From Rugalucina vietnamica (Eukaryota > Mollusca > Bivalvia > Lucinida > Lucinidae), in contig OZ024876.1 in the NCBI GenBank assembly GCA_964017185.1, positions 30,405,778-30,469,777 of the forward strand: 64,000 nucleotides of DNA, in the 5' to 3' direction. The translations under genes and the position numbers were made by a program. The notes under the pieces are model-generated. The model was given only the letters and a program-made list of their open reading frames with translations, had not been told where the DNA came from and ran no database searches. Within the stretch, counting starts at the first letter, position 1; every line of letters starts with the position of its first letter. Of this stretch, positions 1-64,000 are shown in pieces.

Positions 1-895
1 AACCTTAAAAGTTCTTTTTCTCTGGATTGGTTCGACGGATTCCAACAAAAATTCATAATTTGGTTGACCATGACCTATTTTGTTGCTAGGTCAAATTTGG
101 GCTCGTATGCTTGTCAATGGGAAAAATGTAAACGTGGGATTTTTCAGACAGGTTTGCAGCCAGTGATCTGAAAGTTGGTAGATACACACAACTTATTAAG
201 TAATTGAAGTTATGTGAGTTTCAAGGTCAAGGTCAGTACTTGACCTTGGCAAAAGGTCATTTACATTTCAACTTAATCTAATTATCATTCTACTGGTGGA
301 ATAATTATTAATACTTTTGATTCATTCTTTGCATATCATATGCTTACGAGCCGTATTCTTTAACTAAATTATGCATCTTACCTTTGTTAGACGCTAATGA
401 CCCATTAGGGTTGACACTTTGTTAAACATCATCAGTTTACATATTAAAACTTAATTTTTTCAGAAACTGCTTTGCCAATCAAAGCCAAATTTTATCTGGA
501 GCCTCTTTTGGAAGGGGCAAACAAAGTTGGTTTAAATGGTCCAGTTCACATGACCAAGATAGCCGCCAGAGCTATAAATAGTAAAAACTTTAAAAATCTC
601 TGAAATGGGTTGACCAATTCCAACAAAACTTAATATGCCACATCTTGGACTCTGGCCCATCATAGTTTGTATAAATCATGACCCTTGGTTGACCTTGACC
701 TATTTTACAGCAAAGTCAAATTAAGTCACAGTTTTAATGGTGACAAGTGATCACAAGTGTAAACAATGGATTTTTGATAATGGCAATTTTATACAGAGTT
801 CATGAAGTTATGTGAGTATTCATGGCCTATGTCATTTTTGTCAAAGACGAAAGCTCGGGTGAGCGTTATCCGGACCAATGGTCCTTTGGTTGATA
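1..895 (+). mobile_element. Pearl-like repeat element, right end
   Basis: Two tandem units of roughly 440 bp, each with a 'ctctg...ccaatcaaagccaa' start, a 'cacatgaccaagatag' block and a 'ttgaccttgacctattt' block. The same blocks recur at 6433-7367 and 8832-9388. It ends near 850-895 with a CTCGGGTGAGC-type end and the 'accaatggtcct' motif shared by its neighbours. The left part lies outside the window. No coding potential seen. Confidence 0.7.
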
Positions 896-901
896 TTTTT
901 A

Positions 902-3404
902 GCTCACCTGAGCCGAAGGCTCACAGGTGAGCTTATAGGATAGGCAGGCATCCGTCGTCCGTCGTCGTCGTCCGTCGTCGTCCGTCGTCGTCGTCCGTCC
1001 ACAATTTCAAAGAAGAATATTTCTGAAGCTAGTTGGCCGATCTTGATCAAATTTAATGTGAACCATAATTGGGTTGGGGGATTGATAGCATTAGGTTTTG
1101 GAGCAGATTGTATCAAAATTGTGGTTTCCATGGCAACAGATAGGTCCCATAGACTTACAATGGGAAAAACTAAAAAAATCTTCTTCTCTGAAACCACTAG
1201 GCCCACAGCTTTGATATTTGGTATGTAGCAATGGCTAATGGTCCTCTACATAAATTGTGCCATTCATGCCCCTGGGGTCAAATTTGGCCACGCCCCGGGG
1301 GTCGATAGTCTCCATAGACTTACTATGGGAAAAAAATTAAAAAATCTTCTTCTCTGAAACCACAGGGCCCACAGCTTTGATATTTTCTATGTGGCAATGG
1401 CTAATGGTCCTCTACATAAATTGTGCCAGCCATGCCCCTGGGGTCAAATTTGGCCACGCCCCGGGGGTCGATAGTCTCCATAGACTTACAATTGGAAAAA
1501 CTAAAAAAATCTTCTTCTCTGAAACCACTAGGCCCACAGCTTCGATATTTGGTATGTAGCAATGGCTAATGGTCCTCTACATAAATTGTGCCATTCATGC
1601 CCCTGGGGTCAAATTTGGCCACGCCCCGGGGGTTGATAGTTTCCATAGACTTACTATGGGAAAAAAAATGAAAAATCTTCTTCTCTGAAACCACAGGGCC
1701 CACAGCTTTGATATTTTGTATGTGGCAATGGCTAATGGTCCTCTACATAAATTGTGCCAATCATGCCCCTGGGGTCAAATTTGGCCACGCCCCGGGGGTC
1801 GATAGTCTCCATAGACCTACAATAGGAAAAAAACTAAAAAAATCTTCTTCTCTGAAACCACTAGGCCCACAGCTTTGATATTTGGTATGTAGCAATGGCT
1901 AATGGTCCTCTACATAAATTGTGCCATTCATGCCCCTGGGGTCAAATTTGGCCACGCCCCGGGGGTTGATAGTCTCCATAGACTAACTATGGGAAAAAAA
2001 ATAAAAAATCTTCTTCTCTGAAACCACAGGGCCCACAGCTTTGATATTTTGTATGTGGCAATGGCTAATGGTCCTCTACATAAATTGTGCCAATCATGTC
2101 CCCGGGGTCAAATTTGGCCACGCCCCGGGGGTCGATAGTCTCCATAGACCTACAATAGGAAAAACTAAAAAAATCTTCTTCTCTGAAACCACTAGGCCCA
2201 CAGCTTTGATATTTGGTATGTAGCAATGGCTAATGGTCCTCTACATGAATTGTGCCATTCATGCCCCTGGGGTCAAATTTGGCCACGCCCCTGGGGTTGA
2301 TAGTCTCCATAGACTTACTATGGGAAAAAATTGAAAAATCTTCTTCTCTGAAACCACAGGGCCCACATCTTTGATATTTTGTAGGTGGCAATGGCTAATG
2401 GTCCTCTACATATATTGTGCCAGCCATGCCCCTGGGGTCAAATTTGGCCACGCCCCGGGGGCCGATAGTCTCCATAGACCTACAATAGGAAAAAAACTAA
2501 AAAAATCTTCTTCTCTGAAACCACTAGGCCAACAGCTTTGATATTTGGTATGTAGCAATGGCTAATGGTCCTCTACATAAATTGTGCCAATCATGTCCCC
2601 GGGGTCAAATTTGGCCACGCCCAGGGGGTCGATAGTCTCCATAGACCTACAATAGGAAAAACTAAAAAAATCTTCTTCTCTGAAACCACTAGGCCCACAG
2701 CTTTGATATTTGGTATGTAGCAATGGCTAATGGTTCTCTACATGAATTGTGCCATTCATGCCCCTGGGGTCAAATTTGGCCACGCCCCGGGGGTTGATAG
2801 TCTCCATAGACTTACTATGGGAAAAAAATTCAAAAATCTTCTTCTCTGAAACCACTAGGCCCACAGCTTTGATATTTGGTATGTAGCAATGGCTAATGGT
2901 CCTCTACATAAATTATGCCATTCATGCCCGTGGGGTCAAATTTGGCCAGGCCCCGGAGGTTGATAGTCTCAATAGACTTGCTATGGGAAAAAAATTCAAA
3001 AATCTTCTTCTCTGAAACCACAGGGCACACAGCTTTGATATTTTGTATGTGGCAATGGCTATTGGTCCTCTACATAAATTGTGCCAGCCATGCCCCTGGG
3101 GTCAAATTTGGCCACGCCCCGGGGGTAGATAGTCTCCATAGACTTACAATGGGAAAAACAAAGAAAAATCTTCTTCTCTGAAACCAAAAGACCCAGAGCT
3201 TCTATATTTTGTATTTAGCAATGTTTGGTAGTCCCCATTATAAATTGTGCCAGTCATGCCCCTGGGTCAAATTTGGCCATGCCCCGGGGGTCAATAGTGT
3301 CCATGCATAGACTTTCATTGGTCGATTCTCAATTAATTTAAATCTCATGAGCTTACAATGTGATAATCTCTCAGGTGAGCTACAGGACCAATGGTCCTCT
3401 AGTT
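902..3404 (+). mobile_element. Pearl-like element with 13 tandem 165-bp units (copy 1)
   Basis: It starts with AGCTCACCTGAGCC plus a small hairpin and ends with CTCAGGTGAGCT, giving short terminal inverted repeats. A CGTCGTCCGTCGTC microsatellite (about 955-1000) is followed by about 13 tandem units of about 165 bp (phase marker 'gggaaaa'/'aggaaaa' near 1159, 1326, 1493, 1658, 1827, 1990, 2157, 2322, 2487, 2653, 2818, 2985, 3150). Each unit carries 'atcttcttctctgaaacca' and 'ggggtcaaatttggccacg'. TIR, CCGT microsatellite and tandem core is the build of bivalve pearl elements (known family; assignment inferred). Short open frames inside are repeat artefacts. Confidence 0.8.
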
Positions 3405-5898
3405 AGCTCACCTGAGCCGAAGGCTCACAGGTGAGCTTATAGGATAGGCAGGCATCCGTCGTCGTACGTCGTCCGTTGTCGTCTGTCGTCGTCCGTCCAC
3501 AATTTCAAAGAAGAATATTTCTGAAGCTAGTAGGCTGATCTTGATCAAATTTAATGTGAACCATAATTGGGTTGGGGGATTGATGGCATTAGGTTTTGGA
3601 GCAGATTGTATCAAAATTGTGGTTTCTATGGCAACAGATAGGTCCCATAGACTTACAATGGGAAAAACAAAAAAAATCTTCTTCTCTGAAACCACTAGGC
3701 CCACAGCTTTGATATTTGGTATGTAGCAATGGCTAATGGTCCTCTACATAAATTGTGCCATTCATGCCCCTGGGGTCAAATTTGGCCACGCCCCGGGGGT
3801 CGATAGTCTCCATAGACTTACTATGTGAAAAAAATTAAAAAATCTTCTTCTCTGAAACCACAGGGCCCACAGCTTTGATATTTTGTATGTGGCAATGGCT
3901 AATGGTCCTCTACATAAATTATGCCAGCCATGCCCCTGGGGTCAAATTTGGCCACGCCCCGGGGGTCTATATTCTCCATAGACTTACAATTGGAAAAACT
4001 AAAAAGGTTGATCTTCTTCTCTGAAACCACTAGGCCCACACCTTTGATATTTGGTATGTAGCAATGGCTAATGGTCCTCTACATAAATTGTGCCATTCAT
4101 GCCCCTGGGGTCAAATTTGGCCACGCCCCGGCGGTTATAGACCTACAATAGGAGAAAAACTAAAAAAATCTTCTTCTCTGAAACCACTAGGCCAACAGCT
4201 TTGATATTTGGTATGTAGCAATGGCTAATGGTCCTCTACATAAATTGTGCCATTCATGCCCCTGGGGTAAAATTTGGCCACGCCCTGGGGGTTGATAGTC
4301 TCCATAGACTTACTATGGGAAAAAAATTAAAAAATCTTCTTCTCTGAAACCACAGGGCCCACAGCTTTGATATTTGGTATGTAGCAATGGCTAATGGTCC
4401 TCTACATAAATTGTGCCATTCATGCCCCTGGGGTTAAATTTGGCCAGGTCCCAGAGGTTGATAGTCTCAATAAACTCGCTATGGGAAAAAAATTCAAAAA
4501 TCTTCTTCTCTGAAACCGCAGGGCACACAGCTTTGATATTTTGTATGTGGCAATGGCTAATGGTCCTCTACATAAATTGTGCCAGCCATGCCCCTGGGGT
4601 CAAATTTGGCCACGCCCCTCGGGTCGATATTCTCCATAGACTTGCAATTGGAAAAACTAAAAAAGGTTGATCTTCTTCTCTGAAACCACTAGGCCCACAG
4701 CTTTGATATTTGGTATGTAGCAATGGCTAATGGTCCTCTACATAAATTGTGCCATTCATGCCCCTGGGGTCAAATTTGGCCACGCCCCGGCGGTTGATAG
4801 TCTCCATAGACTTACTATGGGAAAAAAATTAAAAAATCTTCTTCTCTGAAACCACTAGGCCAACAGCTTTGATATTTTGTAGGTGGCAATGGCTAATGGT
4901 CCTCTACATAAATTGTGCCAATCATGCCTCTGGGGTCAAATTTGGTCACGCCCCGGGGGTCGATAGTCTCCATAGACCTACAATAGGAAAAAAACTAAAA
5001 AAATCTTCTTCTCTGAAACCACTAGGCCAACAGCTTTGATATTTGGTATGTAGCAATGGCTAATGGTCCTCTACATAAATTGTGCCATTCATGCCCCTGG
5101 GGTCAAATTTGGCCACGCCCCGGGGGTCGATAGTCTCCATAGACCTACATTAGGAAAAACTAAAAAAATCTTCTTCTCTGAAACCACTAGGCCCACAGCC
5201 TTGTTATTTAGTATGTAGCAATGGCTAATGGTCCTCTACATAAATTGTGCCATTCATGCCCCTGGGGTCAAATTTGGCCACCCCCCGGGGGTTGATAGTC
5301 TCCATAGACTTACTATGGGAAAAAAAATAAAAAATCTTCTTCTCTGAAACCACTTGGCCCACAGCTTTTATATTTGGTATGTAGCAATGGCTAATGGTCC
5401 TCTACATAAATTGTGCCATTCATGCCCCTGGGGTCAAATTTGGCCAGGCCCCGGAGGTTGATAGTCTCAATAGACTTGCTATGGGAAAAAAATTCAAAAA
5501 TCTTCTTCTCTGAAACCACAGGGCACACAGCTTTGATATTTTGTATGTGGCAATGGCTAATGGTCCTCTACATAAATTGTGCCAGCCATGCCCCTGGGGT
5601 CAAATTTGGCCACGCCCCGGGGGTAGATAGCCTCCATAGACTTACAATGGGAAAAACTAACAAAAATCTTCTACCCTGAAACCAAAAGGCCCAGAGCTTC
5701 TATATTTTGTATGTAGCAATGTTTGGTAGTCCCCATTATAAATTGTGCCAGTCATGCCCCTGAGTCAAATTTGGCCATGCCCCAGGGGTCAATAGTGTCC
5801 ATGCATAGACTTTCATTGGTCGATTCTCAATTAATTTAAATCTCATGAGCTTACAATGTGATAATCTCTCAGGTGAGCTACAGGACCAATGGTCCTCT
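3404..5898 (+). mobile_element. Pearl-like element with 13 tandem 165-bp units (copy 2)
   Basis: Near-identical in plan to 902-3404 and directly abutting it head to tail: same AGCTCACCTGAGCC start, microsatellite, about 13 units and the same 3' end ('caatgtgataatctctcaggtgagct' block, 5850-5880). Unit order is similar but not identical; for example the unit near 4135 is shortened and 'aaaaaggttgatcttc' variants appear at 4003 and 4662. This points to a 2.5-kb tandem duplication followed by divergence or gene conversion. Confidence 0.8.
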
Positions 5899-6030
5899 AG
5901 ATCTTATTTTTGCTCAAAGCATAGATTGTGCCGATGTCACATTATGTCATGCTATTTTGAAAGTTAGAACCTAGAAAGATTCTTACATGTATTGAACTAT
6001 GAAAGCTTTTCAATCAACTCATCCTAATTT

Positions 6031-6250
6031 GAGCCACCTCATGAGAAAACCAATAATGTGGTTTTTGAACAGGTCTTACACAAACCGAGCTGTACAAGCA
6101 CAGAAGATGGCTAGAGGCTGGAAATTTTGGATTTAAAAAGTAGAGGAATTGTACTATCAGTATAGCGAAAATAAAGGCGCTGATCAGCTTCGCAGTAACT
6201 GCCTTTGGTTTCACATTTGCAGATTGTTGGTTTCCTCATAAGGCAGCTCA
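6031..6250 (-). mobile_element. MITE-A copy
   Basis: Long arm first. The right half of the core palindrome is missing (cagcttcgcagtaactgcc then cctttgg). Its right end is only 20 bp before the splice acceptor of the NEDD4-type exon at 6271. Confidence 0.8.
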
Positions 6251-6270
6251 TTTATTTAAATCTGTTACAG

Positions 6271-6391
6271 TTTGGTTGTCCACTGGAGGTTTGTGTCTCG
6301 AATTAAGGACCAGATGGACAAGTTTATGAAAGGTTTCTGTGATCTCGTTCCACACAGCTTAATAACAATCTTTGATGAAAATGAACTGGAG
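6271..6391 (+). CDS. NEDD4: NEDD4-type HECT E3 ubiquitin ligase, exon (fourth from last)
   Basis: First visible exon of a gene that starts left of the window. After the acceptor (tctgttacag) the frame reads LVVHWRFVSRIKDQMDKFMK, then GFCDLVPHSLITIFDENELE: 40 codons plus one leading base, ending at a codon boundary before a GTTTGT donor. This is the middle of the HECT domain, where NEDD4/NEDD4L proteins have a WRFVNR...IFDENELE stretch. The HECT domain takes ubiquitin from an E2 on its catalytic cysteine and passes it to substrates, typically membrane proteins recruited through WW domains. The C2 and WW parts are not in the window. The + strand order of the four exons and their matching phases support one gene. 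NEDD4 versus NEDD4L cannot be separated here; invertebrates usually have a single Nedd4. Confidence 0.9.
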
Positions 6392-6432
6392 GTTTGTATT
6401 CATGTTTTTGATATATATTCAGTATATTTTTT

Positions 6433-7367
6433 GCTTACCTGAGCCGTTAGGCTCACAAAGTGAGCTTATAGGATGGCCATGATCCGGCGTTTGCTCGTCC
6501 GTCCATCCACAATTTCAAAGATCTTCTCCTCTGAAACCGCTTGGCCAATCAATGCCAAATTTATATGAATCATCTATAGGAAGGGAAAACCAATGTGTAT
6601 ATAATAATCCAGGTCACATGACCAAGATGGCCACCACGCCCATATGTGGTAAAAACCTTTAAAACTCTTCATCTCCAGAACCGGTGAACCGATTTCAACG
6701 AAACTTGGCATGAAGTATCGATGACTCAAGTACTACAATGTATATAGAAATCATGACCCTGTGATGACCTTGACCTATTTTACAGCAAGGTCAACAAAGG
6801 TCGCCAATGCATTTGAATGGGGAAAACTTTTAAAATGTCATTTAAAGTGAAATTCTTGCAGGAAATGGGCAGTAGGACTGAATATAAATGATTTTGAAAA
6901 AAAGGACCCCAGGGGCTCATATGCCCCCACCCCGGGGCAATATACATGTATATCTCCATACTTTTCAAACATCTTCTCCTCTGAAACCACTTGGCCAATC
7001 AAAGCCAAATTTTATGTGAAGCATCTATAGGATGAGGTTACCAATGTATATATAAATAATCCAGGTCACATGACCAAGATGGCCACCATGCCCATATATG
7101 GTAAGAACCCTTCAAAAATCTTCTTCTCTGGAACCTACGGACTGATTTTAACGAAACTGGCCAAGTAGCAGCAGTGACCAGAGTACTTCAATGTGTTTAT
7201 AAATTATGACCCAGGGATGACCTTGACCTATTTTTCGACTAGGTCAACATATGTCGCCCATGCATTTGAATGGGGAAAACTGTTAAAATGTCATTTGAAG
7301 GTGAAAACTTGCAGGAAATGGGCAGTAGGACAGAATATCAATTATTCTGAAAACATTTGGACTCTAT
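6433..7367 (+). mobile_element. Pearl-like element, left part (interrupted)
   Basis: Starts with CTTACCTGAGCCGTTAGGCTCAC, then CGTCCGTCCATCC, then units of about 440 bp (starts near 6510 and 6965) like those at 1-895. The element resumes at 8832 after a nested insertion and ends near 9388, giving three units. It lies in the intron between NEDD4 exons 6271-6391 and 9709-9816. Confidence 0.75.
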
Positions 7368-8831
7368 GGGTACTGTATTCACATGCGTATAACACGCAGT
7401 TTTTTTGCCCAGATTGTGGTGTACAAAATTTGGTGCGCGTTTTGTATAAGAACACCAAATTTCAGACTTTTTTCGTAGGTCGCGAAAACTCATGACAATA
7501 GCTAAAATGATTGAGAATGAGCTTCAAACTGCATAAAAATGCCAATCGATGTGAGAAAACGTAAAGATCGGTTGATTTTCAAGGTTTCTACTGATGTTTA
7601 TTGAGTAAAATCATTGTTTTTGTATATTTTGCATGTGTCGCGATGTTTTATGGAAGATCGACCACCATTTTGGTAAGAAAGATAACTGCGAATTGTTGTT
7701 GTTTATAGAATAGAATAGAATAGAGCTCCGCCGTTGACTTTTCAGCGCAACCGGACTTGAATAACTTTTGCTTGTGGTGTTACACCTTTACAATAACGAT
7801 ACCGTATTTACAATGCGCCGTTCTCAAGCGCGAAAGAAGAAGTACATTATCGAAAATGGTAGATTAATACAAGATTTAGGTGTCCCAATTTTTGGACTTC
7901 AGTAATCACTGAACGAAAACATCGAGCAACGTTATGTAACATGTGTCATTAATAGCCTTCAGCAACCTTTGTTTATGATCACGTTACGGTCTATCGATAA
8001 TGCCCTAGCGGGTAATTGTGCATCGCTTGCCTTATTTTCACAGCTTTTATCACTAATCTTAAGAAAACAATGTGTGTCATTCACGCTTTGCTAGCATTAT
8101 ACTGTGTTGTCTAAAAATGACAATTATCACGTGTGAATACACAAGCTATTTAGGCAGCCGACACGGTTCATACACACATTATGCTTTCTATTAGAAAAGA
8201 TGATTTTTAAGTTTTTACTGCCGGAAGATGAGTTATATTACTTGATCTCATAGTACCATAAAGAAAAACTGTTAGAAAACAGAACCTTGGCGAATGCCTG
8301 GCAAACGTTTTTTTTTTCTTCTTTTCTGATAGAACCATAAAGAGAAACTGTAAGAAAACTGCGTCTTGGCGAATACCTAGCAAACAATGTTTTTTTTTGT
8401 TTTTTTTTCTTTCTCATAGTACCAGGAAGAGATACTGAAAAAAAACTGCCCCTTGGGGAATGCCTAGAAAACGATTTTTTTTCTTTTTTTTTTCTCAAAA
8501 TACCATAAAGATATCCTTAAAGAAAACTGCACCTTGGCGAATGCCTAGCAAACGATTTTTTTCGTTTCTTTTTTTTTTCTTTTCTTTTTAATTTTCTTTT
8601 TCTTTTCAATTCATCATTGATGAGATGCCAGTGTCGTATACTACGATGGGTGATTGAAATTGAAGAGGAAGGTTTATATGAACTTACAATGCTCAGTTTA
8701 GTACAGCTTCGATCTGTGGTCCAAATCTGCCGCGTGTTATGTATAGGAACATGACTTTTTTCACCAGATTTGACCCCTAAAAATTGAGTGCGTGTTATGC
8801 ACGAGTGCGCATAATACATCGCGAAGTACGG
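7368..8831. mobile_element. Nested non-autonomous DNA transposon
   Basis: About 1.46 kb interrupting the pearl-like element. The left end TACTGTATTCACATGCGTA and the right end (reverse complement TTACCGTACTTCGCGATG) are similar inverted termini, and further 'ataacacgca' motifs occur inside both ends. A TA duplication at the insertion point is possible. Inside, 8245-8580 holds about four degenerate 85-90 bp units (accataaaga...ttggcgaatgcctagcaaacg) with poly-T tracts. No transposase frame found. Superfamily not assigned. Confidence 0.55.
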
Positions 8832-9388
8832 TAAGACTGCCCCCACCCCGGAGCAATATACATGTATGTTACAAAAATGTTCTTAGATCTCCTCTGAAAC
8901 CACTTGGTCAATCAAAGCCAAACTTTACATGAAGCATTTTTAGGAAGTGGGAACCAATGTGTATCTTAATAATCCAGGTCACATGACCAAGATGGCCGCC
9001 ATGCCTATACAAGGTAAAAACCCTTCAAAAATCTTCTTCTCTGGAACAGCTAAACCTATTGCAATGAAAATAGACATGTAGCAATAGGGACTATATTACT
9101 ACAATGTGTTTATAAATCTTGACCCTGTGATGACCTTGACAATTTTTAAGGCAAAGTCAATGTAGGTCATTGCAGAAAGCTGTTAAACTGTCATTGAAGT
9201 GAAAAATTCAGGAAATTGGCAAATGGAAAGAATATCTATTATGATCTTGAAAAAGAAATTGACCCCAGGGTTTATTCTGATCCTGCCCTGGGGCTAAATA
9301 TACATACATGTTTCTGAACATTATAGTCAAATTTATTGGTGTATATCTCAGATCTCAGGTGTGCGTTAACAGCATTGGTCCTCTGGTT
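8832..9388 (+). mobile_element. Pearl-like element, right part
   Basis: Continuation of 6433-7367: the 'ctgcccccaccccgg' sequence at the junction matches the corresponding part of the preceding unit (6923-6940). A third unit follows (8885-9300), then the 'atctcaggtgtgcgttaacagcattggtcctctgg' end type shared with 850-895. Confidence 0.7.
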
Positions 9389-9568
9389 TCTGGATTAACC
9401 ATGAAAAGAATGACACTGGCTATCCACATGACAGAGAATTCGATATTCAAATGTTTAAAAGTTTCGAAAATAGATACATCATATTTAATTAAGCCTGGTA
9501 TTTTTTATGGGACACAGGCAAACATTTTAACGCCAGCCATGAAGCAACTGAATGTAGGGGAATGAAGG

Positions 9569-9708
9569 ATACCTCTGCAAGGGGGTTCTAACGTGTACCC
9601 ACAATCTATATTCTGGAGCAAAAATATGAAAAATATCAAAATATTTCTACTGAAAATTTTCAGTTTTTACAACTTAGGAAAAATCTGTATATTTTCGTAA
9701 TGTTTCAG
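9569..9708 (+). mobile_element. MITE-D copy, left-truncated, ending at a splice acceptor
   Basis: Begins inside the hairpin ('gggggttctaacgtgtaccc') and follows the family to its right TIR (tatattttcgtaatg). The next bases are TTTCAG and then NEDD4 exon 9709. Compared with other copies (26250-26535, 58735-59017) about 12 bp of the TIR (gcatgggcaag region) is missing. The pyrimidine-rich stretch upstream of the acceptor is therefore MITE-derived. Confidence 0.65.
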
Positions 9709-9816
9709 CTGTTGTTATGTGGTTTACAAGATATTGATGTGAACGATTGGAAGGATCATAGTGCTTACAAGGGAGACTATAACCCTAATCATCCTGTGAT
9801 AATTAATTTCTGGAAG
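9709..9816 (+). CDS. NEDD4: NEDD4-type HECT E3 ligase, exon (third from last)
   Basis: 36 codons in phase 0/0 reading [20 protein letters not shown] then [16 protein letters not shown], followed by a GTAAGC donor. In the HECT C-lobe, NEDD4 family members have a closely similar CGLGDVDVNDW...NHPVIQWFWK block, which makes the assignment secure. The upstream intron is almost wholly repeats (6433-9388 plus MITE-D). Confidence 0.92.
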
Positions 9817-9926
9817 GTAAGCTCCCCTTTCACAGTTTTAAAATTTTATATGTCAACGTTATGAGTCAGCTTTTTTGTTATGAAACATCAATTATTACTT
9901 TACAATATACTGTGTACCTTGTATAT

Positions 9927-10283
9927 GAGCCTGTGCGTGAGAAAACCAACAATTTGGGTTCTGACCAGGTATGAACAAACCAGCCCGTACAGTCACAGAA
10001 GCAGGCTAGAAGTTTGAAATTTTGGATTTAAGAAGAGGAAAGATTCTACTATCCATGCAGCGAAAACAAAGGCGCTGATCAGCTGTGCAGTTACTGCACA
10101 GCTGATCAGCACCGTTAATGCATAGCTTATCTGTACCTTTCTTTTTGCTACAAGGATAGTACAATTCCTCTTCTACCTAAATCCAAAATTTCCAGCCTCT
10201 AGCCATCTTCTGTGGCAGTACAGGCCGGTTTGTGTCAGACCTGGTCAGAAACCCCAAAGACTGGTTTTCTTGTGCGGCAGCTC
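9927..10283. mobile_element. MITE-A, symmetric full-length form
   Basis: Both arms are of the long type: GAGCCTGTGCGTGAGAAAACC through 'gatttaagaagagg' on the left, and 'cctcttctacctaaatcc' through GGTTTTCTTGTGCGGCAGCTC on the right. They surround the core cagctgtgcagttactgcac...agctgatcagc. Most other copies have one arm shortened to about 50 bp, so this and 18884-19181 look like the ancestral, fully inverted form. It lies in a NEDD4 intron. Confidence 0.8.
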
Positions 10284-10359
10284 ATATAGTGGACCATAGA
10301 TCAGCCCCCATATCCGGCACATTTTTGTTATGCCCATTCAACAGGGTTCTATGCCTGCA

Positions 10360-10706
10360 CTTAAACTCGTGATCTGCATCCATGTGGCTTTTCCAGCAAC
10401 AGTGATAGAAATAGATGGACTGCTTGTGCCTCTAGGCAAAGCTTCTATGCTACTGACTGACCATCTGATTACTGGTTAACTGCTCTGATCTGAGCCTGCC
10501 CAGGAAAAGCGGTTCAAGTCAAACCATTCATACATATAAGCCTGATTGGCTTAGTTGGATGGTTATATTTGAAGCACTTTTTGGGTGTCGTGACATTCTT
10601 ACTTTGGGTAAAAGTCCCATAAAATGGAGGCAAGGTTCCGACATGACCATGGCTGTTGACTGAGACGTTAAGCATCGATTCAAACAAACAAACATAAACA
10701 AAAATG
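10360..10706 (+). mobile_element. SINE-like dispersed element
   Basis: Shares 'catctgattactggttaac', 'ggttatatttgaagcacttttt' and a 3' end 'ctgttgactgagacgttaagc' followed by a CAAACAAACAAA tail with 20024-20335 (opposite strand) and 55660-55935. The acgttaa motif plus simple tail is typical of molluscan SINE or short LINE 3' ends. No clear Pol III boxes were found here. Confidence 0.55.
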
Positions 10707-10760
10707 ACATATGCCATGTTCCTCAACTGTGTAAATGTAAAAAATCCATCTTCCTTTCAG

Positions 10761-10930
10761 GCTGTCTATTCACTGAACAATGAAACTCGGGCCAGGTTAC
10801 TGCAGTTTGTCACTGGGACGTCTAGAGTTCCAATGAACGGGTTCAAGGAGTTGTATGGGAGTAATGGACCTCAGCTGTTTACCATAGAAAGATGGGGAAA
10901 TCCACGACAGCTGCCCAGAGCTCACACATG
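10761..10930 (+). CDS. NEDD4: NEDD4-type HECT E3 ligase, exon (second from last)
   Basis: After an ATCTTCCTTTCAG acceptor, 56 codons plus TG. It contains [36 protein letters not shown] and LPRAHT, the hallmark run just before the catalytic cysteine of NEDD4-family HECT domains. The cysteine codon is split: TG here and T in the next exon (12144). The donor GTAGGT is at 10931. If this donor is not used the frame reads H-T-W-stop (TAG at 10932), truncating the enzyme one residue before its catalytic cysteine. The donor is the first of 12 near-identical copies. Confidence 0.95.
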
Positions 10931-11710
10931 GTAGGTTTATATGGGAAAAAAGTGTGTGTGTGTGTGGGGGGGGGGGGAATCCACGACAGCTGCCCAGAGC
11001 TCACACATGGTAGGTTTATAGGGGGAACAAAGGCAGGGGGGGGGGTGGGGTTGATCCACGACAACTGCCCAGAGCACACACATGGTAGGTTTATAGGGGT
11101 AACAAAGGCGGGGGGTGGGGGGGGGGGTGGGGGGGGGGTGATCCACGACAACTGCCCAGAGCTCACACATGGTAGGTTTATAGGGGGAACAAGTATGGGG
11201 GGGGGGATCCACGACAACTGCCCAGAGCTCTCACATGGTAGGTTTATAGGGGGAACAAAGGATGGGGTGGGTGGTGTCAGGACAACTGCCCAGAGCTCAC
11301 ACATGGTAGGTTTATAGGGGGAACAAGTATGGGGGGGGGGATCCACGACAACTGCCCAGAGCTCTCACATGGTAGGTTTATAGGGGGAACAAAGGCAGGG
11401 GGGTTGATCCATGACAACTGCCCAGAGCTCTCACATGGTAGGTTTATAGGAGGAACAAAGAAGGGGGGGGGGGGGGAATCCACGACAACTGCCTAGAACT
11501 CACACATGGTAGGTTTATAGGAAGAACAAGGGGAGGGTGGAATCCACGACAACTGCCCGGAGCTCACACATGGTACGCTTATAGGGGGAACAAAGTGTGG
11601 GTGGGAATCCATGACAACTGCCCAGAGCTCTCACATGGTAGGTTTATAGGGGGAACAAAGGATGGGGTGGGTGGTGTCAGGACAACTGCCCAGAGCTCAC
11701 ACATGGTAAG
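10897..11710 (+). repeat. 12-unit minisatellite copied from the exon/intron junction
   Basis: Each unit of 64-87 bp contains 'atccacgacaactgcccaga', GCTCACACATG|GTAGGTTTATA and a variable G-rich tail. The first 34 bp of unit 1 are the true 3' end of the NEDD4 exon. GT dinucleotides fall at 10931, 11010, 11085, 11172, 11238, 11306, 11372, 11438, 11509, 11573, 11638 and 11706. All follow ATG; ten read GTAGGT, one GTACGC (11573) and one GTAAGC (11706). G-runs at 10966-10977, 11036-11050 and 11107-11138 could form G-quadruplexes. A block repeat is seen: units 5-6 and 11-12 share the same 'gatggggtgggtggtgtcag' spacer. Proline-rich antisense and glycine-rich sense frames here are artefacts. Confidence 0.95.
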
Positions 11711-12246
<536 letters not shown>

Positions 12247-12378
12247 AAAACACCATAATAATGTGTAGTGGTGTATTTAAACCCCAAGACCTCACCCATG
12301 AATCTTGCTCAGATTTAGTGATGTCAGAAGGAAAAAGAAAGTGTCAGTAGAAAACCTATCTCTGGGGTTTCTAACCAG

Positions 12379-12855
12379 GCCCCAAGGTTGTAAAACATTT
12401 TTCAAGCTCAGCTCAGCTGAGACTAAAATTTATCCTGCTCATAAATGTTAAAATGCCAACAATTGTTGGCATTTTAACATTCATTAGCATTAGAAACTGC
12501 TGGTTTTGTTGATCTTTCCCTGGAGTTCCAATTGAGCTGCTGCACGAAAAAACCAATAATTTGAGATTCCGACCAGGTCTGACACAAACCATCCTGTACA
12601 GTCACAGAAGAAAGCTAGAAGCTTGAAACTTTTGATGAAAGTAGAAGAGGAATTGTACTATCTATGTGGCGAAAACAAAGGCGCTGATCAGCTGTGCAGT
12701 TACTGCACAGCTGATCTGCATCTTTTGTTTTCGCATATGCAAAGTGTTTGTTTTCCTATGCAGCAGCTCAATTTATTTCTGCTATTTCAGTATTTATTAT
12801 CAGTAATTTTTAGTCTCAACTAGTGTAGTATGAAAAGTTTTATAATCTTGGGGCC
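12379..12855 (+). mobile_element. MITE-B copy split by a MITE-A insertion
   Basis: Left end GCCCCAAGGTTGTAAAAC, then 'ctcagctcagctgagac' and the palindrome ATGCCAACAATTGTTGGCAT. It is interrupted by MITE-A (12534-12770) and resumes at 'cagtatttattatcagtaa' to the right end 'gttttataatcttggggcct'. Probably transcribed in the NEDD4 3' UTR. Confidence 0.75.
12534..12770 (-). mobile_element. MITE-A copy nested in MITE-B
   Basis: Long arm first; core cagctgtgcagttactgcac paired with agctg. Termini GAGCTGCTGCACGAAAAAACC and 'cctatgcagcagctca'. Confidence 0.8.
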
Positions 12856-13046
12856 TGGTCTGATGAAAACAAAAAAACAAAACAAACAGGGTTAGCCACA
12901 AAAGATGGCTAAGTTTGGAAGTACAGGGAATGTACTTTCCATATATAGGAAACAAAAACAAAGGTGCTGATCAGCAGTTACTGTGTTGTTGATCTGTGCC
13001 TTTGCTTTAGCTTGTTCAAGCAAGAGTTTTTAATGACATGGCTCAC
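12856..13046 (-). mobile_element. MITE-A remnant
   Basis: Degenerate copy recognisable by 'aaagatggctaag', 'acaaaggtgctgatcagcag' and 'acatggctca'; the core is partly lost. Confidence 0.5.
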
Positions 13047-13356
13047 TTTCATGTTTGTCATTCATAGGACATGTAATCAGAATGCAACATGTATTTAGTG
13101 ATGAAGGACTTTGTTGATTTTTCTTACAACTTGTAAAACCAACCATCAGTCTTATTTTGAAAATATGGACATTAGTCTTATTGTGAAAGTAAGGAAAGTC
13201 TTTTATTGATGATAAGTGAACTCAATCAAGAAAATCTATGTTTTACATATGATGATCCTCAGACAGATTTGCTGCTTTGTATTATAACTGATCAGCACAT
13301 TTTTCACTACAATGATTTTATGCTCAGAAGCAAAAGTTTAGTCAGTGAAAATACAT

Positions 13357-13567
13357 GAGCCGCCTCGTGGGAAAACCAACAATGTGGTTTCCGAACAGGT
13401 CCGACACAAACCGGCCTGTACAAGCACAGAAAAGAGCTAGAAGCTTGAAATTTCGGATTTAAGTAGAAGAGGAATTGTACTATCCGTGTAGGGAAAACAA
13501 AGGCGCTGATCAGCTTCGCCTTTGTTTTCGCCTATGCAGATTGTTGGTTTTCCCATGGGGCAGCTCA
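13357..13567 (-). mobile_element. MITE-A copy
   Basis: Long arm first; the core palindrome is deleted (gctgatcagcttcgcctttg joins arm to arm). Confidence 0.8.
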
Positions 13568-13657
13568 AATGTAAAATCCCGTTGGAAGTGTTTAAATGAC
13601 TGTAGCTTCAAAACACCTAGATGTTTTGGGATTGAAAGGTGGAGTAATGAAGCTTTG

Positions 13658-13663
13658 AATAAA
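13658..13663 (+). promoter_or_regulatory. Candidate poly(A) signal for the NEDD4-type gene
   Basis: AATAAA about 1.4 kb after the stop codon, on the coding strand. Another AATAAA-like hexamer lies near 13987. Position alone supports this. Confidence 0.3.
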
Positions 13664-13669
13664 ACCTAA

Positions 13670-14369
13670 CATTTCCAAGAAATACAGTTGAAATATCACT
13701 TGTGGTTTTGCCAGAGTACAAAATTCTGAATTTTTTACTTATTTCTCGCACTTTGGAGGAGTTTTGCTAAGATTATCAGATTTTTGTCACTGGCAACAAC
13801 CACTATTGGTTTAGGATATTAATCAAAGCACAGATTTATCATTTATCGGGTAGTTACCAAAATGATGTTTTGCGAAAAAGTCCGAAAACTGTGTCAAGAA
13901 TATGCAACTGATGGAGTTACTTATCAAAATTAGAAAGAATAATCCTTGCATAGTTAACAAAGATGGCCATCTAAGGCAAGAGTCAGAATAAAATAGTTTT
14001 AGAGCTTGTCAAAGTTACTGACTAAACTTTTTCCTCGAGTATTGTATAGTTTGATCAGAAATTTCTAGATTCTAGCCATCTTGGACTATACAGCCTCTTT
14101 TGTGTCTGCCCTGGGAGCAAATGTTGGAGGTAGACTTTGGTTTAAACAATATTTATTTGTGTAATTCTACACATACAATTTACAGGTTTTATGGTACAGG
14201 ATTTGATTAAAAGCTATAAGCTTATAAACATCATCTCCAGATGTTTATATATTTTTTTCTGGTGATTTTTCAAATACTGTTTTAATGTGTTCCACCCTTG
14301 GTGCATTGCTTGTATTAATGCTTGTTGTGATACTGTTGTTGTGATGAAAGTTCTCAGAGGAGGACTAAA
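13670..14369. other. No recognised feature
   Basis: AT-rich sequence without a recognisable repeat, exon or RNA gene. Confidence 0.4.
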
Positions 14370-14370
14370 T

Positions 14371-14605
14371 GAGCCACGACGTGAGCAAACCGGTCTTCGG
14401 GGGTTCTGACCAGGTCCGACACAAACCGGCCTATGAAGTCTCAGAAAATGGCAAGAAGCTTGAAAATTTGGATTTAAGAAGGAAAGGGATTTTACTACTT
14501 ATGTAGCAAAAACAAAGGCGCTGATCAGCTGTGCAGTTACTGCACAGCTGATCTGTGCCTTTGTTTTTGCATAGGCAAAAATATGGTTTTCTCATGATGC
14601 GACTG
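14371..14605 (-). mobile_element. MITE-A copy
   Basis: Long arm first; core intact (tgtgcagttactgcaca stem). The left TIR has GAGCAAACC for GAGAAAACC. Confidence 0.8.
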
Positions 14606-14909
14606 TCTGTGGGGCCTTGTTTTCTAGGTTTGTGACCATGCTTAGACAAATTGAAAAGCAATGAAATAGACTATTTAAAGCAATTTTTCCTTACAACCAT
14701 GTTTATTTTCACCCTGCAGGAGATGTGTTGGGTTTTTATCAAAAGCTGGGAAATGTGCTACTGTAAATCTACAAAGCTGAGCACTGGTGCTGCATAGCCT
14801 GAGATAACGATCCATGAAAAGAAGCACAAAAAATCTTTTCATAACATGGGTTACACTGTACGTAAATTATCTTTGGGATGACTTACTGATAGGATATGTA
14901 CACATATTT

Positions 14910-15114
14910 GAGCCGCTGCATAAGAATACCAACAGCATGCATATGCAGTAACTGCACAGCTGATCAGCACCTTTGTCATGGCTTTATAGATAGTACAATG
15001 GCACTTTGTCTTGAATCCAAATTTCAAGCTTCCAGCTTGCTTCTGTGACTACAGGTCGGTTTGTGTTGGACCTATCTGAAACCCAGATTGTTTGATTTCT
15101 CATGCGAAGGCTCA
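14910..15114 (+). mobile_element. MITE-A copy
   Basis: Short arm first; the left half of the core is lost (gcatatgcagtaactgcaca). Confidence 0.7.
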
Positions 15115-15232
15115 TTTAAGCTGACTTATTATTATTTTGCAGTCTTTCAAAATAGAAGGACTACCATGGTATAAATTGTATATACCCAAGTTGTAGTTAC
15201 TTGTAAATGATAATATTTATTTCTTGTTCCAG

Positions 15233-15450
15233 TTGTGCGGCATCACGAGAAAACCGGCTTTTGCCTATTCAAAAACAAAGATGCAGATCAGCTGTGCAGT
15301 AACTGCACAGCTGATCAGCGCCTTTGTTTTCGCTACACGGACAGTAAAATGTCTCTTTTACGTAAATCCAAAATTTCAAGCTTCTAGCCTGCTTCTGAGA
15401 CTGTAGAGACCGGTTTGTGTCAGAAAACCAGTTTTCTCGAGTCGCGGCAC
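15233..15450 (+). mobile_element. MITE-A copy
   Basis: Short arm first; core intact, stem tgtgcagtaactgcaca. About 25 bp of the long arm end is missing (gtgtcagaaaacc). Confidence 0.75.
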
Positions 15451-15544
15451 AGTTATGTATGGCCAGTTAGGGGTTGTTTTGGTCTTGTGTACAGTATAGA
15501 GCAAGTATCGGATGGTGATCATTTAGCATTCCACCAACAGCAAC

Positions 15545-15640
15545 GGGAAGCTTCTATGGCATTGTGGTTAAGCCCCTTGCCTTGTAAACCAAGGGCTGTG
15601 GGCTTGATCACAGACTTCTCTCGTCTTTAACATTACGAAA
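15545..15640 (+). mobile_element. Possible tRNA-derived SINE fragment
   Basis: 'ggcattgtggttaagcccct', a stem-like 'ccttgtaaaccaagg' and 'gggcttgatcac' have a tRNA-like layout with a degraded B box. No family partner was found in the window. Confidence 0.3.
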
Positions 15641-15916
15641 ACACGCCCATGTAATATACAGATTTTTCTTAAGTTGTAAAAATTAAAAAAGTTTAGTATT
15701 TTTATTTTTTTTTGGATATTTTTCTTATTTATGCTCAAAACTTAGATTGTGGGTACATGTTAGAACCACCTCGCCAAGGGGTTTCTAACAAGTACCCTCA
15801 ATCTATGCTTTGGAGCAAAAATAAGAAAAATAGGTATACCCCTGCATACCCCAGTTTTGCTATATAAAAGTGGGTTTCAAGGGGGTATACATTACACCAA
15901 CATGTTTTCGTGATGA
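15638..15916 (-). mobile_element. MITE-D copy
   Basis: TIRs CATTACGAAAACACGCCCAT and 'caacatgttttcgtgatg'; hairpin 'ttagaaccacctcgccaagg'; 'tataccccctt' block on the right. Opposite orientation to 26250-26535. Confidence 0.7.
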
Positions 15917-16100
15917 ATTATAATTTAAACAGCAGCCTGTCTCCGTATGACCTTAGCTGTTGAGTGTTATTCCATCTTTTTTGTTAACCACAGTACAAAT
16001 TGTATTCCTCCAGGTGCTTTAAAAAAGCTACAATATTTTATTGTGGGGCTCCCTGAAACTTTGTATTATCTGTTTTGGATAATGTGTTATGTGTATTTTA

Positions 16101-17003
16101 TAGGGATGTCAACGAATATTCGAATATTTGTATTTCATACGAATATTCGAATGCGATTTCTGGATTCGAATATTCGCATAATTTTCTAACCTGCAATATT
16201 ATCATGTATCAGTTTAAAGGAGGACTCAAATTTAAGACCAAAGGTCGAAAAATAATATGACCAGTAATCCTGCTTGTCTGTTGAATAATTCAAGACAGTC
16301 AACATTTTGACACACTTGCAAATTGAGATTGCTGAATTAACAGTTTGACACTTTGTTGATTCAAGTGACACTTTGTTGATTCAAGTGACACTTTGTTGAT
16401 TCAAGTTGAGAAGAAAGCATTGCTTGCTTTCAATAAAAGTTTTTAAGGTGTGAAAGTCCTACAATTTGAGCTGTGTCATGTGAAAACTCAAGATTGCTGG
16501 ATAGATTGACAACTCAATCCTTTAGGAACAACACAGTCACAACAGACCTTTCACAAAGTACATGAGCTAAAATAATCTTGAAAAGGGACGTTAAACTGAA
16601 TAAAAAAAAAGTTCATGTAGGCCACACGATTACAATAGACCCTAAGCATTCTTGGTGGCGGATATTAACGACATGCATGCAGAACTTAATCTTGGCTTGA
16701 CAATAATGGTGTGTCATTGCTTTCTCAGACAGAACCCCAGAGATTTGTCATTATTAAACACCTCAAGATTGTCTAGTTTTCTGTGCAAAATTTGTTGATT
16801 TTCTTACATGGCGCCATTGGTATAGCCCAGATACGATACCATGCATATACATGTACCTCATATTTTCAATACATGTACCACCAAGTGAGTCATCGTAATG
16901 GGTCTATTGGGCATAGATGTGTATATCATTCGAATATTCGAATATATTCGAATATCCTATGCAAATATTCGAATAGCAATTTCGGCATTCGTTGACATCC
17001 CTA
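16101..17003. mobile_element. Non-autonomous hAT-like transposon
   Basis: 903 bp bounded by the inverted repeats TAGGGATGTCAACGAAT and ATTCGTTGACATCCCTA, with flanking 8-bp sequences gtatttta (16093-16100) and atatttta (17004-17011) that differ at one base. An 8-bp target duplication is a hAT hallmark. Sub-terminal 'ttcgaatattcga' motifs cluster at both ends (16115-16180, 16930-16975). No transposase frame. It carries three tandem copies of gacactttgttgattcaagt (16347-16406). Confidence 0.7.
16347..16406 (+). repeat. Three exact tandem copies of a 20-bp unit
   Basis: gacactttgttgattcaagt three times with no mismatch, inside the hAT-like element. Confidence 0.9.
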
Positions 17004-17011
17004 ATATTTTA

Positions 17012-17421
17012 AAATTTGAGCTCCAAAGTTAGTGGTATCATTATATTACCAATCATGCAGCATTAAGCTTGTCATCTTCCATGTTTTTGTCTTTATATCT
17101 GAATGATTCTTTCTCATGTCCTTTTTAATAACAAACTTTTCTATTCATTTGTCACTTATGCACAGAATTGATCCTGTTTGTACAATTTGTGTTGTTTTCT
17201 CATTGGTTTTCAAGACGGTTGTGTTTTGTAGATAGTTCAGCTGATCAGCTCCTTAATTTTTTGTCATATTTTTGAAAAACATTTTTTTAATTGACCAATT
17301 CGAGCCTGCACCCAACTGTTAAGGCTATTCAGCCAGGTTTGTTTAAAGTACTGATCATAAATCCAAACACTGATTTTTTTTTACATTTGTTTTTATTATT
17401 ATTATTTTTTTTTTATGATTC
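17012..17421. other. No recognised feature
   Basis: AT-rich sequence with T-runs at 17376-17414; only a stray 'cagctgatcagctcc' resembling a MITE-A core near 17238. Confidence 0.4.
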
Positions 17422-17653
17422 GAGCCATGACGTCAGAAAACCTGTCTTCGTGATTTCCGACCAGGTCAGACACAAACCGGCCTGTTCAGTCTTGGAAAAA
17501 GAATGGATGCTTTAAATTTCGGATTTATGTAGAAGAGGGATGTTCTACTATCTGTATAGCAAAAATAAACATACTGATCAGCTGTGCAGTTACTGCACAG
17601 ATGATCTGCACCTTTGTTTTGGCATAAGCCCGGTTTTCTAGCGAAGCTGCTCA
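17422..17653 (-). mobile_element. MITE-A copy
   Basis: Long arm first; core nearly intact (cagctgtgcagttactgcac then agatg, one unpaired change). Confidence 0.8.
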
Positions 17654-17819
17654 TTCAGATCTTGACAAGTATAAGGGTGCTGTGCTGATCAGATGCAACC
17701 ATTTTTTATACAAGCTTGGATCTTTTCTCGTAAATCATAATAAGTAATACAGGGTTTGTTAGCTTGCCATTCTTGTTGTGACAGAATTGAATTGTTATGA
17801 GTACTCTGAACAAACATTT

Positions 17820-18056
17820 GAGCCACTGTGTGACAAAACCAACAATTTGAGTTTCCGACCAGGTCCGACATAAACCGGCCTTAACAGTCTCCGAAACAGG
17901 CTGGAAGTTCAAAATTTCGGATTTAAGAAAGAGTAATTGTACTGTCTGTGTGTAGCGAAAACAATGATACTGATCAGCTGTGCAGTTACTGCATAGTTGA
18001 TCTGCATCTTTGTTTTCACATAGGCATATTGTTGGGTTTTCTCATGCCGCGGCTTA
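17820..18056 (-). mobile_element. MITE-A copy
   Basis: Long arm first; core cagctgtgcagttactgcat with agttg, two unpaired changes. Confidence 0.8.
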
Positions 18057-18072
18057 AATATTTCTTTTAAAT

Positions 18073-18242
18073 GAGCCATGTCACAAGAAGATTTGCTATA
18101 ACAAGACTGCCACACAACTGTGTAGTGAATAAGTGTTTTTTGTTTCCATATCTTAGAATTAAAATTATCCCTTGTAGCTATACAAAATCTGAAATGTCAA
18201 GCCTCTAGCCATCTTTGGTTGGTTTTCTCATGACATGGCTCT
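18073..18242 (+). mobile_element. MITE-A remnant
   Basis: Ends recognisable (gagccatgtcacaag; ggttttctcatgacatggct) with a 'gtcaagcctctagccatctt' arm; the core is lost. Confidence 0.5.
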
Positions 18243-18260
18243 TATCTGGTAGATATAGAG

Positions 18261-18462
18261 TGTTCGGAGTTCTCCAAATGGTACCATTGGTTGGTAACAT
18301 TTGTACCATTGGTACCAAAGGCATTACCATTTTTACCATTTGCACCAATTTCTTCACCAATGGTACCATTGGTAATTAAATTGGTACAAACCATTGGTAA
18401 TTAAATTGGTACAAATGGTAAAAATGTTACCAACCAATGGTACCATTGGAGAACCCCGAACA
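18261..18462. mobile_element. Fold-back element rich in GGTACC palindromes
   Basis: About 200 bp with near-perfect inverted ends TGTTCGGAGTTCTCCAAATG and its counterpart 'cattggagaaccccgaaca'. The inside is built from repeated 'aatggtaccattgg' and 'ttaccaaccaatggtacc' motifs on both strands, so most of it can fold into one long stem. 'accattggtaattaaattgg' occurs twice (18368-18414). Confidence 0.75.
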
Positions 18463-18597
18463 CAGGCATAGTTTATTCTTAGCTATGCAATTCTTCATTC
18501 ATACATTGCAGATACATGTATCATGTGTAGCGGAGCATGTTAAAGTGAGGTTGGACAGTACATTGTGTGCATAGGAATTCTCTAAACTGAAGCATTT

Positions 18598-18850
18598 AAG
18601 CCACAGTGCGAAGAAACTGGTCTTCGGGGTTTCCGACCAGAAGAAACCGGTCTTCGGGGTTTCCGACCAGGTCTGACATAAACCTGCCTGTACAGTGCCA
18701 GAAGAGGGCTAGAACCTTGAATTTTTGGATTTAAGAAGAAGACTAATTTTACTATCCATGTAGCAAAAACAAAGACGCTGATCAGTTGTGCAGTTACTGC
18801 ACAACTGATCTGCGTCTTTGTTTTCGCTTAGGCAAATGAGAAGCCGCTCG
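18598..18850 (-). mobile_element. MITE-A copy with compensated stem change
   Basis: Long arm first; the core reads cagttgtgcagttactgcac then aactg, so the usual cagctg...cagctg pair is changed on both sides and pairing is kept. A 31-bp segment (gaagaaaccggtcttcgggg onward) is tandemly duplicated in the long arm (18610-18670). Confidence 0.8.
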
Positions 18851-18883
18851 TTTGTAATGTGGTATTGGTATTAGTAATATTAG

Positions 18884-19181
18884 TGGTAGCTTCAAAAACC
18901 TGTCTGCTGGTTTCTCACCCAGGTCTGACAAAAAGACAGAATGGCTAGAGACTTCAAATTTTATATGTAGAAAGTGTCTATGTGTATATATGTGTATATA
19001 ATGAAAACAAAGGTGTTGGTCAGTTGTGCAGTAACTGCACAGCTGGTCAGTGCCTCTGTTTTCACAACACCGTTAGTACAATCCCTCATCTTCTTGAATC
19101 AGAAATTTCAAGCTATTGCCTTATGTGAATGTACAGGTCAATTTGTGTCGGACCTGGTTGGTTTTCTCATGCGAAGGCTCA
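18884..19181. mobile_element. MITE-A, second symmetric copy
   Basis: Both arms of the long type, about 298 bp; core cagttgtgcagtaactgcac then agctgg. The left arm is more diverged than the right. Confidence 0.7.
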
Positions 19182-19251
19182 TATGTTTTTGCAAGAGAAT
19201 TTTTTTCTTTTCTCAAGTAATTGATATCAGTCTACATTTTTCACCCCTTTC

Positions 19252-19460
19252 TTAACCCATTAATGATGAATGGACTTTCCCATTGTTATCATTTGGACAA
19301 GTCCATTTCCATTTTTAGGGGCATCAGCAGTGATTTTTAATTTTTATTTCATTTTCTATAAAATTCCTCATAGCAAACAGAATAGCCCCAGATGTGACAC
19401 TGCGTTTTGCGGTGTCACATCTGGGGCTATACTGTTTGCATATGCCCCACGAAAAGTCAC
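19252..19460 (+). mobile_element. MITE-C copy
   Basis: Starts TTAACCCATTAATGATGAATGG and contains the hairpin ATAGCCCCAGATGTGACAC ... GTGTCACATCTGGGGCTAT (19381-19430) with loop tgcgttttgcg. The right end lacks the ATGGGTTAA terminus seen in the copy at 51415-51646. Confidence 0.7.
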
Positions 19461-19659
19461 TAAATCTGTAATGTATTTCACTTCAAATCTCTATCTTTTT
19501 GCATATCAACTGCACACAATGTATTTTGATTCCAGAATTATTTTGGATTGCTGATCAATTTCTGTTTGATTATAGCATAATGAGCACAGGCCTCTTTTCA
19601 TTTGGGCGTTTGATGCTTCATATCTTCATCTTAACTGTATCCCATGTTGTGACGTATAC

Positions 19660-19770
19660 TGTCGTATCCAAGAGGGCACATGACGTCAAAATGACGTCAT
19701 ATTGACGTCGATGATGACGTCGCATCGACGTCGATCTGACGTCATTCTGACGTCATGTGCCTGCTGGGAT
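19660..19770. mobile_element. Short inverted element made of seven GACGTC palindromes
   Basis: Inverted ends AGAGGGCACATGACGTCA and TGACGTCATGTGCCTGCTGG enclose GACGTC at about 19682, 19692, 19703, 19714, 19727, 19738 and 19749, spaced 10-13 bp. Four lie in TGACGTCA or TGACGTCR contexts, the consensus CRE/ATF site. Confidence 0.7.
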
Positions 19771-20023
19771 CATTAGTAATAATTCAATTATAAGATTGTT
19801 GACATTTTGCCAATGTATGCATTTGTTCCTTGTACATATAGGCATTTTTAAACAGCACTAGAAATGCATGTAAAATTTTGTTATTGTTTTTATTTTGCCT
19901 TTGTTTTATATAATGCATTCTGATACATATTACCATTATATAAAAAAGAAAAACATAAAATAAATGAATGAATAATGTTAGTACGAGCATTATGTTTTCA
20001 TTTCTTTTCCCACACTTCAGCAG
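19771..20023. other. No recognised feature
   Basis: AT-rich sequence; no repeat family or exon recognised. Confidence 0.4.
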
Positions 20024-20335
20024 TCAACAGCTATGGTCATGTCAGTATGTTGCCTCCCTTTTACGGGATTTTTACCCCAAATTAGGATGTCATGACAGAG
20101 AAAAAGTGCTTCAAATATAACCAACCAAGTAAGCCATTGAGGCTCATATGTGTGTATTGGATTGAATTGCACCAGTTTTTCTAGGCCCTCATACCCGAGA
20201 GGTTAACCAGTAATCAGATGGCCAATCAGTAGCATATAAGCTATACCTGGAGGCACAAGCAGCTTGTCTATTTCTTTAAGCCCCAACGGGCGTTGCAAAT
20301 CTGGATCCTTGCAATCTCATGTCATCCATATAACT
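20024..20335 (-). mobile_element. SINE-like dispersed element
   Basis: Reverse-strand copy of the family at 10360-10706: 'agtcaacagctatggtcatg', 'aaaagtgcttcaaatataacc', 'gttaaccagtaatcagatgg' and 'ggaggcacaagcagcttgtc' all match in reverse complement. Confidence 0.6.
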
Positions 20336-20456
20336 GAAGCTGGGTTGCAACATGAGACCCCAGTTTAACAGTATTTTAGTGACTGTTTCATACACAAAGT
20401 CAATCAGAACAGAGACATACATGTATGATAAACATAATACAATATGGTTATCATAT

Positions 20457-20689
20457 GAGCCGCGTTATGAGAAAACCGGATTTTCGCCTATGCGAAAACA
20501 GGCGCAGATCAGCTTCGCAGTAACTGCGAAGCTGATCACGCCTTTGTTTTCGCTACACGGATAGTACAATTCCTCCTCTACTTATATCCTAAATTTCAAG
20601 CTTCGAACCTTCTTCTGCGACTGTACATATCGATTTGTGTCAGACCTGGTCAGAAACCCTGAAAAGCGGTTTTCTCGCGTCGCGGCTCA
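20457..20689 (+). mobile_element. MITE-A copy
   Basis: Short arm first; core intact with stem ttcgcagtaactgcgaa. Flanks tcatat / atatgt. Confidence 0.85.
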
Positions 20690-21040
20690 TATGTCTCTGA
20701 TCAGAAAGCCTTTAAATGCATGTAAAAAATGAACAACAATATCGTACATAAGGTTTATTTTTTATTTCACATGCTTTTAACAGCATGTGATATATGACTT
20801 CAACCACCAGTCTCTGTTCGTTTGTCCACTTGTACATGTCTGCTTACAATTAATGCCATGCATCACTGCACTTTTAAAAGATAGAATGCGAACCTTGCAT
20901 AGTAGTCCTTGGCAGCATGCACCTTGATCTGGTGCCATTAACCTACATGTATAGTTCAAACTGACTTTTACAATATTTACTTTGAGATTAGTATTAAAGA
21001 CAGTCAATCTCTACTCCAGTGATAGCTTGGATCATGAAAT

Positions 21041-21275
21041 GAACCGCCTCGTGGGAATACCAACAATGTGGTTTCCGAACAGGTCCGACACAACCCGATC
21101 TGAACAGTCACAGAAAAGAGCTAGAAGCTTGAAATTTCGGATTTAAGAAGAAGAGGAAGTGTACTATCTGTGTAGCGAAAACAAAGACGCTGATCAGCTT
21201 CGCGGTTACCGCGAAGCTGATCTGCGTCTTTGTTTTCGCCTATGCAAATTGTCGGTTTTCCCATGAGGCGGCTCA
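21041..21275 (-). mobile_element. MITE-A copy
   Basis: Long arm first; perfect core stem ttcgcggttaccgcgaa. Confidence 0.85.
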
Positions 21276-21295
21276 TATATCGGTTTTCATCAGGC

Positions 21296-21445
21296 TTGTG
21301 CAGCATTAGTTGGCAAAGTAATGCATTATCATTAGCATTAAATCTTAATTGTAGCATTGAAATTAGCATTGGCATTAGCTATTTTATAAAAACAATGCAT
21401 TGGCATTAGCATTATTCAGCAAAATAATGTATTAGCATTGGAATT
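21296..21445. repeat. GCATTAG-motif cluster (left)
   Basis: Dense 'gcattag', 'aatgcatta' and 'ttggcattag' motifs, like the cluster at 25905-26060 on the other side of the large inverted element. The motif is clear; its origin is unknown. Confidence 0.5.
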
Positions 21446-22009
21446 AGTTTCTTAGGACAGGCAAATGAAAAAGTGTCATGATGGGTTCTATATGTACCAT
21501 TAACTTTTTTATTCAAATATCATAATATATCACAAAAATGTACATGTAATTGTCTTGCTGGTTTCAAACCAAGGCTGTACAAACATGATATGAAGCACCA
21601 CTGGCATGTAATTTCAGTTTAGAAGGTATAGAGCTGTAAGTCTGTATAGCTGCACATGGTTAAATGAAAAGGCTGTTCTCATGTTACAGCTCAATTTACT
21701 GGCAAAGATCAGCATCAGTTTTTTTTAAATGGCTTTTTTCTAGTTTAAAGATTCTGTCTTTAGAATAGCTGAAGTAGCTGGCAATTATTGCACTTTCCAC
21801 AATTGTTTTTGGTCCTTATCAACTTTGGCAATTCTGGGACTTTATAATGATTTAATACATTTATGGCCAGAAAATGACACAGTAGAAGAAAGTATAAGTA
21901 TCCAACTATCACTTCCAATTATAGAAGTGTTCACAATGTAAAAAAATAATAAATGCAAATGGCTGTACTTGATAAGCAAAAGACTGTAGGCTAATGGTCA
22001 GTACGGCAA

Positions 22010-25000
22010 ACCCTCCCCCCCCCCCCCCCCCCCCCCGGGGGAATTTTCTGCACCATGATTTTCTGAAAGTATAGTGAAAAAGTTATCAAATCCTGTTTTC
22101 TGCCATCTAGAAGTGGAAGCATTTGCGTTTTACGCTATGTTTTATTATATGACCTGATACCATCTTTTGTATAGAAATAATGGGGGTAGGCGTAGAAAAT
22201 CGATCATACCTCTGCTGTTACTAATCCTAGACCATCGAACTTGGTCTTTTTTTGAAGCTTAGACATAGCTCTTTCATTCTATGATAAGTAATGCAAAATA
22301 TCTACTTTGCATATTCATGAATATTAATGAAAACATGAAAATGGTAGAAAATCATTAAAAACCCATAAATTAACTCATTTCAGGCCTAAACTATCGTTGT
22401 GACAAATTTATATTGCACCATTTGGACATATTTCATAAATTTATTGTAGTCATGAGCCTATGTGAAAATTATCTCATTTGTATATTCATGAATATTAATT
22501 AAAAAGTAAAAAATCCTGGAAAAATGGGTGTATACATATAGTATCATTTGTACCTGGGCTGTTGATAAACATGAAACACTAATGTGGAATCAAATGAATG
22601 CTATGGCCATGTTCTATCACCATTATACATATAATACATGTATTTAATGATATAAGGTTCATCTATTTTTTCATGAATATTAATGGAAACTAGAAATCAC
22701 AGAGAAATAATGAAAAAATGAACTGGTATACCTACAGAATGACTTGTATCTGATTATTTCTGTTAGTTTTATATTTTTTTTGTATAGAATATGATCCTGT
22801 CAATCAGTTGATACCATTTTCAGTTCTCTAGAGCTTTTGGTTGCTGAGATATTGTCAATTCTATTGGTATATTCCCTTCAATTGTCTATATTTTTTCTCT
22901 TTTATCTAAAGTTTTCTTAATTTTGGCCACAAGATAGTCAACTTTTTCCTGTATCTTATTATATAATGATATATTATGTCATATCTATCATTTGATACCA
23001 ATTTTAGCTCTCTAGGATTTTTTGTTGTTGAGATATAAACGTTTATATTGGTATACCCCCTCCATTTTTCTTTGATTTTTATCTAATATTTTAAGTTCTC
23101 ATCAATATTCAAACAACAAGAAAGTTAGATTATTTATATTTTTAATCATACAATAATAGAACATTATCATACCAATCATCTGATACCAATTTCAGCTCTC
23201 TAGAGCTTTTGGTTGCTGAGTTATTAACCTTTTCATTGGTATACCCCCTCCATTTTTCTGTGATTTTTCCCTTAAATTTAAATTTTTTATCAATATTCGA
23301 AAAACAAGAAAGTCAGAATGTTTGTGTGTCTTACCACATGGTTATAGAACATAATCCTAGCAATGATTTTATACCAATTTCAGCTCTCTAGAGCTCTTGG
23401 TCACCGAGATATTAGCAATTTTATTGGTATACCTCCTTCCTTTGGCAGTGATTTTACTGCTATAACTTATGTTTTCTTAAATATTTGAGCAACACGAAAG
23501 TAAGCTTGTTTATATGTCTTATTACATGATTGTAGAATATTGTCATAGCAATCATTTGATACTAATTTCAGCTCTCTGGGACATTGGGTTGCAGAGATAT
23601 AAACGCTTACATTGGTATACCCCCTCCGTTTTTCTTTGAGTTTTATCTAATATTAAAAGTTATCTTCAATATTTGAACAACAAAAAAGTTCAATTATTTA
23701 AATTTCTTATCACATGATTATAGAACATTATCATACCAATCATGTGATACCAATTTCAGCTTTCTAAAGCTATTGGTCACTGAGATATTAGCAATTTTAT
23801 TGGTATACCTCCTTCCTTTGGCAGTGATTTTTCTGCTATATCTTATGTTTTCATAAATATTTGAGCAACAAGAAAGTAAGCTTGTTTATATATCTTATTA
23901 CATGGTTATAGAATATTGTCAAAGAAATCATTTGATACATATTTTAGCACTCTAGGCCATTTGGTTGCTGAGATATAAACGTTTATATTGGTATACCCCC
24001 TCCATTTTTCTTTGATTTTTATCTAATATCTAAAGTTCTCATCAATATTCGAACAACAAGAAAGTTAGATTATTTATATGTCTTATCATACAATTATAGA
24101 ACATTATCTTACCAATCATTTAATACCAATTTCAACTCTCTAGAGCGATTGGTCACTGAGATATTAGCAATGTCATTGGTATACCCCCTTCCTTTGGCAG
24201 TGATTTTTCTCTTATATCTTAAGTTTTCTTAAATATTTGAGCAACAAAAAAGTCAGCTTGTTTATATATCTTATTACAAGATTATAGAATATTGTCAATG
24301 CAATCATTTGACACCAATTTCTGCTCTCTATGGCTTTTGGTTGCTGAGATATAAACATTTCTATAGGTATACCCCCTCCAATTTCTGTGATTTTTCTACT
24401 ATATTAATTATTGATTTCATCAATAGTCAAACAGCAGAAAAGTCTGATTGTAAATGTATCTTATTTCAGGGTTTTAGAATGTTATCATAGCAATCATTTT
24501 TATAAGTTTCAACTCTCTATGGCCTTTGGTTGCTGAGATATAAACATATCTGTAGGTATACCCCCTCCATTGTTCTGTGATTTTCTCTTCTATTGAAAGT
24601 TCTTATCAATATTTGAACATCAAGAAAGCCAGATTCTTTCTGTATCTTATCACATGATTATAGAACATTATCATGACAATCATTTGATACACATTTCAGC
24701 TCTCTTAGAGTTTTTGGTCACTGAGATATTAGCAATTTTGTTTGGTATAACCCTTCCTTTATCTGTTTCTTTTCTAATATCTGAACTTCTTTTTAATATC
24801 TGAGCATTAAGAAAGCCAGCTTGTTTATATATCTTATTACATGATTATAAAACATTGCCAAAGCAATCATTTGATACCTATTTCAGCTCTCTATGTCTAT
24901 CAGTAGCCAAGATACATGTGGTTATAGGGGTATACCACAATAATTCCTCTGCTTATTAGGGGTGGGGGTGATCACTCAAATGGGCATTAAAGTGATCCTC

Positions 25001-25605
25001 TGACCGAATTGGCACCCATGAGCAATTGGTCTAAGGTTGCAAGGTACATCCTACAACCCACTCAAACCCTTAAATGGCAATAGAGTAAATTTTGATTTTT
25101 GTCATTTTCATTAATATTCATGAAAATGCAAATGAGAAAATTTTCATTAAGGTCCATGGCGTCAACAAATTTGTCAAATAGTATTTATTGGTACAATAAC
25201 AATGAGCCACAATTATAGTTTAGGCCTGAAATTAGTTTTTATGGGGATAATTGATTTTTAACTGTTTCGTTTTTCATTTTAATGTTTTAATGAAAATTCA
25301 TGAATATGCAAATCAGATATTTTCCATTGCTTATTATTGGATAAAAGGGCTATGTGTAAGCATTAAAATGAGACCAAGTTCAATGGTCTAGGATAAGAAA
25401 CAAATGAGATATCTTCAGTTTTCTATGTGTACCCCCATTATTAAAACGCAAAAATTGAATATATAGGGCAATATAATGAAACATAGCATAAAACGCAAAC
25501 GCTTCCACTTCCAGATGGCAGAAAACAGGGTTTGATAGCTTTTTCAATGTACTTTTAGAAAATCATAGTGTAGAAAATTCCCCCTGGGGGGAGAGGGGGG
25601 TATGG
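22010..25605. mobile_element. 3.6-kb fold-back element: long TIRs around a 188-bp satellite
   Basis: Left arm about 22017-22560 and right arm about 25070-25600 are inverted copies of each other. Matching blocks include tttctgccatctagaagtgg / ccacttccagatggcagaaa, ataatgggggta / tacccccattat, atcctagaccatcgaacttg / caagttcaatggtctaggat, and tcaggcctaaacta / tagtttaggcctga. Identity is roughly 75-80% by eye. The outer ends are poly-C/G (22014-22040; 25581-25600). No open frame codes for a transposase. The plan resembles fold-back (FB-type) elements; the superfamily is not known. Confidence 0.8.
22800..24930 (+). repeat. About 11 tandem units of 188 bp
   Basis: Units marked by 'ggtatacc(c)cctcc' near 22867, 23051, 23239, 23428, 23615, 23804, 23990, 24177, 24366, 24556 and 24745. 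Each also has 'atttcagctctctagagc', 'ggttgctgagata' and 'tcttatcacatgattataga'. Alternating variants (ggttgctgagata with tccatttttctttg; ggtcactgagata with ccttcctttggcagtg) suggest a two-unit higher-order repeat. Confidence 0.85.
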
Positions 25606-25904
25606 GTAGCTAGAAGACTACTGTACAGTGATAGTCCTTAATTAAACTGACAAATCACCATCATGTTTAGATGTAAATGCAGATCATCAGATGGCTCATA
25701 ATCATTACTTTATTTGTTTAAATACCTGATTAAGTTCACACCATACTGCTGAAGGCAAATATCTACTCAGCTAACAAAATGTTTATCTATTAAAATTGAT
25801 TAATCACACCTTTGGAAAATGGTCACAGGCTTGTCACAGTTTATTATTAGGTGAAAGAGTGAAATGATTTTATAATCTGTAGAATTAAGTTTTGTTGTTA
25901 ATGC
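25606..25904. other. No recognised feature
   Basis: AT-rich sequence between the large inverted element and the GCATTAG cluster. Confidence 0.4.
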
Positions 25905-26060
25905 TCAATCTAATGCTAATGCATTAGCAAAATTTGAAAAAGTAATGCATTAGAATTTGCATTGTTCTAATGCCAGAAAAACGATTTGCACTGGCATTAG
26001 CATTAGTTGAGAAACAGCTAATGCATTAATAATTAATTGGCATTAGTTTAATGCATTGCC
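25905..26060. repeat. GCATTAG-motif cluster (right)
   Basis: Repeats of 'ctaatgctaatgcattagc', 'ggcattagcattag' and 'aatgcattag'. Counterpart of 21296-21445. Confidence 0.5.
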
Positions 26061-26249
26061 CATGAATGGTTTTCATGTCTAACAATAACGTGTTTTTCTG
26101 CAGCTTGGATAGCTGCTAGTATTAAAACTTTCACAGCAGTTGTAGGAAGCACTATGACCTCTGGAACCTTTGACGAACATTGTGTGTTGTATGTTATTTT
26201 GCATTGTAGACATCTAGAGTTTTCTTGTGACTAACCTAAGATTTAACAT

Positions 26250-26535
26250 CATGAAAACATGTCCGTGTAATTTATACCCCCTTGAACCCCACTTTTTATA
26301 TAGCAAAACTGGGGTATGCATGGGTTTATCTATTTTTCTTGTTTTTGCTCCAAAACATAGGTTGTGGGTACTCGTTAGAACTGCCTCGGCGAGGCGGTTC
26401 TAACGTGTACCCACAATCTATGTTTTGAGCAAAAATAAGAAAAAATGTCTAAATTTTTCTGATGAAATTTTCAATTTTTAAAGCTAAAAAAATCTCTGTA
26501 TATTGCATGGGCAAGTTTTCTTAATGAACTTAGAA
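26250..26535 (+). mobile_element. MITE-D copy, most complete
   Basis: Left TIR CATCATGAAAACATGTCCGT, 'tataccccctt' block, hairpin AGAACTGCCTCGGCGAGGCGG inside TTGTGGGTAC...GTACCCACAA, 'gagcaaaaataagaaaaa', right TIR 'gcatgggcaagttttcttaatg'. About 285 bp. Confidence 0.75.
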
Positions 26536-26752
26536 TGATCGTAGAAATGTTGTGTCGGATATTCACGTCACTCACAGCTTTGAAATGAGAGGATGCAGAG
26601 GGTCGTCAAAGGATGTTCCACTTGGTTTTTCTTTGGCAGAATGGGATATAATTGTATAATTCATATGATAATGTAGGCATAATAAGGTATAATGAAATAT
26701 TTCTCTACAGAGTATTTTTAAAAATACCTCCTAGAATATACAGGAAGGGCGA

Positions 26753-28003
26753 ATGGTAACTAAACTATTAGAGCCGACTTTCCAATTTATTTGTTACACT
26801 AAAACTAATGAGTCAGGGTTTCTTATAAGGAATTATTTCAAAAGAAATTGCAAATCAATAACATCTGAACTTGAAGCGATTGACTGGAATCAGGCATTAC
26901 AGAGACTTAACTTGTCAGAATCCTGGGAACTCCTTGTAGTTAAACTTATCAATCTAATAGAATCCCACATACCAGAGTGCAAGGTCAACCGAGATACTGT
27001 CAAGAAATGTCCCTACGCTAACCACGAATGCTTGACTGCAATCAAGAAAAAACACTCTAAATGGACCAAATTCCAACACTGAAAATCGGAAATTAACTAC
27101 GACCAATATAAAATAGCTAGTGCGGAACTTAGAAAAGTGAAATATCATCATGAAAAAGACCTAGCTACTAACATCAAATCTAATAGCAAACGTAAGATCC
27201 AAACTCAAAACAAAGACAACCGTAGGATAGTTACAAGGACAGGGCGGAAATATCGTTGATGACAGTCAGGAGAGGACAGGCCTATTGAACAACTACTTTG
27301 CTAGTGCTTTTCAAAAAGATGAGTCAGAGCCAATACCAAATTTTAATGATAGAAACTATGAGCAAGAATTAAGTATCATCATAATAACAACTGACAAAAT
27401 CTCAAAAGCTATAGACAGGCTAAAATGTTCCAAATCTCAGGGACCAGATAATGTCCATCCAATGTTACTAAAAGAATGTAAGGCAGCTTTATTAACACCT
27501 CTAAAGTACTTTAGAGGAACAAAACTACCGGTCATATGGAAGTCCGCACATGTATCAGCTATATTTAAATCAGGATCAAAAACAAAACCGGACAACTATC
27601 GACCAATTTCTTTCACATCAGTTCCTGGAAAACTTTTAGAAAGAATAATGAGAGATGAGATCGTCAAGCACATGTCAGAGAATAATCTTTTTGCTAAATC
27701 TCAACGTGGTTTTCTGGCTGGGAAGTCTTGTGTTACAAAGCTGTCAGAATTTCTCGAGGATGTCACAAGTGCACAAGATAAAGGCGAAGATGTCGATGTG
27801 ATCTACCTCGACCTGAGCAAGGCTTTTGATCGAGTACCTCATAAAAGGATTTTAATAAAATTGTGGGGCTATGGAATAAGGGGTAACATCCATTCTTGGA
27901 TCAAGGACTAAGCAACAGAAAACAGCAAGTTAACGTTAATTGAGCAACAGAAAACAGCAAGTTAACGTTAATGGAAAACTATCAAAATCAATCTCAGTCA
28001 CAA
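26753..28003 (+). pseudogene. Non-LTR retrotransposon reverse transcriptase, 5' part (broken)
   Basis: Two open stretches. 26753-27082 (109 aa) matches the linker before the RT domain. 27285-27911 (208 aa) holds RT motifs: KCSKSQGPDNVHPMLLKECK, FKSGSKTKPDNYRPISFTSV, QRGFLAGKSC and the catalytic-block motif YLDLSKAFDRVPH. These are typical of CR1/Jockey-group ORF2 proteins. After WIKD the frame breaks at a 32-bp tandem duplication (27909-27972), beyond which SNRKQQVNVNGKLSKSISVT continues in another frame to about 28003. The endonuclease domain is absent and stops separate the parts, so it is dead. Confidence 0.85.
27909..27972 (+). repeat. 32-bp tandem duplication causing a frameshift
   Basis: Two copies of 'agcaacagaaaacagcaagt' plus 'taacgttaat' with two flanking bases. 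A 32-bp unit is not a multiple of three, so it disrupts the RT frame. Confidence 0.9.
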
Positions 28004-30545
28004 GTACTTATACCATGAAAACGAATGAACAGCTATTTCCCGAATAGACGGCCACTCAGTTACAAAACTTAACCAAAAATATGAAAACATACATAAAGCG
28101 CAAACAGCACAAAAATTTAAACACCAAGACATAAACAATAAAAACCACCACAGAAGTGTCGCCTTGGAACGATCAGTAATATAAAATTACTGGCGGGCTT
28201 AAATCGATTTGATTTTACAGGGCCCTAACCTCACCCTCAGCTTCTGCAGTGGCTCACAGCATTTAGTTAGTAGTTCGGTCCTCGTAGTGAATCTCTAACT
28301 AGTCAATGAATCATCATGTTCAAACAAATAAATCATGATAACCACCATGATGAATCAAACCCGAGGACTCGCAGAGTAAGCTGCTCGAAGATGGAGATTC
28401 CTGCGCGCCAAATAACTTACTAACTCCGGAGCAACAGAAAAACACCAGTTGAACCACGGTGGGCCAAGCAACAGACAAGTGTAATAAACCTGGCTAAAAT
28501 TGACAGGAGCCTGCGCTTCAAACACCGGAAAAGATTAGCTGGCTGCGCCTCGAGACCTGAAGACCAATTTAAGTGTACAGATCCGAGGTCACTTTTTAAA
28601 TGTGTACACACCGAGTTGAAATAAACTTGGCCAAAGTGCCTCAACTTGGACACCAGTTGTTGTAAACCTTGCCGAAATTGGCGGGAGTCTGCCTTTCAAA
28701 CTCCGGCGAAGATTAGCAGGCTGTGTTCCTAAACCTGAAAACTGTTTTAGGACTCATAATTTTAGACGCAGTTGGGGGTTTATTCAGACACAGTGTGTGT
28801 TTTATGGGTTTTGAATCACTTATTCTGAGACGAATTTAGGGTTTCATTCAGACTCGGATGTGCTTCTACAGTTTCACCTCAAATAAGATGTATTGGGTGA
28901 AATAATTCTATCAGGATTGCCGATACCACAGACTTTGTTTTATGATATTTATAATAATGATCAAATCTTCATGAAAGAATCTGAGGATAAGTCTGAAATT
29001 CCTCTTTTAACAAACCAGGCTTAAAATTCAGTCTAACTCTTGTTTGTTAAGCCCTTAAAAATGACCACGCAACCAGGAAGTAAAGTTTATAAATCTATTT
29101 TGTACTAATATTTCTATTCTATCATAAGCAATGTCAAAGCAAACATGTAAACAAAACAAAAGCAATAATGACAAATTATGCAAACAAATTACAAAGACAG
29201 AAAGCAGGAAATTGTAATAAAGTTTCATAATCTTATCATGACTCTTGGACAAGTAATTTAGAAATAAAGCCAAAAGTAAGTTTATTGATAAAACTTATTC
29301 CAGCAATGAAAGAAAATACAAAGTTCTTGCAATTATGTGGACTTAGAATATCTAAGAAAATAATCAGGTACAAAAATAACTAAGTTAAAAAGTTTTGCAG
29401 ACTTAGACAATTTCAGAGAAAATATTCAGAAGCCAAAAATGACTAAGTTAAAAAGTTTCACGGACTTAGACAAATTCTAGTAAAATGTTCAGATGTCAAA
29501 AAAAAATTAAGTCCAAAAATAAGAAAATAAATTATTAATTAAATCCTTTGGAATTTCACAATTAATCCAGAGAAAAGAATTGAACACAGAATAATAATCC
29601 AAGAAGTGAAAAAAAACAACAACCAAAAACAGCCTCCTTTATACCCAAAAATGCTACCTGTCTTACCTAGTACATAAATGGTAACTTCAAGTTAAAAAAC
29701 AGGTTTTACAGCCAAAATATGCATAAAATACAAAAATTGTTACAACAACAGTGTTTAACATAACAAAACCTTTCAATACATGTAACAAAAAGCATTTTAA
29801 AAGGCCATTTTAAAGTTTATAGATTTAAAGACAAATCTGCTTAACCTAGTAAAATGGACTCTTCTAAATTCCAGAACTAAAAACTGACACACCTACCTCC
29901 TTAAAATTGCTACTTTAGAGGTGTTAAAGGTGACACAGTAGTGTCATTAGCAAAAAGGTCCCATAGGTTTAAAGAAAATAAGATAAAAACTAAAGTAAAT
30001 TTCACATAATCAAAGATTTCCTAATAAAAGTCAAAACACTGACATTATAATAATATACTCTTAAAAGTTTTCTCACCAGAAAAAGTATATTTATTTAGAT
30101 AATTCAGAGCACAGGCCCTGAAATTCCTTGATTACCTTAAATTGCATCTAAAATATAAAGTGTATGCAAAAGATTTATAGCCTAATGCAAAGATAACATA
30201 AATGTCTATATACTTTCACCAAAAACCATGAAAATTGCATAAAAAATAAGTTTGCTAGGACTGAAAAAGTATTTGAAGGACGAGTCACAACAAAGTCTAA
30301 TTACTGCATACACAAAATTACTAAAAACTCATTCAAAATCAGTCCAAAAGGTGCGGACTGAATGTGCCTTATATCAACTACTATCTAAAAATACTAAAAT
30401 CAATGCACAAAATACATGGAAAAAGCTAAAAATGCATGGGAAACTGTGAGTCAAAGAGGTTTACCACACAAGAAACTCCGGCCCCAGCCAACTAAAATGA
30501 ATAGCTTTATGTCGGGGTCATCGTAAAGTCTGACGCCCGACCCAC
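28004..30545. mobile_element. Unidentified 2.5-kb insertion inside the RT gene
   Basis: Separates the 5' and 3' parts of one RT. GC-richer left part with two related blocks of about 85 bp (28478-28562 and 28662-28745, sharing cctgccttcaaac-, ccgg- and gattagc-type words). The AT-rich right part holds three degenerate 65-70 bp repeats (29320-29520, 'actaagttaaaaagttt'). No long frame, no clear LTRs or TIRs. It may be one insertion or an insertion plus deletion, since the RT segment with the YxDD box is missing. Confidence 0.45.
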
Positions 30546-31235
30546 CGGCGTACAATTAAAAAAGGCAGCATAGTTATCAACCTTGATTGTATCTAGTGAA
30601 AAAGACCTTGTACTTATCATTGACCAATCCTTGAACTTAAGTAAACATATAAATGAAAAAGTTAACAAAGCAAACAGAACCTGGGAATAATCTTTCGAAC
30701 TTTTACATATATGGACCATGACATGTTCCGCAACCCCTACAAAACAATTGTCAGACCACGTTTGGAATATGCAACAACTGTTTGCACACCACTGTTTAAG
30801 GACATGATACTAGCAATCGAAAAAGTACAGAGGCGAGCCACAAAAAATTGGTATCCAGCGTTAAAAAATCAATCATATCCCGAAAGGATAAGAAAACTGG
30901 GATTGCCGTCACTTGAATATAGGCGAGAATTAAAGAGCAGACTTAATAGAAGTATACAAAATAATGCACAACATCGATAAAATCGACAGGGACAAACTGT
31001 TCGCCTTGCCAACATATACATGTTCTGTGGCTAGGGGACATCAACTTAAAGTAATAGACCCTTGGAACGCTTTACCCAAACATGTAGTCATGGCACCTCC
31101 CTGAACTGTTTCAAATCACGGCTAAATGTGTTTTGGAAAAAACACCCGTACAAGTTTAGTCCTTGGTGCTACAGTCCCGGACCAAAACCAAGAGACCACT
31201 ATAAGAATGCACCTACAGAGGCTGTCTAGCCTTAC
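30546..31235 (+). pseudogene. Non-LTR retrotransposon reverse transcriptase, 3' part (broken)
   Basis: C-terminal part of a CR1/Jockey-type ORF2. Frames read VSSEKDLVLIIDQSLNLSKH, then at 30711-30980 RPRLEYATTVC, EKVQRRATKNWYPALKNQSY and IRKLGLPSLEYRREL, then 'PWNALPKHVV' and 'FSPWCYSPGPKPRDHYKNAP' near the end. At least three frame changes. It follows 26753-28003 in the same direction and lacks the part in between, so it is best read as the same element split by 28004-30545. Confidence 0.8.
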
Positions 31236-31884
31236 TTTGCTGTCGAGGATATATGAGTTATATGTGACTTAAAATCATTTCAGAAGTAAAATTAATTGGC
31301 AGACATATCATTTTTATTAATTCAAAGAACAATTAACGTAACATGCTCACAGTCATTTATTATTTCTTATTTCAGTAAAGATAGTAAGCACACAATTGTA
31401 AGCTGCACCACTCCAGGCCGTAGATCCTGACATGATGCATTTTAATTTTTAATTTGTTTTTAAACCTCCTCTCACCTACTGTTAACCTCTCATCTTTGCT
31501 CACCTAATTATCTCATCTTGCACTTTATCTCATTTACTCATCCTTTATTTCAGCACTGACAGCACACACCTGTCTAGAATGTCTGCAAAGGCATATGCCA
31601 GTATATAAAGAAAGGAAAGAAAGATTGCAGGAATGTTACAATCAGGGAAAACTCGTATGTCTATGTTTATGTTGTACGACACTCTGTCAGCGTTGACCAT
31701 TATGTGTCGGGTGACCAAGAAAAGAAAAGTTAGACAAATAAAGGCAGATAGAAGATTATGTAAAGAATAAATAGAAAGTATGCAAACATGATGAATAAGT
31801 TTTAAAAAAGTACATATTAAGCAATATATGATAAGATAGAGATGGAAGAAGGAAGAAAGTTTTCCCAGTTGCATTTTTCACCAC
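31236..31884. other. No recognised feature
   Basis: AT-rich sequence between two retrotransposon remnants; may include 3' UTR of either element. Confidence 0.4.
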
Positions 31885-32335
31885 TCTGAATAGACCAATC
31901 CGGCTACCACTGGGGGCTAAGGGCACCAGGCCCACCGGCACAGCTCTACCCCTCATCACAGCTACCTGGCAACTGGGGTCCTACCTAACGTTTAGAATGA
32001 GAGGTTGGATAGCCCCTGCTTGAAGAGTACCAAGTCAGGGGCCTCAGCAGTAGATGCTGGGAGTTTATTCCATAGGGGAATAGTTCTAGGGAAGAAGCTG
32101 TTCTTGCAGCAATCACGGGAAGTGGAGATTTGTCTGAATTTCTTGGGGTGGCTTGCTCTTGTTTTTGCCGTTGCTGGTGTGAGATACAAGTCCTTGTCTA
32201 TGTCTTCTATGTTGTTCACTATTTTGTAGAACATTTTCATTTGCAGCTTGCAACTCCTGACCTCGAGTGTGTTCCATTGTAGTTGGTTTAGCATGTCAGT
32301 GACAGAGCTTGTGTTATGGAATCTGCTAGTTATGT
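31885..32335 (-). pseudogene. Second non-LTR retrotransposon remnant, ORF2 C-terminus
   Basis: Reverse strand. A frame at 31992-32294 reads LQWNTLEVRSCKLQMKMFYK, IVNNIEDIDKDLYLTP and FFPRTIPLWNKLPASTAEAP, the usual C-terminal end of CR1/Jockey ORF2 (residues after the RT thumb). The 3' tail (31885-31985) encodes an RAVPVGLVPLAPSG-like end. It differs from the other element, so it is an independent insertion, heavily 5'-truncated. Confidence 0.75.
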
Positions 32336-32605
32336 TATCCCTCGTTCAAAGAAAGGAGATACAAAATGAAAGTCAGCAAACAATAAAAATTGATTTTGTT
32401 TTCTTGTTACTCCCATCAATCAATTTCTGATTATTCTTGGGAGGTGCACATTGTACACTCCGGTGTGTTTGCAGGATGAGCCTACATGCATGAGGATAGA
32501 ACCTGTGTAGGGATCTTTAACCTGCACAGGGAATGACTGTCCCTAAACAGCCTTTCAATGTCGTAATGCTAGGTTCCAGCAAACAAATACTCGTATACAA
32601 TTTAT
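32336..32605. other. No recognised feature
   Basis: No repeat or exon recognised. Confidence 0.35.
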
Positions 32606-32680
32606 ACCAGGCCGAGCTCACCCGGGCCGACTTGACCCGAGGCCAACGACCCGGATTCGTTCGGTGGATCGTTGGACTTT
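32606..32680 (+). repeat. GGCCGA-TTGACCCG motif cluster
   Basis: 'gggccgacttgacccgaggc' and 'acccggattcgttc' match 33700-33750, about 1.05 kb away in the same direction. Confidence 0.5.
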
Positions 32681-33344
32681 CGATAGGATAGGACGAAAAG
32701 ACCTTGTACCGAATATTTTTGACGATTTATGATGTTGTAAGCGACAACATTAAAATTTGGGACCTTGCCCAAAATTCGTGTCGTTATATTTTTTGTTAAA
32801 ACAACTCTTGTGACTTTAAAAATTGTTCTTGATTGTTCGGTAAGTTGACTGTAAAATGTTCCGTGCACCATGTTCTACAGTGAGTGCTTGACCTTATCCA
32901 CTGAGTGATATTTTTGGGCTATGTATCTGTGTATACCAAGCATCCAACCATCATTCCACATCTTGATAATTTCAAAGTATACAGTTGAGACTAGCTACCA
33001 AAGAGAGAATAAAACTACACTAGAGGCCAGCAGCACATCTGAGACAACCTGAGTTGAAGAGGCCATGGATTGAGGATTGAGAACCCTGTCCATTCTTGGC
33101 TTGCATTTGTCATTTCTCATTTATCTATTCGTTTATTACTATTTAAAACCTGGAACCTGGATGATCAGAAATTGATCAACTCAGTTTCAGAAGATAGATA
33201 GAACTTGACCGAACCTGCGGAAATTACCAAACAAATCCGACCAAACTTACAGAAATTATTGAACACCGCGACAGGACCAATGGCAATTTATTATGATCTT
33301 TCAATACCAGGATTTAGGTGCATTACCTGTTAAAACGGAAGCGG

Positions 33345-33755
33345 GTCAACTCGGTCTGATACCAACTCGGCCCGTAAGTCAACTCGGCCGGGTCGTCTCT
33401 GCCTCTTATTTTTCCTATTACAGGAGGGGTATTTTAGAAGTGCATGCTGCTAAAACAGTACCGCAAATAAATAAAGTGTTGTTACTTTTCGGTTATACCC
33501 AATTGCAGTGGTAGGCCTACATGTATTTTCAATGGTATGATTAACAAAATTTAATTCTCATATATATTATGGAAGAGAATAACTGGTTAAAATGAGAATT
33601 ATATACAAGCATTGCCTCCCATCTGTTCCACTTGCTTTAACCATATTTATATATACTTAAATATACGGCCGACTTGATCCGGCCGAGTTGACCCGGCTGA
33701 GCAGGCATGGGCCGACTTGACCCGAGGCCGAGTTGACCCGGATTCGTTCAAACGA
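33345..33755. mobile_element. Fold-back element with GGCCGAGTTGACCCG ends
   Basis: Left end 'aactcggcccgtaagtcaac' / 'tcggccgggtcg' is the inverse of the right end 'cggccgagttgacccgg' (33674-33690). The right end also holds a second copy 'gggccgacttgacccgaggc'. About 400 bp. Boundaries uncertain. Confidence 0.45.
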
Positions 33756-34387
33756 CGCAAATTTTGAAGTTCTACCCCTTATTTAATTATATACAAAGGA
33801 ACCATATAATTTTACCGCTAAGTTAAGCTTCATGAATGATTGTTGATGGCATGTTGTGTTGCAACAAAGCACTGAACAGTCGCCATTGTTTCTCAAAATA
33901 ACAAGATTTTTTAATTATTTTATTATAATTATTATATAAGGATGATAGAATATATTCTTTTCTATTCCTTTTTATATCGTAATGGTGAGGTTGTATTCAA
34001 TACAAATAAAAGATCACTTAGAAGTTAGATCAATGTCTTTCTATAGAAAGTAAATCCCTGCTGTGATGCATGACCACCTTTACTGAAAAGCCTAGTGATA
34101 ATCCTTCTGTATCCAATTACTGTTGATTAACACAGTCATAATCATGTTTTTACCATGATAATGACTGTCTTACAGGCTCTAGACAAACATAGCCTAATTA
34201 TCGGATTGATATTGCGTTTTTCATTCTTTTAATTGATACTAGACTTCATTTAACTTTCACAACCAAAAAATTATATATATACAAATACAAATGATTAAAT
34301 CATACAAATTTTGAGGGACGAACTTGTTTTAAACCAAACTAGTGTCAAACATGTTGAATAACCAAACTTGGGTCGAACATGTTTACC
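33756..34387. other. No recognised feature
   Basis: AT-rich sequence with no recognised repeat or exon. Confidence 0.4.
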
Positions 34388-34622
34388 GAGCAGCGCCAAG
34401 AGAAAATCAACATTTTGATTATGCGAATACAAAGGTGCAGATCAGCTTCACAGTTTCTGCAAAGCTGATCAGCGCCTTTCTTTTCGCTACATGGATAGTA
34501 CAATTCCTCTACTTTCTAAATCAAAAATTTCCAGCCTCTAGCCATCTTCTGTGCTTGTACAGATGGGTTTGTATCAGACCTGTTCATGAACCACATTGTT
34601 GGTTTTCTCATGGCATGACTCA
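34388..34622 (+). mobile_element. MITE-A copy
   Basis: Short arm first; core cagcttcacagtttctgcaa then agctg, pairing mostly kept. Confidence 0.8.
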
Positions 34623-34754
34623 AATGTTATGCAAAAATTGTCAAGATGTATCTAAAAGATGGCTGAAAAAGATTTTACGAAGATGAACAAAAAAAACAAC
34701 AACCATATTGTCGGCTGACAACAGTTCTCATTTTTATCAGTGTACCTTATAAAT

Positions 34755-34990
34755 TAGCCGCGACACGAGAAAACCGGTCTTTGGGGTTTCCGACCAGGTC
34801 CGCCACAAACCATCATGTACAGCCACAGCATAAAGCTAGAAGCTTGAAACTTTGGATATAAGTAGAAGAGAAATAGTGCTATCCGTGTGGTGAAAACAAA
34901 GGCGCTGATCAGCTGTGCAGTTACTACACAGCTGATCTGTGTCTTTGTTTTCGCATAGGCAATTATCCGGTTTTCTCGCGTTGCGGCTCA
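34755..34990 (-). mobile_element. MITE-A copy
   Basis: Long arm first; core cagctgtgcagttactacac then agctg (one mismatch). Confidence 0.8.
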
Positions 34991-35137
34991 ATTCATCATG
35001 TACATGTATAATGAAAATGTCTATTTTCAGCAAGAAACAAATCTATTCTCTTAAAATTGATCAAAATTGAGCTAGAAATCTGATAAAACTAAACTCAGCT
35101 ACCTGAAGCAATCAGGCTTTGGTGTGACATGACTTAT

Positions 35138-35359
35138 GAGCCGCGATGTGAGAAAACCGGTCTACAGGGTTTCCGACCAGGCGCGACACAAATCGGCATG
35201 TACAGTCGCAGAAGCAGGCTAGAGGCTAAAAATTTTTGCTATAAGTAGCAGAGGATTTGTACTATCCGAGTACCGAAAACAAAGGCGCTGATCAGCTGTG
35301 CAGTTCTGGGCCTGTGTTTTTGCATATGCTAAATTCCTGTTTTCTCATTATGCAGCTTA
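35138..35359 (-). mobile_element. MITE-A copy
   Basis: Long arm first; right half of the core deleted (cagctgtgcagttctgggcc). It ends about 70 bp before the EDC3 acceptor. Confidence 0.75.
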
Positions 35360-35429
35360 TATGTGTTCATTTATGCTTTTACTTGATACATGTACTTGTT
35401 CCGCATTTGAATTTTGTGTGACTTTTCAG

Positions 35430-35604
35430 TTTGATTATCTACCAGCATGAGTTATGTGGGATGTTTGGTTTCCCTGGACTGTGGGGAAGTGTTGGGAACG
35501 TACCAGGGCCAGGTTAGAAATGTTGACAACTCGAGCCAGTTACTGACCATTGCTCAAGCTTTTAGGAATGGCATCAAGTGTGAAGTTCCCGAAATTACCA
35601 TCAG
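35430..35604 (+). CDS. EDC3: EDC3 exon 1 (LSm domain), start codon at 35447
   Basis: First coding exon of EDC3, a cytoplasmic P-body scaffold that activates the DCP2/DCP1 decapping enzyme and links it to DDX6. ATG at 35447 gives MSYVGCLVSLDCGEVLGTYQ GQVRNVDNSSQLLTIAQAFR NGIKCEVPEITI (52 codons plus AG), the N-terminal LSm fold of EDC3. The bases before ATG (35430-35446) follow a good acceptor (gtgacttttcag), so a 5' non-coding exon probably lies upstream. Donor GTACAT. The start is chosen because the LSm domain begins directly at this Met, as in other EDC3 proteins. The six exons together encode about 556 aa, a little longer than the roughly 500 aa of vertebrate EDC3. Confidence 0.93.
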
Positions 35605-35637
35605 GTACATGAAATAATTTTTCTGTGCTTTCATGTA

Positions 35638-36126
35638 CAGGCCACCTTCGCTATCTCGAAATCAAGGGGAAAGGAGTTTTCCGAAGTTCGAGACAAGCAA
35701 ATTGAGACCAGCTAATGTTCTTAGAAAATCTCAACTCTTTCACATTCGCGGACTGCTTGTTTCTCCTTTCGTTTTCCACCATGTTTACTCCATCGATAGT
35801 GATTTCAAACTTATATTCCCAGACCTGACACATGTCAAAACGTTCTTTAACAATTCCAGTGATAAAAGGTTGTGTGTATATATCAAATCGGCAAAGACCA
35901 ATTTTTTACTTTGAAGTTCGACATAGGAAGGGTGAAATTAATGTTCTTTTTCTGTGGGGAGCGAATTATCACTTCGACACAGCCGAGTTTTGGTCATAAC
36001 TGAGTTCGATACAAGCAAGGTTGAAATACAATAACATATAGGGAGAGATGCTCGGGAGTGAGGGATCAATTTGACATAAGTGGGGTTTTCGAGACAACCG
36101 AGTTTGAGATAGCGCAGGTGGCCTGT
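35638..36126. mobile_element. TIR element in EDC3 intron 1
   Basis: About 490 bp with inverted ends CAGGCCACCTTCGCTATCTC and GAGATAGCGCAGGTGGCCTG, flanked by TA on both sides (possible Tc1/mariner-type target). Inside, repeated 'gttcgagacaag'-like motifs (acttcgacacagccgagttt, gagacaaccgagtttgagat). It begins 33 bp after the exon 1 donor. Confidence 0.7.
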
Positions 36127-36382
36127 ATAAATGTAATGGAAGAAATATGATGTAAATGTATTTCCAACCCTTTAGATTGTATATAGCCTTTCTTATTCTT
36201 TATAATATGCTTTAAGAGCTGCTGAGCATATTCATTGCTATATTCTGACTAAGAGAGTAAACATTAGTCTTTATATTTTTTCTATATGAACTAAAGATCG
36301 TAAAGATCTTTTTTCAGATTTATTGAAAATTTAATATTGAAAAATATATTTTAAGATGGACATATTCTTTATAACATTTCAG

Positions 36383-36879
36383 TGCAAAAGACATTAAAGA
36401 ATTAAAGATAGTGAAAACTGCTGTGGAGGCTAAAAAAGAATTGCCAAAACAGACAACTCCGTCAAAACTATCAAAACAAACAGCTGAAGATCTAGACCAT
36501 GTTCCCTCCCCTGGCAGGATAAGGGAGGTGACTCCCACAACCTCAAGGGAAGTAACTGCAAGTGACAGTAATAATGCTTGTACCAATGGACAAAAATATA
36601 AAAATTCTAATAATAATGGTTCTGGATACAGTGATAGATATGTGGGTAGTAATTACATGCAAGCGACTGACAGATATGTACAGGAAGGAAACGGGCATGT
36701 TAGCCCATTAAGGCACACACCGACAAAAGATAGGGGTGGGGGTGATGATATTCATTATAGGAGTCGGTCCGGACAGGGTAGAGACAGATCTGAAGATGGA
36801 TGTAATGGGAATAGAAACGGAAATGGTGCTCGTCATACCCCAACTAAAGATGACCACTTCAGAGGAAGGGTGAATTCGG
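36383..36879 (+). CDS. EDC3: EDC3 exon 2 (linker)
   Basis: The leading T completes Ser (AG|T), then AKDIKELKIVKTAVEAKKEL; 165 full codons plus G before a GTAAAT donor. AKDIKELKI is the end of the LSm region. The rest is low-complexity linker rich in Ser, Thr, Asn, Gly, Arg and His with a repeated RHTPTKD motif (RHTPTKDRGGGDD and RHTPTKDDHFRG). TPTK may be a phosphosite (inference). Such linkers are disordered in EDC3 and carry short linear motifs. Phases match exons 1 and 3. Confidence 0.9.
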
Positions 36880-36944
36880 GTAAATCAATTTTTTTCCTTT
36901 TAAGAAGAAACACTTATTTTTGGCTCAATCTTGAAGGTTAACAA

Positions 36945-38260
36945 TTATGTCTCCCCCCGACAGGGTCGGGAGACATATTGTTTTTCCCCGTGCGTCTGTC
37001 TGTCCGTCCGTCTGTCCGTCACAAATCGTGTCCACTCTATAACTTGAAAACCATTAAAGATTTTTCAATGAAACTTGGTACACTTGTAAATCATGACGAG
37101 ACGATGTGTCATGCACAAGAACCATAACTCTAGCTTGAGTATTTTTGGAGTTATTTCCCTTTGATTATTTTCGATACAATTTCGTGTCCGCTGTATAACT
37201 TGAAAATCGTTAAAGATTTTTCAATGAAACTTGGTACACTTGTAGACCACGACGAGACGATAAGTCATGCACAAGAACCATAACTCTGTCTTGAGTATTT
37301 TTGGAGTTATTTCCCTTTGATTATTTTCGATACAATTTCGTGTCCGCTGTATAACTTGAAAACCGTTTAAGATTTTTCAATAAAACTTGGTACACTTATT
37401 GAGCATGATCAGACGATGTGTCATGCACAAGAACTATAACTCTGGCTTGAGTATTTTATGAGTTATTTCCCTTTGATTATTTTCCATACAATTTCGTGTC
37501 CGCTTTATAACTCGAAAATCGTAAGAGTTATTTCAATGAAACTTGGTACACTTATAAAGCACGATGAGATTACGTGTCATGCTTAAGAACCATAACTCTT
37601 GCTTGCATATCTTTGGAGTAATTTCCCTTTGATTATTTTCCATACAATTTGGTGTCCGCCCTATAACTTGAAAACCGCAAGAGAAATTTCAGTGAAACTT
37701 GGTACACTTATAAAGCATTATGAGACGATGTGTCATGCACAAGAATTATAACTCTTGCTTTCATATCTTTGGAGTTATTTCCCTTTGATTATTTTTCCAT
37801 ACAATTTCATGTCCACTCTATAACTTGAAAACCATAAGAAATATTTCAATGAAACTTGGTACACTTATAAAGCATGATGAGATGATGTGTCATGCTAAAG
37901 AACCATAACTCTTGCTTGCATATCTTTGGAGTTATTTCCCTTTGATTATTTTTCATTCAATTTCGTGTCTGCTCTATAACTCAAAAACCATTAGAGATTT
38001 TTCAATGAAACATGGTACACTTATAAAGCATGATGCACAAGAATCATTACTCTTGCTTTCATATCTTTGGAGTTATTTCCCTTTGATTATTTTCCAAGCT
38101 TTTTCGTGCCCCCTCTATAACTTGAAAACCGTAAGAGATATTTCAATGAAACTTGGTACACTTATAAAACAGAATGACAGGATATGTGATGCACAAGAAC
38201 TATAACTCTTGCTTGCATATTTTGGACATGCACGTAGAAAGGGGGGAGACATCAGTTTTC
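36945..38260 (+). mobile_element. Pearl-like element in EDC3 intron 2
   Basis: Starts ATGTCTCCCCCCGACAGGGTCGGGAGACAT (a hairpin, shown in two parts: ATGTCTCCCCCCGACAGG and GTCGGGAGACAT), then TCTGTCCGTCCGTCTGTCC, then about 8 tandem units of about 155 bp ('aatgaaacttggtacactt', 'cataactcttgcttg', 'ttatttccctttgattattt'). The end GGGGGGAGACAT is inverse to the start. Same plan as the other pearl-like elements but unrelated unit sequence. Confidence 0.8.
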
Positions 38261-38289
38261 ACATAGAAAACAAATTCTAGTTTAATTTG

Positions 38290-38482
38290 TTATTGTGATC
38301 ATAGAGACTAACCGTCTAAGAGGTCCTGGGTTCGATTCCCACAAGGGTCACCGCGTTGTGTCCTTGAGCAAGACACATTAACTCCCCTGAGTACTGGTTA
38401 ATACCCAGGAAGTGGTGGCTCCATCCCAACATGACTGAGAAATTGTTGACTGGGACGTTAAACCTCAATACAAATAAACTTA
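38290..38482 (+). mobile_element. tRNA-derived SINE in EDC3 intron 2
   Basis: B-box GGTTCGATTCC at 38329-38339 within a tRNA-like 'aggtcctgggttcgattccc', then a conserved body 'gagcaagacacattaactcc' and tail 'gactgggacgttaaacctca' plus 'caaataaa'. A reverse-strand partial copy is at 58645-58740. The tail lies about 35 bp before the exon 3 acceptor. Confidence 0.7.
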
Positions 38483-38518
38483 CAAAACTTTGTAGTGTAG
38501 ATGCTTATTGTTTTTCAG

Positions 38519-38830
38519 CCTCTGAAAGACACCACAGGTCAAGTGTACCACGGAAGATAGAATTCCGTAGTAAGAAACAGCAAGCAAGACAGGACTGTTT
38601 TAGTGCTCCCGTAGACTCATTTCTCGACGAATTTGATTTTGAAAAGAACCTAGCATTATTTGACAAGAAGGCAGTGTTTGAGGAGATAGAAAGTGCTCAA
38701 CCGGAGGTGGTGAAGGCGTGTGAGAAAACAGTTTCTAAATATAGATGTGATGAAAATGTGTTACAGACTGCCCCAGTTGTTTTACAGCAGATAAAAGTGC
38801 CAAACCAGTCAGGTCATAGTTATGTCACAG
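38519..38830 (+). CDS. EDC3: EDC3 exon 3 (FDF domain)
   Basis: G|CC gives Ala, then SERHHRSSVPRKIEFRSKKQ, and later SFLDEFDFEKNLALFDKKAV FEEIESAQPEVV. The FDF motif (EFDFEKNLALFDK) binds the DEAD-box helicase DDX6/Me31B in the decapping complex. It continues KYRCDENVLQ to SGHSYVTG and ends with G before GTAATA. The frame stays open past the donor into MITE-A (38845), so intron retention would add about 35 residues before a stop. Confidence 0.93.
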
Positions 38831-38844
38831 GTAATAAAGTTTAT

Positions 38845-39088
38845 GAGCCGCATCGTGAGAAAACCGGATTTTTGCCTATGCGAAAACAAAGGCGCAGATC
38901 AGCTTCGCGGTTACCGCGAAGCTGATCAGCGCCTTTGTTTTCGCTACACGGATAGTATATTTCCTCTTCTTTTTATATCCGAAATTTCAAGCTTCTAGCC
39001 TGCTTCTGTGACTGTACAGACAGTACAGGTCAGTTTGTGTCAGACATTGTCGGAAACCCCGAAGACCGGTTTTCTGGCGTCGTGGCTC
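38845..39088 (+). mobile_element. MITE-A copy 14 bp after an EDC3 donor
   Basis: Short arm first; perfect core stem ttcgcggttaccgcgaa. It begins 14 bp beyond the exon 3 splice donor. Confidence 0.85.
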
Positions 39089-39119
39089 TTATAATGAAGG
39101 TAATAAAGAAAGAAATTTC

Positions 39120-39382
39120 ATACATGAGAAAACCAACATTTTGCATATGCAAAAGCAAAGACGCAGATCAGCTTCGCAATAACCGTGAACCGCGAAGCTG
39201 ATCAGCTTTGCGGTAACTGCAAAGCTGATCAGCGTTTTTGTTTTCGCTACACGGATAGTGCAATTCCTCTACTTTCTTGATCCAAGATCTCTAGCCTCTA
39301 GCCACCTTTTGTGCATGTACAGCTCGATTTGTGTCAGACCTGTTCGGATACCACATTGTTGGTTTTTTCATGACATGGCTTA
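39120..39382 (+). mobile_element. MITE-A copy with duplicated core
   Basis: Short arm first; two core hairpins in a row: a ttcgcaataaccgtgaaccgcgaa type, then tttgcggtaactgcaaa. The two have different, each self-consistent stem sequences. Confidence 0.8.
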
Positions 39383-39438
39383 TATGGTCAAATTATCACC
39401 CACCAACTCATGCCCTTGATCTTAGGTATACATAATTT

Positions 39439-39673
39439 GAGCCGCCTTGTGGGAAAACCAACAATGTGGTTTCCGAACAGGTCCGACACAAACCGACCTG
39501 TACAAGCACAGAAAAGAGCTAGAAGCTTGAAATTTCGGATTTAAGTAGAGGAGGAATAGTACTATCCGAGTAGCGAAAACAATGGCGCTGATTAGCTTCG
39601 CGGTTACCGCGAAGCTGATCTGCGCCTTTGTTTTCGCCTATGCAGATTGTTGGTTTTCCCATGGGGTGGCTCA
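39439..39673 (-). mobile_element. MITE-A copy
   Basis: Long arm first; perfect stem ttcgcggttaccgcgaa. Inverted relative to its neighbours at 38845 and 40209 in the same intron. Confidence 0.85.
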
Positions 39674-40208
39674 TATAATGTCTTTCAATCAAAATTTACA
39701 GCATTGGATTCTCATGTGGTGGTTGGCACATGCATAAAGCTGTGATTGACTTCAGCTAATATTTTTCACTGTAGATTTTGGATTACTTGTGATGTTTCCA
39801 TTCCCTTGACATTAAATGCACTTCACTTCTGACATTCAAATGACCATATAAACTCTGTTATTCATTAACGAAAACATTAAGACTTAACTGTGGGTATTGA
39901 CTGGTATTCATTTTCTTAGTTACAATTTGGTAACAAAATTAATTGTGTTTTCAAAAAAATGTCTGTTTTGGCATTTTATCCACCTGCCTCTTAACTGGGA
40001 AAAATTCCATGTATTGTGTAAAATAATAAAAAGATTGTATGCTTATATTTTGGTAAATACCAACTATATTTCATCTTGTGTGTTAAAAACATTTAAATTT
40101 TATGCTGCACACTTGTGAAAATTCTGATGTTTTCAACACACTCAAAATATATTTGGTATTCACCTCAAAAAAGGTAAATATCTTTATGTATTAAAGCGTT
40201 AACTATAT
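39674..40208. other. EDC3 intron 3, no recognised feature
   Basis: AT-rich intron sequence between MITE-A copies. Confidence 0.4.
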
Positions 40209-40444
40209 GAGCCGCATCGTGAGAAAACCGGATTTTTGCCTATGCGAAAACAAAGGCGCAGATCAGCTTCGCGGTAACCGCGAAGCTGATCAGCGCCTTT
40301 GTTTTCGCTACTCGGATAGTACAATTCCTCTTCTACTTAAATCCGAAATTTCAAGCTTCTAGCTCTTTTCTGAGCTTGTACAGGCCGATTTGTGTCGGAC
40401 CTGGTCGGAAACCCCGAAGACCGGTTTTCTCGCGTCGCGGCTCA
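40209..40444 (+). mobile_element. MITE-A copy, near consensus
   Basis: Short arm first; perfect stem ttcgcggtaaccgcgaa and TIRs GAGCCGCATCGTGAGAAAACC / GGTTTTCTCGCGTCGCGGCTC. Flanks ctatat / atatag. A good type sequence for the family. Confidence 0.9.
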
Positions 40445-40495
40445 TATAGGTGGGGTGTGTTTAAATGAAAATATAATTACTAAAAAAACTTTCAG

Positions 40496-40649
40496 ATTCT
40501 GGTTTGGTGGTTCCCAGTATAGATTATGACCTTAGGAATCGCCTGTTTGTGGCCGGAGAGCAATACGGCTTCTCTGTTGAGAGGCGGCTAGAGATGATTG
40601 GTAGATCGTCCAGTGAAATGGTGCTGCAGCTCATAGGGGGTAGCAGTCG
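40496..40649 (+). CDS. EDC3: EDC3 exon 4 (start of YjeF_N domain)
   Basis: G|AT gives Asp, then SGLVVPSIDYDLRNRLFVAG EQYGFSVERRLEMIGRSSSE MVLQLIGGSS, ending CG before GTAAGT. This is the first part of the C-terminal YjeF_N (Rossmann-like) domain, which mediates EDC3 dimerisation and may bind RNA or nucleotide. It sits 51 bp after a MITE-A copy. Confidence 0.93.
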
Positions 40650-40704
40650 GTAAGTAAAAAATTTAATGATTAATGGACAGAACACAAACAGCCCTGAAAT
40701 ATTT

Positions 40705-40919
40705 GAGCCGCATAATGAGAAAAACAGATTTCTTCATATGCAAAAACAAAGGCGCAGATCGGCTTTGCAGTAACTGCTCATCTGATCAGCACCTTTGTTT
40801 TCGCTACATGAATAATACAGTTCCTCTTCTATTTGACATGTGTATGTATATGTAATTTCAAGCATTTTGCCTTCTTCTGAGACTATACCGGAAGACCGGT
40901 TTTCTCTGGTTGCCGCTCA
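40705..40919 (+). mobile_element. MITE-A copy
   Basis: Short arm first; core degraded on the right (ggctttgcagtaactgctca), and the long arm has an internal deletion. Confidence 0.75.
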
Positions 40920-41158
40920 TTTGTTTCATGTAAGTTCATATAATACTGTTATGGAGCGAACCACGGTGGTTGTGTGATGGAGAACCCTTGTTAGTCTGAT
41001 ATGTTTATTTGAGAAAAATTAAAGCCGTAATAGCCATTTGGGTTTGCAAAGACCAAAAATAAATCATATCAATTTTTTTATGATAATTTAAAACCAAAAA
41101 GGTCAGATGCACTGTCTGACAGCTGAGAAATATACAGTATGCTCTGTATTTGAGATTT

Positions 41159-41398
41159 GAGCCGCCGCATCAGAAAACCAACAATCTGCATAGGCGAAAA
41201 TAAAGGTGCAGATCAGCTGTGCAGTAACTGCACAGCTGATCAGCGCCTTTGTTTTTGCTACACATATACATGTAGTGCAATCCCTTTTCTTCTTAATTAG
41301 AAATTTCAAGCTTCTAACCTGCTTCTTTGACTGTTCAAGCCGGTTGGTGTCGGACCTGTTCGGAAACTGCATTGTTGGCTTTCTCGCGTTGTGGCTCA
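41159..41398 (+). mobile_element. MITE-A copy
   Basis: Short arm first; perfect stem tgtgcagtaactgcaca; 64 bp before the exon 5 acceptor. Confidence 0.85.
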
Positions 41399-41462
41399 TT
41401 TGTAGGGTACATCAACAGAAATAGGTTTCACTGGCTTAAGAGTTTGTTTTTTTTCCACACAG

Positions 41463-41680
41463 GTTGAACCCTCAAAACGGTCACCAACTGCCAACAATTG
41501 TTGTCCTGTGTGGCCCCCACATTCAGGGGGCTCAGGGTCTGAACTGTGCTCGTCATCTAGTCAACCATGGCGTGAAGACTATTGTGTTCCTACCCAACTT
41601 CATTAGGATGGTACAGTCGGTGGAGCAAGAACTCAAGCTGTATGAAATGTGTGGTGGGAAGAGATATTCTAATGTGCAAG
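41463..41680 (+). CDS. EDC3: EDC3 exon 5 (YjeF_N domain)
   Basis: Acceptor tttccacacag; CG|G gives Arg, then LNPQNGHQLPTIVVLCGPHI QGAQGLNCARHLVNHGVKTI VFLPNFIRMVQSVEQELKLY, ending G before GTAGCG. IVVLCGPHIQGAQG is the glycine-containing loop after the first strand of the Rossmann-like fold, as in other EDC3 proteins. Confidence 0.94.
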
Positions 41681-41696
41681 GTAGCGTATTGACCTT

Positions 41697-41832
41697 TTTT
41701 GCATTATTGGCTGGTTTCCAGCTTCCAAAAAATCGATATTGGAAATACAGGTAACCAGAACCACCCTGACCTTGAGGTTACCTGTATTTCCAATATTGAT
41801 TTTTGTGTGCTGGAAACCAGCCTATAATGCAA
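41697..41832. mobile_element. Fold-back element, 59-bp stem, in EDC3 intron 5
   Basis: Left arm ttttgcattattggctggtt ... ggaaatacaggtaacc and right arm ggttacctgtatttcc ... aaccagcctataatgcaaaa pair over about 59 bp with about five mismatches around a 19-nt loop. It starts about 15 bp after the exon 5 donor. Confidence 0.8.
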
Positions 41833-42266
41833 AAATGGTGAATAGTAAGTCTTTAGAAAGAGGCATAAGTTGTTGATGTTTGTTTTAGTCTTTATTGGCA
41901 CAAAAAAAGTGACCTCTTCGGACCAGGATTGACACAAATTGGCCTGCATACTGCATAGCCACTGGGGATATCTAGAAGTTTTGCTGGTAGAAGTAGAGGG
42001 GTTTTACCTCTGTTGTACTTGTCATGTCTGTAATTAGTTGATCTAGCCGGATGGCTACCTTGTTTAGAAAGAGCTAGTCACCTTGCTCTACATTGGGTTG
42101 TGGTATTTTTGTGGTGGTCTTTGCTGTGCTTTCTATCCCACCCTGGGGTTGGGATTTTAAATTTGATTACAATCCCTGTGCCTTTTTTCCTACTTTAACC
42201 AGGTGAGCTTTAATTATAATGCTGCTGATCTGCATCTTTATATTCACATATTTATTTATTTTGTAG
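41833..42266. other. EDC3 intron 5, remainder
   Basis: Contains words resembling degraded MITE-A (ttcggaccaggattgacaca, 41918-41940) but no clear element. Confidence 0.35.
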
Positions 42267-42598
42267 ATATTCCAAATTGTTCAATAGATATGATAATCAA
42301 CTGTATGGACAGCCATGAGAACTCTGTGCTTCAAGAACAGACCTGGTACCAAGCACATATAAAATGGGCAACAGAAAACCGGGCACAAGTATTCGCAATT
42401 GATCCACCGATGGAAAATGTCCCAATTCAGCCAAAATGGTGTTTATGGCCTTGCTTGCCCCTGGATATGGTGAAAAATTCTGCTCAGGCTTATCTCTGTG
42501 ATCTAGGACTGCCGAAAAAGGTTTTTAAAGATGTGGGAATCACATACAAGTCGCCATTTAGCCACAAGTTTATCATACCACTGTATCAGAAAAGATGA
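42267..42598 (+). CDS. EDC3: EDC3 exon 6 (end of YjeF_N domain), stop TGA
   Basis: Acceptor tattttgtag; G|AT gives Asp, then IPNCSIDMIINCMDSHENSV, later WATENRAQVFAIDPPMENVP, then the end YKSPFSHKFIIPLYQKR and TGA at 42596-42598. The closing block (NCxD, ...IDPP..., YLCDLGLPKKVF, YKSPF..KFIIPL) is the conserved YjeF_N C-terminus of EDC3, so the gene is complete at its 3' end. Confidence 0.95.
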
Positions 42599-42918
42599 GA
42601 TGTGTTTTAGTGAAGGACTCAATATTTTATGGCCTAAATGGTATTCAAACCCGTTCAGATGTGACGGGATGTCACTTAAAATGGTGATGTATGTTGTCCC
42701 CTCTGAGGGAAAATAGATAATTCTTATAAATCCTAAATATTGTTTTTTTTTGTTGTCTTTTTGATTGCAATAGGGCACCATCTAGAAGTTAGGTCATTAT
42801 TGTGGTATAGGAGAAAAGTGTTGAAACATTTAAGGTGGTTTGCTTAGAAAACTAGCTAGATATTTTGATAATTTTCAGAAACTCATCTATAGAATCATAA
42901 GGTATTAAACAAGTTACA

Positions 42919-43094
42919 CATGCGCGGATCCAGAAATTTTCATGAGAGGGGGTCCAACGAAAATGGTAATTTTTGGTCACAGACGAGGGGGGGTCCAACC
43001 ACCAAAAAATCCTGAAATAACCTTTTTTTAGGTAAAATTTTCAAATTCCAGGGGGGGTCCGGACCCCCGGTCCCCCCCTCTGGATCCGCGCATG
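42919..43094. mobile_element. Small TIR element (CATGCGCGGATCC ends)
   Basis: Inverted ends CATGCGCGGATCCAGA and TCTGGATCCGCGCATG with TTACA directly repeated on both sides (42914-42918; 43095-43099), an apparent 5-bp target duplication. G-runs inside ('gagggggtcc', 'cagggggggtccgga'). Probably in the EDC3 3' UTR. Confidence 0.75.
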
Positions 43095-43214
43095 TTACAT
43101 GCAGTTTCATCACTCTTTGCTGTACAATGATGTAAGCTGTCTCGGTACATTCAGGTGACAACCCTATCATTTGCATGTATTTTGCATTTATTTGTATGCT
43201 TCGCAAAGATATTT

Positions 43215-43478
43215 TATCACCCATGTAATTGCTACATTATGAAAACTTGTCCATGCAATATATTAGAATTTTTTGGTTGTAAAGTTTTCACGGGAAATAT
43301 TTCTATATTTTTAGTATTTTTAGAACATAAGATTGTGGGTACACGTTAGAACCGCCTCGCTGAGGTGGTTCTAAGGAGTACCCACAATTTCTGTTCTGAA
43401 GCAAAAATAAGAAAAATTGTATACCCCTATATACCCCAGTTTTAAGGTGGTATATATTACATGGACATGTTAGCATGA
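43215..43478 (-). mobile_element. MITE-D copy
   Basis: Opposite orientation: begins CATTATGAAAACTTGTCCAT and ends 'acatggacatgttagcatgatg'; hairpin GAACCGCCTCGCTGAGGTGGTTC. Confidence 0.75.
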
Positions 43479-43551
43479 TGTAGAATAAGTTGTGTAGATG
43501 TTATGTGCTGCTTAAAAGTGCTTTTGTTTTTAGAATTCCATATATAGGGTA

Positions 43552-43561
43552 AATAAATAAA
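43552..43561 (+). promoter_or_regulatory. Candidate poly(A) signal for EDC3
   Basis: Overlapping AATAAATAAA on the coding strand, the first AATAAA after the stop codon. It would imply a 3' UTR of about 0.95 kb. Position alone supports this. Confidence 0.3.
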
Positions 43562-43568
43562 GCCATTT

Positions 43569-43789
43569 GAGCCGCCGCATTAGAAAACCAACAAAATGCT
43601 TAGGCGAAAACAAAGGCACAGATCAGCGTCGCAGTAACTGCGAAGCTGATCAGCGCCTTTGTTTTCGCTAAAATGGATAGTACACCCCCTCTTCTACTTA
43701 AATCCAAAATTTCAAGCTTCTAGCCCGTGTCTGTGACTGTACAGACCTGTCGAAGACCCAAATTGTTGGTTTTCTCACGCACAGACTCA
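43569..43789 (+). mobile_element. MITE-A copy
   Basis: Short arm first; core cagcgtcgcagtaactgcga then agctg, one mismatch. Confidence 0.8.
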
Positions 43790-43954
43790 TGTTATTAGTA
43801 AACTTGATTTCATGTGCATTAGACCTTAGGTTTACTTTGTCCTTTTATTCTTACGGTTTGATGTAAACCCCACAAAATTGAAACAGTTTTAGTAATATGA
43901 TCAGATTAACGGATAATGAAACAGATGGATTGTTGTGTAATGAAAAAGATGTGA

Positions 43955-44130
43955 ATGCCAACCTATTCTGACACAAACCTGAATGCTTAACCCTAGGAAA
44001 TATTAAGCGGCTCCAAAGGTGGATGAGAGTAGTTGGGGCATTCAAAGGTTTATTGTCGATTAGAGAAAACAAAGGTGCTGATCAGCTTTGCAGTTACTAT
44101 GCAGCTGATCTGCTTTGTTTTTCTTATTTG
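43955..44130 (-). mobile_element. MITE-A remnant
   Basis: Degraded long arm (ttctgacacaaacctg) and core ctgatcagctttgcagttac then tatgcagctgatctg. Confidence 0.5.
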
Positions 44131-44166
44131 CAAGAATAAAATTCATTCAGAGTATGCTTGATGTAT

Positions 44167-44393
44167 TGATGAGGGGAAAACCTACAATCTGCATAGGCGA
44201 AAACAAAGGCGCAGATCAGCTTTGCAGTAACTGCAAAGCTGATCATACCTTTGTTTTGGCTACACGGATAGTACAGTTCCTCTACTTTCTAAATCCAAAA
44301 TTTCAAGCTTCTAGCCATCCTCTGTAGCTATACAGCCCGGTTTGCGCGGACCTGGTTGGAACCTAAATTGTTGGTTTTCTCACGCACAGGCTG
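44167..44393 (+). mobile_element. MITE-A copy
   Basis: Short arm first; perfect stem tttgcagtaactgcaaa, a further paired variant. Confidence 0.8.
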
Positions 44394-44854
44394 ATATTGA
44401 ACATATTTGTTCCAGAAATAATCTGTTTGTTTTTTTGTGTGGTTTTACTAGTCTATATCCATGCATGTGCATTTAAAAAAAAACATCATTGGCCATATTT
44501 GTCTTCTTTTTTTTTTCTCTCTTTGGCATCATTTTCTTTTTTGGATGGTTTTATTATTGTCGAAACAGTCTTCAGTTTTATTTGTTAATCAAAACTTTTG
44601 TCTCTGTGGTTTTTGAATGCTTGCTCAGATTTATTGTATTTGTTGCTAATATACTTGCATAGAAGTGGAATTTAGGTGAATCATATGTAAATAGATTTAA
44701 TATAAAGTGTGTATGTTACCATATGCAGTGTTTAGTCTGTCTGTTTGTGTCACATTTATTAGTGTGCAAGACTAAAGCAAAATTATTTTAACTTTTGACA
44801 AATATAAAATCTGGTATTCTGGATATAGTTTATTGATGAAGAAGATTGGTGTTT
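44394..44854. other. No recognised feature
   Basis: T-rich, AT-rich sequence. Confidence 0.4.
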
Positions 44855-45059
44855 AACATTTATGCGAAAACAAAGATGCAGATCAGCTGTGCAGTAACTA
44901 CACGGCTGATCAGTGTCTTAGTTTTCGCTTCACAGACAGTACAATCCCTCCTCTACATAAATCTAAAATTTCAGCCTTCTAGCTTTATTCTGTGAGTTTA
45001 CAGGCTGGTATGTGTTGGGCAGCAATCCCAAAGACCAGTTTTCTCGCATTGCGGCTCAC
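44855..45059 (+). mobile_element. MITE-A copy, left TIR missing
   Basis: Begins at 'tatgcgaaaacaaagatgca'; core cagctgtgcagtaactacac then ggctg. Confidence 0.75.
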
Positions 45060-45088
45060 ATAAGTTATTATTGAAAGAAAATGCAAAT

Positions 45089-45312
45089 GAGCCTTTGCAT
45101 GAGAAAACCAACAATTTGGGTTTTCGACCAGGTCTGACTCAAACCGGGCTGTACGGTCACAGAAGAAGTCTTGAAGCTTGCAATTACGGATTTAAGAAGA
45201 GGCATTGTACTATCTGTGTAGTGTGATCTGACAGCTTGCAGTTACTGTACAGCTGATCTATGCCTTTGTTTTCACCTATGCATGTTGTTGGTTTTCTTAT
45301 GCAGGCGGCTCA
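45089..45312 (-). mobile_element. MITE-A copy
   Basis: Long arm first; about 15 bp missing before the core (gatctgacagcttgcagtta then ctgtacagctgatc). Confidence 0.75.
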
Positions 45313-45534
45313 AATAGGGTGTTTGTGCAATAGGTGAAAGATTTTAGATGTGTTTTATGAAAAAAACGTTTTAGCTGATAATAATTGAGCTTTGGAAAGA
45401 ACAAAGTCATATCTAATGGTCTGAAAGAGAAAGCCAGTATTTCTTTGCATTGCCCTTGTCCCAAAATATAGGCGTTTCTGAAACCAACACTGAGTGACCT
45501 TTTAGATATCCTCAGCTGGTACAAATGTTTGTTT

Positions 45535-45761
45535 GAGCTACGTCATGAGAAAACCAACAATTTGCATATACGAAAACAAAGGCACAGATCATCTTGGCAG
45601 TAACTGTGAAACTGATCAGTGTCTTTGTTTTTGCTACATGTATAATATAATTTCTCGACTTTCTAAATCCAAAATTTCCAGCCTCTAACCATCTTCTGTG
45701 CTTGTACAGCTCGGTTTGTGTCGGACCTTTTCGGAAACCACATTATTGGTTTTCTCATGTA
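45535..45761 (+). mobile_element. MITE-A copy
   Basis: Short arm first; degraded core catcttggcagtaactgtga then aactg. Confidence 0.75.
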
Positions 45762-45812
45762 TACATGTATATAAGTTTGTATATATTGAATGAAACTTTT
45801 TATCATACATAT

Positions 45813-46012
45813 GAGCCGCCTTGTGGAAAAACCAACAATCTGCATATGCGAAAACAAAGACGCAGATCAGCTTCGCGGTAACCGGATAGTACAATTCCTC
45901 TTCTTTCTAAAACCAAAATTTCAAGTCTCTAGCCATCTTCTATGCTTGTACAGTCCGGTTTGTGTCAGACCTGTTCAAAAACCACATTGTTGGTTTTCCC
46001 AGGAGGCGGCTC
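45813..46012 (+). mobile_element. MITE-A copy
   Basis: Short arm first; right half of the core deleted (cagcttcgcggtaaccggat). Confidence 0.8.
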
Positions 46013-46013
46013 T

Positions 46014-46412
46014 TTGCGATGCCAGAACACCGGTTCTCGGGGTTTCCAACCAGATCTGACACAAACCAGCCTGTGTTGATGGCTAGAAGCATGAAATTTT
46101 GGCTTTAGGAAGAATTGTATCTGACCTGGCCTCGCGGTTATAAAAGTTTTTTCAAGCTCAGCTCATCTGAGCAGGAAATTTAAACTACTCATAAATGTTG
46201 AAATAGTTAAAATTAGTGGAAAATTCAGGTTCAGATCTCAACAACCAGTAATTTATCCTGCTCATAAGTGTTAAAATTTCAACAATTGTTGGCATTTTAA
46301 CATTTATGAGTAGGATAAATTTTAGACTCAGCTGAGCTGAGCATGAAAAAAGTTTTATAACCTCAGGGCCTGATCGGAAACCCTGAAAAACAGTTTTCTG
46401 GCATTGTGCCTC
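46014..46412 (-). mobile_element. MITE-A copy interrupted by MITE-B
   Basis: Long arm 'ggggtttccaaccagatctg' to 'agaattgtat', core lost, then MITE-B (46128-46370), then the remainder 'gatcggaaaccctgaaaaac agttttctgg'. It abuts the previous MITE-A copy. Confidence 0.65.
46128..46370. mobile_element. MITE-B copy nested in MITE-A
   Basis: Ends GGCCTCGCGGTTATAAAAG and 'gttttataacctcagggcc'; inner palindrome 'caacaattgttggcatttta'. Confidence 0.8.
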
Positions 46413-46502
46413 ACATGATAATGATAGGTTATAATGAGGTTGAAGTGTAGATGTATATAAGTGTAGGACCTTGTGTGTAAATAGATAGAAATTGAACAAT
46501 AT

Positions 46503-46739
46503 GAGCCGCATCGTGAGAAAACCGGATTTTGGCCTATGCGAAAACAAAGGCGCAGATCAGCTTCGCAGTAACTGCGAAGCTGATCAGCGCCTTTGTTTTC
46601 GCTACACGGATAGTACCATTCCTCTACTTTCTAAATCCGAAATTTCAAGCTTCTAGCCTGCTTCTGAGAATGTATAGGTAGGTTTGTGTCAGACCTGGTT
46701 GGAAACCCCGAAGACCGGTTTTCTCGCGTCGCGGCTCAT
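46503..46739 (+). mobile_element. MITE-A copy, near consensus
   Basis: Short arm first; perfect stem ttcgcagtaactgcgaa. Confidence 0.85.
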
Positions 46740-47020
46740 ATCATGTGAAAGTTTAGTGATTACATATGCAAACAAAATGGTTGTTGATCAGCCTGTGCAA
46801 TTGCTCAAGTGTGGTTTGCATTATTGTTTTGTAATTTCCTGATTATTGATTGGTTAGGTGTAAATAGTGAATGGCTAGTTTATCAATTAATGATTTTTAT
46901 ACCTGATTGAAAATCATTGATACATTTTGCGTTGTAACTCCCAATGTCATAGAGCTTAGAATGTTTAATATCATTGTATGTTTTTCCTGCTATGCTTGAA
47001 GATACCAATTGTTGTTTTTA
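46740..47020. other. No recognised feature
   Basis: AT-rich; a faint 'gttgatcagcctgtgcaatt' near 46782 resembles a MITE-A core. Confidence 0.35.
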
Positions 47021-47765
47021 TCGCTCCTGCTTTTAGCGAGGTGCAATATAGGAGTCCATATTTCTGTCCGTCTGCCCATCAATCTGTCTGTCAAAAATTC
47101 ATGTGGAAGCTTTGTTTTCTTGGCACCTGTGATAGCTGAAAGTGTGAGACTTTGCATAGTAATTGTCCTTGACAAACCTTCAAGCATGCACCTTGGCCCA
47201 GTGCCCTTGACCTATAGTTTGCAGTTGTTTTTACGTCAATTGGGCTTACTCTGCACCTGTGTTTGCACCCTTGCATAGTAATTGTCCTCTACATACCGTT
47301 TAAGCACACACCTTGACCTTATGCCTTTGAACTATATTTTATGGACCAGCAAATTTGCATATTTTACTTCAAAGTTGCAAACTTTTACATTGAAGTTGGG
47401 GTTGTTGAAGTTCTGCACCTGTGATAGCTGTGTGTGTGAAACTTTAACTTTGAAACCTTGATATTCACTTTGACCTGGTGCCTTTGACCTATATGTCATG
47501 ATCCATTGACTATGTAGATTTTTACGTCAAAGTAGGTTTTTGTCTGCACATGTGATAGCTGAGAGTGTGAAACCTTGCATAGTTATTGTCCTTGACATAC
47601 CTTTTGAACATGCACCTTGACCTGTTGCTGTTGACATATTTTTCATGTTCCACTGACTTAAATTTTAAGTCGAAGTTTGGAACCTTGCATGCACCTTGAC
47701 CCTTTGCCCATGACCTTTTTTCTAATTTTAGTGATTTTGCCTAATGCAGTTGCGATATCAACCTT
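47021..47765 (+). mobile_element. Pearl-like element, diverged
   Basis: Starts ATCGCTCCTGCTTTTAGCGA (hairpin) with 'ctgtccgtctgcccatcaat', then four degraded units ('aaccttgcatagtaattgtcc', 'accttgacctggtgcctttg'), then the end 'atgcagttgcgatatcaacc'. Same family as 61050-62264 and 62822-63715. Confidence 0.7.
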
Positions 47766-47846
47766 TGCAGTGCTCTTGCATTACTTTTATTTTCTATCAT
47801 GTACATGTGTTTGGTTGGTAGTGTCAAGAAAGAAAGACTGTCATTT

Positions 47847-48083
47847 GAGCCACTGCATAAGAAAACCAACAATCTGCATATGCGAAAACAAAGGTGCAGA
47901 CCAGCTTCGCGGTTACCGCGAAGCTGATCAGTGCCTTTGTATTCGCTACACAGATAGAACAACCCCTCTTCTTCTTAAATCCGAAATTTCAAGCCTCTAG
48001 CCTGCTCCTGAGATTGTACAGGCCAGTTTGTGTCGGACCTGGTCGGAAACCCAAATTGTTGGTTTTCTCATGCACAGGCTCAT
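47847..48083 (+). mobile_element. MITE-A copy
   Basis: Short arm first; perfect stem ttcgcggttaccgcgaa. Confidence 0.85.
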
Positions 48084-48204
48084 TTTAATTTGGACAAATC
48101 CAATAGCATGTGGCACAATATCATTGGTTACTACCAGGTCACATGTGAAGTGCACTTGACCAGTCAAACAACTTGGTTTGGAAAGAACATGTAATTATAC
48201 ATGT

Positions 48205-48437
48205 GAACCGCGTCGTGAGAAAACCAACAATCTGGTTTCTGAATAGGTACGACACAAACCGAGCTATACAAGCACAAAAGATGGCTAGAGACAGTAAATT
48301 TTGGATTTAGAAAGTAGAGGAATTGTACTTTCTGTGTAGCGAAAACAAAGGTGCTGAACTGCTTTGCAGTTACCGCGAAGCTGATCTGCAACTTTGCTTT
48401 TGCATGTGCAAAATTGGTTTTCTCATGACGCGGCTCA
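48205..48437 (-). mobile_element. MITE-A copy
   Basis: Long arm first; core ctgctttgcagttaccgcga then agctg, mixing two stem types, so pairing is imperfect. Confidence 0.8.
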
Positions 48438-48519
48438 TGTATAACTAACTTTATATTATTATTGAAATAGGGAAAGTGATAGGTGGCCTGAGGGTCACAA
48501 AACTAGTCAATGTTGGAAG

Positions 48520-48525
<6 letters not shown>

Positions 48526-48598
<73 letters not shown>
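48526..48598 (+). repeat. (GA)n microsatellite
   Basis: About 36 pure GA units. Confidence 0.98.
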
Positions 48599-48604
<6 letters not shown>

Positions 48605-48940
48605 TGGGAGTGTGAGATGGAGAATAGGATAAATAGAGGATCTTACACGAGTGGTCATTTCATATAAAATTTATTTTACATGCTTTCGGCGAGTTTAATA
48701 AATTTCAAATAAAATGATTATAAGTGTAAGATACATTTTAAAATAGGATTTTATCTCCTTCAAAGTGGACATATTTTCAATGAAAATTTACATTGTTGTT
48801 ACGGACGTCGTCAGTGATGTTAGGTACTCTTGCAAAAGTGTTGATACACGTGTTCATAACTCTTTTTATAACACGACATTATCCACTGGAAACCAGCGGC
48901 GTCATGTGATAAAAAGTAATAAAACTTTGTGTTGATAAAA
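48599..48940. other. No recognised feature
   Basis: AT-rich sequence between the GA microsatellite and MITE-B; no repeat family or exon recognised. Confidence 0.4.
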
Positions 48941-49172
48941 AGTTATTAAACTTCTTTCATGCTCAGCTCAGCTGAGACTAAAATTTATCCTGCTCATAAA
49001 TGTTAAAATGCCAACAATTGTTAGCATTTTAATATATATGAGCAGGATAAATTGCAGGATATTGTGATATAAACCTGAAATTTCAATTTATTTAGGCAAT
49101 GTCATTAATTATGAGCATCTGAAATTTTAAGCTCAGCTGAGTTGAGCATGAAAAAAGTTTTATAACCTCGGG
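48941..49172. mobile_element. MITE-B copy
   Basis: AGTTATTAAACTTCTTTCATG to 'gttttataacctcgggac'; inner palindrome ATGCCAACAATTGTTAGCAT. Confidence 0.8.
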
Positions 49173-49174
49173 AC

Positions 49175-50040
49175 AAGGAAAGAAAAAGTTACAATAAGGA
49201 AGAATACTGACAATGCTGACAAAAGATAGAAAAGAGCTAAAATAGTAAGAAGACTGAATAAAGCTGGAACAGATTAAAAAAGTAATGAGGTGGAAAAAAG
49301 GATAGAAAAGGTTAAAAAACTAGACTATGGTTAGAAAAGGATTGAAAGATTACAAAATATACTATTGTCAATGGTTGAACTAGAAAAGTTGCAAAAGTAA
49401 CAAGGCTGAAAAAAGATGGAAAAAAGTTACAAAAAAAGTTTGATGGCTCATAAAAGGATAAAAAAGTTGCAAGAAAGTAAAATTGCTGAAAATGGATTGA
49501 AAAAGCCACAAAAAGGAAGAATTGAAAATGCGACAAAAAGGAGAAATCTTGAAAAAACGTGGTCGATGGTTGAAATAGAAAAGTTGCAAAAAGTAAAGAA
49601 GTTACAAAAAAGTAAGATTGCTGATGGAAGGAAAGAAACAGTTACAAGGAAGTAAGATTGTGGATAAAAGTAAAGAAAAAGTCACAAAAAGTAAGACGGC
49701 AAATACATGTTGAATGGGAAGTGATAATAGAAATCCTGAGAAAACGTGGTTGATGGTTGAACTAGAAAAGTTGCAAAAAGTAAAAAGGCTGAAAATAGAC
49801 CAAAATAGTAAGATGGCAAATACACGTCGAGTGTGAAGTGAAAGTCACAAAAAAGTAAGATGGGGAATTCTCATCGATTGTGAAGTGAAAACACAGAAAG
49901 TACAAAGTGAATACCCTTTGAGGGCAAAGTGATGACACATTGAGTGCAAAGTGTATGCACATTGAGTGCAAAGTGTATGCACATTGAGTGCAAAGTGAAT
50001 ACAGAATAAGCAAAGGGCACAAAGTGAGTACTAGAAATGA
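49175..50040 (+). repeat. A-rich degenerate tandem repeat
   Basis: Irregular repeats of 'agaaaagttgcaaaaagtaa' with 'gctgaaaa' and 'ggttgaactagaaaag'. Near the end, three copies of a 21-bp unit 'cattgagtgcaaagtgtatg' (about 49937-50003). Lysine-rich frames here are repeat artefacts. Confidence 0.7.
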
Positions 50041-50301
50041 TGGTGCTGCTAAAATGCACACATACTAATATGTTGGCTATTACATATACAGAGATAGGAG
50101 ACTCTGTTTAGAACATTATTGTGTTCATAAATATATTTGACTGTGATCTGACATAACAAAGCATTGACTTGGAAACCTTGACACTCACTAGTGAAGGTTT
50201 TGAACTGAAATGAATAGGAAATATTAGGACTATTTCATGAGATGACTTCAAGTTGCATGTAGCATGGATACATGTTTAATTGACATCCTTGTAGGCTGTA
50301 C

Positions 50302-50530
50302 TTAACCCATAAATGCCGAATGGACTTGCCCATCATTATCATTTGGGCGAGTCCACTTTCATTTTCAGGGGAAACAAGAGTGGTTTTAAATTTTTATTCA
50401 CTTTTTCGATGAATTTTCTCCAAACAAACAGAATAGCCCCAGACGGGGCGGCACGTTTTGCGCCGTCACGTCTGGAGCTATACTGTTTGCCTATGTCCCA
50501 TAAAAAGGATGCCAGGCTAATATGAGTTAA
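50302..50530 (+). mobile_element. MITE-C copy
   Basis: TTAACCCATAAATGCCGAAT to 'ggctaatatgagttaa'; hairpin ATAGCCCCAGACGGGGCGGC / GCCGTCACGTCTGGAGCTAT (50433-50482). Confidence 0.75.
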
Positions 50531-51145
50531 GACTAGCATGCAATAGCTCAAATATTGAAAATCTTAAGTAGAAGCGATTTTAAGAAAGGTCTAGAGTTTT
50601 GTGATAGAGGCCAGATAGGTAGCTATAGTGGGAAATAGACTGTAGCAAGGTATTATAATATTATAGCTTTCATTGTGCACTGTTGAACTCGGTAATTTTT
50701 GTAATAAACAAAAATCAGAATGTGGATTTTCTTGCGATATAAAATAAGAAGTGAAATACATACATAATTTTTTTCTTCTAAGAGAATTTTATGATTATTT
50801 AGGAAAATTAAAAAGGAATTGTAGAAACTTTTCAACTTTCGATATTTTTCGAATATCAGGAAATGTTCAAAAAAGTCCTCTTGGGGAGTTAACAGCCAAA
50901 CCCCTCATACGGTCCCTATTAGGGCTCCAGGTGAATAACAAAAGACATTTCCTATATTATGATAATGGAAAAATTAAAAAAAATAAATAAAAATAAATGA
51001 ATAAATAAATGAAATACTCTTTTTTAAGTCAGCCTTAGTGAAGATCAAGATTATTTTTGATGATGTTAAAATATTTTTGAAACTGTATTTGAAGTTTCAA
51101 AGTATTTCTAAAGAGAAATTCTATTGGGGAGAAATGGCAAAAAAT
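50531..51145. other. No recognised feature
   Basis: AT-rich sequence with an 'aaataaataaat' stretch near 50985-51010. Confidence 0.4.
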
Positions 51146-51379
51146 GGGCCGCTGCACAAGAAAATCAGCAATTTGCTTATGTGAAAACAAAGGCACAGAT
51201 CGGCTGTGCAGTAAGTGCACAGCTAATCAACGCCTTTATTTTTCTACACGGATAGTACATTCTTCTTAAATTCAAAATTCCAAGCTTGTAGCCTTCGTCT
51301 ATGACTGTACAGCTTGATTTGTGTTGGATCTGGATCTGGTCGTTATCTCAAATTGTTGGTTTTCTCATGCAGTGGCTCA
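51146..51379 (+). mobile_element. MITE-A copy
   Basis: Short arm first; core cggctgtgcagtaagtgcac then agcta. Confidence 0.75.
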
Positions 51380-51414
51380 AATACTTTTACATTGAGATTT
51401 GGTTTGATATGAAA

Positions 51415-51646
51415 CTCGTTCATTGCAAATGGACATGTCCATCATTGTCCATCATTATCATTTGGATGAGTCAATTTTAGGGGGATCAGGGGTGAGTTCA
51501 AAATTTTTATTTCGTTATTTGATGAAATTCCTGGAAGCATAAAGCATAGCTCCAGATAAGATGCCATGTTATGTTGTGTCACATCTGTGGGCTATACTGT
51601 TTGCTTACGTCCAACAAAAAGTACACCCAGGCTTAATATGGGTTAA
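51415..51646 (+). mobile_element. MITE-C copy
   Basis: Matches 50302-50530 ('tcatcattatcatttggatg', 'ggctatactgtttgcttacg'); ends ATATGGGTTAA. The hairpin is more degraded. 'tccatcattg' is duplicated near 51437. Confidence 0.7.
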
Positions 51647-51787
51647 CAGTCAGTGGCAGATTTAGGGGGTGTGGGGGATGCACTCAAACTCCACTTTTGG
51701 ACAAAAATGTTTCATTCTCATGGTGCTGTTTAAGAGAAATGCTAATCTAGAAAACAAACCCCCTTGGTAAATTTGAATCCTTTCCTC

Positions 51788-52032
51788 AGCCTGAGGTTAT
51801 AAAACTTTTTTCATGCTCAACTCAGCTGAGACTAAAATTTATCATGCTCATAATTGTTAAAATGCCAACAACAATTGTTGGCATTTTAACATTTAAGAGC
51901 AGGATAAATTGCAGATTTTGGTGATTTAGATCCAAAATTTAAATTAATATCGGCTATTTCAATATTTAGAGACAATTAGAATTTCAGTCTCAGCTGAGTT
52001 GAGCATGAAAAAAGTTTTATAACCTCGGGGCC
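51788..52032. mobile_element. MITE-B copy
   Basis: Ends GCCTGAGGTTATAAAACTTT and 'gttttataacctcggggcc'; palindrome 'caacaacaattgttggcatt'. Confidence 0.8.
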
Positions 52033-52239
52033 AGAAATGACAAGAGAGCTGTTTTTAATCTGTTAGAATTTTAATGATTGTCCTATTGTCTATTGTTACA
52101 TTAAAGATTTGTAATTTTTATGTATACATGTATCTACATGTCTGTAACAGGCTTCAGCTGTGTATAAGTTTTGAAGCTTTAAGTCTGTTGGCACTCAAGG
52201 ACCCAAAGTATGGTAACTCCACGAATTAATTTTCCATTT

Positions 52240-52446
52240 GAGCCGTCGCATTAGAAAACCAACAATCTGCATAAGCAAGGACTGCGAAGCTGATCAGCAA
52301 CTTTGTTTTTGCCATACGAATAGTACAACTCCTCTTCTACTTGTATATAAAGTTTCAACCTTCTAGCTTTATGCTGTGACTGTACAGTCTTGTTTGTGTC
52401 GGACCTGGTTGGACCCCAAATTGTTGGTTTTCTCATGCACAGGCTC
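52240..52446 (+). mobile_element. MITE-A copy
   Basis: Short arm first; left half of the core deleted (aagcaaggactgcgaagctg). Confidence 0.75.
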
Positions 52447-52505
52447 ATTTCTGCCCTTGCAAGAACTGACAGAGTGCAATTCTTTGCAGTTGCTAAAAAG
52501 CTTTG

Positions 52506-52692
52506 CAATACAGTTCAACCCCTCATTATAGCCCACCTCAGTATAATGCGGTTTTCAATATAACATGGCTCCCAAGTTGATTATTTTGCTATATGTCTAT
52601 ATTAAATAACCTCATTATAACACAGTTCACTTGCAATACTGTCTGTTTCTTTGGACCCAAAGATAGCATTATAATGAGGTTGGCCTGTATTG
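52506..52692. mobile_element. Small TIR element (CAATACAG ends)
   Basis: Inverted ends CAATACAGTTCAACCCCTCA and 'tataatgaggttggcctgtattg'-type right end; 187 bp. 'cctcattataacac' also occurs inside. Likely a Tc1/mariner-like MITE (inference). Confidence 0.7.
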
Positions 52693-53334
52693 TCATGATG
52701 AGAACATCTCTTATATCTGTAAACAAGAATTCTTATCTTGCAGTTATGCACCTATTATGTAAATGAACTAATTAACACCTAGAGTCTTCAGCTACATTTA
52801 CCTGTATTTTGTCCATTTTCTTTACCTCAACAAAGTATTAAAAATGTTATTTTTTGGTCAAATTTAACGTTTGAAAAACAAAATTCAATTAACTTTCCCC
52901 CCTCTTTAAAGCTATAGCCTTAAATTTTTTGCTCAATTTAAAAACTTAAAATTTATATATTTTCCATTCTTTTGATTGTGGTATCAGATTACCTTTTAAT
53001 GACCAAGCAGATATCAGACTCCTACCACTCCAACATTTTATTGCAATAATTACTACAGAATGAATCAAAGCCACCTGTTATCAGCAGGAAGCCTCAAAAC
53101 CGCACTTCCTTATCTAACCCGAGTTAGCACCTAGTTTCTCGGGTAACCGCACTTAATTTTATAAGAGGATGTTCTCAGCATGTGCTTCCAAGACTTGGCA
53201 CAGATTTAGGGATTGGAATTACTGATCACGTACTGCTGTGCGATAACAGCAATATCTTTCGTCCGTGAGTGTCTGTTGTTCGTATTACAAGTATTTCAGT
53301 CATGATTATGTTCTCATGTACATAAATTACATAT
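52693..53334. other. No recognised feature
   Basis: AT-rich sequence; no repeat family or exon recognised. Confidence 0.4.
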
Positions 53335-53569
53335 AAGCCTGTGCGTGAGAAAACCAGCAATTTGGGTTCTGACCAGGTCCGACACAAACTGGTCTGGACA
53401 GTCACAGAAGATGGTTGGAGGATGGAAATTTTGGATTTAGAAAGTAGAGGAATTGTACTATCCGTGTAGCGAAAACAAAGGCGCTGATCAGCTTCGCGGT
53501 TACCGCGAAGCTGATCTGCGCCTTTGTTTTCGCCTATGCAGATTGTTGGTTTTCTCATTAGGCGGCTGA
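53335..53569 (-). mobile_element. MITE-A copy
   Basis: Long arm first; perfect stem ttcgcggttaccgcgaa. An open frame of 147 codons on the - strand runs through it and its flanks; it is not a gene. Confidence 0.85.
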
Positions 53570-53717
53570 AATGACTCAAGGGATGGCACATGTATGTCAT
53601 TTGATTTATTCCTGTGGATGAGATTAAACTGTAATTTGCATGCAGTTGATGCAATAACTCACTTTTCACATAATTTAGTAAAATATTCTTGTATTAAAAG
53701 TGCCTGTTTTAAATAAG

Positions 53718-53749
53718 TCATCATTATCATCATCATCATCATCATAATT

Positions 53750-53786
<37 letters not shown>
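53718..53786 (+). repeat. (TCA)n microsatellite
   Basis: TCATCA repeats with a few interruptions. Confidence 0.95.
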
Positions 53787-53909
53787 ACCAATAGGATATC
53801 ATAGTCACCGCCATCTGTTTATCAGTCAAACGGGCATCATCATCAATTTTTGCAGTTACTCAAATTGAATTGGTTGTGATGGTCTTTCGATGAAAAGAAG
53901 TTCACATTT

Positions 53910-54144
53910 GAGCCTGTGCGTGAAAAAACCAACAATTTGGGTTCCAACCAGGTCTGACACAAACCGGGCTGTACATTCACAGAAGATGGTTAGAGGCTAG
54001 AAGTTTTGGATTTAGAAAGTAGAGGTATTGTTCCATCCGTGTAGTAAAAACATAGGCGCTGATCAGCTTTGCAGTTACTGCGAAGCTGATCTGTGCCTTT
54101 GTTTTCATCTTTGCAGATTGTTGGTTTTCCCATGCGGCGGCTCA
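53910..54144 (-). mobile_element. MITE-A copy
   Basis: Long arm first; core cagctttgcagttactgcga then agctg. Confidence 0.8.
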
Positions 54145-54373
54145 TTTATTTTATGGAGTCAAAAAAGCCATCATTAACGAACTGATCAAGTATTTGATGC
54201 AAACACTAGTTGTCAAAATTACTGCTTTGCAAAAATGAAAAGCTTTTTTTTTAAAACCAATATAGCTTTTAACCCTTCTGCTTTTAACAGCGACCATCTG
54301 AAACAGATATACTAAATGTGCAATTATGTTTTTGTACATAATTTAAGTTTTAGAACAGTTTTCCACTACCCTT

Positions 54374-54537
54374 GACCCCACTGTTATAAAACTTTTTGTG
54401 CTCAACTCAGCTGAGCAGAAAAAATGCTAAAAATGTTAAAATGTCAACAATTGTTAGCAGGTTGACATTACTGAGCAGGCTAAATTTTAGCCTCAGCTGA
54501 GTTGAGCATGAAAAAAAGTTTTATAATCTTGGGACCT
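54374..54537. mobile_element. MITE-B copy, shortened
   Basis: 'ccactgttataaaacttttt' to 'gttttataatcttgggacc'; the inner palindrome is partly lost. Confidence 0.7.
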
Positions 54538-54601
54538 GGTCTCTGTCTTCTTGTTTTGCATTTTATTATGCACATTGTCTCTTTTGAACGTTTGCATATT
54601 T

Positions 54602-54835
54602 GAGCCGCCTCGTGGGAAAACCAACAATGTGTTTCCGAACAGGTCTAACACAAACCAGCCTGTACAGCTACAGAAGCAGGCTAGAAAATTGAAATTTTGG
54701 AGTTAAGTAGAGGAGGAATTGTACTATCCGAGTAGCGAAAACAAAGGCGCTGATCAGCTTCGCGGTTACCGCGAAGCTGATCTGCGCCTTTGTTTTTGCC
54801 TATGCAGATTGTTGGTTTTCCCATGGGGCGGCTCA
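54602..54835 (-). mobile_element. MITE-A copy
   Basis: Long arm first; perfect stem ttcgcggttaccgcgaa. Confidence 0.85.
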
Positions 54836-54884
54836 TTTATTTGAAAGAAGTTTTTAATGCATTTTAAGTTATGAGGTACCATGT

Positions 54885-55125
54885 GAGCTACTGCATGAGA
54901 AAACCAACAACAAAGACAAAAACAAAGGCGCCGATCAGCTGTGCAGTTACCATCAGTGTCTTTGTTTTCGCTCCACACATTGACACATACTAAAAATAAA
55001 TAAAAAAAATAGTAAAATCCTTCTTTTGTCCGAAATTTCAAGCTTCTAGCTTCTGTGACTACAGGCTGGTTTGTGTTAGACCTGGTGGAAAACCTAAATT
55101 GTTGGTTTTCTCGTGCGAATTCCCA
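54885..55125 (+). mobile_element. MITE-A copy
   Basis: Short arm first; right half of the core lost (cagctgtgcagttaccatca), with an A-rich insertion near 54990-55010. Confidence 0.65.
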
Positions 55126-55149
55126 TATTGTTAGAAAAGATATGATTTA

Positions 55150-55300
55150 AGCTAGATCATCAGAAACTGGCATTGATCAGCAAAACAAAGACATAGATCA
55201 ACTCTGCACAGCTGATCTGTTCCATTGTTTTTGCTTCATGGAATACTAAATTTCAAGCTTCGTCTTTGGAAATGGTCGGAAATTGACCTGGAATTTGATT
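55150..55300 (+). mobile_element. MITE-A remnant
   Basis: Words 'aaaacaaagacatagatcaa', 'tgcacagctgatctg' and 'aaatttcaagctt' remain. Confidence 0.45.
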
Positions 55301-55305
55301 TAAAT

Positions 55306-55525
55306 GAGCAACCTCATGAGAAAACCAACAGTGTGGTTTCCGACCAGTTCGGACACAAACCGGCTTGTACAGGCACAGAAGATGGCTAGAGGCTGGAAAT
55401 TTTGGATTTAGAAAGTACAGGAATTGTACTATCTGTGTAGCGAATCAGCTTTGCAGTTACTGAGAAGCTGATCTGCATCTTTGTTTTGGCATATGCAGAT
55501 TGTTGGTTTTCTCATGTTGCGGCTC
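55306..55525 (-). mobile_element. MITE-A copy
   Basis: Long arm first; short deletion before the core (gcgaatcagctttgcagtta). Confidence 0.8.
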
Positions 55526-55659
55526 GTTTATTTGGAAGTATTCAATTGAGTAATGCTAAATGCAGTTTTGCCAATTTTCCTGATCTCCAAGTCTACGTAC
55601 ATGTACATGTATAATAAAATGGGCCTCTGCCCATTTTGGCTTTTAGAAAAATAGATGAG

Positions 55660-55935
55660 CTACTCCATAAGCTGTTTATTACTGACTTACTGCCCAACTG
55701 ATTACTGGTTAATTGCCTATGGCCTGAGCCTGCCCAGAAAAAGTGGTGAAAACAAACCGTCCAAAAGTATAAGCTGTAGTTATTTACTTGGGCTGTTTTA
55801 TGTTGAATCTCGATTCACGTCACATGACGTCTCAATGTAGGTTAGAGGTCCCATAGATTGGAGGAAACCTCCTTATATGGAATTAGCAGTTGATTGAGAC
55901 TGTCCCGTTATGCTACCAATCAAACAAACAATGTA
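55660..55935 (+). mobile_element. SINE-like dispersed element
   Basis: Third copy of the family at 10360-10706: 'aactgattactggttaattg', 'cctgagcctgcccagaaaaa', 'ttgattgagactgtcccgtt' and a CAAACAAACAA tail. Confidence 0.6.
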
Positions 55936-55944
55936 TGATTATAT

Positions 55945-56195
55945 CTGGGCCCAGTTGTTCAAAATTAATGACATCGTTAGTTAATGATTCGTTAAAATTT
56001 CAAACATGATTATTACAAATACACTGTTATTTTTTGTTGATAAAATGTGAGAATCCTTTGCAATGCAAAGGATTCTCACATTTTATCAACAAAAAATAAT
56101 AGTGTATTTGCTTATATAGTCAGCATTTACTTAATAACAAGTTGAGGTCTTAACGAAGACGTTAAGCTAACGAAGTTTTGAATAATTGGCCCCTG
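55945..56195. mobile_element. Fold-back element with a 93-bp near-perfect palindrome
   Basis: Outer inverted ends TGGGCCCAGTTGTTCAAAA and 'ttttgaataattggcccc'. At the centre (56017-56109), two 46-bp arms differ at one position (ctgttatt / aataatag) and meet without a loop at 'cctttgcaatgcaaagg'. Confidence 0.85.
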
Positions 56196-56415
56196 TTGTT
56201 TCCCATGATTGTCTGTTACATGTATTTGTTTTATCTACATAATTTTTAGTATTAAGTACATTTTACGATCTTTCTTTTATAACGTAAACTTTTGCAGGGC
56301 CTTGATTTTAAGTTTTAACACTCTCTCTTAATCCACCAGATATAACAGCTTAGAACTGAGATTGAGGTTTTTATAGTACCAATGTTTTTTGTTTGTATTG
56401 TATTTCATGCTTTTT

Positions 56416-58441
56416 AGCTCGACTGCACGAAGTGCATAGAGCTATTGCAGTCACCCCGGTCGTCCACGTTCCCGTTCCCGTTCCCGTGCGCGTGCGCGTG
56501 CGCGTCACACTTGCGTTAAAGTTTTCTAGAAGTCCATATCTTGAGAACCACTCATCAGAAAGCATTCATACTTGGACCATAGATACCCTGTAGGGTTAGC
56601 TTTCATTCCATGGCATCGGGCCCCTGGGTCCAGGCCAGGGGGTGGGGCTGGAGGTTAAAATCTAGAACACCTTCAAAAATGGCAATTCTTGTGTTAAAGT
56701 TTTCTAGAAGTCCATATCTTGACAACCACTCATCAGAAAGCATTGATACTTGGGCCATTGACACCCTGTAGGGTCGGCTTTCATTCCATGGCATCAGATC
56801 CCTGGGTCCATGCCAGGGGGTGGGGCTAGAGGTTAAAATCTAGAACACCATTAATAATAATGGCTTTTCTGTGATATAGTATTCTAGAAGTCTATATCTT
56901 GAAAACTTTTTATCAGAGGGCTTTCATACTCGGACCATAGGTACCCTGTAGGGTTGAGTTTCATTGCATGGCATCGGATCTCTGGGTCCATGCCTGGGGG
57001 GTGGGGCTGGAGGTTAAAAACTAGAACACTGTAAAAAATAGATGTACTGCTGTGTAACTTTAACAAGGAGTCCATATCTTGACAACAACTTATCATAAAG
57101 CATTCATACTTCATACACTTTAGGTTCCATGACGTCGGACCTCTGGGTCGGAGTCAGGGGGGTGGGGCTAGAGGTCAAAATCTAGAACTCCCCGAATTTT
57201 TTTTCTTTTTATTTCTTAATAGAAACAACTTAGGAAGATGGTTGGTCATTCATCTTTTGACTTTGTGACACTGACTTGTGTGTCATGACGGTAAGGGTCG
57301 GTTGACCTACTTTCCATGGTTCAGTGATTTTGCCTTATATCTTGACACTCAGTTAGTATATTTTCTTACTTCTTTCAGATTATGAGTGAGTACGACCAGG
57401 CCTTTGACCCCAATATACTTATAGGTCACTGTGACCTAATTTCACGGTTCAGTGATTTTGCCTTATATCTTGACACTCAATTAGTATATTTTCATACTTT
57501 TTTCAGATTATGAGTATGACCAGACCTTTGACCCCAATATACTTATAGGTCACTGTGACCTAATTTCACGGTTCAGTGATTTTGCCTTATATCTCAGTAC
57601 CCAAATGGTTTATGAACAAACTTCTTTCAAAGTATGTTTGCATATGACAAGACCTTTGACCCTGAAGTAGTCCTAGGTCACTGTGACCTAATTTCACGGT
57701 TCAGTGATTTTGCCTTATATCTTGACACTCAATTAGTATATTTTCATACTTTTTTAGATTATGAGTGAGTATGACCAGACCTTTGACCCCAATATACTTA
57801 TAGGTCACTGTGACCTAATTTCACGGTTCAGTGACTTTGCCTTGTATCTCGGCACTCAAGTGGTTTATGAACAAACTTCTTTCACACTATATTTGCGTAT
57901 GACAAGACCTTTGACCCTAAAGTAGTCCTAGGTCAATATGACCTAATTTCACGGTTCAGTGATTTTGCCTTATATCTCGACACTCAGTTGGTATTTTTTC
58001 ATACTTCTTTCTGATTATGAATGAGTATGACCAGACCTTTAACCCAAGCATACTTATAGGTCACTGTGACCTAATTTCATGGTTCAGTGATTTTGCTTTA
58101 TATCTCAACACTGAATGGGTATATGATCATATTTCTTTCACATTATGAGTAAGTATCACTAGACCTTTGACCCTGAAATACTTATAGGTCAGTGTGACCT
58201 TATTTCACGGTTCAGTGATTTTGCCTTGTGTCTTGGCACTCAGTTGGTATATGAACACACTATAACTATAACTATAAATCTTAGGTAGTTATAGTTAACT
58301 TTGATGGTTCAGTGATTTTGTCTTATTGCATCAAGGCAAAAAGATGTATGAGCATAATGCTTTGGGTTACTGGTCGGGTTTGGCCTTATGTTTGACAAAG
58401 ATCAGAAGCAGTTGAGCACGCTGTCCTGCGACAGCTCTTAT
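56416..58441 (+). mobile_element. Pearl-like element with two different tandem arrays
   Basis: Starts AGCTCGACTGCACGAAGTGC (hairpin with 'gcatagagct'), then a CGTTCCCGTTCCCG/GTGCGC microsatellite (56467-56505). Four units of about 180 bp follow (56510-57190; 'ttctagaagtccatatcttg', 'ggtggggctggaggttaaaa'), then about eight units of about 127 bp (57270-58265; 'tttcacggttcagtgatttt', 'agacctttgaccc'). It ends 'cctgcgacagctctt'. Seven units carry AGGTCAnnnTGACCT palindromes. No coding frame. Confidence 0.8.
57423..58200. promoter_or_regulatory. Seven perfect ERE-type palindromes, one per tandem unit
   Basis: AGGTCAnnnTGACCT at 57423, 57547, 57675, 57802, 57930, 58058 and 58186 (spacers ctg, ctg, ctg, ctg, ata, ctg, gtg), 124-128 bp apart. 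This equals the consensus oestrogen response element (inverted repeat with 3-bp spacer). Binding in the animal is not shown. Confidence 0.85.
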
Positions 58442-58628
58442 TCATGCTCAACTCAGCTGAGACTAAAATTTATCCTGCTTATAAATATTAAAATGCCAAC
58501 AATTGTCGGCATTTTAACATTTATCAGCAGGATAAATTACAGGCTTTGGCATTCTGAACATTCAATTTCAATATTTTTGGGCTATTTTGGTATTTATGCA
58601 TGAAAAAAAGTTTTATAACCTCGGGCCC
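58440..58628. mobile_element. MITE-B copy, left-truncated
   Basis: Begins at 'ttcatgctcaactcagctga', joined directly to the end of the pearl-like element; right end 'gttttataacctcgggccc'. Palindrome 'atgccaacaattgtcggcat'. Confidence 0.75.
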
Positions 58629-58644
58629 TGGTCAATTTTACATA

Positions 58645-58740
58645 GGCCAGACTCACCACTCCTGGGTAAACATCGCCACTATGGGGAGTTGATGTGTCTT
58701 GCTCAAGGGTAAAACTCATATCCGGTGGGGTTCCATACCA
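58645..58740 (-). mobile_element. SINE fragment
   Basis: Reverse complement of the body of the SINE at 38290-38482 ('gagttgatgtgtcttgctca', 'actcctgggtaaac'). Confidence 0.55.
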
Positions 58741-59017
58741 CATCACAATAACATGTCCATGTAATGTTTACCTTACCCCCGTATATCTCAATTTTATACA
58801 GTAAAACTCGAATGTTCATGGGTATACTATTTTTCTTATTTTTAATCCAAAACATAGATTGTGGGTACTCGCAGAGGCAGTTCTAACGTGTACCCACAAT
58901 CTGGGTTTTGAGCAAAAATATGGAAAGTAACCTGTATCAAAATTTTTCAACTGAAAATTTTCAGTTTTTACAGCGGAAAAAAATCTCTATATATTACATG
59001 GGCAAGTTTTTGTAATG
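58735..59017 (+). mobile_element. MITE-D copy ending at a splice acceptor
   Basis: Left 'catcacaataacatgtccat', hairpin 'ttctaacgtgtacccacaat' (left hairpin arm shortened), right TIR 'acatgggcaagtttttgtaatg'. CAG and the candidate exon 59021 follow immediately. Confidence 0.7.
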
Positions 59018-59020
59018 CAG

Positions 59021-59105
59021 GAACTCTTTCTTGGAGCGTCTGACACACTATACTATGAGGAAACCACGCTCCCCATATTAATTAAACTGGGAGAAGCTAT
59101 ATCCT
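59021..59105 (+). CDS. Candidate coding exon of unknown gene
   Basis: Between an acceptor (tttttgtaatgcag) and a strong donor (T|GTAAGT) one frame is open: ELFLGASDTLYYEETTLPIL then IKLGEAIS, 28 codons plus one base. The other two frames have stops. The composition looks like real soluble protein, and it is one of the few unique stretches nearby. I do not recognise the family. No partner exon with matching phase was found, so it could be part of a gene extending beyond the window, or chance. Confidence 0.4.
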
Positions 59106-59561
59106 GTAAGTTTGGGTTTATTCTATCCATTACATAGCATAAAAGTATGTGATTTCTCCTACTGAAAGATCACATAACTTGCCAAATACTTTGTACTTAA
59201 TGCAAAGTTCTTGCGATTTTATACATGAAGATTTGTTATGTTTTGATTCCTTTTAGCATTATTTTTAGCATCAAACATAATGGTAGCATTACAAACACCT
59301 TTCAAGGTCTCCAATCATTATGCAACAACTAAAGACATATACAACATGCAACAAATACTCTGGTCAAAATAAGTGAAGCCCGAGCTAAAATTTTCCCATT
59401 GGAACTTAATGCAAAAAGTTTCAAGTTTGTTTTGCCATAACTTTAAACCAAGTGAATACTTTTGCACACATTTTTAGCAACAGAACAACATAATGCCTTT
59501 CTAAAGAAAGATAGGCAAGTTGTCATTCGTATCTTCATATTTTCTGTCAGGCACAACACAT
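59106..59561. other. No recognised feature
   Basis: AT-rich sequence after the candidate exon. Confidence 0.4.
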
Positions 59562-59795
59562 GAGCCACCTCGTGGGAAAACCAACAATCTGCATAGGCGA
59601 AAACAAAGACGCAGATCAGCTTCGCGGTAACCGCGAAGCTGATCAGCACCTTTGTTTTCGCTACTCGGATAGTACAATTCCTCTTCTACTTAAATCCGAA
59701 ATTTCAAGCTTCTAGTTCTTTTCTGTGCTTGTACAGGCCGGTTTGTGTCAGACCTGTTCGGAAACCACATTGTTGGTTTTCCCATGAGGTGGCTC
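59562..59795 (+). mobile_element. MITE-A copy, near consensus
   Basis: Short arm first; perfect stem ttcgcggtaaccgcgaa. Confidence 0.9.
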
Positions 59796-60045
59796 ATTTT
59801 AGTAACTATCAGGAATCTTTCCATGTTATGCCTAAAGTAAATTTGCAAAATTCTGGGTATTCTTGGACAATTTAGCACATATCGTTAGATAATCGGTAGT
59901 TTAAATTAATTGAATGTTTGTTTAATAACTCATTGAATTTTGTGTCTAACTCCAATTTAGTTAGCACTTTGAATTGCTTTAGATGTTCCCTGAAAGAAAC
60001 AACTTCATTACTTTGGATTCGAAAAGAAGTGGGGCTTACCTTATT

Positions 60046-60284
60046 TGAGATGCATCATGAGAAAAACGAATTTTTGCCTATGCAAAAACAAAGGCGCAGA
60101 TCAGCTTCGCAGTAACTGTGAAGCTGATCAGCGCCTTTGTTTTCGCGACACGGATAGCACAATCCCTCTTTTTCATAAATCTGGAATTTCAGTGGTCTAG
60201 TCTGCTTCTGTGACTCAACAGGCCGGTTTGTGTCAGGCCTGGTAGGAAATCCGGAAGACCGTTTTTTTTTCGCGTCACAGCTCA
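60046..60284 (+). mobile_element. MITE-A copy
   Basis: Short arm first; core cagcttcgcagtaactgtga then agctg. Confidence 0.8.
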
Positions 60285-60367
60285 TTTTGACCAGTTTATG
60301 AGCTGTGGCTACTGTTTTTGAAATTGATATAGTGCTAACTGTATCTGCAATTGCTGTGCATTAGGTT

Positions 60368-60440
60368 GATAAAAAAAAACTTGGCCCCAGACAAGGCTGC
60401 ATTAACAGAAGGAAGCTGATCAAACCTGCACTGTCTGAGG
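60368..60440 (+). other. Weak candidate exon
   Basis: Open frame DKKKLGPRQGCINRRKLIKP ALSE between 'gcattag' and GTATTT. Its phase does not fit the exon at 59021-59105 and the acceptor is poor. Confidence 0.15.
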
Positions 60441-60469
60441 TATTTTGCTATCTTAAGCCATATTTATTT

Positions 60470-60704
60470 GGGCAGTCTCGTGGGAAAACCAACAATCTGC
60501 ATATGCGAAAACAAAGACGCAGATCAGCTTCGCGGTAACCGTGAAGCTGATCAGCGCCTTTGCTTTCGCTACTCGGATAGTACAATTCCTCCTCTACTTA
60601 ACTCCGAAATTTCAAGCTTCTAGCCTGCTTCTGTGACTGTACAGGCCGGTTTGTGTCGGACCTGTTCGGAAACCACATTGTTGGTTTTCCCATGAGGCGG
60701 CTCA
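60470..60704 (+). mobile_element. MITE-A copy
   Basis: Short arm first; core ttcgcggtaaccgtgaa (one G-T pair). Confidence 0.85.
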
Positions 60705-60830
60705 TTTGTTTTAGCATTATTACTGCAACTATTTTTGAAGAACTTTGACTGTACTTGATTTTGTCAGTTTTGAGATTATGTTGTATAGATATTGAGCTAT
60801 AATGTCAAGAGAATATCCGTTTTTGTATAT

Positions 60831-61049
60831 GAGCCGCCTCATGAGAAAACCAACAATGTGGTTTCTGAACAGGCCCGACACAAACCAAGCTGTACAAGCA
60901 CAGAAAATGGCTAGAGGCTGGAAATTTAGGATTTCGAAAGTAGAGGAGCAGTACTATCCCTGTAGTGAAAACAAAGGCGCTGATCAGCTTCGCATTAACT
61001 GCGAAGCTGATCTGTGCCTTTGGTTTCGCATATGCAGATTGTTGATTTT
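60831..61049 (-). mobile_element. MITE-A copy cut by a pearl-like element
   Basis: Long arm first; core cagcttcgcattaactgcga then agctg. It stops at 'gattgttgattttt' where the element at 61050 begins. Confidence 0.8.
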
Positions 61050-62264
61050 TATCGCACCTGCTTATAGCAGGGTGCGATATAGGAGTCCAAATTTCTGTCC
61101 GTCCGTTCGTTCGTTCGTTCGTCCGTCCGTTCGTCCGTCCGTCTGTCCGTCAACATTTACGTCGAAGTTTGGTTTTCTCGACATCAGAGATAGCTGCGAG
61201 TCTGAAACCTTGCATAGTAATTGTCCCTGACATACCCTTCAAGCACGCACCTTAACCCGGTGGCTTTGACCTATATTTCATGGTCCACTGACTTCGAAAA
61301 TTTTTATGTCGAAGTTTTGTCAACATTTACGTCGAAGTTTGGTTTTCTTGACATCAGAGATAGCTGCGAGTCTGAAACCTTGCATAGTAATTGTCCTTGA
61401 CATACCCTTCAAGCACGCACCTTAATGCGGTGCCCTTGACCTATATTTCATGGTCCACTGACTTTGAAAATTTTTACGTCGAAGTTTGGTTTTCTCGACA
61501 TCAGAGATAGCTGCGAGTCTGAAACCTTGCATAGTAATTGTCCTTGACATACCCTTCAAGCACGCACCTGAACCCGGTGCCCTTGACCTATATTTCACGG
61601 TCCACTAACTTTGATAATTTTTACGTCAAAGTTTGGTTTTCTTGACATCAGAGATAGCTGCAAGTCTGAAACCTTGCATAGTAATTGTCCTTGACATACC
61701 CTTCAAGCACGCACCTTAACCCGGTGCCCTTGACCTATATTTCACCGGTGCCCTTGACCTATATTTCACGGTCCACTGACTTTGAAATTTTTTACGTCAA
61801 AGTTTGGTTTTCTCGACATCAGAGATAGCTGCGAATCTGAAACCTTGCATAGTAATTGTCCTTGACATTCCCTTAAAGCACGCACCTTAACCCGGTGCCC
61901 TTGACCTATATTTCACGGTCCACTAACTTTGATAATTTTTACGTCGAAGTTTGGTTTTCTTGACATCAGAGATAGCTGCAAGTCTGAAACCTTGCATAGT
62001 AATTGTCCTTGACATACCCTTCAAGCACGCACCTTAACCCGGTGCCCTTGACCTATATTTCACAGTGCACTGACTTTGAAATTTTTTACGTCGAAGTTTG
62101 GTTTTCTCGACATCAGAGATAGCTGCGAATCTGAAACATTGCATAGTAATTGTCCTTGACATGCCCTTCAAGCACGCACCTTGACCCGGTGCCCTTGAAC
62201 TATATTTCACGGTCTGTTGACTTTGCCCGATGCAGGTGCGATATCGACCTCCGCGGAGTTCTTG
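61050..62264 (+). mobile_element. Pearl-like element, 7 units
   Basis: Start TATCGCACCTGCTTATAGCA (hairpin with 'gggtgcgata'), CCGT/TCGT microsatellite at 61097-61152, seven units of about 150 bp ('aaccttgcatagtaattgtc' near 61206, 61376, 61525, 61672, 61841, 61989, 62136), end 'gatgcaggtgcgatatcgac' with TIR GCAGGTGCGATA. Confidence 0.85.
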
Positions 62265-62464
62265 TCTCATGATGCAACTCATAGGCACATATCAGCTGTG
62301 CTGCTCATTCGGGACTTTTGTGCCCTTGCTATCTACTGCTTGAATTTCACAAATTGCCAAAACCGTGTCAAAAAGGCAAGGCTATGCTGTCTGTGCCTTT
62401 GTTGTTCACATATTCAAAAAGCAGGTGTTATAAAATAGATAGGGCTCATCTTTATAACAAAATT

Positions 62465-62700
62465 GAGCCTGTGCATGGGAAAACCAACAATCTGCATAGG
62501 CAAAAACAAAGGCTCAGATCAGCTGTGCAGTCACTGCACAGCTGATCACTGCCTTTGTTTTCGCTACACTGCTGGTGCAATACCTCTTCTCCTTAAATCC
62601 AAAATTTCCAATCTCTAACCATCTTTCGGTGAATGTACAGGCTGGTTTGTGTCGGACCTGGTGAGACCCCAAATCGTTTGTTTTCTCACGCACAGGCTCA
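62465..62700 (+). mobile_element. MITE-A copy
   Basis: Short arm first; stem tgtgcagtcactgcaca, intact. Confidence 0.85.
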
Positions 62701-62821
62701 AATGGTATTAAAATCACATTTGTTACAGGATTTTAGGATTTGCCAGAAAAGTGATTTTAAGAAAAGTTTCAAAATATAACAGAGATATAAATAGAAAAAT
62801 GAAAAGTTTCATTTAGTTTGT

Positions 62822-63715
62822 TATCGCACCTGCTTATAGCAGGGTGCGATATAGGAGTTCAAATTTCCGTCCGTCCGTACGTTCGTTAGTTCGTTCGTTC
62901 GTCCGTTCGTTCGTCCGTCAACATTTACGTCGAAGTTTAGTTTTCTCGACATCAGAGATAGCTGCGAGTCTGAAACCTTGCATAGTAATTGTCCCTGACA
63001 TACCCTTCAAGCACGCACCTTAACCCGGTGCCCTTGACCTATATTTCATGGTCCACTGACTTTGAAAATTTTTACGTCGAAGTTTTGTCAACATTTACGT
63101 CGAAGTTTGGTTTTCTCGCCATCAGAGATAGCTGCGAGTCTGAAACCTTGCATAGTAATTGTCCTTGACATACCCTTCAAGCACGCACCTTAACCCAGTG
63201 CCCTTGACCTATATTTCACGGTCCACTGACTTTGAAAATTTTTACGTCGAAGTTTGGTTTTCTCGCCATCAGAGATAGCTGCGAGTCTGAAACCTTGCAT
63301 AGTAATTGTCCTTGACATACCCTTCAAGCACGCACCTTGACCCGGTGCCCTTGACCTATATTTCACGGTCCACTGACTTTGAAAATTTTTACGTCGAAGT
63401 TTGGTTTTCTCGCCATCAGAGATAGCTGCAAGTCTGAAACCTTGCATAGTAATTGTCCTTGACATACCCTTCAAGCACGCACCTTAACCCGGTGCCCTTG
63501 ACCTATATTTCATGGTCCACTGACTTTGAAAATTTTTACGTCGAAGTTTGGTTTTCTCAACATCAGAGATAGCTGCGAGTCTGAAACCTTGCATAGCAAT
63601 TGTCCTTGACATGCCCTTCAAGCACGCACCTTGACCCGGTGCCCTTGAACTATATTTCATGGTCTATTTACTTTGCCCGATGCAGGTGCGATATCGACCT
63701 CCGCGGAGTTCTTGT
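62822..63715 (+). mobile_element. Pearl-like element, 5 units
   Basis: Same family and direction as 61050-62264 with five units (near 62974, 63143, 63292, 63440, 63589) and microsatellite 62870-62920. Ends 'cctccgcggagttcttgt', identical to the other copy. Confidence 0.85.
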
Positions 63716-64000
63716 TTTCTTGAAAAAAACCTGGGCTTGTTGACTTGCAAAAATAAAAGATGAAAGTATTGATGGACCGTGAAATAAAGAGCAATAGTAC
63801 AGGATGAAGAGCATGCTTGAATGGTGAATTGGTATGTCAAAGACAATTGCTGTGCAAAGTTTCAACATTGCAGCTATCCCAATTGTAATATAACTAGGTC
63901 AAGGTTACAAGGTCAAGGATCTCACTTTAATGGAATTAAGTATTACACATACCATGCAAGATTTCAATCTTGCTGCTGCTACCACAGGTGTAGAGAAACC
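63716..64000 (-). mobile_element. Probable fragment of a related repeat
   Basis: 'aactaggtcaaggttacaag' and 'ttgctgtgcaaagtttcaac' resemble pearl-type units read in reverse; it runs out of the window. Confidence 0.4.

Follow-up and report, generated by a model that had tools for sequence, protein, structure and literature searches.

A mirage is a minisatellite that lies across an exon-intron boundary, and the term comes from the Adh3 and globin genes of amphioxus (PMC3087553). What we state about this and the other published systems refers to those parts of each paper that were available to us. The Adh3 mirages, as cited in that paper, have units of 10-72 bp and show somatic instability, and the mirage of BflGb6 differs between haplotypes, which carry 6 and 3 repeat units. 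The Adh3 data and RT-PCR of globin transcripts were said there to suggest that regular splicing is not interfered with (PMC3087553). Similarly, the Adh and TnC mirages of amphioxus were said not to yield aberrant mRNAs in a paper that also describes repeats at the splice sites of PGBD5 (PMC3902484). Repeats that vary and lie at exon-intron boundaries have been reported to lead to alternative splicing patterns in human genes (PMC2812944). Within the open-licence literature that we searched, we recognised no mirages under that name outside amphioxus and found no work on duplicated donors.

We analyzed a window of 64,000 nucleotides (C8:30405778-30469777) from the 1.09-Gb, 47-contig assembly of Rugalucina vietnamica. 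It contains an array in a NEDD4-like gene that resembles the amphioxus mirages (Adh3, BflGb6, BflGb9, TnC and PGBD5), as far as those are described in the available text: tandem copies span the boundary, splice signals are often kept, and the inner copies are homogenised while those at the edges are distinct. The unit length falls in the same range (64-87 bp here, 10-72 bp in Adh3 and approximately 150-160 bp in the globins). The array differs in that it lies in another gene, has G-rich spacers and reaches 12 copies, compared with 6 and 3 in the haplotypes of BflGb6. The amphioxus work included tests of splicing and of length polymorphism. Alternative transcripts and new introns were reported for human duplicated genes, in which minisatellites also lie at exon-intron boundaries (PMC2812944), whereas the array described here is known from DNA alone, namely from the sequence of one assembly.

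Two further systems are more distant. The TSSK1-like gene of abalone carries a molluscan intronic minisatellite whose repeat number varies between individuals (PMC6905558); its unit is 27 bp and, unlike the present array, it is not stated in the available part of that paper to span an exon boundary. Intron gain by a tandem duplication bearing AGGT was described for potato RdRp (PMC4974935, available in part). Exonic sequence and splice signals were duplicated there, as here, but the present array enlarges an existing intron and we saw no intron gain.

Anatomy of the array in the NEDD4-like gene

On its plus strand, the window carries four placed exons from the 3' part of a HECT gene of the NEDD4-like type; the gene's 5' part may lie beyond the window. 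The features are given below in window coordinates, with a slash marking the exon-intron junction.

6272-6390 (bounds approximate), plus strand: HECT exon (RFVSRIKDQMDKFMKGF...DENELE), HECT profile match at C8:30412046-30412177, no local copies
9709-9816, plus strand: HECT exon (...INFWK), donor AAG/GTAAGC, no local copies
10761-10930, plus strand: penultimate coding exon, 170 nt, its last two bases TG beginning the catalytic cysteine codon
about 10893-11708, plus strand: mirage array, 12 copies of exon end and donor with 11 G-rich intron-like spacers
10931-10932, plus strand: GT of the authentic donor, which is copy 1, ATG/GTAGGT; joined to 12144 it gives HTCFNR
11021-11050 and 11096-11138, plus strand: two G-quadruplex-type motifs on the RNA-sense strand, two of the three plus-strand motifs in the window
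11706-11707, plus strand: GT of the twelfth copy (ATG/GTAAGC), after which the repeat stops
12144-12246, plus strand: last coding exon, 103 nt, first base T, preceded by TTTTCAG

The last three exons, when joined, matched Pfam HECT and aligned with human NEDD4L over 126 amino acids (E 3e-65), with 95/126 residues identical (75%). The C-lobe carries the LPRAHTCFNR catalytic motif and a tail of the NEDD4 type, as expected of a NEDD4/NEDD4L HECT ligase. These three exons are open, and the gene looks intact where it was read. A search of the genome's own DNA with the exon at 10761 found this locus only. Joining exon 10761-10930 to exon 12144-12246 gave a reading that ends in GFEGVD and a stop, with TG/T at the cysteine. 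The intron therefore splits the catalytic cysteine codon, since one exon ends in TG and the next starts with T, and on this point we agree with the first-pass annotation of the sequence. The exons of two HECT paralogues, at C7:42518126 and C4:50656566, end in AHT-TG/GTATGT and AHT-TG/GTAA, respectively. Judged from these upstream exons, both paralogues appear to be broken at the same cysteine codon, and therefore the intron position is probably older than the array.

Directly after exon 10761-10930 stands GTAGGTTT. The copied unit comprises the last approximately 35 bp of this exon plus the donor, and the successive copies are spaced by 79, 75, 87, 66, 68, 66, 66, 71, 64, 65 and 68 bp. We found 12 matches to the exon-end 18-mer in the window at no more than 3 mismatches, while 0.04 were expected by chance, which excludes a chance origin of the copies. 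Copy mapping and this count confirmed the annotated array of 12 units at intervals of 64-87 bp. The near-identity of the donors was also borne out: GT was kept in 12/12 copies and one donor 9-mer, ATGGTAGGT, was common to 10/12, the exceptions being copy 10 (GTACGC) and copy 12 (GTAAGC). CAG precedes the donor in most units, and CCCAG was present in 10/12 copies.

Two pairs of units are identical, 4 with 6 (66 bp) and 5 with 11 (68 bp), and exact repeats of 115 and 96 bp occur inside the array. Most copies nevertheless have private differences. The edges stand apart from the interior, as judged by comparing the units without a tree: CAGCTG of the exon occurs only in copies 1 and 2 and is replaced by CAACTG in copies 3-12, and copy 12 alone runs into unrelated intron, where the repeat ends abruptly. 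Such a pattern is that expected of slippage or unequal exchange from which the edges are exempt. Tandem copies thus extend from exon into intron over a splice junction, the splice signal is retained in every copy, and inner copies are homogenised; by these sequence features the array is a mirage.

The spacers are rich in guanine. The longest G runs reach 14, and overlapping GGG was counted 108 times in 778 bp of the array, compared with 4 times in the remaining 435 bp of the intron. A possible seed of the array was noticed by reading the sequence, as ATGGGGAAA of the exon at 10892 resembles ATGGGAAAA of the intron at 10941. We also considered a dispersed repeat as the source of the unit. This was rejected, as a 162-bp piece of the array matched this array only in the 1.09-Gb assembly, in a search that skips very common words and limits the rejection accordingly.

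Local copying elsewhere in the genome

We surveyed local copying around 64 HECT exon matches and 30 of 91 myosin head matches, namely those with excised loci. Omission of two matches that exceeded 450 bp (C11:29658862 and C4:39561671) left 92. Partial copies on the same strand were sought with 24-mers, allowing no more than 4 mismatches, in the match's own flanks up to 1.5 kb. As a control, exons were set in the flanks of other loci in three random pairings, with pairs from the same chromosome skipped. The sample is small and covers two families; it consists of profile matches, some of which overrun the true exon edge, and not of annotated exons. Within it, a same-strand partial copy was present in the own flanks of 19/92 exon matches and in 4/242 foreign flanks (Fisher p = 2e-8). 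Inverted copies were found for 1/92. A round of the survey on the HECT matches alone gave 15/64.

Copies spanning a splice junction, as judged by eye, were present at 12/92 matches with the window included, and at 11/91 without it. The loci with copies were assigned as follows.

Donor-side junction copies: the window, L026, L016, L044, L048, L030 (weak) and L068
Junction copies on both sides: L057
Acceptor-side junction copies: L012, L038 (twice) and L079
Copies excluded as ends of last coding exons: L015 and L023
Copies excluded as short or exon-internal: L040, L045, L058 and L059
Copy excluded as lying outside the exon: L051

The HECT and myosin exons at L044, L048, L068, L016, L057, L030, L012, L038 and L079 have 1-4 extra copies each. 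The largest case besides the window is L026 (C1:78403803-78406955; 1552-2601), a second large mirage at a HECT exon of a gene that we take to be HERC-like. The last approximately 100 bp of this exon and its donor, GGATAG/GTATGT, are repeated about nine more times at a spacing near 103. GT was kept in 8/9 copies examined, and the sequence is unlike that of the array in the window.

We compared these frequencies with those for intronic intervals of like length (no more than 200 bp), of which two were taken per locus and which are hence non-independent. Two more HECT matches with short flanks were dropped from this comparison, leaving 90. Local copies within 600 bp were observed for 45/180 intronic intervals and for 18/90 exon matches (p = 0.45). 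When only loci whose exon has no copy were considered, 37/144 intronic intervals had local copies (p = 0.35). Copying specific to exons was not supported, as intronic intervals had local copies about as often. Exons were hit about as often as introns in this small sample, and the NEDD4-like array is one of many. Because copying across boundaries recurs and introns are copied similarly often, the array in this gene calls for no special cause. Outside the 92, we checked a few EDC3-like exons and other NEDD4-like exons, and local exon copies were absent in 7/7.

Donor choice and explanations for the array

We scored donors between 10761 and 12140 with approximate position weight matrix values and an approximate U1 5' end. 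On this scale, 12 sites reached the score of the true donor or more, namely that donor, 10 of the 11 further copies and a stronger site at 11891, which is unrelated. After 500 dinucleotide shuffles of the intron, the mean number of such sites was 1.8 and the largest was 8. Copies 2-9 and 11, that is nine of the other 11, share the identical 9-mer of the true donor. Of the remaining two, copy 10 scored lower, and copy 12 came close to the first donor, slightly above it by the matrix and slightly below it by U1 pairing. The site at 11891, a candidate donor CCG/GTAAGT in the same intron but beyond the array, outscores the authentic donor.

Neither property that we considered as a reason for use of the first donor distinguished it: the 9-mer scores do not single it out, and predicted RNA accessibility does not favour it. 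Varying cells in the donor columns (2/99) were not significantly fewer than in the rest of the unit (17/396, p = 0.39). The exon would measure 170 nt when ended at the first donor and 249-945 nt when ended at the others. If the first donor is used, it is probably chosen by position, as it gives the 170-nt exon and is transcribed first.

The predicted consequence of missing the first donor is an immediate stop. The frame then reads TGG TAG, with the stop at 10932-10934, and the annotated claim that use of any downstream donor keeps this TAG in frame was therefore correct. With any of the downstream donors, 75-771 nt would separate the stop from the junction that follows it. In vertebrates, nonsense-mediated decay (NMD) follows a 50-nt rule. 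The paralogue at C4:50656566 also reads TGG-stop, and no local exon copies were detected there by the survey. The immediate stop is generic, because a phase-2 intron that starts with GTAA or GTAG after TG reads TGG-stop.

We consider it highly probable (approximately 0.8) that the array is a passenger mirage, that is, a minisatellite that grew by slippage, whose extra donors are neutral and in which the first donor does nearly all of the splicing. A small tandem duplication would have taken in approximately 35 bp of the exon end, the donor and the start of the intron, and would then have grown to 12 units by slippage and unequal copying. This would have happened in a genome whose sequence is often duplicated locally in tandem, and in which exons appear to be touched about as often as introns, as suggested by our small survey. 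The extra donors would be passengers and the array would be removed as intron. The first donor, which gives the 170-nt exon and the intact cysteine codon, is the most likely site of nearly all splicing, and the array most likely leaves splicing unchanged. The copying inside the array with its distinct edges, the recurrence of such copies elsewhere and at a similar rate in introns, the large share of the window taken up by tandem arrays, the intact look of the gene and the published reports of undisturbed splicing in mirages speak for this reading. Against it, the first donor is favoured neither by its 9-mer, which ten donors share, nor by predicted accessibility, and G runs are frequent in the array.

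The first-pass annotation proposed that the choice of donor or the length of the array could tune the amount of active ligase. The 11 downstream donors would compete with the first one for U1, and the G runs would help them; in mammals, such runs can influence 5' splice sites. The fraction of transcripts that stop at the TAG at 10932 would be degraded or would yield a ligase lacking the cysteine, and this fraction would rise with array length. We think this unlikely. It gains from the scores of the extra donors, of which 10/11 equal or exceed that of the true donor, from the distance of 75-771 nt between stop and junction, which would suit NMD, and from the report that variable boundary repeats change splicing in human paralogues (PMC2812944, in the part available). 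However, similar junction copies recur in unrelated genes, no constraint on the donor columns was detected (2/99 vs 17/396 cells), and the immediate stop occurs in a paralogue too. In addition, the amphioxus mirages are described, in the available parts of the papers, as free of aberrant mRNAs for Adh and TnC (PMC3902484) and of splicing interference for Adh3 and the globins (PMC3087553). Such tuning is thus not supported by our results.

The remaining two explanations concern the array itself. It may have been assembled wrongly, so that its real length differs in either direction from the assembled one or its copies are mis-joined. Arrays with G runs of up to 14 are hard to sequence, and the draft mirage of BflGb6 haplotype 1 appeared to be aberrantly assembled (PMC3087553, available in part). 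On the other hand, most of the copies have private differences, the array lies inside a 63.7-Mb contig, and other exons have arrays that differ from it in sequence. We judge such an error very unlikely as an explanation; the number of copies could be wrong, but it is improbable that the array itself is an artefact. The array could also be a step towards a new exon or intron, with one copy recruited as an exon or helping to create an intron. A model of this kind has been published for the amphioxus globins (PMC3087553, available in part), and CAG precedes the donor in most units (CCCAG in 10/12). The acceptor-like sites of the array, however, have no pyrimidine tract, as judged by reading, and the intron position is probably not new, given that the same codon seems to be interrupted in the two paralogues. 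This makes such a step extremely improbable in our opinion.

Wider meaning and other features of the window

Mirages have been described gene by gene in amphioxus, as far as the available text shows, and the same structure recurs in the genome analyzed here. The count of 12/92 surveyed exon matches is a first rough frequency of duplicated splice junctions and the part that we consider worth following. These arrays let one ask, in a natural setting, how the spliceosome chooses among many neighbouring donors of identical sequence and how tandem duplication provides material from which new introns and isoforms can arise. The NEDD4-like array is a clean case, because ten donors share a 9-mer and active enzyme is expected from the first one alone. 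A far-reaching version would hold that the genome often duplicates splice junctions (approximately 1/8 of surveyed exons), that functional donors or acceptors stand in expandable arrays in many of its genes, and that in genes like NEDD4, in which each extra donor would lead to a dead product, array length sets a heritable, perhaps somatically variable, leak of inactive transcripts. We find this version doubtful and would be surprised if it held.

Several other features were observed in the window. Exons of an mRNA-decapping gene, which we take to be EDC3-like, lie at 38470-42580 and matched FDF (2.4e-7) and YjeF_N (1.4e-11), while a third piece had no Pfam match. An open frame at 27231-27911 matched the RVT_1 reverse transcriptase (1e-14) and is a piece of a retrotransposon. 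Tandem arrays with a period of at least 30 bp occupy 12,960 of the 64,000 bases of the window. Long arrays are located at 1139-5802, 22783-24893, 37026-38226, 56510-57111, 57303-58261, 61149-62214 and 62917-63675, and most of their periods are about 128-188 bp.
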